Source: an uncultured bacterium
GTDB taxonomy: Bacteria; Desulfobacterota; Binatia; HRBIN30; CADEER01
Direction of reading: 5' to 3'
Length of the DNA stretch: 44,031 nucleotides
Assembly (NCBI GenBank): GCA_902826395.1
Contig: CADEER010000026.1
Location: forward strand, 1 to 44,031
Below are positions 1 through 44,031 of this stretch, piece after piece. The notes under the pieces are model-generated. The model was not told the DNA's origin. It worked only from the letters and a program-made list of their open reading frames with translations, and made no database searches. The translations under genes were made by a program, and so were the position numbers. Each line of letters opens with the position of its first letter. Within the stretch, counting starts at the first letter, position 1.

Positions 1-338
1 GCGACCACCACGCCGTACCGAACATCGCTGTCAGCACGCATGAACACCGCCTGATCCGGCCGTTCGCGAACGATTGCCGCCAGCTTGTCACGCAGCTCCG
101 GCGCATTCAGTTTGGTGTCATTCAGAAAAACGTCACCTGAAGCTGTCACACTGACGACTAGTTGTTCTTCCCCCCCGGTGAGCGCGCCGGCACCGACGCT
201 GGGTAGGTTCACGGTAACCCCCTGGTGAAGGATCGGCGCTGTAACCATGAAGATCACGAGCAACACCAACATGACGTCAACCAGGGGCGTCACGTTGATT
301 TGCGACAGCGAGCCGTTGCCGTGTCCGTCGAATGCCAT
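1..338 (-). CDS. tolR: TolR/ExbD-type proton-channel subunit (C-terminus cut by window)
   Basis: Partner of TolQ in the inner-membrane proton-driven motor that energises the Tol-Pal system (ExbD is the TonB-system homologue). About 112 residues are visible. A short cytoplasmic N-terminus is followed by one membrane segment at roughly residues 14-37, with the motif NVTPLVDVMLVLLVIF; Asp21 inside it matches the conserved channel aspartate of the family. A periplasmic region follows, with the family-typical pattern of D-x-A-V-x-x-R-A-D near the window edge. The ATG at 338 lies 5 bases after the tolQ stop, so the two are cotranscribed. TolR rather than ExbD is inferred from the neighbouring TolQ; the rest of the tol operon would lie to the left of the window. 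Confidence 0.9.
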   Translation of the reverse strand, partial: MAFDGHGNGSLSQINVTPLVDVMLVLLVIFMVTAPILHQGVTVNLPSVGAGALTGGEEQLVVSVTASGDVFLNDTKLNAPELRDKLAAIVRERPDQAVFMRADSDVRYGVVV

Positions 339-343
339 GGCCC

Positions 344-1036
344 TTACTTCAAGAAGTGACGCTCCGCGATGTTGAGGAATTCAAACGCGAAGTTCTCCAT
401 GTCCGCAGCGAGCACTCGAATCTGCCGGCTGAAGTGATTGTAGGCGACGACGGCCGGGATAGCAGCAAATAGGCCAGTCGCGGTGGCGATCAATGCCTCC
501 GCGATTCCAGGGGCAACTGCTTGAATGCTCGAGGTCTGCGTCGTGCTGAGGCCCAGAAACGCGTTCATAATGCCCCAAACGGTGCCGAAAAGGCCGATGA
601 ACGGGGTCGCACTGGCCGTCGTCGCCAGGAAGGTCAGCGACTGCTCGAGGTCCGTCAACTCCTGGGTCGCAGCCCGCCGCATCGCGCGTTCGACATTGGC
701 AACCCCACCGAGGTCCGTGGACATGAGATCGGTTTCTGTTTTGGCCTGACGCGCGCGAGTGAGGCGAACCAACTCCTGGTACCCCGCACGAAAGACCTGG
801 GCGACCGGACTCGCTTTCAGATCCTGCGATCGGTCGTGGACTGTACTGAGATTCTTGGTCTCCCAGAAGTACTCCAGGAATCTCTCACTGAGTCGCCGGG
901 CAGTCCGCACCCGACGGGCCTTATTCAAGATGACGGCCCAACTTGCGATCGAGAAGAAGATCAGCAGATAGAGAACACCTTGAACCACCGGCCCCGAGCC
1001 GAAAACCATGCTCAGGAGGCTCTCTTCACCCATCAT
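344..1036 (-). CDS. tolQ: TolQ proton-channel subunit of the Tol-Pal system
   Basis: MotA/TolQ/ExbB-family inner-membrane protein of 230 residues, the usual TolQ length. Three membrane segments are visible at about 18-38, 133-158 and 174-201, with the long cytoplasmic loop between the first two. The core motif TPFIGLFGTVWGIMNAF and the following AEALIATATGLFAAIPAV are diagnostic of the family. With TolR it forms the channel that converts proton flow into work on TolA and outer-membrane constriction during division. Two adjacent ATG codons (1036 and 1033) are possible; a GAGGG stretch lies a few bases upstream. It is the first gene of the leftward operon and has a plausible sigma70 promoter at 1064-1092. 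ExbB is the alternative name, but sequence and length favour TolQ. Confidence 0.92.
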   Translation of the reverse strand: MMGEESLLSMVFGSGPVVQGVLYLLIFFSIASWAVILNKARRVRTARRLSERFLEYFWETKNLSTVHDRSQDLKASPVAQVFRAGYQELVRLTRARQAKTETDLMSTDLGGVANVERAMRRAATQELTDLEQSLTFLATTASATPFIGLFGTVWGIMNAFLGLSTTQTSSIQAVAPGIAEALIATATGLFAAIPAVVAYNHFSRQIRVLAADMENFAFEFLNIAERHFLK

Positions 1037-1063
1037 CCATCCCTCATCCGCACCTCGCGTGAC

Positions 1064-1092
1064 CGTATACCACGTGCCCTAACGCGCTCCAA
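1064..1092 (-). promoter_or_regulatory. Candidate sigma70 promoter of tolQR
   Basis: On the minus strand, TTGGAG (1092-1087) and TATACG (1069-1064) are separated by exactly 17 bases. The -10 matches four of six consensus positions and the -35 three of six. A start of transcription near 1057 would give a leader of about 21 bases that includes the GAGGG ribosome-binding sequence. Confidence 0.4.
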
Positions 1093-1384
1093 GGCGGGCC
1101 GCGGTGCACGCCATCGCGCCGGGGGGTGACGCTGCACGCCGAGCCGACCTCACCCACTCAAGCCACTGACGGGACAGAGGGACGAGGTATTCAGTTGGTT
1201 GCCGGGGATGCAGGCCGGACCAGTTGCCGGTCGGTTGACTCCCCGCGGCGAAAATGGAACCTAACCCCTTTCCCTCTTCTCCGGCAGGGCTTCGTCTGCC
1301 AAGTCAAGAACTCCCTCGACAACCATTCCGAGTCGGAACCGGATCCCGGTGCCGAACCGCTCCCATCACGAGAGGTACACGCGC
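1093..1384. other. Intergenic region between tolQ and gap
   Basis: With the tolQ promoter, this makes up the 348-base divergent gap between tolQ and gap. I see no convincing gene. A TTGACT (1235-1240) could be a -35 for gap, but no good -10 lies 16-18 bases after it. A GAGAGG about ten bases before the gap start at 1385 serves as its ribosome-binding site. A short open frame running into gap from 1349 lacks family similarity in its first 12 codons and is not part of the protein. Confidence 0.5.
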
Positions 1385-2386
1385 ATGACGGTCAAGGTAG
1401 GAATCAACGGTTTCGGCCGTATCGGTCGCAACGTCTTGCGAGCAGCCCTCGCCAATGGCGCGGATTTCGACTTCGTTGGAGTCAATGACCTCACCGACGC
1501 CAAGACCCTTGCCTACCTCCTGAAGTACGACTCCGTCCACGGCCCGCTGGACGGCGACGTCGACACCGACGGCGACACGCTCATCGTCAACGGCGACCGG
1601 ATCAAGGTTTTCTCGGAACGGGATCCGGGCAAGCTGCCCTGGTCAGAGGCGGGGGTCGATGTCGTCCTGGAATGTACCGGCCTCTTCACTGAGAGGGAAA
1701 AAGCCAAGTCCCACCTCGACGCGGGTGCGCGCAAGGTGTTGATTTCGGCGCCGGGCAAGAACGTGGACATGACGATATGTTACGGCGTCAACCATGAGGC
1801 TTACGACGCAAAGTCACACCACATCCTCTCAAACGCATCTTGCACCACCAATTGCCTCGCACCTGTCGCGAAGGTTTTGCACGAGAGCTTCGGCATCGAG
1901 CGGGGCTTGATGACCACCGTGCACGCCTACACAAACGACCAGCAGATTCTCGACCTGCCGCACTCTGACCTGCGACGAGCGCGGGCCGCCGCCGTTTCGA
2001 TGATTCCGACAACCACGGGCGCGGCGCGAGCCGTCGGCGAGGTGTTGCCCGACCTCAACGGGAAGCTGGACGGCATGGCGATACGGGTTCCGACCTCAAA
2101 TGTCTCGATCGTTGACCTAGTCGCCCAGCTGACCAAGACGGTCACCGAATCGCAGATCAACGAGGCATTGCGAGCTGCCGCCGACGGACCACTCGACGGC
2201 ATTTTGAGCTACACGGACGAACCTCTAGTCTCGATCGACTTCAACGACAGCCCCTTCTCGTCAACCGTGGACCTCAACCTCACCAAGGTTATGGACGGCA
2301 ATTTCGTCAAGGTTCTCTCCTGGTACGACAACGAATGGGGCTTCTCCAATCGGATGGTGGATGTCGCAGCATTGATCGCCCGTTGA
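1385..2386 (+). CDS. gap: Type I glyceraldehyde-3-phosphate dehydrogenase
   Basis: Converts glyceraldehyde-3-phosphate, NAD(P)+ and phosphate to 1,3-bisphosphoglycerate in glycolysis, or runs in reverse in gluconeogenesis. 333 residues, normal length. The N-terminal Rossmann motif [14 protein letters not shown] starts at residue 3. The catalytic cysteine is C153 in [12 protein letters not shown], and the catalytic histidine lies in the [10 protein letters not shown] segment. The C-terminal [15 protein letters not shown] is typical. The ATG at 1385 is chosen over an in-frame upstream ATG (1349) because it gives the conserved N-terminus and has GAGAGG before it. First gene of a gap-pgk-tpiA-secG-tRNA block, with only 16 bases to pgk. 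Confidence 0.97.
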
Positions 2387-2402
2387 TCGGACGGCGGGGT
2401 TG

Positions 2403-3569
2403 ATGAAACTCATCGATCAGCTCGATCTCGCCGGTAAACGAGTCTTCATCCGTGTCGACTTCAACGTCCCGCTGGAGCGGGGCGTAGTCACCGATCGAAC
2501 ACGGATCGAAGCAGCCCTGCCGACGATTCGCCATGCCTGCGCCTCCGGCGCTCGTGTAGTCTTGGCGTCGCACCTCGGCCGTCCCAAGGGCAAGGCAGTT
2601 CCCGAGCTGAGCCTCGCCCCGGTCGCCGAAGTGCTGAGCAGTTTGCTCGCTAGCACTGTAGCGCTAGCCCCTGATTGCGTGGGACCCGAGGTCGCGGCGA
2701 TGGTCGACGACCTCGGGCCGGGAAGTGCACTCCTGCTCGAGAACCTGCGCTTTCATGCCGAGGAGGAAAAAAACGACCCCGCGTTCGCAAGGCAATTGGC
2801 GGAGCTCGCCGATGTCTACATCAACGACGCCTTCGGGACAGCACATCGTGCGCATGCGTCGACTGTGGGAATTGCGGCCTTGGTCTCGGAACGTGGCGCC
2901 GGCTTCCTGCTCGAGCGCGAGTGCGAGTACCTCGGACGGGTCATGACGCACCCCAAGCGTCCTCTCGTAGCCATCCTCGGGGGCGCCAAAGTGTCGGACA
3001 AGATTTCCGTGATTCGCAGCCTGCTCGAACGCGTCGATACGTTGTTGATCGGCGGCGCCATGGCTTACACCTTCCTACGCGTCGCCGGGGAAAACACCGG
3101 CAACTCGATCGTCGAAGAAGAGCAACTGGATCTCGCCGCGAGCCTCCGCGCCGAGGCCGAGCGACGAGGCATCAATCTACTCCTGCCAAACGATCATGTT
3201 GTCGCGGCCTCGCCGCAGGACAACCGCGGAGCTCTCACAGTCAACAAGATCCCAAACGGCAAGATGGGTCTGGACATCGGACCGCAGACCATCGACCGAT
3301 TCAGCAAGGCTATCGCTGAAGCGGGAACGGTCATCTGGAACGGCCCGCTTGGCATGTTTGAGGTACCCCCGTTCAACGCCGGAACGATGGCCGTGGCAAA
3401 CGCGTTGGCTGACAGTGATGCGATCTCGATCGTCGGGGGCGGAGATTCGGTTGCCGCAGTGGTACGCTCCGGGCGCGCTGCCGAAATCACTCACATCTCG
3501 ACTGGTGGGGGCGCCTCTCTCGAGTTTCTCGAAGGTAAGACACTTCCGGGTCTCGCAGCGCTCGAATAG
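2403..3569 (+). CDS. pgk: Phosphoglycerate kinase
   Basis: Transfers phosphate between 1,3-bisphosphoglycerate and ADP, making ATP and 3-phosphoglycerate. 388 residues, the standard monofunctional bacterial length. Visible landmarks are RVDFNVP near the N-terminus (substrate-binding basic patch), SHLGRPKGK, LLENLRFH, the interdomain region LGGAKVSDKI and the C-terminal nucleotide-binding GGGDSVAAV. ATG at 2403 follows GGCGGGG; an in-frame TTG lies directly before it. It sits 16 bases after gap and 44 bases before tpiA on the same strand, so a common transcript with gap is very likely. No fusion to triosephosphate isomerase, unlike some thermophiles. Confidence 0.97.
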   Translation: MKLIDQLDLAGKRVFIRVDFNVPLERGVVTDRTRIEAALPTIRHACASGARVVLASHLGRPKGKAVPELSLAPVAEVLSSLLASTVALAPDCVGPEVAAMVDDLGPGSALLLENLRFHAEEEKNDPAFARQLAELADVYINDAFGTAHRAHASTVGIAALVSERGAGFLLERECEYLGRVMTHPKRPLVAILGGAKVSDKISVIRSLLERVDTLLIGGAMAYTFLRVAGENTGNSIVEEEQLDLAASLRAEAERRGINLLLPNDHVVAASPQDNRGALTVNKIPNGKMGLDIGPQTIDRFSKAIAEAGTVIWNGPLGMFEVPPFNAGTMAVANALADSDAISIVGGGDSVAAVVRSGRAAEITHISTGGGASLEFLEGKTLPGLAALE

Positions 3570-3613
3570 GCGCCTGCCACCGCCCTGTCGCGGAGACTTC
3601 GAAGGAGATTTGG

Positions 3614-4372
3614 ATGAAGCGAACGCCCCTGCTCGCCGGGAACTGGAAGATGAACGGCACTTTGTCGGAGGCGGTTAATCTGGCACGCGATCTATTCCGG
3701 CAAATCGGCAAGCCCTCCGGTCGAGAAGTACTCGTCGCTCCACCTTTTCCGGTGCTGACATGCGTCGCCGCGGAGATCCTTCCCGCTGGATACCTGCTGG
3801 CGGGCCAGAATCTCCACTGGGAAGACTCGGGTGCGTTCACCGGCGAAGTCTCGGCCCGCATGCTCGTAGAGACCGGATGCAGCCACGTCATAATCGGTCA
3901 TTCCGAGCGCCGGCAGTACTTCAGCGAAACTGACGCCTCGGTGGCGATGAAGGTTGGTGCGGCCCTTCGCGCCAACCTCATTCCGATCGTCTGCGTCGGA
4001 GAAACTCTAGCGGAGCGAGAGAACGGCCAGACCTTGGGCGTCATTGAACGCCAGGTGAGGGGAGCCCTGGTCAACCTGACGCGGTCGGCATTCCCCTCAT
4101 TGGTACTCGCCTACGAGCCCGTCTGGGCGATCGGAACAGGCCGTGTAGCAACCCCGGAGCAAGCCCAGCACGTTCACGAAGCCATAAGGCGACTGGTGAC
4201 TGCGCTTTCTGACGAGAGCAGCGCCGCGATGTGCCGTATCCTCTACGGTGGTAGCGTCAAGCCAGATAACGTCGACGACTTGATGAGTCAGCCCGATATC
4301 GACGGAGCCCTAGTCGGGGGAGCAAGCCTCAAAGCGGACGATTTTGCCCGGATCGTCGCCTTCCAGAGTTGA
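3614..4372 (+). CDS. tpiA: Triosephosphate isomerase
   Basis: Interconverts dihydroxyacetone phosphate and glyceraldehyde-3-phosphate. 252 residues, usual length of this TIM-barrel enzyme. All catalytic elements are present: K12 in GNWKMN, H96 in VIIGHSERRQYF, E168 in AYEPVWAIGTG with its mobile loop, and the phosphate-binding YGGSVKPDN and GALVGGASL segments. A strong GAAGGAG ribosome-binding site precedes the ATG at 3614. Third gene of the glycolytic block. Confidence 0.97.
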   Translation: MKRTPLLAGNWKMNGTLSEAVNLARDLFRQIGKPSGREVLVAPPFPVLTCVAAEILPAGYLLAGQNLHWEDSGAFTGEVSARMLVETGCSHVIIGHSERRQYFSETDASVAMKVGAALRANLIPIVCVGETLAERENGQTLGVIERQVRGALVNLTRSAFPSLVLAYEPVWAIGTGRVATPEQAQHVHEAIRRLVTALSDESSAAMCRILYGGSVKPDNVDDLMSQPDIDGALVGGASLKADDFARIVAFQS

Positions 4373-4419
4373 TTCCCGCACGAAGAAGCGGAATATAGAC
4401 GCTTTACCGGAGTTCCCGC

Positions 4420-4776
4420 ATGTTCGAAGCCATCATCACAATCATCCATGTCCTCGCCTGCCTTTTTCTGATTGTCATCGTCCTGTTGCAAACAGGCAAA
4501 GGTGCTGAAATTGGCGCCGTATTCGGCGGATCCAGTTCAACGGTATTCGGCAGCTCCGGTGCGGGCAACTTTCTGACCCGGCTGACCACGGGCATCGCTG
4601 TGCTTTTCATGTGTACTTCACTGGGCCTTACCTATTTCTCCGCGCGACACGGCACCGCTACCATCTTCGATGACGCGCCAACCGCCTCAGAACCAACGGG
4701 GCCTGCTGAAGAGGCCCCGGTTTCCGACGCACCAATCGCGCCGAACGTCGACTCGGCGCCGCCGCAGCCCGAGTAA
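4420..4776 (+). CDS. secG: SecG subunit of the SecYEG translocon
   Basis: Small inner-membrane subunit that assists SecA-driven protein export. 118 residues. Two membrane segments (about 3-24 and 53-73) flank the family signature loop GKGAEIGAVFGGSSSTVFGS. The C-terminus is an acidic, proline- and alanine-rich tail from about residue 82, typical of longer proteobacterial SecG proteins. It follows tpiA by 47 bases and is followed by tRNA-Leu, an order shared with many proteobacteria. Given the number of Sec-type signal peptides in this window, the translocon has many local clients. Confidence 0.93.
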   Translation: MFEAIITIIHVLACLFLIVIVLLQTGKGAEIGAVFGGSSSTVFGSSGAGNFLTRLTTGIAVLFMCTSLGLTYFSARHGTATIFDDAPTASEPTGPAEEAPVSDAPIAPNVDSAPPQPE

Positions 4777-4819
4777 CGTCACGCGGCAATAGCCAACGAC
4801 AGTTAGACATCATCGTCAC

Positions 4820-4902
<83 letters not shown>

Positions 4903-5283
4903 TATCCTCCGCTAGGCGTCTCCCCTCCTGAGTGCACAACCTGCGCTCACCAGCCTTGGGCACAACCAGTCCCCACTAGCGTTGACCACCCTGCGATCGG
5001 TACTCACTCAAGCCACGGCCGTGCGGCATTGAAGCGCCACCTGGATCCCGCGCGAATCCGCCAAGCCCGCGGAGCTGCCGAACGTGATGCTACCTCCAGA
5101 CAGGCCCGCCTTCCCGCCAGTCACAGGCATTGGCGAACTCTGCGCCGCAACGCCGCCAATCAGGCTACCGCGGACCCACCGGTCGGACACCCCCATGCCA
5201 CCGCACCACTGGACCGGCCGCGTCATCCGGCCCCTCCCTTGCGGCGGCGTTCTACTTGGTGTCTTCAACACGCTAGCGCCTAA
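4903..5283. other. Non-coding stretch downstream of tRNA-Leu
   Basis: About 380 bases without a supportable gene. Open frames across it are low-complexity arginine, proline and alanine shadows with no ribosome-binding site or recognisable domain. No hairpin, tRNA or mobile-element end is visible here. The two-copy repeat described separately begins at 5284. Confidence 0.4.
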
Positions 5284-5425
5284 CTGGGTGTCTTACTGGA
5301 AAGCGTCGGCGACGCACCCGACTCCGCCCCCGGCCATGCGTTCCCGCTTCCAAGCCTCGCCGCTGTGGCCTCATCGAGACGCCCCTGCGACGAAAACGGA
5401 GGAAAGGCAACAACCTTTCCTCCGG
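5284..5425 (-). repeat. Direct repeat, copy 1 (distal), ending in hairpin
   Basis: First of two degenerate direct repeats with a period of about 161 bases. Shared blocks include GGGTGTCTT-x-CTGGAAAGCGTCGG, CACCCGACTCC, TGCGTTCCCGCT and GTGGCCTCATCGAGACGCCCC, then a hairpin with the same AAAGGCAAC core. Both lie downstream of the leftward secreted-protein operon. The copies have diverged more outside these blocks. Confidence 0.75.
5397..5424 (-). terminator. Hairpin terminator-like element, distal copy
   Basis: Stem of 11 base pairs (5397-5407 with 5414-5424) around a 6-base loop. Read on the minus strand the stem is followed by GTTTTCGT, a short U-rich run, as expected for an intrinsic terminator of the leftward operon. 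It is a backup to the proximal hairpin at 5558-5591. Confidence 0.6.
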
Positions 5426-5444
5426 TGGAGCAACTAGAGCCTTA

Positions 5445-5591
5445 CCGGGTGTCTTGCTGGAAAGCGTCGGGGCCCCACCCGACTCCACCCCCGCCCGTGC
5501 GTTCCCGCTCCCCAGGCTCGCAGCAGTGGCCTCATCGAGACGCCCCTTCAGAAATGAAACCGGGGGAAAGGCAACAGCCTTTCCCCCGGTT
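5445..5591 (-). repeat. Direct repeat, copy 2 (proximal), ending in hairpin
   Basis: Second copy of the element at 5284-5425, immediately downstream of the stop codon of the secreted protein gene ending at 5612. Its hairpin is longer and perfect, while the shared body blocks remain recognisable. Duplication of a 3' untranslated region and terminator is the simplest reading. Confidence 0.75.
5558..5591 (-). terminator. Perfect 15-bp hairpin terminator of the secreted-protein operon
   Basis: 5558-5572 and 5577-5591 are perfect inverted complements with a 4-base loop (AACA on the plus strand). On the minus strand the stem begins 20 bases after the TAA stop at 5614-5612 and is followed by TTTCATTTC. 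The U run is short, but stem strength and position support an intrinsic terminator. Confidence 0.7.
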
Positions 5592-5611
5592 AAGCGAAGC
5601 GACGATATCGC

Positions 5612-6736
5612 TTACGGTAGCGTGATCACGTCCGACTGTGGACGAATCGGCAAAATCCAGGGCTCGTGGAGGTTGAACGATGAGCGCGACAAGAAAGTCC
5701 CCCCATCCACCGTCTCATTCACGATGCCGATCAGACCACTACCGATCGGGTTGAGGCGCGACTGACCAACCAGCGTTCCAGCAACACCGGCGCTGAAGAT
5801 CGACCGCCTCGGATCGATCGTATCGATCTCAGACAAACGCCAATCTGCCTTACAGTCCGCCGTTCGACTCGTCGAAAAGCGTTGCTCAAACTCGTTGTAC
5901 ACCAAGAACTGCACAACCGCATCGCCCGGAATCTGCCGCAGCAAATCTTGGGTGCAAGGCACCAACACGATGTTGGTCAAACTCTCGGCATCCACGCCGT
6001 CAACTAGAGGATGGATACCGAGATCGAACATGTGGTTGACGATCAGAATGTTCGAACACCCCGCGTACTCAGCCTCGTCACCCCCAAGAATCAGCTCGTT
6101 GTCGTCGTTCACCGCGCCAGTGATGGCCTCAATGCCGACGGCGTTGTGCTTGGCGACGTCCGCGTCTCCGTACACGTGAGTTGCCTCACCCTTCAGATCG
6201 TTTCGATCCGACGGCGTGCCGTCATCGTTGATAGCGATGCACTTCAGCGCCCCGGTGTACGGGACTTCAGCCACCGGCGGAATTCGACTCCCGACGTTGC
6301 TGCTCCCGTCAGGCGCCGAGCCATTTGGGCCGCCCGGCAGCGGGAACTCAAGCAAGCCCTCACTTGCCAACCAGCCAATCGGCTGACGCGGCGTCAGGCG
6401 AACCCGAAAGTCTGTCTCCAACCAACCCGGCTGGCAGATGCCACATCCGGTTCCTGTCCCACAGCAATCGGTCGCCTCCTCGCATACTTGCCCGTTGTTA
6501 GTGCAGTGCGAGTTCGCGTTCTCGTAGAAGCAGTGCACAAGTATCGATTCGTCAGAGGTATTGCTCATCTGCAGAACCGTATCGAGCGCATCGCCGTTAC
6601 CCGGGGAGTACTTAACATCAGGCCAGATCAGGAGCGCCGTCCCGCGATCCGACACCACACGTGGGTGCTGCGCCTCAGCGCTTCCCACCAACAGAGCAGT
6701 GGCGGCACCCAAAATCACCAAGGTCATCGTTCTCAT
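5612..6736 (-). CDS. Secreted paralogue B2 of a four-member family, function unknown
   Basis: 374 residues with a Sec signal peptide (residues 1-22, ending LLVGSAEAQ). I do not recognise a characterised family. Landmarks shared with the three neighbours are a hydrophobic ALLIWPDVKY strand, DTVLQMSNTSDESILVHCFYEN, a QPIGWLASEG segment, GALKCIAINDDG, NDLKGEATHVYGDADVAKHNAVGI, a VPCTQDL motif, QFLVYNEFEQRFSTS and a C-terminal SDVITLP. It is closest to B1 (8091-9716): both have D-P-x-R-S-I-F-S-x-G-V-x-G-T-L-x-G-Q. Two small Cys-rich segments are present (NSHCTNNGQVC and CCGTGTGCGIC). A beta-sandwich surface or periplasmic protein is a guess. GGAGAGGG precedes the ATG; there is no separate promoter in the 43 bases after A2, so it is cotranscribed. 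Confidence 0.8.
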   Translation of the reverse strand: MRTMTLVILGAATALLVGSAEAQHPRVVSDRGTALLIWPDVKYSPGNGDALDTVLQMSNTSDESILVHCFYENANSHCTNNGQVCEEATDCCGTGTGCGICQPGWLETDFRVRLTPRQPIGWLASEGLLEFPLPGGPNGSAPDGSSNVGSRIPPVAEVPYTGALKCIAINDDGTPSDRNDLKGEATHVYGDADVAKHNAVGIEAITGAVNDDNELILGGDEAEYAGCSNILIVNHMFDLGIHPLVDGVDAESLTNIVLVPCTQDLLRQIPGDAVVQFLVYNEFEQRFSTSRTADCKADWRLSEIDTIDPRRSIFSAGVAGTLVGQSRLNPIGSGLIGIVNETVDGGTFLSRSSFNLHEPWILPIRPQSDVITLP

Positions 6737-6779
6737 ATCCAGATCCCTCTCCGCTCAAGCAATGGTCAGCCGCTGACGC

Positions 6780-7940
6780 TCAGAATGGAAACTCAAGCTG
6801 CTCGCCGGGAATTGTGATCACGTCGCTCCCGGTGCGCGTACCCTCGTGATGGACGTTGAAGGACGCAGTCCCGGTCCGTTCCGCATCATGCGCTTCGGTC
6901 GCGACCATCATTACGCCCGACCTGGTTCCGGTTGAGGTTCGAATCCGAGTCATCGCGTACGTCGATTGAATCGACGCCAGCGCCGGATTGATCTCCTCGA
7001 GCAGCAAGTCTGCCCAACAAGTGACCTGCGTGGAAGATGAAAGAGGCGACTCAAACTCATCCCAGGTCAGAAGCTGCAGAGTAATCGTCTCCGGAATCTG
7101 CGACTCAAAATTCTGAGTACAAGGAATGAATGTCACACTCGTATCGATCGAGGCGCCCTCTCCGAGGACGGGGTCCTCGGTTCCTGACACGAAGTGGTTC
7201 AGGAACCAGAACTCAGGGCATCCGTTGTACTCAGGATCCGGACAATCTTCGCTGGGACCGCCGAGGCACAGCGTAGCGTCGCCGTTATTGAACTCGTTTC
7301 CGCCGATTCCGACCGCGTTGTATTTAGCGACATCGAAGTCTTCGGAGCAGGTCTCTACGGAACACGCCTCGCCGCCGATCGTGCACGTGTCGGTCATTGG
7401 GTTACAGACGTCGTACGTGACGATCGTCGCTTCGCCCTTTAGATGATTTCCGCTGTGCGGAGCGCCGGTCTGATCGGTCTCGATGCACTTCAGCTCGCCG
7501 ACGAAGTCGTCAACGACGGCCGGCACAGCGCCCGGGTCGATACCCGAGTTGGGGCAGTCGTAATTACCTTCGACAAAATCACACGGATCGTCCGGCGCGC
7601 CCACGTCCGTTCGTCCGGTAGACACCCGCCAGTATGTCGGCTGTTGCCGTGTCAACGCGATGTCGAAATCAATCTCCTGCCAAAGCGGCGGATTATCCGG
7701 CCCAGGCGGGAGGTCCCGGCTCGCGAGTGCCGCATTCACGTAAAAGCAGTGCGCGTACACCACGGTGTTTCCGGTGTTTGTGATCTGAATCAGCGTGTCT
7801 CTCGTTCCGTTGGCGATGACCTTCGGGAAGACCAATATTGAAGCGGTCCTGTCCGTCACAATGTCGGCCGAAGCGCCGCTGACCAGTACGCCCACGAGCG
7901 CAACCGCTATGAGCCCCACTCGCCCTCGATGCCTACGCAT
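6780..7940 (-). CDS. Secreted paralogue A2 of a four-member family, function unknown
   Basis: 386 residues. Start chosen at 7940 because AAAGGAGGAGG lies a few bases upstream; a 12-codon in-frame extension to 7976 is unlikely. Signal peptide at about 1-25 (VALVGVLVSGASA). The body shares FPKVIANGTRDTLIQITNTG, VVYAHCFYVN, LWQEIDFDIALTRQQPTYW, GELKCIETDQTGAP, NHLKGEATIV, YNAVGIGGNEF, TLCLGGPSEDCP, NHFVSGTEDP and the C-terminal SDVITIP with A1 (9713-10840), so it is a type A member. Nine or more cysteines in the mature part suggest disulfides in an exported, oxidising location. First gene of the second A-B unit, under the promoter at 8023-8051. Confidence 0.8.
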   Translation of the reverse strand: MRRHRGRVGLIAVALVGVLVSGASADIVTDRTASILVFPKVIANGTRDTLIQITNTGNTVVYAHCFYVNAALASRDLPPGPDNPPLWQEIDFDIALTRQQPTYWRVSTGRTDVGAPDDPCDFVEGNYDCPNSGIDPGAVPAVVDDFVGELKCIETDQTGAPHSGNHLKGEATIVTYDVCNPMTDTCTIGGEACSVETCSEDFDVAKYNAVGIGGNEFNNGDATLCLGGPSEDCPDPEYNGCPEFWFLNHFVSGTEDPVLGEGASIDTSVTFIPCTQNFESQIPETITLQLLTWDEFESPLSSSTQVTCWADLLLEEINPALASIQSTYAMTRIRTSTGTRSGVMMVATEAHDAERTGTASFNVHHEGTRTGSDVITIPGEQLEFPF

Positions 7941-7943
7941 TTG

Positions 7944-7954
7944 CCTCCTCCTTT
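7944..7954 (-). promoter_or_regulatory. Strong ribosome-binding site fixing the A2 start
   Basis: On the minus strand AAAGGAGGAGG ends three bases before the ATG at 7940. It decides against the upstream in-frame start at 7976. Confidence 0.8.
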
Positions 7955-8022
7955 CAATACCTACCGCCAACACCAACGCGCCGTTGAAGCCGTGGCGGAG
8001 TTCTCCCTACACAAGTGCCGGC

Positions 8023-8051
8023 CTTATATCGACGCACCCGAAAGATGTCAA
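8023..8051 (-). promoter_or_regulatory. Near-consensus sigma70 promoter of the A2-B2 operon
   Basis: On the minus strand a perfect TTGACA (8051-8046), a 17-base spacer and TATAAG (8028-8023, five of six). The predicted transcript starts near 8016 and has a leader of about 75 bases before the ATG at 7940. The -10 region and the following CGGCACT resemble the promoter at 10973-11002. Confidence 0.8.
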
Positions 8052-8090
8052 GTCAAAACGGGCCTGTTTGTGAGGACGGCTCTCCAAAGT

Positions 8091-9716
8091 TTACTGAAGC
8101 GGTAAATAGATGAAGTCGCTCTGCGGCCGGCGACCCTGAAAATGCACGTTTCTCGCCGCAGAACTTACAAGATTCTCGGTGCTTATAAAGCTGCAGCGCG
8201 GGAACTCCCAGATCGGCCCCGCACACCTGAACTCCTCGGCGATCGCTACTAGCGCATTGCCACGCGCCTTGCCATTTGGTCCCTCACCGACCACGCCACG
8301 CATTCGGGTCTGGCCCGTCAGGGTACCGCCGACGCCAACGCTGAAGATCGACCGCTCAGGGTCGCTGCTACTGGCATCGAGCCCCCACAACGGCGTCTCC
8401 TTGAAGCAGGTGACCTCGCTGCTGGTCGACAACCGCTGCTCGAACTCATTGAACACCAGGAACTGCACGACGGTCTTCGAGTTGTCGATGTTGTCGAAGT
8501 CGATTCCCTCCTCGAAGTCCTGGGTGCAGGGTACCATGGTGATCTCCGTGACCACCCGAACGTCGAGGGTCGTCGGGCTACAGAAGCCGTTTGAACCGAA
8601 GGGTCCGCAGTCCTCTCCCGACAAGGTGCAATCTTGCGTCGTCGCGTCACATTCGTTGACGCAGTCGCCATCATCGCCGCACGGCGTTCCGGTGACCGTA
8701 CATGCCCCCGAGCCGCCGTCGCAGGTATTGTCGATGCAGTCGCTGTCGTTGCCACAGGCGCCGCCGCTGATTGCGCAGACCCCCTCGGGGAGACAGCGGT
8801 TGAGCGCCTGCGGATCGACGGCCCCGTCGAAGTAGTGGTCGAGGATAAGAATGTTCGGACAGCCCTCGTACTCGGCACACGACGTGGGGTTGGTAGCCCG
8901 ACACGCAGCGTCGGCGGGATTCGATCCCGGGTTGGCCCCCGTGGGGCCGCCCATCACTAGCGTCAAGTTGCGATTGTTGGCTCCTTGAATCGCCGGAAAG
9001 CCAATCGGATTGTAGCCCGCGACATCGATGAAATCGCCACCGCGACCAATGTAGCCAATCGTCGCGTGCCCGATCAGATCGTTGCGATCCGTTGGCGCAC
9101 CCGTCTCATCGACGGCGATGCACTTCAACTCGCCAATGAAGGGATCCTCCGGCGAGGGAGGAACCAAGCTGCCTTGATTGGTCTGGCCGGGATTACCTCC
9201 GGGAACTTCGCCATTGAGCGGAAAACAAGGATCGAACGTACAGCGATCACCGGCCCCGCAGTCCTGATTGTCTTCGCACACGGTCGTACCGTCACCGCTG
9301 CAGCGCCCGAGGCGATTGCAGCCCACCCCGGCACCTTGCGACACGAGCCACCCGGTCGGCTGCTCGCGGGTAAGCCGAAAGCGGAAATCGGTTTGTTGCC
9401 ACTGCGGCGGACAGTTCCCCGTGCAGGTTCGCTCAGGAAAGCACGCGCCCGTCCCGTTGTCACAACGCGGCGTCGCATTGACATAAAAGCACAATACGTT
9501 CAGCGGTTGGGATGAGACGTTGCTGATCGTGACGAAAGTGTCGACGCGCCCCTCAGCACCCTCGGTAACGACTAGGATCTTGGGGAACACCAGCATCGCC
9601 GCCGGGTGGTCCGACGTCGTCTCTGCCGACGCGGTTGCCAATGCGGCGAGTAGGGCAGCGAGTAGAAACGCCATCGCTTGGCCGACTCCACGTACCATAT
9701 GCCTCGATCTACTCAT
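8091..9716 (-). CDS. Secreted paralogue B1 with inserted Cys-rich repeats, function unknown
   Basis: 541 residues, the longest of the four paralogues. Signal peptide at about 1-31 (FLLAALLAALATASA). It carries the family landmarks AAMLVFPKIL, DTFVTISNVS, NVLCFYVN, WQQTDFRFRLTREQPTGWL, GELKCIAVDETGAP, NDLIGHATI, VPCTQDF, QFLVFNEFEQRLSTS, DPERSIFSVGVGGTLTGQ and C-terminal SDFIYLP. The extra length comes from Cys-rich insertions of the form C-x-D-(D/N)-x-D-C in the first half and at about residues 315-385; such modules recur in exported proteins of Myxococcota-like and Binatota-like bacteria. Its ATG at 9716 overlaps the A1 stop by four bases (ATGA), indicating translational coupling. A second in-frame ATG at 9698 is possible. 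Function unknown. Confidence 0.8.
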   Translation of the reverse strand: MSRSRHMVRGVGQAMAFLLAALLAALATASAETTSDHPAAMLVFPKILVVTEGAEGRVDTFVTISNVSSQPLNVLCFYVNATPRCDNGTGACFPERTCTGNCPPQWQQTDFRFRLTREQPTGWLVSQGAGVGCNRLGRCSGDGTTVCEDNQDCGAGDRCTFDPCFPLNGEVPGGNPGQTNQGSLVPPSPEDPFIGELKCIAVDETGAPTDRNDLIGHATIGYIGRGGDFIDVAGYNPIGFPAIQGANNRNLTLVMGGPTGANPGSNPADAACRATNPTSCAEYEGCPNILILDHYFDGAVDPQALNRCLPEGVCAISGGACGNDSDCIDNTCDGGSGACTVTGTPCGDDGDCVNECDATTQDCTLSGEDCGPFGSNGFCSPTTLDVRVVTEITMVPCTQDFEEGIDFDNIDNSKTVVQFLVFNEFEQRLSTSSEVTCFKETPLWGLDASSSDPERSIFSVGVGGTLTGQTRMRGVVGEGPNGKARGNALVAIAEEFRCAGPIWEFPRCSFISTENLVSSAARNVHFQGRRPQSDFIYLPLQ

Positions 9717-10840
9717 GGACCGGCCGGAAGCAAGATGACTTCGCCGCGCTCAAAATCACCAACCTCGTGAACATTGTACGCGGCTCGTGCGGTAGCGCCG
9801 CCGGGCATCTCGTGTATCTCCTCAAGGATCGCCGCGACTGAAGAACCGCCGCCACCCGAAGGCACCACTGGACGCACCAGCGTCTGCACCAGCCGGGTCT
9901 GCATCACACGTGCCGTGAAAATCTGGTTGATGTCGTCGAGAAAGAAGCTGCGCCAACACTCGACCGCCGTCGAGGCGGAGAAGAGCTGCTCGAATTCGTT
10001 GAACGCGCGGAACTGCAAGGTAACGCGGGTGAGATCGAGCGAAGCCAACTCGAAGTTTGCCCGACACGGTACGACGGTGAGCTCGGTGTCGACTGTAGAC
10101 GTGGGGCCAAAGATCGGGTTGTCCGCACCAGCTGCAAAGTGTGGAATCCAAAGGCGCTCCGGACACCCCTCGTACTCGCCACCCGTCGGACACTCAGGAC
10201 TTGGCTCGCCACCCAGACAGAGCGTATTGTCGCCGTTGTTGGTGAAGGGCTCGCCAACGATGCCTACGGCGTTGTACTTGCTCGCATCACCATCCCGCGA
10301 GATAAGCGTCGCCTCACCTTTGAGGTGGTTACCACTGATCGGTGCCCCCGACTGGTCGACCTCGATGCAACGCAATTCGCCCTCGAATGGGGTCGGGACC
10401 GGCGGAATCAGCCCCTGCGCCAAGCCCGCACTGTAGCAGTCGTACTGCCTCTCCCCCGTGCGCACGTTGCGAGTACACGGGGGCCCGGTGTTCTGATCCA
10501 AACGCCCCAAGCTTACGCCCCAATGGGTTGGCTGCTGCTTGGTCAGCCAGATGTTGAAATCGATTTCCTGCCACTGTGGCAAACAGGCTCCCGTGCAGGT
10601 GCCAGCCTGGCAGTCACCAATACCCTGACAGACAGGGTAGGAGTTGACGTACAGACAATGCGCATGGACGACGGAATTAGCGGTGTTGCTGATCTGGATG
10701 AACGTATCGCGCGTCCCATCGGCAATGATCTTCGGGAATATGATGATCGAGGCCGGTTGCTCGGAGGTCGTCTTGGCAAACGCCGACGAACCAGCGATTA
10801 CCACCAGGATCACGCAGAACAGCTGCACGGTCCTTGACAT
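9713..10840 (-). CDS. Secreted paralogue A1 of a four-member family, function unknown
   Basis: 375 residues from the ATG at 10840, which gives a compact signal peptide (LFCVILVVIAGSSAFA). An in-frame ATG at 10873 is possible. The longer open frame to 11038 cannot be right because the promoter at 10973-11002 lies inside it. It shares with A2: IIFPKIIADGTRDTFIQIS, HCLYVN, PQWQEIDFNIWLTKQQPTHW, GELRCIEVDQSGAP, NHLKGEATLI, YNAVGIVGEPF, TLCLGGEPSPECP and FNEFEQLFSAS. The C-terminal motif is degenerate (GEVILLP). Probably a disulfide-bonded exported beta-rich protein. First gene of the A1-B1 operon, coupled to B1 by an ATGA overlap. Confidence 0.8.
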   Translation of the reverse strand: MSRTVQLFCVILVVIAGSSAFAKTTSEQPASIIIFPKIIADGTRDTFIQISNTANSVVHAHCLYVNSYPVCQGIGDCQAGTCTGACLPQWQEIDFNIWLTKQQPTHWGVSLGRLDQNTGPPCTRNVRTGERQYDCYSAGLAQGLIPPVPTPFEGELRCIEVDQSGAPISGNHLKGEATLISRDGDASKYNAVGIVGEPFTNNGDNTLCLGGEPSPECPTGGEYEGCPERLWIPHFAAGADNPIFGPTSTVDTELTVVPCRANFELASLDLTRVTLQFRAFNEFEQLFSASTAVECWRSFFLDDINQIFTARVMQTRLVQTLVRPVVPSGGGGSSVAAILEEIHEMPGGATARAAYNVHEVGDFERGEVILLPAGP

Positions 10841-10972
10841 CAGGCGCGCTCGCCCTGCTGCTCCTCTCCTCATCGTGCCATCGCGAGAATCTAGAATCGC
10901 CTCGGCTCCCGCCATCCGCTGTAGGTTGGAGTCCACACGAGCTGGACCGACTCCAAGCCCGGAGTGCCGTAG

Positions 10973-11002
10973 CTTATAGTGAACCGCCCGCAACCGTGTC
11001 AA
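10973..11002 (-). promoter_or_regulatory. Near-consensus sigma70 promoter of the A1-B1 operon
   Basis: On the minus strand a perfect TTGACA (11002-10997), an 18-base spacer and TATAAG (10978-10973). Transcription would start near 10966, so the leader is about 125 bases if translation begins at 10840. The sequence after the -10 resembles that of the A2-B2 promoter. Confidence 0.78.
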
Positions 11003-11092
11003 GGAAAAACGCCCCCACCAAATCCGCCCGACTTCCATGGAAGATGCGCAGGCACAGCCTTTTGCGTCAACCCGGGCGGCCGCGACCGCAAT

Positions 11093-12007
11093 TTACTCGA
11101 CTACGGCGATCCAGTCCGAGTGATTCGGATCCTCGCCGCGCGTTGCTTGCTCGTAAGCTTCCTGGACCGTGCGCGTCAACGGTCCCGGCCGGCCGTTGCC
11201 GACGCGCCGATCGTCGAGCTCTCGCACCGGGGTAATCTCCGCCGCGGTGCCCGTGAAGAAAGCCTCGTCGGCCAAGTACACTTCGTCGCGCGTGAAGAAC
11301 TGCTCGACGACCTGAACCCCTCGCTCCGTAAGCAGCTGAATCACCGTGTCGCGTGTGATGCCCGCCAACGCCGAGGTCAAGGGCGGGGTCTTCACAACTC
11401 CGTTTCGCACGATGAAGAGGTTTTCGCCGCTGCCCTCGGCGACGAAACCCTGGCCGTCGAGCAGCAGGGCCTCGTCGTACCCGGTGCGCCGGGCTTCACT
11501 ACTCGCCAAGATCGAATTCACGTAGTGACCTACTGCCTTCGCCTTGCTCATCAGCGAATTGACGTGGAACCGCTGGTAAGACGAGGTCCGCACCCGGATT
11601 CCGTCCTCGAGCCCCGCGTCCCCCAGGTAGGCTCCCCAAGGCCACGCAGCTATGGCCACTCGAACTTTGTTGGTCCTCGCCGCAAGCCCCATCTCGCCGT
11701 CGCCGATAAACGCGATCGGGCGGACATAACACGCGCGCAAACCATTGGCGCGCACGGTCTCCAAGCATGCCGCGTCGAGCGCATCCGCATCGAACGGAAC
11801 ATCTATACCGAGGATATGTGCGGAGCCCAGCAACCGCTCCGTGTGATCACGTAAGCGAAAGATGGCCGGACCGCGCGAACCGTCGTAGCACCGAATACCC
11901 TCGAAGACTCCCAGTCCGTAGTGCAACGTGTGCGTCAAAACGTGAACGTGCGCTTCGTCCCACGGCACGAACTCGCCGTCGAGCCAGATGAGATCGGATT
12001 TCTGCAT
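11093..12007 (-). CDS. ilvE: Branched-chain amino-acid aminotransferase
   Basis: PLP-dependent fold-type IV aminotransferase that reversibly transaminates leucine, isoleucine and valine with 2-oxoglutarate. 304 residues, normal length. Landmarks are HTLHYGLGVFEGIRCY at about 26-41, the catalytic lysine K157 in SKAKAVGHYVNS, the SEARRTGYDEALLLD segment, EGSGENLFIV and the C-terminal GITRDTVIQLL and EIT-PVRE-LDDR. No strong ribosome-binding site precedes the ATG at 12007. Last gene of a leftward run dprA-topA-trmFO-ilvE, 122 bases after trmFO, so cotranscription is possible but not certain. D-amino-acid transaminase is the main alternative for this fold; residues around the lysine favour IlvE. 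Confidence 0.93.
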   Translation of the reverse strand: MQKSDLIWLDGEFVPWDEAHVHVLTHTLHYGLGVFEGIRCYDGSRGPAIFRLRDHTERLLGSAHILGIDVPFDADALDAACLETVRANGLRACYVRPIAFIGDGEMGLAARTNKVRVAIAAWPWGAYLGDAGLEDGIRVRTSSYQRFHVNSLMSKAKAVGHYVNSILASSEARRTGYDEALLLDGQGFVAEGSGENLFIVRNGVVKTPPLTSALAGITRDTVIQLLTERGVQVVEQFFTRDEVYLADEAFFTGTAAEITPVRELDDRRVGNGRPGPLTRTVQEAYEQATRGEDPNHSDWIAVVE

Positions 12008-12129
12008 CGAAGGCGACAGCTAACGGAGGTCGCCGATGCTGTCAATTCACTTCGGCGCCCGTGCAACGGAGGATGCAGCTCCCCACGCTGCTCGGGGCTG
12101 CGCGAACCTGTGAATCGCCAATCGCGAGA

Positions 12130-13485
12130 CTAAATGTCGGCTACTTTCCCGAGTGTTTCCATCAGGCCATTCTCTTCCATCCAGACAGCGGCATCGCGCT
12201 GTGCACGCTCGCCCATCCGCTGGCGCCGCTCACGACCGCGCCATCGCTTCTGCTCTTGTAGCGGCGGAAAGAGACCGTAGTTGGCGTTCATCGGCTGGAA
12301 CTCACGGCGCGTTTGATCGCTGATATATCCGAGCAACGATCCGAGGGCCGTGGTAGCAGGTGGTACAAGCAGGTCGGTCCCCGCGAGGAGCCGCGCCGCG
12401 TTGATCCCAGCGAGGATGCCGGTGGCGGCCGACTCAACGTAGCCTTCAACACCGACCAACTGCCCCGCTAGAAAGATTCCTTCGCTACCGCGCAACTGAA
12501 GAGTCGGTCGCAGGACCGACGGCGAATTAATGAAGGTGTTGCGGTGCAGGCTCCCCAGGCGCACGAATGAAGCCTGAGCGAGCCCCGGTACCATCCGGAA
12601 GACGCGCCGCTGTTCGTTGTAGGTCATCTTGGTCTGAAAGCCCACCAAGTTGTAGAGCGTCCCCGCCAGGTCGTCCTGGCGCGCCTGTGCGACTGCATAC
12701 GGACGTCGCCCGGTCCGCGGATCGATCAGTCCTACCGGCCGCATCGGGCCAAATGCCAACGTGTCGCGCCCACGCCGCGCCATCTCTTCGATAGGCATGC
12801 AGCCCTCGAAATACACACAACGTTCGAAGTCGCGCGTCGGCACCTTCTCGGCCGCGAGAATCGCGTCAACGAATGCATAGTATTCGCTCTCATCAAATGG
12901 GAAATTGAAGTAGTCGTCGCCACCCTTGTCATAGCGCGACGCGCGGAAAGCGATCGACTGGTCGACGGATTCGGCGGTAATGATCGGCGCAATGGCGTCG
13001 TAAAAGTAGAGATGCTCCCGACCAAATCGGCGCTGCAGGTCGTCCGACAATGCGCGCGATGTCAGCGGCCCGGTGGCAATGACGGCAACTCCATCAGGGA
13101 TCGCGCCGACCTCTTCGCGGACAACCTCAATCGCAGGATGACGGTGAATCGCTTCGGTCACCGCGGCCGCGAATCCCTCGCGGTCGACCGCCAACGCAGC
13201 ACCAGCCGGTACGGAGTGCGCGCCGGCAATTCGCATGATCAGCGAACCGATCTGTCGCATCTCCTCCTTCAGCAAGCCAACCGCGGTATCGAGCGATGCG
13301 TTGCGAAATGAGTTCGAACACACCAATTCGGCCAGATGCTCCGTCTGATGAGCTTCGGTCGGCCGTACCGGCCGCATCTCAAAGAGTTGCACCTCGCAGC
13401 CAGCGTTGGCGGCATGCCAAGCCGCCTCGCAACCTGCCAACCCCCCGCCAACTACCGTCAGGCGGCCACGCGATCTCGTCATCAT
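12130..13485 (-). CDS. trmFO: TrmFO, folate/FAD-dependent tRNA uridine-54 methyltransferase
   Basis: Makes ribothymidine at position 54 of the tRNA T loop using methylenetetrahydrofolate and FADH2. About 451 residues. The N-terminal FAD-binding motif is [16 protein letters not shown], followed by the family-specific [36 protein letters not shown] and the C-terminal [23 protein letters not shown] segments are diagnostic of TrmFO (formerly Gid) and separate it from MnmG. The first ATG is at 13485, followed by another at 13482; a TTG lies directly before. Placement next to topA and dprA matches a gene order also found in Firmicutes and many deltaproteobacteria. Confidence 0.95.
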
Positions 13486-13614
13486 CAAATCCCATTCTGC
13501 GACGCCAAGCCGCGTCGATCAGGCCAAACCACGAATGGAGTCGATCGGCGTCGAGAACAAGGCGCCTGTTTTACTGCCCGTTGAGAGAGGCTCGGTGCCT
13601 AGACGACGGTTGCC

Positions 13615-15906
13615 TCAAACGGCTTCTGCTTCTTCGACCGTTTCCTTGTATTCGCAGCCTTCACTGAGACAGCGCCGCACCGTGCCGAGCCGCTTGGTTG
13701 TTTTCTCCACGACGAAGGGCGCCGCGCAGAGCGGACAAGGGTCCGGCACGGGTCTCTCCCAGGTAGCAAATCTACAATCTGGGTAGCGCCCGCAGGAATA
13801 GAAAATCTTCCCGCCGCGCGACTTCTTCTCGAAGATCTCGCCTTCCTTGCAGTCCGGGCAGGCAACCCCGGTGGGCACGGGACGATTGAGCGAACGGACG
13901 TTCTTGCACTCGGGATATGCAGTGCAACCGAGGAACTTTCCGTACCGCCCAAAGCGCATCTTCATGGCGCTACCGCACTTCTCGCAGACCTCGTCGATCG
14001 CCTCCTCGGCTACCGGAACGATGCTGCCATCCTCGTCGCGCTTGAAGTTGGTGGTCGTCTTGCACTCGGGATACGCGGAGCAGCCGAGGAACTCGCCCGC
14101 TCTACCCCACTTCACGACCATCGGCGACTTGCACTTCGGGCACTCGATGTCGGTTGGCTGCCCCTCGCGCTTGACATCGCGCATGTGTTGACCAGCCTTG
14201 GCGAGATCCTGAGAAAAGGGGCCGTAGAAGCTGCGCAACGCATCCAGCCAGGGCTGTTTGCCCTCCTCGATGGCGTCGAGCGTGTTCTCCATACTGGCCG
14301 TGAACTCGACATTCATCAGATCAGGGAACGCCTCGGTGAGAAGATCGGAGACCAAGAACCCTAGCTCGGTAGCGTGTAGGCGCTTGTTCTCCTCGGACAC
14401 ATACTCCTTGGAAATGATCGTCGACATAATCGACGCGTAGGTCGACGGGCGGCCAATACCCAACTCTTCCAGTTCCTTGATCAGCGTAGCCTGACTATAG
14501 CGAGGGGGCGGCTGGGTGAAGTGCTGCTCCGGTTGTAGCTCGAGGAGCTTCAGAACTTCGTTCTCGCTCAGCGGCGGCAGCTTGCGATCCTTGTCGTCGT
14601 CGGCCGCTTTCTCGTCGTCGACACCCTCCGTGTACACGCGGATGAAGCCATCGAACTTCATGATCTGGCCCGTGGCACGGAACATCATGTCGCCGGCCTC
14701 GATATCCACCGATGTCTGGTCGAAAACGGCCGGAGTCATCTGACTGGCGACGAACCGGTTCCAGATCAGTGAGTACACTGCGATCTCTTCCTTGCTCAAA
14801 AAACCTTGCACGCTGTCCGGCGGGCGCTCGAGGGACGTCGGGCGAATTGCCTCGTGCGCATCCTGCGCGCCCTTCTTCGTCTTATAGGCGACCGGCTCAG
14901 GGGGAACGTAGTCCTTGCCGAAGCGCTCATCGATGAAAGCGCGTACCCCCTCAATGGCTTCCGGCGAGATACGGACCGAGTCCGTCCGCATGTAAGTGAT
15001 CAGACCCACCGGCCCTTCAGCACCAAGTTCGATCCCCTCATAAAGCCGCTGGGCGATCCGCATCGTACGCGACGGCGTGTATCCCAGCTTGCGCGACGCC
15101 TCCTGCTGAAGGCGCGAGGTGATGAACGGCGGGGTCGGGAAACGACGGCGCTCCTTGCGGTCGACCTTGGTTACCTTGAACTGACGTTCGCGTAGCTTCT
15201 CGACAATTCCCTGCGCCGAGGCCTGGTCTTCGATGCGCAACTTCTCCGGATCCAGCTTGTGGTCGCCGATCTTGAGGAGCCTCGCCGCAAACGGCGGTGG
15301 ACTACCCCCCTCAAGCTGAGCGGTGATCGACCAGTACTCCTTCTTCTGAAAGGCCCGGATCTCACGCTCGCGATCGCAGACGATCTTGACGGCAACCGAC
15401 TGAACTCGCCCGGCGGAGAGACCGCGCCGAACCTTGTCCCAAAGCAGGGGACTGATCTGATACCCCACCAATCGGTCGAGGATTCGGCGAGTCTGCTGCG
15501 CTTCGAAGCGGTTCTGATCGATCTCGGTGGGGTGCTGAATCGCCTCCTGCACCGCCTTTTTGGTGATTTCGTTGAACAGCACCCTCTTGATCTTGGTGCC
15601 CTTGTCGCCGTTCAGCTTATGGGCGATGTGCCAGGCGATGGCCTCTCCCTCGCGATCCGGATCTGGCGCCAAGTAGATGTTTTCCTTACCCTTCGCCGCC
15701 TTCTTGAGCTCTGCAATCACCTTCGACTTACCGCGGATGACGGTGTACTCGGGGGCGAAATCGTTTTCGATGTCGACGCCGAGCTTGCTCTTCGGAAGGT
15801 CGATCACGTGCCCCACGGACGCCTTTACCGTGTAATTGCGGCCGAGGTACTTGCTCAGCGTCTTCGCCTTCGCTGGCGATTCGACGATTACCAGGTTCTT
15901 CGCCAT
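13615..15906 (-). CDS. topA: DNA topoisomerase I (type IA) with four C-terminal zinc ribbons
   Basis: Relaxes negatively supercoiled DNA through a transient 5'-phosphotyrosine. 763 residues. TOPRIM domain at about 3-120, starting KNLVIVESPAKAKTLSKYL, with the metal-binding DPDREGEAIAWH at 82-93. The catalytic tyrosine is Y305 in LITYMRTDSVRIS. The C-terminal 170 residues hold four zinc-ribbon units, beginning ECPKCKSPM, EVCEKCGSAM, ACPDCKEGE and DPCPLCAAP; the first two keep the F-L-G-C-x-A-Y-P-E-C-K half. The ATG at 15906 is the only sensible start. It lies 12 bases after dprA, so the two are cotranscribed. Confidence 0.97.
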   Translation of the reverse strand: MAKNLVIVESPAKAKTLSKYLGRNYTVKASVGHVIDLPKSKLGVDIENDFAPEYTVIRGKSKVIAELKKAAKGKENIYLAPDPDREGEAIAWHIAHKLNGDKGTKIKRVLFNEITKKAVQEAIQHPTEIDQNRFEAQQTRRILDRLVGYQISPLLWDKVRRGLSAGRVQSVAVKIVCDREREIRAFQKKEYWSITAQLEGGSPPPFAARLLKIGDHKLDPEKLRIEDQASAQGIVEKLRERQFKVTKVDRKERRRFPTPPFITSRLQQEASRKLGYTPSRTMRIAQRLYEGIELGAEGPVGLITYMRTDSVRISPEAIEGVRAFIDERFGKDYVPPEPVAYKTKKGAQDAHEAIRPTSLERPPDSVQGFLSKEEIAVYSLIWNRFVASQMTPAVFDQTSVDIEAGDMMFRATGQIMKFDGFIRVYTEGVDDEKAADDDKDRKLPPLSENEVLKLLELQPEQHFTQPPPRYSQATLIKELEELGIGRPSTYASIMSTIISKEYVSEENKRLHATELGFLVSDLLTEAFPDLMNVEFTASMENTLDAIEEGKQPWLDALRSFYGPFSQDLAKAGQHMRDVKREGQPTDIECPKCKSPMVVKWGRAGEFLGCSAYPECKTTTNFKRDEDGSIVPVAEEAIDEVCEKCGSAMKMRFGRYGKFLGCTAYPECKNVRSLNRPVPTGVACPDCKEGEIFEKKSRGGKIFYSCGRYPDCRFATWERPVPDPCPLCAAPFVVEKTTKRLGTVRRCLSEGCEYKETVEEAEAV

Positions 15907-15918
15907 TTCAGGATCCGC

Positions 15919-17055
15919 CTATTCCGATTCGCGTCGCAGTCGAGCCCGTTCGCCCCGGAGCGCTCGGTCTCCGAGCGCATAGCACTTCCCCGGCAACTGT
16001 CGAGCCAGCCCCTTGAGCTCGAGGCCCAAGAGAACCTCCGTCACCTTCCCGAGTCCAAGCCCACTCCGTTCGATGACATCGTCGAGCCCCAGGCCGATTT
16101 CTCCAAGACATCCAAGAACGGCACTCTCATCATTGCTAACCTCCACCGGCAGGTCGGCCTTCCGCATCAGACTGGGGGCAATCTCTATTAAAACATCGTT
16201 CGCGGTTTCCGCCAGGACCGCCCCTTCCCGGAGGAGCTTATGGGGGCCACGGCTGCGCAATCCCACCTGACCCGGGACGGCAAACACCTCCCGCCCCTGT
16301 TCCATTGCCATCCGCGCCGTAATCAACGAGCCACTTCGTTCGGCCGCCTCCACCACGATGGTACCCAGGCTCAGCCCACTGATGATTCGGTTGCGACTGG
16401 GGAAATTCTCGGCATCGGGCTGGGTTCCCATTGGCAGCTCCGACACGATTGCCCCGCTCTTGGCGGCTCGAAACATCAGGTGATGATGCTCACTGGGGTA
16501 AATCACGTCAATCCCGCATCCTAGAACAGCGATTGTTTTCCCACCGGCTCGCAATGCTGCCCAATGGGCCTCCGCGTCGACGCCCCGTGCCATACCACTT
16601 ACGATTGTCACCCCACGCTCCACTAACCCAGCGGACAGGTCCCGCGCCATGCGCCGTCCGTACGACGATGGATCCCGCGAACCCACCACGGCAATTGCAC
16701 GGCGCGATGTGCTGACCGCATCCTCGATGTGACCGCGGACGTACAGGAACAACGGCGGATCGTGAATTTGTCGGAGGATGTCGGGGTAGGCTTCGTCCTG
16801 CCAGGTGGCTAGGCGGCCCTCGGCACGATCGAGTCGCCTCAGTTGATCCTCGACACCTGGCCAGCCGTCGAAACGGGAGACGGCACGAGCCACAGATGGG
16901 CGGAGGCCCGCGCATTCCAACCTCTGGGATCCAGCTTCGAACACCGCCCGGGGGCTTCCGAACGTCTGGATCAGGCCAAGTCCGACGATATTGCCGATGC
17001 CCTTCACGGATCGAAGCGCGATCCACCAGCGCCAATCCCCTTGATCTTCACTCAT
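15919..17055 (-). CDS. dprA: DNA-processing protein DprA
   Basis: Binds incoming single-stranded DNA and loads RecA during natural transformation; also widespread in bacteria not known to transform. 378 residues. An N-terminal helix-hairpin-helix-like region (VKGIGNIVGLGLIQTFGS) precedes the Rossmann-type DprA core: AVVGSRDPSSYGRRMA, SGMARGVDAEAHWAAL, GCGIDVIYPSEH, FPSRNRIISGLS and VVEAAERSGSLITA. A C-terminal winged-helix domain (about 315-360) is present, as in the longer DprA proteins. Divergent from comM across 58 AT-rich bases, and 12 bases upstream of topA. Confidence 0.95.
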   Translation of the reverse strand: MSEDQGDWRWWIALRSVKGIGNIVGLGLIQTFGSPRAVFEAGSQRLECAGLRPSVARAVSRFDGWPGVEDQLRRLDRAEGRLATWQDEAYPDILRQIHDPPLFLYVRGHIEDAVSTSRRAIAVVGSRDPSSYGRRMARDLSAGLVERGVTIVSGMARGVDAEAHWAALRAGGKTIAVLGCGIDVIYPSEHHHLMFRAAKSGAIVSELPMGTQPDAENFPSRNRIISGLSLGTIVVEAAERSGSLITARMAMEQGREVFAVPGQVGLRSRGPHKLLREGAVLAETANDVLIEIAPSLMRKADLPVEVSNDESAVLGCLGEIGLGLDDVIERSGLGLGKVTEVLLGLELKGLARQLPGKCYALGDRALRGERARLRRESE

Positions 17056-17113
17056 AATGCAGACACTATTGCTAGTTTATTATGATACTTTCAAATCAAA
17101 CCAATGAGAAGCC
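17056..17113. promoter_or_regulatory. AT-rich divergent promoter region between dprA and comM
   Basis: A distinctly AT-rich island in GC-rich surroundings. TATGAT (17081-17086, plus) can serve comM and CATAAT (17084-17079, minus) can serve dprA; the two -10 candidates overlap. No good -35 matches the standard spacing on either strand, so an activator may be needed. Confidence 0.35.
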
Positions 17114-18637
17114 ATGGCGGCGGTGATCTCGGGGGCCTTGCACGGCATCGACGCACTACTGGTCGAGGTCGAAGTCGACTTGGCGATGGGGATGCCCAAC
17201 ATGGCAGTTGTCGGGCTACCGGAAGCGGCAGTGCGCGAGAGCAAGGACCGTGTGCGCGCTGCGCTGCGCAACTCCGGCTACAAATTCCCCCCCCGTCGTA
17301 TCACCGTGAACCTCGCTCCGGCTGACGTTAAGAAGGAAGGCTCCGCCTACGATCTGCCGATTGCGCTCGGGATTCTCGCCGCCTCGGGAGCGCTGCCTGA
17401 GTCGCGCCTTGCGGACTTCGCAGTGCTCGGGGAGCTGTCGCTCGACGGGCGGGTCAAGGCAGTGCGCGGCGCTCTCCCTATCGCAGCCACGGCCCGCAAA
17501 TGCGGACTCCGCGGGCTCCTACTTCCAGCGGCAAACACGGCGGAGGCCGCCGTGATCGAGGGCGTGGATGCCATCCCGATCGACAGCCTAGCCGACGCGT
17601 TCGACTGGTTGCGCGGAGACAAGGTCATCCCGCCCTCGAGGGTCGACATAGGAAACCTGTTCACCACTGCGAAGGACGACTCCGTAGACCTCGCCGACGT
17701 ACGCGGCCAAGAGCACGTCAAGCGCGCCCTCGAGGTAACCGCGGCAGGCGGACACAACATCCTAATGGTCGGCCCTCCGGGTAGCGGCAAGACGATGCTC
17801 GCAAAACGATTGTCGACGATACTGCCGCCCCTCACAGTGGAAGAGGCGATCGACACCACCCGCGTCCACAGCGTGCTCGGGCTCATGAACGGCCGCTCGC
17901 TGATCACCACCCGCCCCTTTCGCGCGCCACACCACACCATCAGCGACGCGGGGCTGATCGGCGGCGGCACCAATCCAAAGCCGGGAGAAGCTTCCCTCGC
18001 CCACCATGGCGTCCTTTTCCTCGACGAGCTCCCCGAGTTCCGACGCAATGTCCTCGAAGTCCTCCGCCAACCGCTCGAAGAAGCCCGCATCACGATCTCG
18101 CGCGTCGCCGGTACTGTCACCTACCCTGCCGACATCATGCTTGTTGCGGCGATGAACCCATGCCCATGCGGATTTCTCGGCGATCCGACTCGTGAATGCA
18201 TCTGTCCGATGCCGCAGATCCAGCGCTATCGCACCAGAGTCTCCGGCCCGCTGCTCGACCGCATCGACATCCAGGTCGAGGTGCCGGCGGTGAAATACGG
18301 CGAGCTCCGCGCTGCGGGTTCGGGTGATTCGTCGCACGTCGTTCGCGCTCGCGTCGAGCGCGCGCGTGCGCGCCAGGTCGACCGATTCAATAGCAAAAGC
18401 ATCTTCTGCAACGCACAGATGACGAGCCGAGAGATCCATCGCCATTGCGCGACGGACGCGGGAGCCGAACGCCTCCTCGAAGCCGCAATGACCAAACTCG
18501 CCCTGAGCGCTCGTGCCTACACGCGAATCCTCAAAGTAGCGCGCACGATCGCCGACATGGAGGAAGCCGACATCATCCGCTCGTCGCACATCGCGGAAGC
18601 CATACAGTACCGGAGCCTCGACCGCCCGCTCACGTAG
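17114..18637 (+). CDS. comM: ComM/YifB-family AAA+ ATPase
   Basis: Member of the Mg-chelatase-like ATPases. ComM in Vibrio and Acinetobacter is a hexameric helicase that drives branch migration of incoming DNA during transformation; other members are uncharacterised. 507 residues, usual length. An N-terminal Lon-like fold (ChlI domain) has [22 protein letters not shown]; the Walker A is GPPGSGKT at 220-227; [28 protein letters not shown] (Walker B) and the zinc-type [13 protein letters not shown] follow; the C-terminal domain has [24 protein letters not shown] precedes the ATG. The back-to-back position with dprA suggests a shared role in DNA uptake or recombination. Confidence 0.93.
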
Positions 18638-18907
18638 CTTCTGCATGTGTCATCGCAACACGCCCTGCGCCAGAGGCCACCTTCGATGATGGCTGAGCCC
18701 GAACCGCCGCCGAGCCGGCCCGTGCGCTTCGGCGTGGATGCGCTTGCGCGAGACCCGGCAATCGGAGCACCATCGCAACCTGACGAAACGGGGTATCATG
18801 ACAACACCGATCGGACGTCTTTCTCTCGCTGAATGCGTGGCGCTACGCGCTGACCAACATCTCGTAAGGGTGCCACCTCGCGCGCATTCGCAAGTCGGAA
18901 CGACGAA

Positions 18908-19612
18908 GTGATTGGACCGATCATCCTGCTCGGCGCGCTGCTCGGCGTTCGCCACGCGCTCGAGGCCGACCACATCGCGGCCGTTGCATCGCTAGCGACA
19001 CGCGCACGGTCGACCCGCGAGATCATCAAGGTCTCTGCGGCGTGGGGATTCGGACATGCCCTGTCGCTCTTTCTGTTTGGGTCCTTGATCGTAGCGCTCG
19101 GAGCGACGTTGTCGGATCGAGTCTCTCGTGGGCTCGAGGTCATCGTTGGACTGATGCTCGTCGCCCTCGGGATCGACGTACTACGGCGCCTGAGGAAGGG
19201 CCGCGTCCACTTGCACTCGCACGAGCACGCCGACGGCACGGTTCATCTGCACGCCCATCGCCATGAACCAGTACCCCCTCGACCGCGTCATCCGATGCGC
19301 CACGAGCACGAACACACACCCCTCTCACGCGCGCTCCTGGTGGGGAGCGTGCACGGACTCGCTGGATCGGCCGCCCTGATCCTGGTGACTACGCAGGCGA
19401 CGGACTCGGTCGTCGGAGCAGTCGGCTATCTGCTCGCTTTCGGAGTCGGTTCGGTAGCTGGCATGGTTGCATTTTCCCTGATCATCTCGGTTCCGATCGC
19501 ACGCTTGTCGGCGCGCCACTTCGAAAAGAGCTGGATCCGCGTCGAAGCTGGGCTCGGTTGCCTCACGATCGCCATCGGCGGCTGGGTCGCCCTACAGGCC
19601 GGGGGCTTTTGA
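18908..19612 (+). CDS. NicO-type nickel/cobalt transporter-like membrane protein
   Basis: 234 residues with about six membrane segments. The first segment carries H-A-L-E-A-D-H (H16, D21), the H-x4-D signature of NiCoT/NicO transporters. A cytoplasmic or periplasmic loop at about 101-135 is extremely histidine-rich (HLHSHEHADGTVHLHAHRH and HPMRHEHEHT), which suggests metal binding, as in RcnA and HypB. The second half has GSVHGLAGSAALILV, repeating the H-containing pattern. The start is a GTG at 18908 with only a weak purine-rich site upstream. It sits convergent to the haem-importer genes; a role in nickel, cobalt or iron handling is inferred and direction of transport cannot be told. Confidence 0.75.
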   Translation: MIGPIILLGALLGVRHALEADHIAAVASLATRARSTREIIKVSAAWGFGHALSLFLFGSLIVALGATLSDRVSRGLEVIVGLMLVALGIDVLRRLRKGRVHLHSHEHADGTVHLHAHRHEPVPPRPRHPMRHEHEHTPLSRALLVGSVHGLAGSAALILVTTQATDSVVGAVGYLLAFGVGSVAGMVAFSLIISVPIARLSARHFEKSWIRVEAGLGCLTIAIGGWVALQAGGF

Positions 19613-19690
19613 GTCGCCTCCGATAGGATCAAGACGCTGGGCGATCAGCTTCTCAACCTCGACGTCACGCGTTCCCAATTGTTCGGAGGT

Positions 19691-20524
19691 TCAGTCGGGT
19701 AGTGCGATTACATCGGCCTGACCACCGCTTGTATCCGAGGTGCCGAGGTCGATGACGAACGGACATCCGGGCGCCGCCGGGTTCTCGATCACCCGCGCTT
19801 CAATCCCGAAGCGGCGATGCAAGACGTCCGGACGCAGCACCTCGGCAGGACGGCCCTCTTCGACACATCGCCCTTCTTGCAGGACCAGCAGCCGATCGGC
19901 GTAGCGGGCCGCCAGATTCAGGTCGTGAAGGACGACCAGCACCGCGGCCCCGTTGCGGGCGCACTCCCTTACTACCCTCAGAACGCGGTGCTGATGCTCG
20001 AGATCCAAAGCCGCCGTAGGTTCGTCGAGGAGTAGATATCGCGCGCTGCGGCGATCGTCCGGCCAGACCTGCGCGAGGGATCGGGCGAGATGGACACGCT
20101 GCTGCTCGCCACCGGACAGCTTGTTGATGTCGCGCGACGCCAGGTGAAGGGCATCGACGACCGCCAAGGCCGCCTCGGCCACCGCGCAATCGCGCGCCGA
20201 CCGTCCACCACCCGGGTGAGGAAGGCGTCCTAGCAAAACAACCTCAATGACCGAGAACGCGAACCGCAGTTGAGTACCCTGCAACAATGCCGCGCGCCTA
20301 CGCGCCAGATCGATCGGATCCCAAGCAGATATCTCGCGTCCGTCCAGAAGCACTGAACCCCTGGCCAGGCGACGGTTACCTGCGACGGCCTGCACCAGGG
20401 TCGACTTGCCAGCGCCGTTCTGCCCCAGAACCGCAAGCACGCTGCCCGCCTCCAACTCGAGAGAACAGTCGTCGAGGATCAGGCGACCACCGCTGTTCAC
20501 CGTCACTGCGCGCGCTTCCAACAT
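19691..20524 (-). CDS. hmuV: Haem ABC importer ATPase (HmuV-like)
   Basis: ATPase of an iron-complex/haem importer. 277 residues. Walker A GQNGAGKST at 34-42, signature LSGGEQQ at 136-142, Walker B LLLDEP at 164-169, and HDLN after it (switch histidine). The Q-loop neighbourhood (LLQGTQLRFAFSVIEVVLLGR) and the R-R-S-A-R-Y-L-L-L-D-E-P spacing are like HmuV/HemV rather than BtuD or FecE. The ATG is directly adjacent to the permease stop. Last gene of the leftward haem operon. Vitamin B12 or siderophore transport is the alternative, but the neighbouring haem oxygenase favours haem. Confidence 0.88.
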   Translation of the reverse strand: MLEARAVTVNSGGRLILDDCSLELEAGSVLAVLGQNGAGKSTLVQAVAGNRRLARGSVLLDGREISAWDPIDLARRRAALLQGTQLRFAFSVIEVVLLGRLPHPGGGRSARDCAVAEAALAVVDALHLASRDINKLSGGEQQRVHLARSLAQVWPDDRRSARYLLLDEPTAALDLEHQHRVLRVVRECARNGAAVLVVLHDLNLAARYADRLLVLQEGRCVEEGRPAEVLRPDVLHRRFGIEARVIENPAAPGCPFVIDLGTSDTSGGQADVIALPD

Positions 20525-21571
20525 TCAGGACCACCCACCGCCGCGCCGCAGCAACATCCAGAGAAAGACGGGTGCCCCAACCGCCGCAGTCACGGTGCCG
20601 ATCGGGAGCTCCGCAGGCGCTGCCAGAATTCGGCTCAAGAGGTCCGCGACCAGCAGCGAAATCGCGCCGTAGATGGCGGCGTTGGGCAGGAGGATGCGAT
20701 GGTCGGCTCCCGCCGCGAGACGCATCAGATGCGGGACGACAAGGCCGACGAAGCCGATGACACCGGACACCGAGACCGCGGCGCCCACCCCCATCGCCGA
20801 AAGCAGCACAACGCGGCGCTTCAGCTTTTCGACATCCACTCCCAGCAGCCGCGCCTCGTCTTCGCCGAGCAGTAACGCGTTCAGGGATGCCGCACAGCGC
20901 GGCAATTGAATCAGACAGAGCCCAATCAACGGTAGCACCGCCAATACCTTCGGCCAGGTCGTGTTCGCGAGGCTGCCTAGACTCCAGAAAGTGATGTCGC
21001 GCAGCTGCGCGTCGTCGGCGAGGAAGACGAGAAATCCCGTCGCCGCTCCGGCAAGGGCGTTGATCGCGATGCCAGCGAGCAACATCGTCGTTACGACCGT
21101 CCCGCCTTCACGCCGCGCGAGGCGCACCACCACCAGCGTCGTCACGGCGCCCCCGACAAAGCCCGCCAGCGGTAGACCCCAGGTTTGCGACACAACCCCC
21201 TCGACGCCGAACCATGGCGCCACAACGATCATCAGAGCGGTCGCTGTCGCCGCGCCCGCCGACACACCGATCAGCGCGGGATCGGCGAGCGGGTTGCGAA
21301 AGATTCCCTGGATCGCGGCGCCCGAAATGGCCAGGGTCGCTCCTATGAGACCGCCCAAGAGAACGCGGGGCAATCGTATGGCGAGCAACACCGATTCCTG
21401 CATGCTCGAAGGAACGTCATTGCCGGCGCCAGCCGCACCTCCCATCGCCGACCAGAGAATCGACGCCACCTGGCGCCCCGGGATCGCAACCGCCCCAAGC
21501 CCCAACGAAGCGATCACGACCAGCCCGAGCACCACGAGCCCACTCAAACCGAGAGCGAGACCCCGCGGCAT
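20525..21571 (-). CDS. hmuU: Haem ABC importer permease (HmuU-like, FecCD family)
   Basis: FecCD/BtuC-type permease of 348 residues from the ATG at 21571, normal length, with about ten membrane segments. Recognisable segments are RLPRVLLGGLIGATLAISGAA, QGIFRNPLADPALIGVSAGA, LLAGIAINALAGAATGFLVF, FWSLGSLA, LLGEDEARLLGV and GVIGFVGLVVPHLMRLAAGADHR (the coupling region). The open frame continues to 21862, but that stretch overlaps the end of hmuT and is not conserved membrane protein. A TTG at 21631 just after the hmuT stop is a possible alternative start. It is followed without a gap by hmuV. Confidence 0.9.
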   Translation of the reverse strand: MPRGLALGLSGLVVLGLVVIASLGLGAVAIPGRQVASILWSAMGGAAGAGNDVPSSMQESVLLAIRLPRVLLGGLIGATLAISGAAIQGIFRNPLADPALIGVSAGAATATALMIVVAPWFGVEGVVSQTWGLPLAGFVGGAVTTLVVVRLARREGGTVVTTMLLAGIAINALAGAATGFLVFLADDAQLRDITFWSLGSLANTTWPKVLAVLPLIGLCLIQLPRCAASLNALLLGEDEARLLGVDVEKLKRRVVLLSAMGVGAAVSVSGVIGFVGLVVPHLMRLAAGADHRILLPNAAIYGAISLLVADLLSRILAAPAELPIGTVTAAVGAPVFLWMLLRRGGGWS

Positions 21572-21635
21572 CAGACCCTGGATCTTCTGTTCATCGACAT
21601 GCAGCGCACTGTCCGAGGAAGCCCGTTGCAACAGC

Positions 21636-22526
21636 TCAAGGCGTGGTTGCCGACACGGTGTGCAACTCTCGACCGAGCTCGCCCACCGCTTGTCCGAGCC
21701 TCGGCCCGAAGCCGAGAAGGTAAAGATCATCCATGGCGACGACTCGCCGAAAACGACCGGCAGGGGTCTCGGAAATGCCCGGGATTGCGAAAAGGTCGTC
21801 GGCACCGCCGAGGCTCTCGAGTCCTCGCGACAGAACAAGCAAGACGTCCGGTTGCGCCGCAATCGCCGCTTCGGGCGTGAGCGGCTTGAAGCCTGAATAG
21901 CCGGTGATGGCGTTCTGCGCGCCCGCGAGCTCGATCATGGCGTTCGCGGCGGTGTCGGTTCCGGACACGGACATGCTGGCGGCGCCGCGCGCATACACGA
22001 ACAAAACCCGCGGCGAGGAATCCCCGACCGACTTCGGAGCAGCTCGCAAATCGTACTCGAGACGCTCGACCAGAGCCCGCCCCTCGGATTCGCGTTTCAG
22101 CAAGGATCCCAGCGCTGAGATCTTGGCCTTGGCACCCGCGACAGTCGGCTCGTCCGGCACCACCGCGACATCGATTCCAGCATCGCGGATCTGTTGCAGT
22201 GCCTCGGGTGGCCCCGCATCACTCGACACGATCACTCGCGTCGGCCGCAGTGACAGGACTCCTTCCGCCGACAGACGCCGCGCGTAGCCGACCTTAGGCA
22301 GGCGCAACGTTGCCTCCGGATAGACACTCGACGTGTCGGCGCCGACTACGGAATCGCCCAGTCCAAGGGCGAAGATCGTCTCGGTTATGCTGCCGCCCAC
22401 CGACACGATGCGTAGTTCGTGCGCTGCGACCGCCGGCGCCGGCGCCAACATTGCCGCAAGCAGCGCCAGCGTCGAGTAGATGAAACCAGCGCTCGAGGTG
22501 GGGCGCTGCCGTGAGATACGTTTCAT
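21636..22526 (-). CDS. hmuT: Haem-binding periplasmic protein (HmuT-like)
   Basis: Class III periplasmic binding protein of a haem importer. 296 residues with a signal peptide at about 1-35 (LALLAAMLAPAPAVAA). The mature start RIVSVGGSITETIFALG is typical of HmuT. A long central helix region is followed by PRVLFVYARGAASMSVSG, GYSGFKPLTPEAAIAAQPDVLL and the C-terminal DLYLLGFGPRLGQAV, which is characteristic of haem-specific rather than siderophore- or B12-specific members. It follows the TonB-dependent receptor by 11 bases. It presumably shuttles haem from the receptor to HmuU. Confidence 0.88.
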   Translation of the reverse strand: MKRISRQRPTSSAGFIYSTLALLAAMLAPAPAVAAHELRIVSVGGSITETIFALGLGDSVVGADTSSVYPEATLRLPKVGYARRLSAEGVLSLRPTRVIVSSDAGPPEALQQIRDAGIDVAVVPDEPTVAGAKAKISALGSLLKRESEGRALVERLEYDLRAAPKSVGDSSPRVLFVYARGAASMSVSGTDTAANAMIELAGAQNAITGYSGFKPLTPEAAIAAQPDVLLVLSRGLESLGGADDLFAIPGISETPAGRFRRVVAMDDLYLLGFGPRLGQAVGELGRELHTVSATTP

Positions 22527-22537
22527 GGATTCTCTCC

Positions 22538-24619
22538 TTACATTCGATACGTCAGGCCGAACAAGAAAGTCCGACGCGACACAGCTCGACCCATCGGACC
22601 GGGAATACCGAAGGTGACATCAAATAGGTTGTGCCCTTCCGCGAACACTGCGATCCCGTCCAGTGCCCGCAGAGATTCCGGGTACGTGTGACCCAGGAGC
22701 GTCATCGGCCGCACGTCGAGCTTGAAGTTCCAAACCCAATGACTCGCGACGACCGCGGTGTTGGTCACGTCCGCATATGTCCGATCCTCCCATTCGCCCC
22801 ACAGACGAAATGTCGTCCCCCATCGCAGATGGTCGTAGGTTGCCCCGGGAAGGAATCGGTGCGGCGGCCGAAAGGGCAGCTCGTTGCCGTCGTTCTCCCG
22901 CCCGCTGCGATCCTCGGAATCGAGAAAAGCGTAGCCGAGGTCGATCGTCAGGTCGTGCTCCACCACATCGAACGGCGCCAGAGGCTTTAAAGTCAGACTC
23001 AGCTCCACACCTTGGGTGATGGCTTTGTCGATGTTCTCGTTGGTGAACACCAGGCTCGGCAAAACTCCGCCGGCCGCCGCGCGGCAGTCCTCATCACACA
23101 GAGACGTCGCTATGAGATCGTCGAAGTCGTGCCGGAACAAGGTCAGGAATCCAGACACCATCTCGTGCGGCGCAAAGTCCGCCTGCAGGTTCCACGCGCG
23201 ATCGGTCTCCGGCTGAAGATCGGGATTGCCGATGATCGCATATCCCTGCGGCACTCCATTCGGATCGACTCCGATCACATTGTTGAAGTCGGAGTCGAAG
23301 AGCTGCAACAGGTCGGGCGCCCTGTAGCCACGACCAAACAGAACGGCCAAGCGGGTTGCCGCGGCGGGGCGCCAAGCGAGCGCGAGGCGCGGATTGACTA
23401 CAGGGTCAAACAAACTGTGGACGTCGAAGCTCGTGCCGACGACCGCCGATATCGACTCCGTCAGCTCGATCTCGTCCTGCAGGAAGGCGCTGTTCCAGTA
23501 CACGTCCTCCCGGATATCCGGGGGCAAGAACGAAGACCCGTCTCCGAATTCGCGCAAGACCCCCTCGCTGTCGAGCTCTTGGCGACGGTGCACGTAGCCG
23601 GCGCTGAGGATGTGTTGGGTATCGAACGGACCCGCAAAGGTGCCCGTCGCGACGGTGTCGAACGTCCAGTCCACGTATCCGACATCTTCTTGAAATCCCG
23701 GCAGCTCGTTCTGCCGATCGAATCCATAGCGCGTCGCGCCGACCCGCACGTTCGAAACTTCCGAAAATGCCCACTGCCAATCACCGGCGAGATTCAGGTC
23801 GAGCCGGTCGCTCGCCGGACCTTCGCGCACCGGACTCGCCTCGCCAATGAAGGAAACGCGGTGCGCCTCGCCCAAGCGCTGATCGAGCTGCAGCGACACG
23901 TTGGTGCGCGACTGCTTGGCGTCGGCGGACTCACCGTCGAACTGGCTACTGATCGCGCCGAGCTCTTGCGCGATCTCGGATTCCGCATGCCGAGCGGACA
24001 CGAAGTACGACAGGTCGCCGATCTGATAGCCATGCGCCGCCTCGAGTAGAACGGACTCGAACGTTCCCCCTCCCGCGGTCAGATCGAGCGTTGGTTCGTC
24101 ATAGCCTTGACGAGTGACGATGTTGACGACACCTCCCATGGCATCGCTGCCATAGAGGCTGGAAGCCGGACCACGGATCACCTCGATACGCTCGACATTG
24201 CCAACAGGTATGTCGCGCAGGTCGACGATGCCGTCGACGCCGCCGCGAAAGCGCCGGCCGTTCAGCAGGATCGCCACCTTGTTCGCATCGGCACCCTGCA
24301 TCCGGATGGTGCTCGCACCGAGGCGGAACTGCTCGTTGTTGCGGACGAAGATTCCCGGGATCTGATTCAGCACGTCTTCGATTCCGCGCACCGACGTCCT
24401 CAGGATCTGCTCGCGATCGATCACCTCCGTAGGAATCGTCGTCGTCTCGATCGACCGCGCGGTGCGCGTCCCCGTAACGACGATCATCTCCGGCTCGTCA
24501 CGGGACACGGGCTCCTCGCCGAGGACCCGGTGTGCGGCCAGCAGGGCCACGCCTGCCGCGAGCAACCGAACCAGCACGGCGCGCCAGGAAAGGGCCCCTC
24601 CGTCTTCAATCGCATCCAC
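22538..24619 (-). CDS. TonB-dependent outer-membrane receptor, haem/haemoprotein type
   Basis: Outer-membrane beta-barrel that imports haem using TonB energy. About 693 residues. Signal peptide near residues 14-34, a TonB box within EPEMIVVTGTR, a plug domain to about 165 with NGRRFRGG and RIEVIRGPASSLYGSDAMGGVVNI, then the barrel. The pair YRAPDLLQLF and NPDLQPE corresponds to the FRAP/NPNL motifs of haem receptors, separated by an extracellular loop. A Cys pair (CDEDC) sits in another loop. The last residues FLFGLTYRM end in Met, not the usual aromatic residue. The start is a GTG (24619) or TTG (24622), both inside the end of the preceding gene, so translation is probably coupled. No ribosome-binding site is obvious. 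Confidence 0.88.
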   Translation of the reverse strand: MDAIEDGGALSWRAVLVRLLAAGVALLAAHRVLGEEPVSRDEPEMIVVTGTRTARSIETTTIPTEVIDREQILRTSVRGIEDVLNQIPGIFVRNNEQFRLGASTIRMQGADANKVAILLNGRRFRGGVDGIVDLRDIPVGNVERIEVIRGPASSLYGSDAMGGVVNIVTRQGYDEPTLDLTAGGGTFESVLLEAAHGYQIGDLSYFVSARHAESEIAQELGAISSQFDGESADAKQSRTNVSLQLDQRLGEAHRVSFIGEASPVREGPASDRLDLNLAGDWQWAFSEVSNVRVGATRYGFDRQNELPGFQEDVGYVDWTFDTVATGTFAGPFDTQHILSAGYVHRRQELDSEGVLREFGDGSSFLPPDIREDVYWNSAFLQDEIELTESISAVVGTSFDVHSLFDPVVNPRLALAWRPAAATRLAVLFGRGYRAPDLLQLFDSDFNNVIGVDPNGVPQGYAIIGNPDLQPETDRAWNLQADFAPHEMVSGFLTLFRHDFDDLIATSLCDEDCRAAAGGVLPSLVFTNENIDKAITQGVELSLTLKPLAPFDVVEHDLTIDLGYAFLDSEDRSGRENDGNELPFRPPHRFLPGATYDHLRWGTTFRLWGEWEDRTYADVTNTAVVASHWVWNFKLDVRPMTLLGHTYPESLRALDGIAVFAEGHNLFDVTFGIPGPMGRAVSRRTFLFGLTYRM

Positions 24620-25604
24620 CAAGCGCCGCGCTCACTGCTTGGATCAGCTCGTTGATGGCGACGTCTGCATCACCATCAAAGTCGGCCGCCCCGCATTCTT
24701 CGACGCCCATCTGCCCGAGTGCGATGTTGACGGCGATGACCAACTCATTCACCGAGACCGATCGGCTCTGGTTGCAGTCGCCGATGCATGAGCCCGGAGG
24801 TCGCGTGGGCGACGGTGTCGCCGAAGGCGGCGGCGTGTGAGTAGGAGTCGTCGTCGGAGAACTTGCCACTGTCGAAGTCGCTGCTGCCGTCGCAGTCCTT
24901 GTCGCCGTCGGGCTCGCTTCGGCGGCCAATTCGATTTCGATGTACGGCATCGCCGCCCCGCCCACCCCCGGCGGCCCCAGACTGCTTTCGCCGAGATTGT
25001 CGATCGACGTGCCGGTAGGGGTGTCCATCGTCCGCCACACGACGCCGACAGCCGTTCCACCTGCCGTGACGACGGCGCGCAGGTCGGAGGTGATGTCGAC
25101 GGTGAACGATAGCGGCCCCGTCTGCCGCAGCGTGGCGTCGGATATCGCGCCGTGCACGGTGGTATCGACGACATGCGCCTGGCGTTCCGTGCGGGAGAAG
25201 TCGGCGACATCCACCGCGCCGTTGCCGTCGAAGACGTAGACCAGGATCTCCGCTGCCGCGAGGCCGGAGAAATCCGTCCCGGGCCCGAATGTGCTCAGCA
25301 CATCATCGATGTTGAACCTCAATGTGGCTGCTGCGATCTGCGACGCGCCTACACCGCCCAGCGACGCCAGCGAAAATTCACCGACGCCTCGCTCTTCGGT
25401 CGCACCGACACGCAGACCGACGCCGAGTGCATTGCCGCCGAAGTCGGGCTCCCCGTCTTGTGGAGCAATGCCGGGGAAACCATCGAGGATCCCGTCGAAC
25501 GCCGCCCCGCTACCATCGCCAAGTCTGATGGTCTGAGCACTCCCGGCGCTTGCGAGCAGCAAGACAATGCCCGCGCATGCTGCCTGCATTCGTATGAGTT
25601 TCAT
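24606..25604 (-). CDS. Secreted beta-sandwich-like protein with C-terminal dockerin-like pair
   Basis: 332 residues. Signal peptide at 1-23 (ACAGIVLLLASAGSAQ). Residues about 24-228 form a domain repeated in the next gene upstream: AFDGILDGFPGIAPQDGEPDF, GNALGVGLRVGATEERG, AATLRFNIDDVLSTFGPGTDF and SIDNLGESSLGPPGVGGAAMPY. The pattern resembles DNRLRE-like beta-sandwich modules, but I cannot assign a family. A Thr/Pro/Ser/Ala linker (about 232-270) leads to two dockerin-like calcium-binding segments, GDCNQSRSVSVNELVIAVNI and DFDGDADVAINELIQAV. AGGAG lies seven bases before the ATG. Its end overlaps the TonB-dependent receptor start. Context suggests a surface protein acting with the receptor, possibly in haem or haemoprotein capture; that is inference. 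Confidence 0.75.
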   Translation of the reverse strand: MKLIRMQAACAGIVLLLASAGSAQTIRLGDGSGAAFDGILDGFPGIAPQDGEPDFGGNALGVGLRVGATEERGVGEFSLASLGGVGASQIAAATLRFNIDDVLSTFGPGTDFSGLAAAEILVYVFDGNGAVDVADFSRTERQAHVVDTTVHGAISDATLRQTGPLSFTVDITSDLRAVVTAGGTAVGVVWRTMDTPTGTSIDNLGESSLGPPGVGGAAMPYIEIELAAEASPTATRTATAAATSTVASSPTTTPTHTPPPSATPSPTRPPGSCIGDCNQSRSVSVNELVIAVNIALGQMGVEECGAADFDGDADVAINELIQAVSAALGGCD

Positions 25605-25632
25605 GTCGTACTCCTGCCCATGGTTCGTCGGA

Positions 25633-25706
25633 ATCGGCCGGCGGCGTTCGGAAAGGGGGTGCAGCGATGCGAATAACGCTGCTGATCCGAGCAGCCGCCG
25701 GCCGAT
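25633..25706. repeat. Inverted repeat between the two secreted-protein genes
   Basis: 13 bases (25633-25645) are perfectly complementary to 25694-25706, with a further five-base TTCGGA/TCCGA-type pairing inside, around a loop of about 48 bases. No U tract follows on either strand. It could be an RNA stem that tunes expression between the two cistrons, or chance in GC-rich DNA. Confidence 0.35.
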
Positions 25707-25724
25707 GTCGAAACGCGTGTTTCG

Positions 25725-26882
25725 TCAGGGAGCGGCGCAGAGATCCGCGAAGTCGGTGCCGAGACCCACGGAGGTGATCAGTGCGCACGAATCGGCGAAC
25801 TGGTTGCGCACCGCTGCCTGAACCGACTCCGACAGACGAGTCTCGAGACACGACACGACATCGGGCATCCCCGATGCGTCATCATCGCACGGGCTGCCAA
25901 TGTCGGCCGGAGCGACGCCATCACATTTGGCCAGGATCGACTGGCTCAACTTGCCGTTGGCCTTGGTCAGTTTGGACACCGGCTCGCTGGCATCGAGCGA
26001 GGCCAGACATTTCTCGATCGACTTGGTGAGGTCGTCGCCTTTCGACGTCGCTTTTAGGACGCCGTCGAAGCACTTGGCGAACAACTTTTGCAGGATCTTG
26101 GCGTGCTTCGCGCTCGCGATGGCGACTCCCTTTTGACAAGCGAGCTCTGCCTCATCGAACACCGGCGGCTCGAGGGCGACTGTTTCGACCGTGAGAAACG
26201 GCATCAACGCGCCGCCAACTCCCGGCGGGCCGGAGCCCCCGTTTCCGAGATTGTCGAGCGACGTTGCCGACAGATTGTCGTTGGTCGTGAAGACGATCCC
26301 GATGTGGGTCGCCGAACCATCGAGCAAGCCGCCAAGTGCCGCGGTGAGATCGACATCGAAGGCGAGCGGTCCGCTCAAGGCGAGTGTCGCATCGGTAATC
26401 GTTCCCAGCGACGTCGTACTCACCACCGACAGGGGTGCGCCGACGACGTTGTTGAAGTCGGGAAGATCGACGACCCCGTTCCCCGAGTAGGAGAACAGAA
26501 CGATCGTCGAAGCTGCCGTTCCATCAAACGTCGTCCCGGGCCCAAAGGTCGTGAGGACGTCGTCGATGTTGAACGTGAGAGTCGCACTGACGATGTCTCC
26601 CGACCCCAAGCCGGCCAATTCGTCTAGCGGAAACTCGACGATGCCGCGCTCCTCGGTCACACCCGTCTGCAGGGCGATGCCGAGAGCGTTGCCCGTAAAG
26701 TCGGGCGTTCCATCCTGAGCCATCCCCGGCGGTGGGAACGGGAAGCCGTCGAGGATGCCGTCATAGACGGTGCCGCCGTCGGACTCGTCGATGGTGATGA
26801 TGTCGGCTGCCGCCGGCATGGACACAAGGGCCGCCGCGACGACGATCCGAATCGCTCTGGTCAGCCAGGTCTTTCCTGTCAT
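25725..26882 (-). CDS. Secreted beta-sandwich-like protein with Cys-rich helical C-terminus
   Basis: 385 residues from the ATG at 26882, chosen because AAAGGA lies seven bases upstream and it gives a clean signal peptide (1-26, VVAAALVSMPAAADI). Open frame extends to 26990 without support. Residues about 28-240 are paralogous to the N-terminal domain of the next gene: VYDGILDGFPFPPPGMAQDG, GNALGIALQTGVTEERGIVEF, TLTFNIDDVLTTFGPGTTFDG, DNLGNGGSGPPGVGGALMPF. The C-terminal part differs: a predicted helical Cys-rich region (LACQKGVAIASAKHAKILQK, SIEKCLASLD, ILAKCDGV, GSPCDDDASG) that I associate with exported proteins of Binatota-like genomes. No known function. First large gene of the haem operon, after the small Com-like gene. 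Confidence 0.75.
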   Translation of the reverse strand: MTGKTWLTRAIRIVVAAALVSMPAAADIITIDESDGGTVYDGILDGFPFPPPGMAQDGTPDFTGNALGIALQTGVTEERGIVEFPLDELAGLGSGDIVSATLTFNIDDVLTTFGPGTTFDGTAASTIVLFSYSGNGVVDLPDFNNVVGAPLSVVSTTSLGTITDATLALSGPLAFDVDLTAALGGLLDGSATHIGIVFTTNDNLSATSLDNLGNGGSGPPGVGGALMPFLTVETVALEPPVFDEAELACQKGVAIASAKHAKILQKLFAKCFDGVLKATSKGDDLTKSIEKCLASLDASEPVSKLTKANGKLSQSILAKCDGVAPADIGSPCDDDASGMPDVVSCLETRLSESVQAAVRNQFADSCALITSVGLGTDFADLCAAP

Positions 26883-26889
26883 GGTGAAG

Positions 26890-26895
26890 TCCTTT
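26890..26895 (-). promoter_or_regulatory. Ribosome-binding site fixing the start at 26882
   Basis: AAAGGA on the minus strand, seven bases before the ATG at 26882. It argues against three upstream in-frame ATG codons (26900, 26939, 26990). Confidence 0.65.
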
Positions 26896-27014
26896 CGCAT
26901 TCCCGCCCACTCGCGGGATCTGCCGTTCGGGAGCCGCATACCGGCTCGTTGTTCGGAACGGGCTCGGGGCGATCGGACCTCTGGCCTCAACTGACATCGG
27001 ACGCTGCTATGCTT

Positions 27015-27206
27015 CTAGACGGAGGATCCCTCCTCGGCGTCGGTCGACGGCGTCAGGTAGACGCGGCGCTTGCACCGACGGCACTTCAACTCGACGCGCC
27101 CGGCGACCCATCGCGCGACCAAATTGCCGCACGCACAACGCACGTCGTGGCCGCCTTTCTTCGATTCGGTTGTCTCGCCCCCCTGCGGCGTCGTCGTGAT
27201 CTTCAC
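27015..27206 (-). CDS. Small Com-like zinc-ribbon protein
   Basis: 63 residues. Central zinc ribbon C-x-C-G-N-L-V-A-R-x8-E-L-K-C-R-R-C-K-R-R (about residues 24-47) matches the pattern of the phage Mu Com family, in which Com binds mom mRNA and activates its translation. Chromosomal relatives exist with unknown roles; there is no phage gene nearby here. The start is a GTG at 27206 with GCGGAGGC upstream. It lies 132 bases before the secreted protein gene at 26882 and just downstream of the Fur-like box, so it may be the first cistron of the haem operon. A post-transcriptional regulator role is a hypothesis by analogy. Confidence 0.65.
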   Translation of the reverse strand: MKITTTPQGGETTESKKGGHDVRCACGNLVARWVAGRVELKCRRCKRRVYLTPSTDAEEGSSV

Positions 27207-27230
27207 CTGCTTCTTGCCTCCGCGAGGTCG

Positions 27231-27261
27231 TTGAGATAGCGAAACTGAAAATCAAAATCAA
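27231..27261. promoter_or_regulatory. Bidirectional promoter region with Fur-like operator
   Basis: TGAAAATCAAAATCA (27246-27260) matches 12 of 15 positions of the 7-1-7 Fur consensus TGATAATCATTATCA. Rightward, TTGAGA (27231-27236) and CAAAAT (27253-27258) are 16 bases apart. Leftward, TTGATT (27261-27256) and TATCTC (27238-27233) are 17 bases apart. Repressor binding here would block both the haem oxygenase and the haem-uptake operon. It is a rare AT-rich patch in this window. Confidence 0.5.
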
Positions 27262-27313
27262 TAACGCCTGCTCAACTTTCTCCGAGCGGCGCCTGACAAG
27301 GGAGAAGAGATTC

Positions 27314-28003
27314 ATGGCGGAAGAGAAATCGCCGGTGTCACCACTGCTTTCGTTGTCCCGCGAGCTGCGGGTACAGACCGAACACGAGCATCGCGAGACC
27401 GAGACCGCACCGCTGATGCGGGCGATCATCAAGGGAGAGGTCGATCGAAGCGGCTATGCAGCGCTGCTGGTCGCGTTGCTGCCCGTCTATCGCGCCCTCG
27501 AAGAATCGCTGCTGGCGCAGCACGAGGATCCAAGGTTCGCATTCATCGATCTGCGCCGATTAGGCCGCACATCGGCTCTCGAAGCCGACATCGCGCACCT
27601 CGGAGCGGCGATCAGCGGCGAAGTCGGGACCTCCGATGAAGCGTCCGACTACGTCGCCCGAGTTCGCGACGTCGCCGCGGGCGATCCCGTCCTGCTACTC
27701 TCGCACGCCTACACCCGCTACATGGGCGATCTGTCGGGTGGGCAGATTCTCGGTCGCATCGTCGCCAAGAATCTCGATCTGACCCAGGATGCGGGAGCGT
27801 CGTTCTTTGCCTTCCCGCAGGTTGTCGACATCGAGCGCGCCAAGAATGAATTTCGTACCGGCCTCGATGCGATCGAGCTCGATGGTCAATCGATCCAGCG
27901 GCTCGTGCTCGAAGCCAAGCTCAGCTTTCGCTTGAACCGCCTACTGGCACAGCAACTCTGGTACCGGCTGAACGCTTCGGCACGGGCCGCCGCTGCTTCT
28001 TGA
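27314..28003 (+). CDS. hemO: Biliverdin-producing haem oxygenase
   Basis: Cleaves haem with oxygen and reductant to biliverdin, CO and Fe(II), releasing iron in the cytoplasm. 229 residues, typical of soluble bacterial haem oxygenases of the HO-1 fold. The proximal haem ligand is most likely H26 in EHRETETAPLM, nine residues before the conserved Met as in HO-1. The distal helix is LSHAYTRYMGDLSGGQILG, with the conserved G-D-L-S-G-G-Q. AFFAFP-type segment SFFAFPQV and the C-terminal EAKLSFRLN also match. GGGAGAAG precedes the ATG. Divergent from the haem importer operon across the Fur-like site; together they form a complete haem-iron route. Confidence 0.93.
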   Translation: MAEEKSPVSPLLSLSRELRVQTEHEHRETETAPLMRAIIKGEVDRSGYAALLVALLPVYRALEESLLAQHEDPRFAFIDLRRLGRTSALEADIAHLGAAISGEVGTSDEASDYVARVRDVAAGDPVLLLSHAYTRYMGDLSGGQILGRIVAKNLDLTQDAGASFFAFPQVVDIERAKNEFRTGLDAIELDGQSIQRLVLEAKLSFRLNRLLAQQLWYRLNASARAAAAS

Positions 28004-28028
28004 ACCTTCTCGGCGCGCCGCGGACGAT

Positions 28029-28967
28029 TCACGCGCTCGCGGCGCGCTGCAGCACTCGCCAGTAACTGCGTTCGACGCAGCCACCCTCGAGCACCCCGCG
28101 CTCGGCGAGGAGTTTGTGCAGGCGCGGCAGGTTGTAGTGCGGCACCGTCATCAAGAGATGGTGTTCGAGGTGGTAGTTGAGGCGGTTGGGAGCCACCAAC
28201 AGACGTTCCCACCAGCGTGCCACCACGGTGCGCGTATTGCGCAGGGGGTCGTTCGGTTCCAACGCCGCCGGAGTCATCGCGTGCTCGGCGATGGCACGTA
28301 CGCGCGTGACCAGGGTGTATGTGGTGAACCACGCCCCGATCCACAACAGATACAGCGCCGGATGCCCCACCAGCGTGAAGATCGCCAGCAGCACCGCGTT
28401 GCTGGCCGCGACGCCAATCGCCGCCTTGCGGGCCGATGCGTCGACGCCGATTCGGCCGAAGGTGCGGCGCCATGACGCCTTGGCGAACTTCCATCCCGTC
28501 TGACCGCTCAGATCGCGCCACACCTTGCGGCGCAGACTGCCGCGGCTGATCGGGAACGGTGTAACCAACCCCAGATCCGGGTCGCCGGGACCACCGGTCT
28601 TGCCGTGATGCTCGAGGTGGTACGGACGATAGCGGTCCGTGTCGCTCCACACCGGATACGCCGCCAGCCAGTTGCCCGCCCAATCGTTCAATCGCCGGCT
28701 GCGGAACAAAGCCCGGTGCGCCGCGTCGTGCATGATCGCCGCACACGCGAGCTGTCTGCCCCCAATCACGAAGAGCGCAACGAGCACGGTAAGTGGGTTT
28801 GGCCAGCGCGCGACCGCCGCGGCAGTGCCAAAGACGATCGCCCAGTTGAGGGCAATCGACCCCCACGACCGAAGGTCGTGCGGCTGCAGCAAGTCGCGGA
28901 TCTCTTCGCGGCTCACCGCCTGCCTCCAGTTCACCGTCTGAGCTCCCCGCTCGTCGCTCGTCTCCAT
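28029..28967 (-). CDS. Membrane fatty-acid desaturase/hydroxylase family protein
   Basis: Non-haem di-iron membrane enzyme that desaturates or hydroxylates a lipid. 312 residues from the ATG at 28967. Three histidine boxes are visible: HDAAH (80-84), HLEHH (117-121) and HLEHH (266-270), with a further histidine in RAIAEHAM (about 229). Hydrophobic segments lie near 38-52, 58-78, 186-200 and 204-222. The substrate cannot be told from the sequence; fatty acyl chains, sphingolipids or carotenoids are possible. The start is set by GGGAG eight bases upstream; an earlier TTG or ATG at 28985/28973 is less likely. It follows the PaaX-like regulator by 27 bases on the same strand. Confidence 0.88.
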   Translation of the reverse strand: METSDERGAQTVNWRQAVSREEIRDLLQPHDLRSWGSIALNWAIVFGTAAAVARWPNPLTVLVALFVIGGRQLACAAIMHDAAHRALFRSRRLNDWAGNWLAAYPVWSDTDRYRPYHLEHHGKTGGPGDPDLGLVTPFPISRGSLRRKVWRDLSGQTGWKFAKASWRRTFGRIGVDASARKAAIGVAASNAVLLAIFTLVGHPALYLLWIGAWFTTYTLVTRVRAIAEHAMTPAALEPNDPLRNTRTVVARWWERLLVAPNRLNYHLEHHLLMTVPHYNLPRLHKLLAERGVLEGGCVERSYWRVLQRAASA

Positions 28968-28975
28968 GGTCATGA

Positions 28976-28980
28976 CTCCC
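28976..28980 (-). promoter_or_regulatory. Ribosome-binding site fixing the desaturase start
   Basis: GGGAG on the minus strand lies eight bases before the ATG at 28967. It would be too close to the alternative ATG at 28973. Confidence 0.5.
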
Positions 28981-28994
28981 GGCAAAAGACGCGA

Positions 28995-29843
28995 TCACCC
29001 GTAGGACCGGGATCGCTCCGATTCGTTTCGGCCGTGTAGCGGCGCCCGCAGATACGGCACTCCCCATCGTTTCAACATCTCGGCCCAAGCGAGGCGCCCG
29101 AGACAGTCGTATTCCCGCATCGCCGCGAGAAGAGCGTTGCGCTCCACCGACGGGCACATCTCGTCCGGCAACAGCGGATCTCGAACCAGTTGCCGCAAGG
29201 CCCGTCCGCCGAGCACGAACGACTCGACCATCGCCTCGTCGGTTGCCATCGCCCCGATGCGCTTCGCGCCCTGTTCGATCTCCGCACACAGGCTCCGATA
29301 TTGCGACCGCAGCGCTTCCACGTCCCACAGCCGGCGAGTGACAGCGACCGAGGGCGCATCCAGATCGCGCAGCGCACAAACCAGATCGTCGACCGGCAAG
29401 CCCAAAGCGCGCAGCTCGGCCCGAACCTGCTCCAGGGACGCTGCGAGGTTGTCCGGCCGCACCCACAGCCCACCGCGCAACTCACGGAAGCCCAGCAAGC
29501 GCAGCGCGCGCTGCCTCTGCCGGCCGACGCCGCGACTGCGTGCGCTACCAGACGAGAAAACCGCAACCCAACCACCGCTCCAGGTCCGAGTCCGTCGATC
29601 GAGATCCCGCCACGACCGCACCCGCTTGCCGATCGGCTGCGACTCCTCACCGAGGCGATAGGCGCCTCGCTCGTCGCGCGCGATCTGGCCACAGGCGAGC
29701 AACCGCGCCGCCGACACGCGCACGTTATTGTCCGAGATCCCGAACAACCGACCCGCTTCCACCAGCACGCCGACCGGCATCACCGCCCCCGGCTTGAGGG
29801 TTGCCAGAAGATCGAGAATCAGGCTCCTGGCGCCGATCGACAT
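28995..29843 (-). CDS. PaaX-like transcriptional regulator
   Basis: 282 residues. The N-terminal winged-helix domain (about 5-65: LILDLLATLKPG, GISDNNVRVSAARLLACGQI, GAYRL) resembles PaaX, a phenylacetyl-CoA-responsive repressor. A central region with W-R-D-L-D and LRLLGFRELRGGLWVRPDNL and a C-terminal helical region with P-L-L-P-D-E also match the family layout. It is directly upstream of the desaturase gene (27-base gap), so it may control lipid modification rather than phenylacetate catabolism; no paa genes are in the window. The ATG at 29843 has no ribosome-binding site, and the promoter places the transcript start almost at the start codon. Confidence 0.85.
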   Translation of the reverse strand: MSIGARSLILDLLATLKPGAVMPVGVLVEAGRLFGISDNNVRVSAARLLACGQIARDERGAYRLGEESQPIGKRVRSWRDLDRRTRTWSGGWVAVFSSGSARSRGVGRQRQRALRLLGFRELRGGLWVRPDNLAASLEQVRAELRALGLPVDDLVCALRDLDAPSVAVTRRLWDVEALRSQYRSLCAEIEQGAKRIGAMATDEAMVESFVLGGRALRQLVRDPLLPDEMCPSVERNALLAAMREYDCLGRLAWAEMLKRWGVPYLRAPLHGRNESERSRSYG

Positions 29844-29852
29844 GCGTGCGTT

Positions 29853-29880
29853 GTTACACTCCAGACCACCTAGACGTCAA
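29853..29880 (-). promoter_or_regulatory. Promoter of the paaX-like/desaturase pair
   Basis: On the minus strand TTGACG (29880-29875), a 16-base spacer and TGTAAC (29858-29853). The predicted start of transcription near 29846 is only about three bases before the ATG at 29843, implying an almost leaderless mRNA. Confidence 0.5.
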
Positions 29881-29930
29881 TCCGCGTAATAAACAGGGTT
29901 GGGCGGATTGGTGTTGGAAGAATGCTCGGT

Positions 29931-29959
29931 CGCGGCAGCAAAGCGCCTACGCTGCCGCG
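29931..29959 (-). terminator. Hairpin at the end of the histidine kinase gene
   Basis: A 9-base-pair GC-rich stem (29931-29939 with 29951-29959) and an 11-base loop that contains the kinase stop codon. No U tract follows on the minus strand, so termination is uncertain. Confidence 0.3.
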
Positions 29960-31434
29960 CTGTCGTTCTGGTCGAAAACCGGGGCGAGCACCGGTGCAAG
30001 GCCCCTGCGAGGCCAGGTGAAGCGAAAGCACGCACCCCCGCCGGGACTGTCTTCCACCCAGATGCGCCCGCGATAGCGATCGATGATCTTCTTCACCGCG
30101 GCAAGGCCCAGGCCTTCGCCGACCACTCCCGCGCCGGACTCCAATCGCTTGAACGGCCGGAAGATCTTCTCGCGGCAATCGACCGGGATGCCGTCGCCAC
30201 TGTCGCTCACGGAAAAAACGTAGCCGCCGTCGGCGTCCTCGCAGGAGACGGAGATCGCGCGCGGCGAGCGCTCCGGCATATACTTGATCGCGTTCTCGAT
30301 CAGATTGCCGAACAACTGCCCGATCCGCAGTCGCTCTCCGACGATGTCGGGCAGCTCGCCAATATCGATCGAGATGTCGCGGTCGCGGATCTGATGCTCC
30401 ATCGATGAGACGATCTCTTCGAGCAGCGCGGGAAGCTGGACGGTCACCTCGGGTGCCGGCCGACTGTCGATGCGCGAGAGCTCGAGGAGCCCGTCGATCA
30501 GAGCGTTCATCTTCGCCGTTCCGCTGCCCATGAAGTGCAGGGACTCGTCGACCTCGGCATGCGCCTCAGCCCACGCTGCACGCAGCTCCTCGACGGGACC
30601 GTCCGCAGTCGCTTCAATCTCACCGACGCGGCGGTCGAAGTCTTCCAGGGACTCGCGCAGCACGGCGCCAAAGCCATCGATGTTGATCAGAGGTGCACGC
30701 AGGTCGTGGGAGACGATGTAAGTGAAGTCGCGCAACTCGGCGGTGACGTCAGCGAGAGAACGCGCCTGAGCATCGGCCCGGTCGCGCGCCTCTCGCGCCT
30801 CCTGCTCGTTGCGCAGCGCCGTGGTCCGCGACGCGCGCAGTTGCTCGTTGAACATGCGAAAAGCGGAGATCGGCGTGCGGAAGCCGAAGATCACGGCCAC
30901 GGCAACCGCGCCGTACAGGATGTAGCTCGGCAGTACGATTGGATCGACCAGTCGGAATTCGTGCAGCCCAGCCGATACCAGGACGACGCCGATCGTCGTG
31001 ACGGCGACGCGTCGCTGAGCCCTGTCGCCCAGGACCATCGCGCCCGCGCTCATGCCGACGAACGCAGTCTGCAGCCCGAGAATTGCGCCCCGATCGATGA
31101 AGAGGAAGAACAGCACCGTCGCGGTCAGGTTCGCGAACAGTTGGGCATTGAAAGCCCGGCGCAGATCGCCGCGCCGGCACGCGCGAACAGCCACACCCCA
31201 CAGGATCGCCATCATGAATGTGCAAATGGCGGTGCCGAGCAGCGAGGTGCGAATCGCCGCATAGCGCGGCAGGAAAGCCACTGAGAGAAGGATCACGCCG
31301 CCGATCGCACAGCTCACAAGTCCGGGGACACTGGTGCGCTCGATGAAGCGCAACTGTTCGTGCCGCACCTGGTCCTTCCCCGACACGACCGGCTGGCTTG
31401 GCCCACCGGCAGTCTGCTGGGCGATCGAAGACAT
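29947..31434 (-). CDS. Membrane-bound sensor histidine kinase
   Basis: About 495 residues. The N-terminal half has five or six membrane segments (from about residue 40 to 195) forming an unrecognised sensor region with no periplasmic domain. A coiled coil (about 200-245, rich in R, E and A) joins it to the HisKA domain with the phosphoacceptor box FTYIVSHDLRAPLINIDGFG. The HATPase domain has the N box NLIENAIKY, the G1 box VSDSGDGIP, the F box FRPFKRL and the G2 box GEGLGLAAVKKI. This resembles the light-sensor and phytochrome-type kinase subfamily, without a photosensory domain. No response regulator is adjacent. The start is ATG 31434; a GTG at 31446 is possible. Confidence 0.88.
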   Translation of the reverse strand: MSSIAQQTAGGPSQPVVSGKDQVRHEQLRFIERTSVPGLVSCAIGGVILLSVAFLPRYAAIRTSLLGTAICTFMMAILWGVAVRACRRGDLRRAFNAQLFANLTATVLFFLFIDRGAILGLQTAFVGMSAGAMVLGDRAQRRVAVTTIGVVLVSAGLHEFRLVDPIVLPSYILYGAVAVAVIFGFRTPISAFRMFNEQLRASRTTALRNEQEAREARDRADAQARSLADVTAELRDFTYIVSHDLRAPLINIDGFGAVLRESLEDFDRRVGEIEATADGPVEELRAAWAEAHAEVDESLHFMGSGTAKMNALIDGLLELSRIDSRPAPEVTVQLPALLEEIVSSMEHQIRDRDISIDIGELPDIVGERLRIGQLFGNLIENAIKYMPERSPRAISVSCEDADGGYVFSVSDSGDGIPVDCREKIFRPFKRLESGAGVVGEGLGLAAVKKIIDRYRGRIWVEDSPGGGACFRFTWPRRGLAPVLAPVFDQNDSAAA

Positions 31435-31692
31435 TGGCTTCAGCACGGAAGGCTAGCGCGATTTTTGGGCTTGTCGATGACGCTTTTCCGAGCTCCGAAA
31501 GCGAGCGGGACCGCGGCCCCGCCAGCGCGCGAACCGCGGTCGACGTGACGGAGCGCGCCGCGTGGGCATCCCGCCGGGGATCGGTGCTGTCGGGCACCGA
31601 TAAAGAGCCCGGGAGCCCTGCATTTTCTCCTTGCGCGCCTTGACACCATGTGGCACATCGGTCGCGCCCAAAAGGGGATGTGCAGGGATGCG

Positions 31693-31700
31693 AAAAGGAG
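31693..31700 (+). promoter_or_regulatory. Ribosome-binding site fixing the SET-gene start
   Basis: AAAAGGAG nine bases before the ATG at 31710; it rules out the in-frame upstream ATG at 31650. Confidence 0.65.
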
Positions 31701-31709
31701 CACCACGAG

Positions 31710-32294
31710 ATGCCCAGTTCGTTTCTGTCGAGCTCGCTGATCGGCATGCGGGTGTCCGACAAGGGTGGTCATGCCGTATTTGCCCGGGAGGATATCGCGC
31801 CGGGTAGCATCCTGGCCGTTTGGGGCGGATCAATCCTCACGGCCCGCGAGCTCGCTCTTCGCCCCGCCAGCTTGCGGCGCCTCACTCTGCAGGTCGACGA
31901 AGACGCCTATCTGGTGAGCGACGTCGAGGGCCCGGCAGATTGGGTGAACCACAGCTGCGCCCCAAATGCCGGCCTGCGCGGCCAGATTACCCTCGTCGCT
32001 ATGCGACCGATTCGCCAGGCGGAGGAAGTCTGCTTCGACTACGCGATGAGCGATGGATCGAACTACGACACCTTTGACTGCAACTGCGGCGCCGCGAGTT
32101 GTCGCGGTCGCGTGACCGGCGACGACTGGATGCGCAGCGACCTCATCACTCGTTACGGAGAGTACTTTTCGCCCTTCCTGCAGGAGCGCATTCGACGCCT
32201 CGCGGATCGGACCGAACGGGAGCAGTCTGCCCATCCGGCGCGGCACCTTGCGATCGAAGGACTCGGGCGGGTGGACAACCGCGTCGCCCGATGA
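31710..32294 (+). CDS. SET-domain lysine methyltransferase-like protein
   Basis: 194 residues. SAM-dependent SET fold: GMRVSDKGGHAVFAREDIAPG at the N-terminus, the pseudoknot motif VNHSCAPNAGL, and E-E-V-C-F-D-Y-A with the catalytic tyrosine. A post-SET cysteine cluster follows (CNCGAASCRG), which with the NHSC cysteine could bind zinc. Bacterial SET proteins usually methylate protein lysines; the target here is unknown. Start at 31710 is fixed by AAAAGGAG. The next gene begins 174 bases downstream on the same strand, so co-regulation with the ligase genes is possible but not proven. A palindrome ATGTGGCACAT (31648-31658) lies upstream. Confidence 0.85.
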   Translation: MPSSFLSSSLIGMRVSDKGGHAVFAREDIAPGSILAVWGGSILTARELALRPASLRRLTLQVDEDAYLVSDVEGPADWVNHSCAPNAGLRGQITLVAMRPIRQAEEVCFDYAMSDGSNYDTFDCNCGAASCRGRVTGDDWMRSDLITRYGEYFSPFLQERIRRLADRTEREQSAHPARHLAIEGLGRVDNRVAR

Positions 32295-32468
32295 TCCGCC
32301 GACGCGTCGGTGCCTCTGACCAATCCCCCGGTAGTTGGCGCGGTCGCGTTTCCGACCTCGATGCTCGCGAAGAGAGACGACGGCCGACGACCGGCGTGAA
32401 CCAGATATCCTTCTCGCCTTCGGCACCCCTCCTGTCCGGCCGCCTTGGCGAAGCGTAGAACCGCGACC

Positions 32469-33935
32469 ATGGCGCGTCACCTGCTGGTCGTCGACCGACC
32501 CCACAAATGGGATCTGGCGCTGCCCGGCTTCGACGTCGTCGCCGCCCGCGACTATCTGACCGAGCCCGAATACGCGGCGCTGCGCCGCGCCAAGGTCTAC
32601 AACCTGTGCCGCACCTACGGCTATCAGACCATCGGCTACTACGTATCGCTTCTCGCGGCAGCACGCGGACACCGGCCGCTGCCGTCGGTCACGACCATCC
32701 AGGACCTGCGATCCTCCGCGCTGCTCCGCATCGTCTCGGAGGATCTGCAGGACGACGTTCAGCGCGCCCTCGGGCCGTTGAAGACCGACGAGATGGTGAT
32801 CAGCATCTACTTCGGGCGCAACGTGGCCAAGCGCTACGACCGGCTCTGCCAGGCTCTGTTCAATCATTTCCCGGCACCGTTTCTGCGCGCCGAATTCAGT
32901 CGCGCCAACGGCCGCTGGCGGCTCGACAGCCTGCGGCCGATCGCGTCTTCCGACATTCCCGACAGCCACCGGGATTTCGTCACCCAGCGGGCTCGCCGCT
33001 ACTTCGAGCGCCCGCACATCGCCCGGCGAGAGGAGTTCCGCTACGATCTGGCCATCCTCGTCAACCCGGACGAAGTCGACGCGCCGTCCGATGACATCGC
33101 CATTCGGCGCTTCTGCAAGGCGGCCGAGCGCCACGGCATGCGCCCGGACATCATCGGGCGAGAAGATCTCGCTCGGGTCGCGGAGTACGATGCGCTGTTC
33201 CTGCGCGAAACGACCTACGTGAATCACCACACCTACCGCTTCGCCCGCCAGGCGGAGATGGAAGGACTGGTGGTCATCGACGATCCGACCTCGATCGTGC
33301 GCTGCACCAACAAGGTGTACCTCGCCGAGCTCTTCGACCGGCATGACATCCCCTGCCCGCGCACCATGGTCGTGCACCGCGACAACGCCGATCAGGTCGG
33401 AGCCACGCTGGGTTTCCCGTGCGTGCTCAAGAGACCGGACAGCTCCTTTTCTCAGGGCGTCGTCAAGGCGAACGACGAAGCCGAGCTGGCGATACAGCTC
33501 GACGCGTTCTTCGAGAAGTCCGAGCTCGTCGTCGCTCAAGAGTTCACGCCGTCGCCGTTCGACTGGCGCGTCGGAGTCATCGACGGACGGCCCTTGTATG
33601 CGTGCAGGTACTACATGGCCAGCGGCCACTGGCAGATCTACAAGCCGCCGGGCTCCACCGGCCGGCGCTGGGGAAAGTCGGACACCATCGCCATCGAGGA
33701 TGCACCAGCCCGCATGGTAGAGACGGCGGTACGGGCCTGCGGGTTGATCGGCAACGGGCTGTACGGTGTCGACATCAAACCGGTCGGCAAGCGCTTCTTG
33801 GTGATGGAGGTGAACGACAACCCCAGCATCGAGGCCGGCTGCGAAGATCGGATTCTCAAGGAAGAGCTCTACGACATCATCATGCGAACCATCCTCGCAC
33901 GCCTCGAAAGGCGCGGCGGGCGCGCCGGCACCTGA
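32469..33935 (+). CDS. RimK-like ATP-grasp ligase with RLAN-type N-terminal domain
   Basis: 488 residues. The N-terminal part (about 1-165: VVDRPHKWDL, ARDYL, RAKVYNLCRTYGYQTIGYYVSLL) matches my memory of the RimK-like ATP-grasp N-terminal (RLAN) domain. The C-terminal half is a RimK-type ATP-grasp domain: NKVYLAELFDRHDIPCPRTM, the ATP-binding lysine K321 in VLKRPDSSFSQGV, GVIDGRPLYACRYYM, GVDIK at 433-437 and the metal-binding MEVNDNPSIEAG at 446-457. Such enzymes activate a carboxylate as acyl phosphate and ligate it to an amine. The ATG at 32469 is preferred over a TTG at 32445. It is 10 bases before a GCS2 family gene, so the two are cotranscribed. Substrates unknown. Confidence 0.88.
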   Translation: MARHLLVVDRPHKWDLALPGFDVVAARDYLTEPEYAALRRAKVYNLCRTYGYQTIGYYVSLLAAARGHRPLPSVTTIQDLRSSALLRIVSEDLQDDVQRALGPLKTDEMVISIYFGRNVAKRYDRLCQALFNHFPAPFLRAEFSRANGRWRLDSLRPIASSDIPDSHRDFVTQRARRYFERPHIARREEFRYDLAILVNPDEVDAPSDDIAIRRFCKAAERHGMRPDIIGREDLARVAEYDALFLRETTYVNHHTYRFARQAEMEGLVVIDDPTSIVRCTNKVYLAELFDRHDIPCPRTMVVHRDNADQVGATLGFPCVLKRPDSSFSQGVVKANDEAELAIQLDAFFEKSELVVAQEFTPSPFDWRVGVIDGRPLYACRYYMASGHWQIYKPPGSTGRRWGKSDTIAIEDAPARMVETAVRACGLIGNGLYGVDIKPVGKRFLVMEVNDNPSIEAGCEDRILKEELYDIIMRTILARLERRGGRAGT

Positions 33936-33945
33936 TCGATTTTCG

Positions 33946-35181
33946 ATGACGCAGCCCGTGCTCGGTCTGTTCGAAGCCGTCGGTATCGAGATCGAATACA
34001 TGATCGTCGACAGCCAGACTCTGTCGGTGCGACCCATCGCCGACGAGCTGCTGCGCCAGGTGGGTGGCGGATACGATCTCGAAGTCGAGCTCGGCCCGGT
34101 GGCGTGGTCGAACGAGCTCGCGCTGCACGTCATCGAGATGAAGACCAACGGCCCGGCGGCCAACCTGACCGGCCTCGGCGATCTGTTCCACCAGCACGCG
34201 CTGCGCATCGAAAGCCTGTTGCAGCCGCTGGACGCCCGACTCATGCCGTCCGCGATGCATCCATGGATGGACCCGGACCACGAGCTGCGCCTCTGGCCGC
34301 ATGAGAACAACGCCATCTACTCGACGTTCGATCGCATCTTCGATTGCCGCGGCCACGGCTGGGCGAACCTGCAGAGCATGCACATCAACCTGCCATTTCG
34401 CGGCGACGCGGAGTTCGGACGCCTGCATGCGGCGATTCGCGTCCTCCTGCCGATTCTTCCCGCGCTCGCCGCCAGCTCGCCCGTAGTCGACGGCGTCCCG
34501 GCGACAACTCTCGACACGCGCATGGCGGTGTACGCGACCAACGCCCGTCGCGTGCCGTCGGTTAGCGGCATGGTGATCCCCGAGAGGGCCTACACTCGCG
34601 CCGACTACGAAAAGCGGATTCTCGGCCGCATCTACGACGACCTCGCTCCACTCGACCCGGACGGCGTACTGCGGCACGAGTGGGTGAACGCGCGCGGCTG
34701 CATCGCTCGCTTCGATCGCGACGCGATCGAGATTCGCGTCATCGACGTGCAAGAGTACCCCGCCGCCGACATCGCGATCGCCACCGCTGCCATCGCGGCG
34801 CTGCGCCGGCTGGTCGACGAGCCGGCGTGCGCGGCTTGGGACGAAGCGGTGCTCGCGGAGATTCTGGCCCGCACTGTCGCCGATGCGGACGACGCCGTCA
34901 TCGACGACCGCGACTATCTGAAGCTGCTTGGCGTTCCAGGGCGCGCACCGATCAGCGCCCGTGAGCTGTGGCTCTACGTCATCGACGAGCTGGTCGGCGA
35001 CGAGCCCGGCGCCGCGGCCGGGCAAGCTTTCTACGACACGTTCCGCCGACACGGCTGTCTCGCCCGCCGCATCCGCACGGATGTGGGGCCGAGCCCGAGC
35101 CGCCAACGCCTTCACGATTCATATCTGCGGGTATGCGATTCGTTGCGTGAAGGGCGCCCCTTCATTCCCGATGCGGCCTGA
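33946..35181 (+). CDS. GCS2-type carboxylate-amine ligase (glutamate-cysteine ligase-like)
   Basis: 411 residues. Belongs to the glutamine-synthetase-like fold family that includes GCS2 and YbdK, which form amide bonds with ATP. The N-terminal GIEIEYMIVD (13-22) contains the metal-binding glutamates; EMKTNGPAANL (64-74), HPWMDPDHE, GWANLQSMHINLPF (138-151) and IEIRVIDVQEYP are other family landmarks. It is shorter than GshA and closer to the YbdK-like group. No ribosome-binding site is evident, so translation may be coupled to the upstream ligase (10-base gap). The stop overlaps the start of the next gene by 11 bases. Substrates are unknown; glutathione synthesis is not supported by neighbours such as gshB. 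Confidence 0.85.
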   Translation: MTQPVLGLFEAVGIEIEYMIVDSQTLSVRPIADELLRQVGGGYDLEVELGPVAWSNELALHVIEMKTNGPAANLTGLGDLFHQHALRIESLLQPLDARLMPSAMHPWMDPDHELRLWPHENNAIYSTFDRIFDCRGHGWANLQSMHINLPFRGDAEFGRLHAAIRVLLPILPALAASSPVVDGVPATTLDTRMAVYATNARRVPSVSGMVIPERAYTRADYEKRILGRIYDDLAPLDPDGVLRHEWVNARGCIARFDRDAIEIRVIDVQEYPAADIAIATAAIAALRRLVDEPACAAWDEAVLAEILARTVADADDAVIDDRDYLKLLGVPGRAPISARELWLYVIDELVGDEPGAAAGQAFYDTFRRHGCLARRIRTDVGPSPSRQRLHDSYLRVCDSLREGRPFIPDAA

Positions 35182-35875
35182 GTCGCTAGTTTTCTCCTGC
35201 GAGCACGCCACCAATCGCATCCCTGCCCCGTACCGCCGACTGTTTCGCGGCGCCCGTGAAGAGCTGCGCAGCCACCGCGGTTGGGACCGCGGCGCATTGC
35301 GCGTCGCCGCCGCGCTCGCGAAACACTTCCGCGCCCCACTCTTTGCCGGCGAGGCGTCGCGCCTGCTGATCGATCTCAACCGCTCGCTGCACCATCCGCG
35401 CGTTTTCTCGGAGCGCACGCGAGGCTTGCCGGCGATCGAACGAATGCGTCTCGTCGATCGCCACTACGCCCCTTACCGCGCCGCGGTCGAAGCCTCGCTC
35501 CGCAACGCCCTCGCCGATGGAGGGCGAGTCGTTCACGTTTCGGTGCACAGCTTCACGCCGATCTGGAAAGGCTCGCCGCGGACAGCGGAGATCGGCCTGC
35601 TATACGATCCCCGCAGGCCGTTCGAGCGCCGTATAGCCGCGACCTGGAAGAGCGCGATGCTGGACATCGCTCCGCAACTGCGAGTCCGCCGCAATTATCC
35701 GTACCGCGGCACCAGCGACGGGTTCAGCGTCGCACTGCGCCAAACCGTCCGCTCGCCGCGCTACGGCTGCATCGAGCTCGAGATCAACCAAGCCCTGCTG
35801 CGCAACGCATCGGCGGCGCGTCTGCAGCAATGGCTCGGCAAGTCGCTCCACCGAGCGCTCGAGGCGCTGCGATAG
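35171..35875 (+). CDS. N-formylglutamate amidohydrolase-like hydrolase
   Basis: 234 residues from the ATG at 35171, which overlaps the ligase stop by 11 bases. Landmarks of the N-formylglutamate amidohydrolase (FGase) family are FSCEHATNRIP near the N-terminus, SRLLIDLNRSLHHP, VHVSVHSFTP and IELEINQALL; the EH and VHS motifs are probable zinc or catalytic elements. The family cleaves N-acyl glutamate bonds in histidine degradation, but no hut genes are present. In this operon it more likely hydrolyses or edits an amide product of the two ligases upstream. The open frame continues upstream in the ligase reading region, but that part is not conserved. Confidence 0.83.
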   Translation: MRPESLVFSCEHATNRIPAPYRRLFRGAREELRSHRGWDRGALRVAAALAKHFRAPLFAGEASRLLIDLNRSLHHPRVFSERTRGLPAIERMRLVDRHYAPYRAAVEASLRNALADGGRVVHVSVHSFTPIWKGSPRTAEIGLLYDPRRPFERRIAATWKSAMLDIAPQLRVRRNYPYRGTSDGFSVALRQTVRSPRYGCIELEINQALLRNASAARLQQWLGKSLHRALEALR

Positions 35876-35969
35876 AGCGAACGACCACCCGCAGCCTCGG
35901 CCTTGCAGGAAACAGTACCGGTCAGTAGCGTCGATCAGCCGCAGGAATATCCCACGGGAGGGGATTCTA

Positions 35970-37883
35970 ATGAAGGTGACGTCACCGGCATCCACACTGT
36001 TGCTGCTCGCCGCTGCGATCTCGTTCTCCACGGAGGCCCGAGCGGGTACCTGCGAGGAGGAGTTCGACAGCACCTACGAGCTCATCCAGAAGGCGATCTT
36101 CGAGAACAAGGGATGCACGGCCGACGCATGCCACGGAAGCTCGGTGCAGGGCGGGCTGGATTTGCGCGCCGGCGCCTCCTACGACGCCCTGGTCGACGCC
36201 GAAGCCGAGTCGGTCCCGGACTTCATGCGCGTCGTGCCAGGACAGAAGGAGCAGAGCCTGCTCTGGTTCAATCTCGCCGCCGCGACGATCCCGAGCCAGT
36301 GGGAAGCGCCGCTGCGGCCGATGCCTATCGGCGTCGAGCCGCTGACCCTCGACGAGCTCGAAGCCATGCGCGTGTGGATCGAATCCGGAGCGCCGCGCGA
36401 TGGCGTGCTACCAGTGACCGGCGAGCTTCTCGATGCCTGCCTGCCGCCGGCGAAGCCGATCGAAATCGCACCGCTCGATCCGCCGCCAGCCGGTGAAGGC
36501 GTGCAGCTCCGGATGCCGCGTTGGGAGCTTCCCGCGCAGGGCGAGGACGAAGTTTGCTTCGTCAGTTACTACGATTTGTCCGATCAGATTCCCCAAAAAT
36601 ACCGCAGCGCCGATGGCACGACCTTCCGCTACAACCGCATCCAGATCCGCCAAGACCCACTCAGTCATCACTTGATCGTCAACCGCTACGGCGGCAGCAC
36701 CGGCGGCCTGGCCAGCGACTTCCGCTGCCGCGGCGGCGATCGAAACGGTCAGACCTGCGAACCGACCGACCTCGACGCGTGCGGCACGGGCGTGTGTGGC
36801 AGCCGAGTCGTCAGCAGCTTTGCATGCATCGAGTTCGACGGCGGCATCGGCGCCTTCGGCGGCGGCTTCACCGGCACACAGGAGACCGCCACCGAGCAGC
36901 AGTTGCTGCCCGGCGTCTACGACCAACTACCCGTCAAGGGCTGGATTCTCTGGAACTCGCACGCCTTCAACCTCACCGACGAGAGCGGAAAGATCGAGGC
37001 GTGGTTGAACTTCGATTTCGCCGAGCCGGAGGAGCAAGTCTTCCCCGGACGCGACATCTTCACCGCGTCGTCGATCTTCGACATGACCGTGCCGCCCTTC
37101 GAGGCTCGCGAGGTCTGCAGCATCTACTCCCTGCCGCCACGCGCCAAGCTCTTCGAGTTGAGCTCCCACACCCACCAGCGCGGCATCCGGTTCCAGACCT
37201 TCCTCGGCGCCTTCCAATGCGACGGCGGACCCAACAACGGCCGCGCCTGCTCGCCGTACGGGCCGGACGAAGACTTCGACACTCCGGACTTGTGCGCCGG
37301 CGCGAGGTGCGTCTCGCGTGTGCCTCCGGAAGCCGGCGACTGCAACGGCGATTTGCGGGTGACGATCGACGAGATCATCCGCGCCGTGAACATCTCGCTC
37401 GGGCGGCAACCACAGTCGAGCTGCCCGCACGCCAATCCCGACGGCGACGCGTCGGTCGAAATCTCGGAGATCATCCTCGCCGTCAAATCCAGCGTGAACG
37501 GCGGCTTCCGCAATCCCGACGACAGCCTGCTCTACAAGAGTCTGGTCTACAACGATCCGGCGATCATGCATTTCGACCCGCCGCTCACCTTCGCCGGCAA
37601 CGGATCACCGTCGGCGCTGCGCAGCCTCACCTACTGCTCTCTCTACGACAACGGCTTCAGCGATCCGGACGGCGTCAAGACCAACACGCGCTCGCCGAAC
37701 TCCTGCCTCGCCACGAACTGTTCGCAGGGACGCATCGGTCAATCGTGCCGGGCGTCCAACCACGCCGCATGTGACACCAGCCCCGGCGCCGGCGACGGGC
37801 TGTGCGACGCCTGCACTCTAAACGGAGGTGCGACCACGGAGGACGAGATGTTCATCCTCCTCGGGTCGTACTACGTGGACTGA
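35970..37883 (+). CDS. Secreted cytochrome-c-like/PHM-type copper monooxygenase fusion
   Basis: 637 residues. Signal peptide 1-25 (LLLLAAAISFSTEARA). An N-terminal domain (about 28-140) has CTADACHG with C49-x4-C54-H55, an atypical c-type haem motif, then GGLDLRAGASYDALV and a possible axial Met118 in PLRPMPIG. The remainder fits the two-lobed copper type II monooxygenase fold of PHM/DBM. Ligand candidates are H233-H234 in LSHHLIV and H331 in WNSHAFNL for the first copper, H400 and H402 in SSHTHQRG and M627 in DEMFILLGSYY for the second. Two dockerin-like segments (DCNGDLRVTIDEIIRAVNI at 458-476 and PDGDASVEISEIILAV at 490-505) interrupt the second lobe. Cys-rich insertions are present. GGGAGGGG precedes the ATG. 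The substrate is unknown. Confidence 0.78.
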   Translation: MKVTSPASTLLLLAAAISFSTEARAGTCEEEFDSTYELIQKAIFENKGCTADACHGSSVQGGLDLRAGASYDALVDAEAESVPDFMRVVPGQKEQSLLWFNLAAATIPSQWEAPLRPMPIGVEPLTLDELEAMRVWIESGAPRDGVLPVTGELLDACLPPAKPIEIAPLDPPPAGEGVQLRMPRWELPAQGEDEVCFVSYYDLSDQIPQKYRSADGTTFRYNRIQIRQDPLSHHLIVNRYGGSTGGLASDFRCRGGDRNGQTCEPTDLDACGTGVCGSRVVSSFACIEFDGGIGAFGGGFTGTQETATEQQLLPGVYDQLPVKGWILWNSHAFNLTDESGKIEAWLNFDFAEPEEQVFPGRDIFTASSIFDMTVPPFEAREVCSIYSLPPRAKLFELSSHTHQRGIRFQTFLGAFQCDGGPNNGRACSPYGPDEDFDTPDLCAGARCVSRVPPEAGDCNGDLRVTIDEIIRAVNISLGRQPQSSCPHANPDGDASVEISEIILAVKSSVNGGFRNPDDSLLYKSLVYNDPAIMHFDPPLTFAGNGSPSALRSLTYCSLYDNGFSDPDGVKTNTRSPNSCLATNCSQGRIGQSCRASNHAACDTSPGAGDGLCDACTLNGGATTEDEMFILLGSYYVD

Positions 37884-37963
37884 CGGATGCGGCGGCGGGT
37901 GCGCGTCTCTATCGCAGAGCGCGCCGCCGCCGCACAGACTCGATGCCGGCCGTTGCCGGCGCG

Positions 37964-39211
37964 TCAGTCTTGGGTGATCGCCCAATCGAAGCGAACCTCG
38001 AGCGGATCGTGGTCGCTCAAGGGCTCGCCTTCGCCGTCGACGAAGGTCTCGGTCGCGAAGAGCCACGATGTCGGCGTGATGGTGATCTCGTCGCTGCTGC
38101 GGAACAGGAACTTGTCGATGCGGCCCGGCTGCGGGCAACCGAGCGCTGCGCAGACGTCGACGAGGCCGGTTTCGGTCAGCAAGCGTTGGAACTGTGTCGA
38201 ATCGGGCTCGGTGTTGGTGTGCAGGTTGAAGTCGCCGCCGACGATGATCGCCCGCCCTTCCGAGACCGACGCAATGAACGTCGACAACTGCGTGATCCCC
38301 TCGTCGCGCAGCACGTCATCTTCCGGGTCGCTCCCGGCCTCCATGTGGAGGTTGTAGACGTCCACGGAAAAGCCCGGCATCAAGACCATCCGAGCGAAGC
38401 TGAAGCCCTTGAGCGCCAGGCAGTCGGCGGCGCTGTTGTGGCACCCTTCCCAGCGTTCGCGGACAACTTCCGGCAAAAAGAACATGCGCGACATGCGATT
38501 CAGACCATCGCCAAGGAGAGCGCTCGGGCGCTCGGGATCATTACCCAGGGGATGCGTCGCGGGAACCGACTTGTACGCATGATCCGCATCGGCAACCAGC
38601 AACTCGTGATAGACGCGCAAGGGCGCGAGCGGATTCGGATCGGGGGTCTGCCAGCTCTCCTGCACCAGCACGAGGTCGTAGGCGTTCAACAGCGGGCTGA
38701 TGATCGGCGTGTTGGTAGCAGGGTGCGAACCCGATATCCCCTCGGGCAACCCCGCTACATTGTAGGAGAGAGCCAGGAAACTGCCCTCCGTGACCGCCGG
38801 AAGCACCGCCTTCGCCGACGGTTCGCACAGCAATTGCGGCTTGACGATCTCGAGCTGGCTGACTCCGAGGTCGCTGCTGACCTCGACCCGCGGCCTCGCC
38901 GCGGCGTCGAGCTTGGGCCCCTTCAGCTTGTAGCAAACGAGGTGGGCCTCGGAATCTTCGGGATTCTCACCCACGTCTGCCGAAGGATTACAGAGCAGGA
39001 AGGGACGAGTCGCCGTGAACTCACCATTGTTGACGCCGAATTGATCGGCCAACACGAAGGATGATTTTTCGAACTTGGGACTCTTAAGGTCGTTCGCCTT
39101 GTAGCACTTGTAATCGTCGAGCGCAGAGCCCGGACCGGCCGATGTCGCCAGCGAGATCAACGCAAACCAGAAGACTACGCCCACAGCATCCTTGCGAAAG
39201 ATGAATCTCAT
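37964..39211 (-). CDS. Secreted endonuclease/exonuclease/phosphatase-family protein with DUF7450-like domain
   Basis: 415 residues from the ATG at 39211, giving a signal peptide of about 1-31 (VVFWFALISLATSAGPGSA). Residues about 32-140 hold a Cys-paired two-repeat domain: DDYKCYKANDLKSPKF, LADQFGVNNGEF, LLCNPSADV, then LVCYKLKGPK and LLCEPSAKA; I recognise this as DUF7450-like. The C-terminal EEP domain has FLALSYNVAGLPE, LVLVQES (metal-binding Glu), DVYNLHMEAGSDPED, VGGDFNLH and the terminal SDHDPLEV with the catalytic His. This suggests a metal-dependent phosphodiesterase: sphingomyelinase C-like, nuclease or inositol phosphatase. Open frame extends to 39610 but that part overlaps a PlsC gene on the other strand. 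Convergent to the monooxygenase gene. Confidence 0.82.
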   Translation of the reverse strand: MRFIFRKDAVGVVFWFALISLATSAGPGSALDDYKCYKANDLKSPKFEKSSFVLADQFGVNNGEFTATRPFLLCNPSADVGENPEDSEAHLVCYKLKGPKLDAAARPRVEVSSDLGVSQLEIVKPQLLCEPSAKAVLPAVTEGSFLALSYNVAGLPEGISGSHPATNTPIISPLLNAYDLVLVQESWQTPDPNPLAPLRVYHELLVADADHAYKSVPATHPLGNDPERPSALLGDGLNRMSRMFFLPEVVRERWEGCHNSAADCLALKGFSFARMVLMPGFSVDVYNLHMEAGSDPEDDVLRDEGITQLSTFIASVSEGRAIIVGGDFNLHTNTEPDSTQFQRLLTETGLVDVCAALGCPQPGRIDKFLFRSSDEITITPTSWLFATETFVDGEGEPLSDHDPLEVRFDWAITQD

Positions 39212-39298
39212 GGACCGGCACGTTAGGCCGCCGCACATTCGAGAGGCAAGCAAAACTCCGCCCGCCGCGCTCGAGCGGACTCGACGGGCGGACAACGG

Positions 39299-40090
39299 AT
39301 GCGATATGAAGTTCCCATGTTGATCAAACGCCTCGGATCGACCGTCTTCTGGGCTTTTCTCCTCGTCAGCTCGCTGCTGCTCTTTCCGATCGCGGCACTG
39401 ATCTGGGCGGTCACCTTCCTGTTCGATCGCAGGCTGGTGCTGCTGCATCAGTTCACGTGCTTCTGGGGCTCCCTCTACACCTGGCTCAATCCGGTCTGGC
39501 GCGTGACGGTCGAAGGGCGCGACAAGATCAAGGCCGGTGCAACCTACGTGATGGTCGCCAACCACCAATCGCTGCTCGACATCCTGGTGCTCTTCCGCCT
39601 CTTCAAGCACTTCAAGTGGGTATCGAAGATCGAAAACTTCTACATACCGCTGATCGGCTGGAACATGTCGCTCAACCGCTACATCAAACTGCGACGCGGC
39701 GACAAAGAAAGCATCGACCAGATGATGAAGGCCTGCGACGAGACGCTGGCCTCCGGCAGCTCGATCATGATGTTCCCCGAAGGCACGCGCTCGACCGACG
39801 GCAAGCTAAAGGCCTTCAAGCACGGGGCCTTCACCCTCGCAAAGCGCGCCCAGGTGCCGATCCTGCCGATCATCATCGAGGGCACCGCGAGTGCCCTGCC
39901 CAAGCGCGGCTTCCTCCTGCAGGGCCGTCACGCGATCCGGATTCGAGTGCTCGACGCGATTTCCTACCAGAGTTTCAAGGACATCTCGGTCGAGACCCTG
40001 ACCGACAAGGTGCGGTCGATGATCGCCGCCGAGCTCGATCCGCACGGCGAAGACGGCGACACCGAATTGCTCGCTGCGTCCGGCCGCTGA
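39299..40090 (+). CDS. plsC: 1-acyl-sn-glycerol-3-phosphate acyltransferase (PlsC-like)
   Basis: Acylates lysophosphatidic acid to phosphatidic acid in membrane phospholipid synthesis. 263 residues. One or two N-terminal membrane segments (about 11-40), then the acyltransferase motif I NHQSLLD (H-x4-D), motif II-like SKIENFYIPLIGW, motif III FPEGTRSTDGKL and motif IV VPILPIIIEGT. The ATG at 39299 follows GGCGGA; an ATG at 39317 is an alternative. Divergent from the EEP protein and convergent with the carbonic anhydrase gene (19-base gap). Confidence 0.9.
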   Translation: MRYEVPMLIKRLGSTVFWAFLLVSSLLLFPIAALIWAVTFLFDRRLVLLHQFTCFWGSLYTWLNPVWRVTVEGRDKIKAGATYVMVANHQSLLDILVLFRLFKHFKWVSKIENFYIPLIGWNMSLNRYIKLRRGDKESIDQMMKACDETLASGSSIMMFPEGTRSTDGKLKAFKHGAFTLAKRAQVPILPIIIEGTASALPKRGFLLQGRHAIRIRVLDAISYQSFKDISVETLTDKVRSMIAAELDPHGEDGDTELLAASGR

Positions 40091-40109
40091 GACGGCGCGC
40101 GGCGCGCGA

Positions 40110-40760
40110 TTACTTGGGGGCGGGTCCGCTCGAATCCGCCGTCGGCCCGTTCAGCGGCTCGAAGCCTTCGGCGCTGCTCGTGTAAGCGGACACAATGCCG
40201 CTCGGGATGTCGTACACCCATCCGTGCAGCTCGATCGCCTTGCGCTCGAGCGCCGAAGCGACAGCGGGGTGGGCCCGCAGATTGGAAAGCTGAACGAGAA
40301 CGTTGATCTCGGTCGCCTTCTCGAGCAGCGCGTCTCCCGTCAGGCCGGCGGCGGTGCGCTCGACGATCGAGAGCACCGGTTCGGCGTGCTGCAACCAGTG
40401 CGTCACCGCCGGCAGATGGGCGTGCGTCTCCGGCTGCAGCAGCGAGATCATCGCACCGCAGCCGCTGTGGCCGCACAAGACGATGTGCTCGACACCCAGG
40501 ACGTTGACGGCGAATTCGACCGCCGCCGCTTCGCCGCCCACGCCGCTGTCGTACGGCGGAACGACGTTGCCTGCGTTGCGAATCACAAACAGCTCGCCCG
40601 GTTTGGCCATCGTGATCAGGTTCGGATCGACCCGCGAGTCAGAGCACGCGATCATCAGCGTCTCCGGACTCTGACCCGAAGCCAGATTGGCGAAGAGCTC
40701 GCGCTCCTCCGCCTGCACCGTATGCACGAAACGCCTAAGACCTCCGATGAGCTTTTCCAT
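40110..40760 (-). CDS. Beta-class carbonic anhydrase
   Basis: Zinc enzyme that interconverts CO2 and bicarbonate. 216 residues, the usual length of this class. The zinc ligands are C39 (in ACSDSRVDP), H98 and C101 (in CGHSGCGAM), with the catalytic Asp41-Arg43 dyad. VIRNAGNVVPP and GGEAAAVEFAVNVLGVEHIVL are further family signatures. It ends 19 bases from the convergent plsC. It could supply bicarbonate to biotin-dependent carboxylases such as the one at the right edge, though they are not linked in one operon. Confidence 0.93.
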   Translation of the reverse strand: MEKLIGGLRRFVHTVQAEERELFANLASGQSPETLMIACSDSRVDPNLITMAKPGELFVIRNAGNVVPPYDSGVGGEAAAVEFAVNVLGVEHIVLCGHSGCGAMISLLQPETHAHLPAVTHWLQHAEPVLSIVERTAAGLTGDALLEKATEINVLVQLSNLRAHPAVASALERKAIELHGWVYDIPSGIVSAYTSSAEGFEPLNGPTADSSGPAPK

Positions 40761-40934
40761 AACCGCGAGTCTCTATGGCGAGTCGGCTCACGCCAGCGAA
40801 CCTGCGCCGCCGTCGCCCGCCATCGCCATCCAGGAATCAGCTTGAGGTGTCGAAACTGGCGGCAGCCTACATGTTCGATCGCTGCAGCGCGAGACGCGGG
40901 GTAGGGTCCAGTGCGCCCCCTGAAAAGCCGGCTG

Positions 40935-41396
40935 CTAGTGGTAAACGCCACCGACCAGCAGCGCGGCGTACCCGACGAGAAGCGCGACCTGCCGATACGC
41001 GAATCCCTCGGACCACCTCGCGCGGTAGCTCTCCCAATCGGCTGGATAGTCGGTCATCGACCATTGGTCGATGACGCCGTTGATTGGGACGTTCTTGCGC
41101 AGCATCAACGCGACGTCAGCGACGAGGCAGCCCAGCGCAGTGCCTGCCGCGATCGAGCCGATCGCATTGCCGACCCACAGCGACACAGACAGCGCGGCCA
41201 CGACCGCGATCAGAGTGCTGAGATAGATCGCCGGCAACCGCCGCGTCATCAGAGCATTGATGCGCTGACGCAGCTCGATGTAAGCCGCCGCCGACAACGC
41301 CCGCTGCGCCCCGCCCATGGCGACCAGGTAGAAGAGAGGCTGGCTCACGACTACCGAGTAGGTGATCAGGCTGATGAGGAACAGAATTCTGATCAT
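40935..41396 (-). CDS. DUF1772-like small integral membrane protein
   Basis: 153 residues from the ATG at 41396. About four membrane segments (MIRILFLISLITYSVVVSQ at 1-19, a pair around 55-92 and AYRQVALLVGYAALLVGGVY near the end). The repeated pattern F-L-x-S-L and the mid-protein R-x-R-W-S-E-G match DUF1772, sometimes called the anthrone-oxygenase-like family; biochemical activity in bacteria is unclear. It follows the cupin gene by 13 bases and is probably cotranscribed. The open frame continues upstream through the cupin region in another frame, which is not conserved. Confidence 0.65.
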   Translation of the reverse strand: MIRILFLISLITYSVVVSQPLFYLVAMGGAQRALSAAAYIELRQRINALMTRRLPAIYLSTLIAVVAALSVSLWVGNAIGSIAAGTALGCLVADVALMLRKNVPINGVIDQWSMTDYPADWESYRARWSEGFAYRQVALLVGYAALLVGGVYH

Positions 41397-41409
41397 TGTC
41401 CGCGCGTGC

Positions 41410-41808
41410 TCACTGATTCGGCGATGTCGACGGCTCGTCCCACGGTAGCGGCATGTGGCGGCCTGATTCGTCACAAACTCGAACCGGCGCCGCGCCGAGA
41501 GCCGCCACGAGATGGATGGCTTCGGAGCCCGTATTGACGATCTGGTGCACGACGTCAGGCGGCACGATGATCGTATCGCCCGCCGCGAAGGCGCGCGTCT
41601 GCCCTTCAACCATGCACTCGCCGCTGCCGGAGAGCACGACGATCACCTCGTCGCACGCGTGCCGGTGAACCGGACTGGCGGCGCCGGGCGCGAGTGTCTG
41701 CTTCCACACCTCGAAGCTGCGGACCCCCTGCGAGGCTCCAGCCACGGTGCGGTGATCGAGGCCCGGCAGGCGATGCAACGGTCGATCCGAATCGTTGACG
41801 ATGGGCAT
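41410..41808 (-). CDS. Single-domain cupin protein
   Basis: 132 residues from the ATG at 41808, which has GTGAGGT upstream; the in-frame TTG at 41847 is less likely. The cupin metal-binding motif 1 is PVHRHACDEVIVVLSGSGE and motif 2 is DTIIVPPDVVHQIVNTG, giving two histidines, a glutamate and a third histidine. Usually these small cupins bind Fe, Mn or Zn and act as isomerases, dioxygenases or sensors; the function here is unknown. Adjacent to the DUF1772 gene on the same strand. Confidence 0.8.
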   Translation of the reverse strand: MPIVNDSDRPLHRLPGLDHRTVAGASQGVRSFEVWKQTLAPGAASPVHRHACDEVIVVLSGSGECMVEGQTRAFAAGDTIIVPPDVVHQIVNTGSEAIHLVAALGAAPVRVCDESGRHMPLPWDEPSTSPNQ

Positions 41809-41923
41809 TGCAACCTCACGAATCGCTCGATCGCTCAGGAAGCGCAACGCTCCGTTCGCCGAGTCGAACTCTTCGCAACCTACTCGATCTCCCGGCGCGA
41901 GGCGACATCATCACGCGGATCCT

Positions 41924-42337
41924 TCAGGGACACCCGGCGCGCACACGTTGCCTCATGTCGGCATACGCCACTTCAATCAGGTTCGTCAGTGCTTTCGTAT
42001 CGACATCCCGTCCCGGAAAGAGCTTCACATGGCGCATGAAAACACCCGTGCCCTCCAACAAGCCGTCCGGGTCGGGGAGCTCGGATCCACGAAAGAACCC
42101 GACGTTGACGTGTGCGCGGAAGGCGTTGACGTAGGCGAACGCGGCATCGTCGACGCACGCCGTCGGGTGACCGTCGTGCAGCACCTCTCGCACATCACCG
42201 CCGCAGCCCCGCATCACATCGAACCAGCGCCGCGCCATCATGCCGAGCTCAGCGTCGTGGTCGCGCATCCAGGCTTCGATCGCCGGGTCGCGCCTAACCG
42301 CGCCGGGGAATCTGAAGAGTCGATCCAAACGAGTCAC
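41924..42337 (-). CDS. DUF1801-family protein
   Basis: 137 residues. The segment LHDGHPTACVDDAAFAYVNAF-like core, then HVNVGFFRGSELPDPDGLLEG and GVFMRHVKL, is the typical DUF1801 pattern, a small alpha/beta fold of unknown biochemical role. Its ATG at 42337 overlaps the stop of the next upstream gene by four bases (ATGA), so the two are translationally coupled. Confidence 0.8.
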   Translation of the reverse strand: MTRLDRLFRFPGAVRRDPAIEAWMRDHDAELGMMARRWFDVMRGCGGDVREVLHDGHPTACVDDAAFAYVNAFRAHVNVGFFRGSELPDPDGLLEGTGVFMRHVKLFPGRDVDTKALTNLIEVAYADMRQRVRAGCP

Positions 42338-42834
42338 CGCGGGAGCTTGCCATAGCGGCGGATCGCCTTTCGCAGCAGGCGAACCCGACCGGACCAGGGC
42401 ACCCGCGCTGGCGGCTCGCCCAGCGCGACCTGTGCTTTGGTCAGGGCGTCCTCGACCAGGGCGTCGTGCAGCGGCCGGAAGACGAGCGGCCAGGACAACT
42501 GGGCCCAGCCGCTGAGCTCCATATCGATCGTGTGCCGCAACAACGTGCCCGACTGTCCCTGCGGCAACACTTCGAACCAGTGCTTGCCGTGAAAGCCGCG
42601 CGGCGACGTGAACTGGAACTCCACTCTCTGGCCGGGCTGGTAATCCGTGACGTCGTAGCGAATCGGCCCATGGCCACCCGATGCACCTGGTTGAAGCGGC
42701 CGGTCGAAGCGCATCCGCGGCCAGGACTCGAACGGCCAGAGAACGTCCCGCTCGGGAGACAATCCATCCAGCAAGTACGCGGCCTGCGGCGGAGACGCGC
42801 GAAGAGTTCGTTGATGAACGTTCAGAACTCGCAC
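42334..42834 (-). CDS. SRPBCC (polyketide cyclase/START-like) protein
   Basis: 166 residues. A START/Bet v1-like ligand-binding fold is suggested by the N-terminal LRASPPQAAYLLDGLSP segment, the strand-rich IRYDVTDYQPGQRVEFQF and FHGKHWFEVLP, and the C-terminal amphipathic helix with W-P-L-V-F-R-P-L-H-D-A-L-V-E-D-A. These proteins bind hydrophobic ligands; no enzyme activity can be assigned. The start is a GTG at 42834 with no clear ribosome-binding site. Its last four bases overlap the DUF1801 start. Confidence 0.65.
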   Translation of the reverse strand: MRVLNVHQRTLRASPPQAAYLLDGLSPERDVLWPFESWPRMRFDRPLQPGASGGHGPIRYDVTDYQPGQRVEFQFTSPRGFHGKHWFEVLPQGQSGTLLRHTIDMELSGWAQLSWPLVFRPLHDALVEDALTKAQVALGEPPARVPWSGRVRLLRKAIRRYGKLPR

Positions 42835-42862
42835 CGCGTCGCGTCGCGATCCTCGACGCCGC

Positions 42863-44031
42863 TCAGCGGCGCTGCGCTTTCCGCGTCGGCGCGGTCTTCT
42901 TCCCCGTGCGCTTCGCGGGCAAGCTCGTCGCGTAACGAACTCCCAGTCCCACCCAGCGCTCGAGGTCGACGTCGGCCTCGTACTCCTCGCGGCGGGCCTT
43001 CACGTACGCATCGCGCTCGGCGGCGTCGTCGATCGAGGCGATCGTGTTGGCGTAGACCGCGTTCACCGCCGCTTCGGGGCCCATCACAGCGATCTTGGCC
43101 GTCGGCAGCGCGATCGTGGCGATCGGGTCGAACGCCGGCCCGCACATCGCGTAGAGCCCGGCGCCGTAGGCCTTGCGCACCACGACACAGATCTTCGGCA
43201 CGGTTGCCTCGGTGACGGCGGTGATCATCTTGGCCCCGTGCCGGATGATGCCCTGGCGTTCGACCTGGGTGCCGATCATGAAGCCCGGCACGTCGGCGAG
43301 GAAGACCAGAGGCAGGTTGTACGCGTCGCACAGCCACACGAACCTCGCCGCCTTGTCGGCAGAGTCGCCGAACAGCACGCCTCCCTTGTGGGCCGGGTTG
43401 CTGGCGACGATGCCCACGGCGTGCCCGTCGAGGCGGGCGACACCGGTGATCAGCTCGGGAGCGAACAGCGGCTTGATCTCGAACAGGCTGCCGGCGTCGA
43501 CGATGCCCTCGATGACGCCGTGCATGTCGTACCCCATCGCCTCCTCCAGCGGCAGCGCGGCTCGCGTGAGCTGCCGCGCCGGCTCGTCGGGCGAGAGCGC
43601 GGGTGGCGGCTCGCGCCACGAACCGGGCAGGTACGAGAAGAGATGCTTGGCCTGGTCGATGGCGTCGGCGTCGTCGACCGCGAGGTTGTCTCCGCAGCCC
43701 GACACGGTGGCGTGCATGCGTGCGCCGCCCATCTCCTCGAGGGTGACGACCTCGCCGATGACCTCTTCGGCCATGCGAGGTGAGCCGAGGTACATCGAGG
43801 CGTTCCCCTCGACCATGATCACGACGTCGCAGAACGCCGGGATGTAGGCGCCGCCGGCCGCGGAGGGCCCGAACAGGCAGCAGATCTGGGGCGACTTGCC
43901 CGACAGCTTCACCTGGTTGGAGAAGATCCGCCCGGCCCCGCGACGGCCGGGGAAGAGCTCGACCTGATCGGTGATGCGCGCCCCTGCCGAGTCGACGAGC
44001 CAGAAGACGGGGTGCTCGTGACGCAGCGCAT
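42863..44031 (-). CDS. Acyl-CoA carboxylase carboxyltransferase (beta) subunit, N-terminus cut by window
   Basis: About 389 residues are visible; the frame is open to the window edge, beginning ALRHEHPVFWLVDSAGARIT. Crotonase-fold carboxyltransferase domain: FSNQVKLSG, GPSAAGGAYIPAFCDVVIMVE, MYLGSPRM (first half), then PLFAPELITGVARLDGHAVG, GGVLFGDSADKAARFVWLCD, LPLVFLADVPGFMIGTQVE, GKAM-type AKMITAVTEATVPKI, YGAGLYAMCGPAFDP and IAVMGPEAAVNAV. It resembles propionyl-, methylcrotonyl- or geranyl-CoA carboxylase beta subunits; the substrate is undecided. It transfers carboxyl from carboxybiotin on a partner alpha subunit. A Lys/Arg-rich tail (PAKRTGKKTAPTRKAQRR) ends the protein. Confidence 0.92.
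   Translation of the reverse strand, partial: ALRHEHPVFWLVDSAGARITDQVELFPGRRGAGRIFSNQVKLSGKSPQICCLFGPSAAGGAYIPAFCDVVIMVEGNASMYLGSPRMAEEVIGEVVTLEEMGGARMHATVSGCGDNLAVDDADAIDQAKHLFSYLPGSWREPPPALSPDEPARQLTRAALPLEEAMGYDMHGVIEGIVDAGSLFEIKPLFAPELITGVARLDGHAVGIVASNPAHKGGVLFGDSADKAARFVWLCDAYNLPLVFLADVPGFMIGTQVERQGIIRHGAKMITAVTEATVPKICVVVRKAYGAGLYAMCGPAFDPIATIALPTAKIAVMGPEAAVNAVYANTIASIDDAAERDAYVKARREEYEADVDLERWVGLGVRYATSLPAKRTGKKTAPTRKAQRR

Follow-up and report, generated by a model that had tools for sequence, protein, structure and literature searches.

An RLAN-RimK ATP-grasp ligase, a GCS2-type ligase and an FGase-like amidohydrolase form a conserved bacterial gene unit, usually with a C39-like peptidase

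Results

Genes at the Locus

The locus studied lies in a 44,031-nucleotide stretch of a contig from an uncultured bacterium of the Binatia, and this whole stretch is referred to here as the window. Four genes follow one another on the same strand, encoding a SET-domain methyltransferase, an ATP-grasp ligase, a GCS2-type carboxylate-amine ligase and an FGase-like amidohydrolase (Table 1). All four reading frames were open and scored above the Pfam curated cut-offs. As read from the sequence, 174 bases separated the stop codon of the SET gene from the ATG of the ATP-grasp gene and 10 bases separated the latter from the GCS2 gene, while the ATG of the FGase gene lay within the end of the GCS2 gene, giving an overlap of 11 bases. 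The coordinates, gene labels and spacings of the original prediction agreed with both the sequence and the Pfam matches. No promoter was detected in a scan of positions 31300-36100, and terminator-like sites appeared there only at chance level. A defence system was rejected, as none of the four proteins (SET, ATP-grasp, GCS2, FGase) had a PADLOC match, and a phage origin was likewise rejected, the only PHROG match being a weak one of the RimK type.

Table 1. Position and supporting matches of the features described (window coordinates unless another contig is given).
Feature	Coordinates	Strand	Match or property
SET-domain methyltransferase	31710-32294	+	Pfam SET PF00856, 41.2 bits, E 2.4e-10
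RLAN + RimK-like ATP-grasp ligase, 488 aa	32469-33935	+	RLAN PF14401, E 2.8e-49; RimK PF08443, E 1e-8
GCS2-type carboxylate-amine ligase, 411 aa	33946-35181	+	Pfam GCS2 PF04107, 83.3 bits, E 2.5e-23
FGase-like amidohydrolase, 234 aa (start ATG at 35171)	35171-35875	+	Pfam FGase PF05013, E 1.4e-27
C39-like peptidase orthologue	Source genome (G000), contig C81, 21413-22099 (locus L053, 8914-9600)		Match of 329.9 bits, E 1.8e-98
Antisense open frame, 828 codons	31830-34316	-	Opposite the SET, ATP-grasp and GCS2 genes
637-aa protein	35970-37883	+	No Pfam or NCBIfam match
Fatty-acid-desaturase-like protein	28029-28985	-	Best NCBIfam GntB arginine hydroxylase, 109 bits (cut-off 380)

The long open frame on the opposite strand most likely arises from high G+C codon usage, as a shadow of the conserved genes, since antisense frames opposite RLAN also grouped together in other loci. 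Two further genes of the window were also noted. The 637-aa protein begins like a signal peptide and carries a CxxxxCH motif, together with repeats that resemble the calcium loops of dockerins. The fatty-acid-desaturase-like protein, whose gene adjoins that of a PaaX-like regulator and lies near a heme oxygenase gene, had as its best NCBIfam match the GntB arginine hydroxylase of guanitoxin synthesis, with a score far below the cut-off.

A Conserved Unit in Several Phyla

The original prediction had proposed an amide-making and amide-cutting set that included the SET protein, and a search of gene neighbourhoods to check it. In the first relatives examined, the gene order RLAN, GCS2, FGase recurred in Bacteroidota, Solidesulfovibrio (Thermodesulfobacteriota), Noviherbaspirillum, Legionellaceae and the phylum of the window itself; RLAN and GCS2 also occurred in Nitrospinota, as well as on a Leptospiraceae contig ending inside the FGase gene. 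The unit spans at least five phyla (Bacteroidota, Nitrospinota, Spirochaetota, Thermodesulfobacteriota and Pseudomonadota). In the Legionella adelaidensis record, where the last three genes are annotated as a RimK family protein, a glutamate-cysteine ligase family protein and an N-formylglutamate amidohydrolase, the overlap is 8 bases between the first two genes and 4 bases between the second and the third.

To remove the bias of querying with the window's own protein, the RLAN domain alone was searched against two other phyla (about 400 genomes each), to which the Legionellaceae and Marinilabilia loci belong. This survey added 100 further loci, and all 133 RLAN loci were classified. RLAN genes were present in 14/297, 72/398 and 44/395 genomes of the three sampled phyla. 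In 53 of the 133 loci, a GCS2 gene lay directly after RLAN in the same orientation, and none of the 75 loci of the GNAT type had one, which argues for a conserved unit beyond chance. An FGase gene came next in 39 of these 53 GCS2-type loci and was missing in 14; as some of the FGase matches are partial, broken or truncated copies (L005, L012 and L044) are included in the 39. The order C39-RLAN-GCS2-FGase was fixed, with median gaps of 14, 23 and 5 bases between successive genes. These results indicated that the genes for the ATP-grasp, GCS2 and FGase enzymes make up one conserved unit, usually accompanied by a C39-like peptidase gene, and the part of the original prediction that joined the three enzymes was thereby borne out. 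At locus L044 (genome G277), the RLAN gene (about 7184-8661) was split by a frame break and the FGase gene was broken too, which reflects either a decaying cassette or assembly errors.

The 75 loci of the GNAT type carried a GNAT partner fused to RLAN or adjoining it, and in 45 of them a GNAT was fused to a DUF3335 (C39-like) domain. Neither GCS2 nor FGase was found in any of the 75. The remaining RLAN loci were two with C39 and RLAN cut off by a contig end and three with neither partner. The GNAT-DUF3335 loci thus share the RLAN-RimK family with the cassette, and often a C39-like domain, but they have GNAT in place of GCS2, lack FGase and occupy another part of the RLAN tree. In this tree (131 proteins), the GCS2 label required 2 changes, compared with 41 when labels were shuffled, a contrast that was obtained by a quick method and is inflated by near-relatives. 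The RLAN protein of the window was sister to that of the genus relative G002 (99), inside a 32-row group consisting entirely of GCS2-type members (99). GNAT and GCS2 partners are therefore mutually exclusive, and their distribution tracks the RLAN tree.

No fifth partner or precursor (ORFs of at least 50 aa) recurred across phyla within 6 kb of the cassette; extra matches there were confined to close relatives, apart from histidine kinases scattered in position and strand. Since only four families recurred across phyla within this distance, no dedicated protein substrate or carrier appears to be encoded with the cassette.

The C39-Like Peptidase

The usual first gene of the cassette encodes a C39-like cysteine peptidase of about 240 aa (PF13529 and PF03412) and lies directly upstream of RLAN in 46 of the 53 GCS2-type loci. 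The four residues expected of a papain-like active site, Q13, C19, H175 and D193, were invariant in 18 C39-like sequences, and the relatives of this peptidase include ComA/PCAT. In the window, no C39 gene was found beside RLAN. The gene lies outside the window, and for this reason it had escaped the original prediction: the sole C39 match in the source assembly was on contig C81 (Table 1), with its papain-like residues intact and its stop codon formed by the last bases of the contig. The end of C81 showed no overlap with the window, and no second RLAN or GCS2 gene was found in the assembly, a draft of 423 contigs. Given the position of this copy at a contig end and the lack of a second RLAN or GCS2, either the gene is truly detached, or C81 runs into a cassette copy missing from the draft, or C81 is a stray contig. 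In the C39 tree, the C81 copy fell in a large group that mirrors the RLAN group of the window, its exact position being without firm support. Comparing the tetranucleotide composition of C81 and the window gave too much noise to be informative, the window's own pieces scoring no better than other genomes.

The peptidase gene was also not beside RLAN in six other GCS2 loci, one of which is truncated where its record begins; hence, it is not obligatory. Furthermore, RLAN, GCS2 and FGase were present without any genome-wide C39 match in G002 and in three Bacteroidota genomes, so the cassette can persist without C39. An FGase was likewise missing genome-wide in five tested genomes of the GCS2 type. 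As 14 of the 53 GCS2-type loci lacked FGase and 7 lacked C39, neither hydrolase is indispensable; the absence of both was seen in none of the 53, about 2 such loci being expected by chance from separate losses.

Ligases and Amidohydrolase

The ATP-grasp protein scored 167 bits against RLAN and 35.5 bits against RimK, both above the Pfam cut-offs, and was classified as an RLAN-RimK ligase. Its scores against the curated RimK families were below their cut-offs (TIGR00768, 75.7 vs 143.4 bits; PRK10446, 39.5 vs 331 bits). When predicted folds were compared, the nearest structures were ArgX, LysX and RimK (Z 25-26), a result that concerns the ATP-grasp half, as the matches barely cover the RLAN domain itself (residues 1-190). 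Residues K320, R366, D434, K436, E446, N448 and N450 (numbered as in P0002, without the start Met) were invariant in 15 relatives.

The predicted fold of the GCS2 protein (mean pLDDT 87) matched YbdK best (Z 36.0, 2.8 A over 348 residues), followed by the plant glutamate-cysteine ligase at Z 31.6, whereas the Pup ligase/depupylase PafA/Dop was much farther away (Z about 18). E15, E17, E57, E64, N148, E262 and R264 were invariant in 15 relatives. In sequence, the protein remained below the NCBIfam cut-offs for glutamate-cysteine ligase/YbdK, with 38.1 vs 176.4 bits for TIGR02050 and 28.5 against 249 bits for TIGR02048.

With 97.7 bits against a Pfam cut-off of 28.9, the third enzyme was assigned a predicted HutG-type FGase domain. 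Its closest solved relative was Atu2144 (2odf, profile E 1.2e-37), and the residues E20, H21, H44, D48, H131 and H135 (numbered as in P0004, which begins 9 residues ahead of the Met) were invariant in 14 relatives; the active-site residues of the cassette enzymes are thus intact. A second, more ordinary FGase, common to the whole genus, is encoded separately on contig C18 of the source genome, and the cassette FGase therefore represents a distinct subfamily.

The SET Neighbour

The SET gene of the window stands where the C39 gene usually stands. Among the 133 RLAN loci, it adjoined RLAN in the window only, and none of the 132 other loci had it. Any SET gene at all was found in just 6 of the 29 cassette or RLAN genomes tested (3/15 in the window's own phylum and 3/14 elsewhere), and in the genus relative G002 it lay on a different contig from the cassette. 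Hence, of the partners expected by the original prediction, GCS2 and FGase did recur next to RLAN but SET did not, and SET was rejected as a cassette member on its neighbourhoods. Because it occupies the place of C39 here and in no other sampled locus, the SET gene is probably a local neighbour and not part of the system.

The window SET protein matched the solved structure of BurB (9l4t, E 4.6e-7) about as well as it matched eukaryotic histone methyltransferases; the substrates of some SET enzymes may be small molecules. On two Leptospira plasmids, the SET relatives fell under genes annotated as S-adenosylmethionine decarboxylase.

Discussion

Proposed Function

The interpretation that we favour, although tentatively, is that the cassette constitutes a pathway complete in itself, whose product would be a small peptide or amide of the gamma-glutamyl type that it both makes and trims or recycles. 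The GCS2 enzyme would activate a side-chain carboxylate with ATP, most likely the gamma-carboxylate of glutamate, and join it to an amine, and the ATP-grasp enzyme would add another amino acid to a carboxylate. Together, they would build a short gamma-glutamyl-type peptide or amide, comparable to the assembly of glutathione by GshA and GshB. The C39-like and FGase-like enzymes would cut the product or its intermediates, for trimming, editing or recycling. In the source genome, the peptidase gene would be detached and the SET gene would precede the cassette by happenstance. The replacement of GCS2 by GNAT in the sister family suggests a shared role in capping an amino end, with an acetyl group in the case of GNAT and a gamma-glutamyl group in that of GCS2. 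As the GCS2 protein scored far below curated glutamate-cysteine ligases, its use of glutamate is something that we only infer.

Glutathione synthesis (GshA/GshB; GCS2 enzymes of the EgtA and YbdK type) is similar in that a GCS-fold enzyme and an ATP-grasp enzyme acting in series would give a tripeptide. Nevertheless, the ATP-grasp enzyme of the cassette is RimK-like and not GshB, two hydrolases are attached, and the GCS2 protein falls well short of the curated scores of GshA, EgtA and YbdK type enzymes.

Small Molecule or Protein Tag

Because the unit is accompanied by no substrate gene within 6 kb (ORFs of at least 50 aa) and its GCS2 protein folds most like small-molecule ligases, we lean, by a modest margin, towards a small molecule and away from a protein tag. 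Against this counts the fact that the C39 and RimK families act also on proteins and peptides. The best of the alternatives, which we regard as rather unlikely, is a reversible protein or peptide tag, to which the ATP-grasp enzyme (like RimK on ribosomal protein S6) and the GCS2 enzyme would add amino acids that the C39-like and FGase-like enzymes would remove. The closeness of the ATP-grasp domain to RimK, the peptidase character of the C39 relatives and the side-by-side encoding of ligases and hydrolases all fit such a tag, and there is a precedent in Pseudomonas, where the ligase RimK and the protease RimB write and erase polyglutamate on RpsF (PMC12239564). However, no conserved target or tag gene was found within 6 kb of the cassette, and the FGase family is known for N-acyl amino acids. 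The GCS2 fold also lies nearer to small-molecule ligases than to PafA/Dop; the latter have the same broad glutamine-synthetase-like fold but are more distant than YbdK and GCL, and no Pup-like neighbouring ORF of 50 aa or more recurs.

The RimABK/RloABC systems of Pseudomonas likewise pair an ATP-grasp enzyme of the RimK kind with a hydrolase of its own (PMC12239564), but this hydrolase is a retropepsin-like protease in place of C39 and FGase, and GCS2 is lacking. The osmolyte dipeptide NAGGN is made by an operon of the GNAT/ATP-grasp type with a peptidase (asnO-ngg-peptidase), again a small set of ligase(s), N-capping enzyme and peptidase (PMC8070244). It differs in its asparagine-synthase-like AsnO and its GNAT type Ngg, neither of which is present in the cassette of the window. 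Taken together, the NAGGN operon and the RimK/RimB pair indicate that both options, small peptide and protein tag, exist in nature.

Other Alternatives

The handling of amines or amino acids would be a different use of the same enzymes: GCS2 would attach a gamma-glutamyl protecting group to an amine, which would then be processed and freed by the hydrolases, as in the gamma-glutamyl putrescine route. GCS2 and FGase are suited to adding and removing an N-acyl group, and most loci have two hydrolases. Nonetheless, this seems improbable, because no oxidase, dehydrogenase or transporter recurs beside the cassette and the ATP-grasp enzyme, its constant member, is unneeded for such a route.

C39 peptidases classically cut double-glycine leaders, and ComA/PCAT, as described above, are relatives of the cassette peptidase. 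A RiPP pathway would accordingly have C39 remove a leader, with the ATP-grasp enzyme making graspetide-like amide cross-links or extending the peptide end, and graspetides are known products of ATP-grasp enzymes (PMC8939145). We consider it very unlikely, since neither a precursor-sized gene (50 aa or more) nor an exporter recurs across loci and the ATP-grasp domain is RimK/LysX-like. The least credible proposal, and one that we judge highly unlikely, is the four-gene system of the original prediction with a SET methyltransferase acting on the product or on the tagged protein, which has on its side the strand and nearby upstream position of the SET gene in the usual place of C39, and a possible small-molecule type of SET enzyme (the BurB match), but against it the absence of SET from every other RLAN locus sampled and its rarity in the genomes tested.

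Relation to Predicted Amidoligase Systems

Iyer, Abhiman, Burroughs and Aravind in 2009 (Mol BioSyst 5:1636) reportedly described operons with ATP-grasp enzymes, GCS2-like COOH-NH2 ligases, GNATs and papain-like peptidases. Two later papers cite this survey, one for operons in which peptide ligases of the ATP-grasp, COOH-NH2 ligase and GNAT kinds occur together (PMC4431377), the other for GNAT fusions with papain-like peptidases (PMC10318531). To judge from these citations, the cassette matches the type of predicted amidoligase system that the survey covered, the detached C39 gene and the adjacent SET gene being special to the locus of the window. The literature search, outside which the survey of Iyer et al. 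lay, returned no paper on the cassette or its function.

The unit spans several phyla without a function assigned in the literature found, and the mutually exclusive GNAT and GCS2 partners offer a concrete, testable clue to its chemistry. The finding that C39 travels with the unit and SET does not directs experiments to the right four genes. In a broader sense, it is possible, though on the doubtful side, that the RLAN-RimK ligases represent a widespread uncharacterised system with interchangeable amino-capping modules, GNAT and GCS2, and a C39-like editing hydrolase, the GCS2 form of which would produce either a glutathione-like gamma-glutamyl peptide not described before or a novel reversible tag on proteins.
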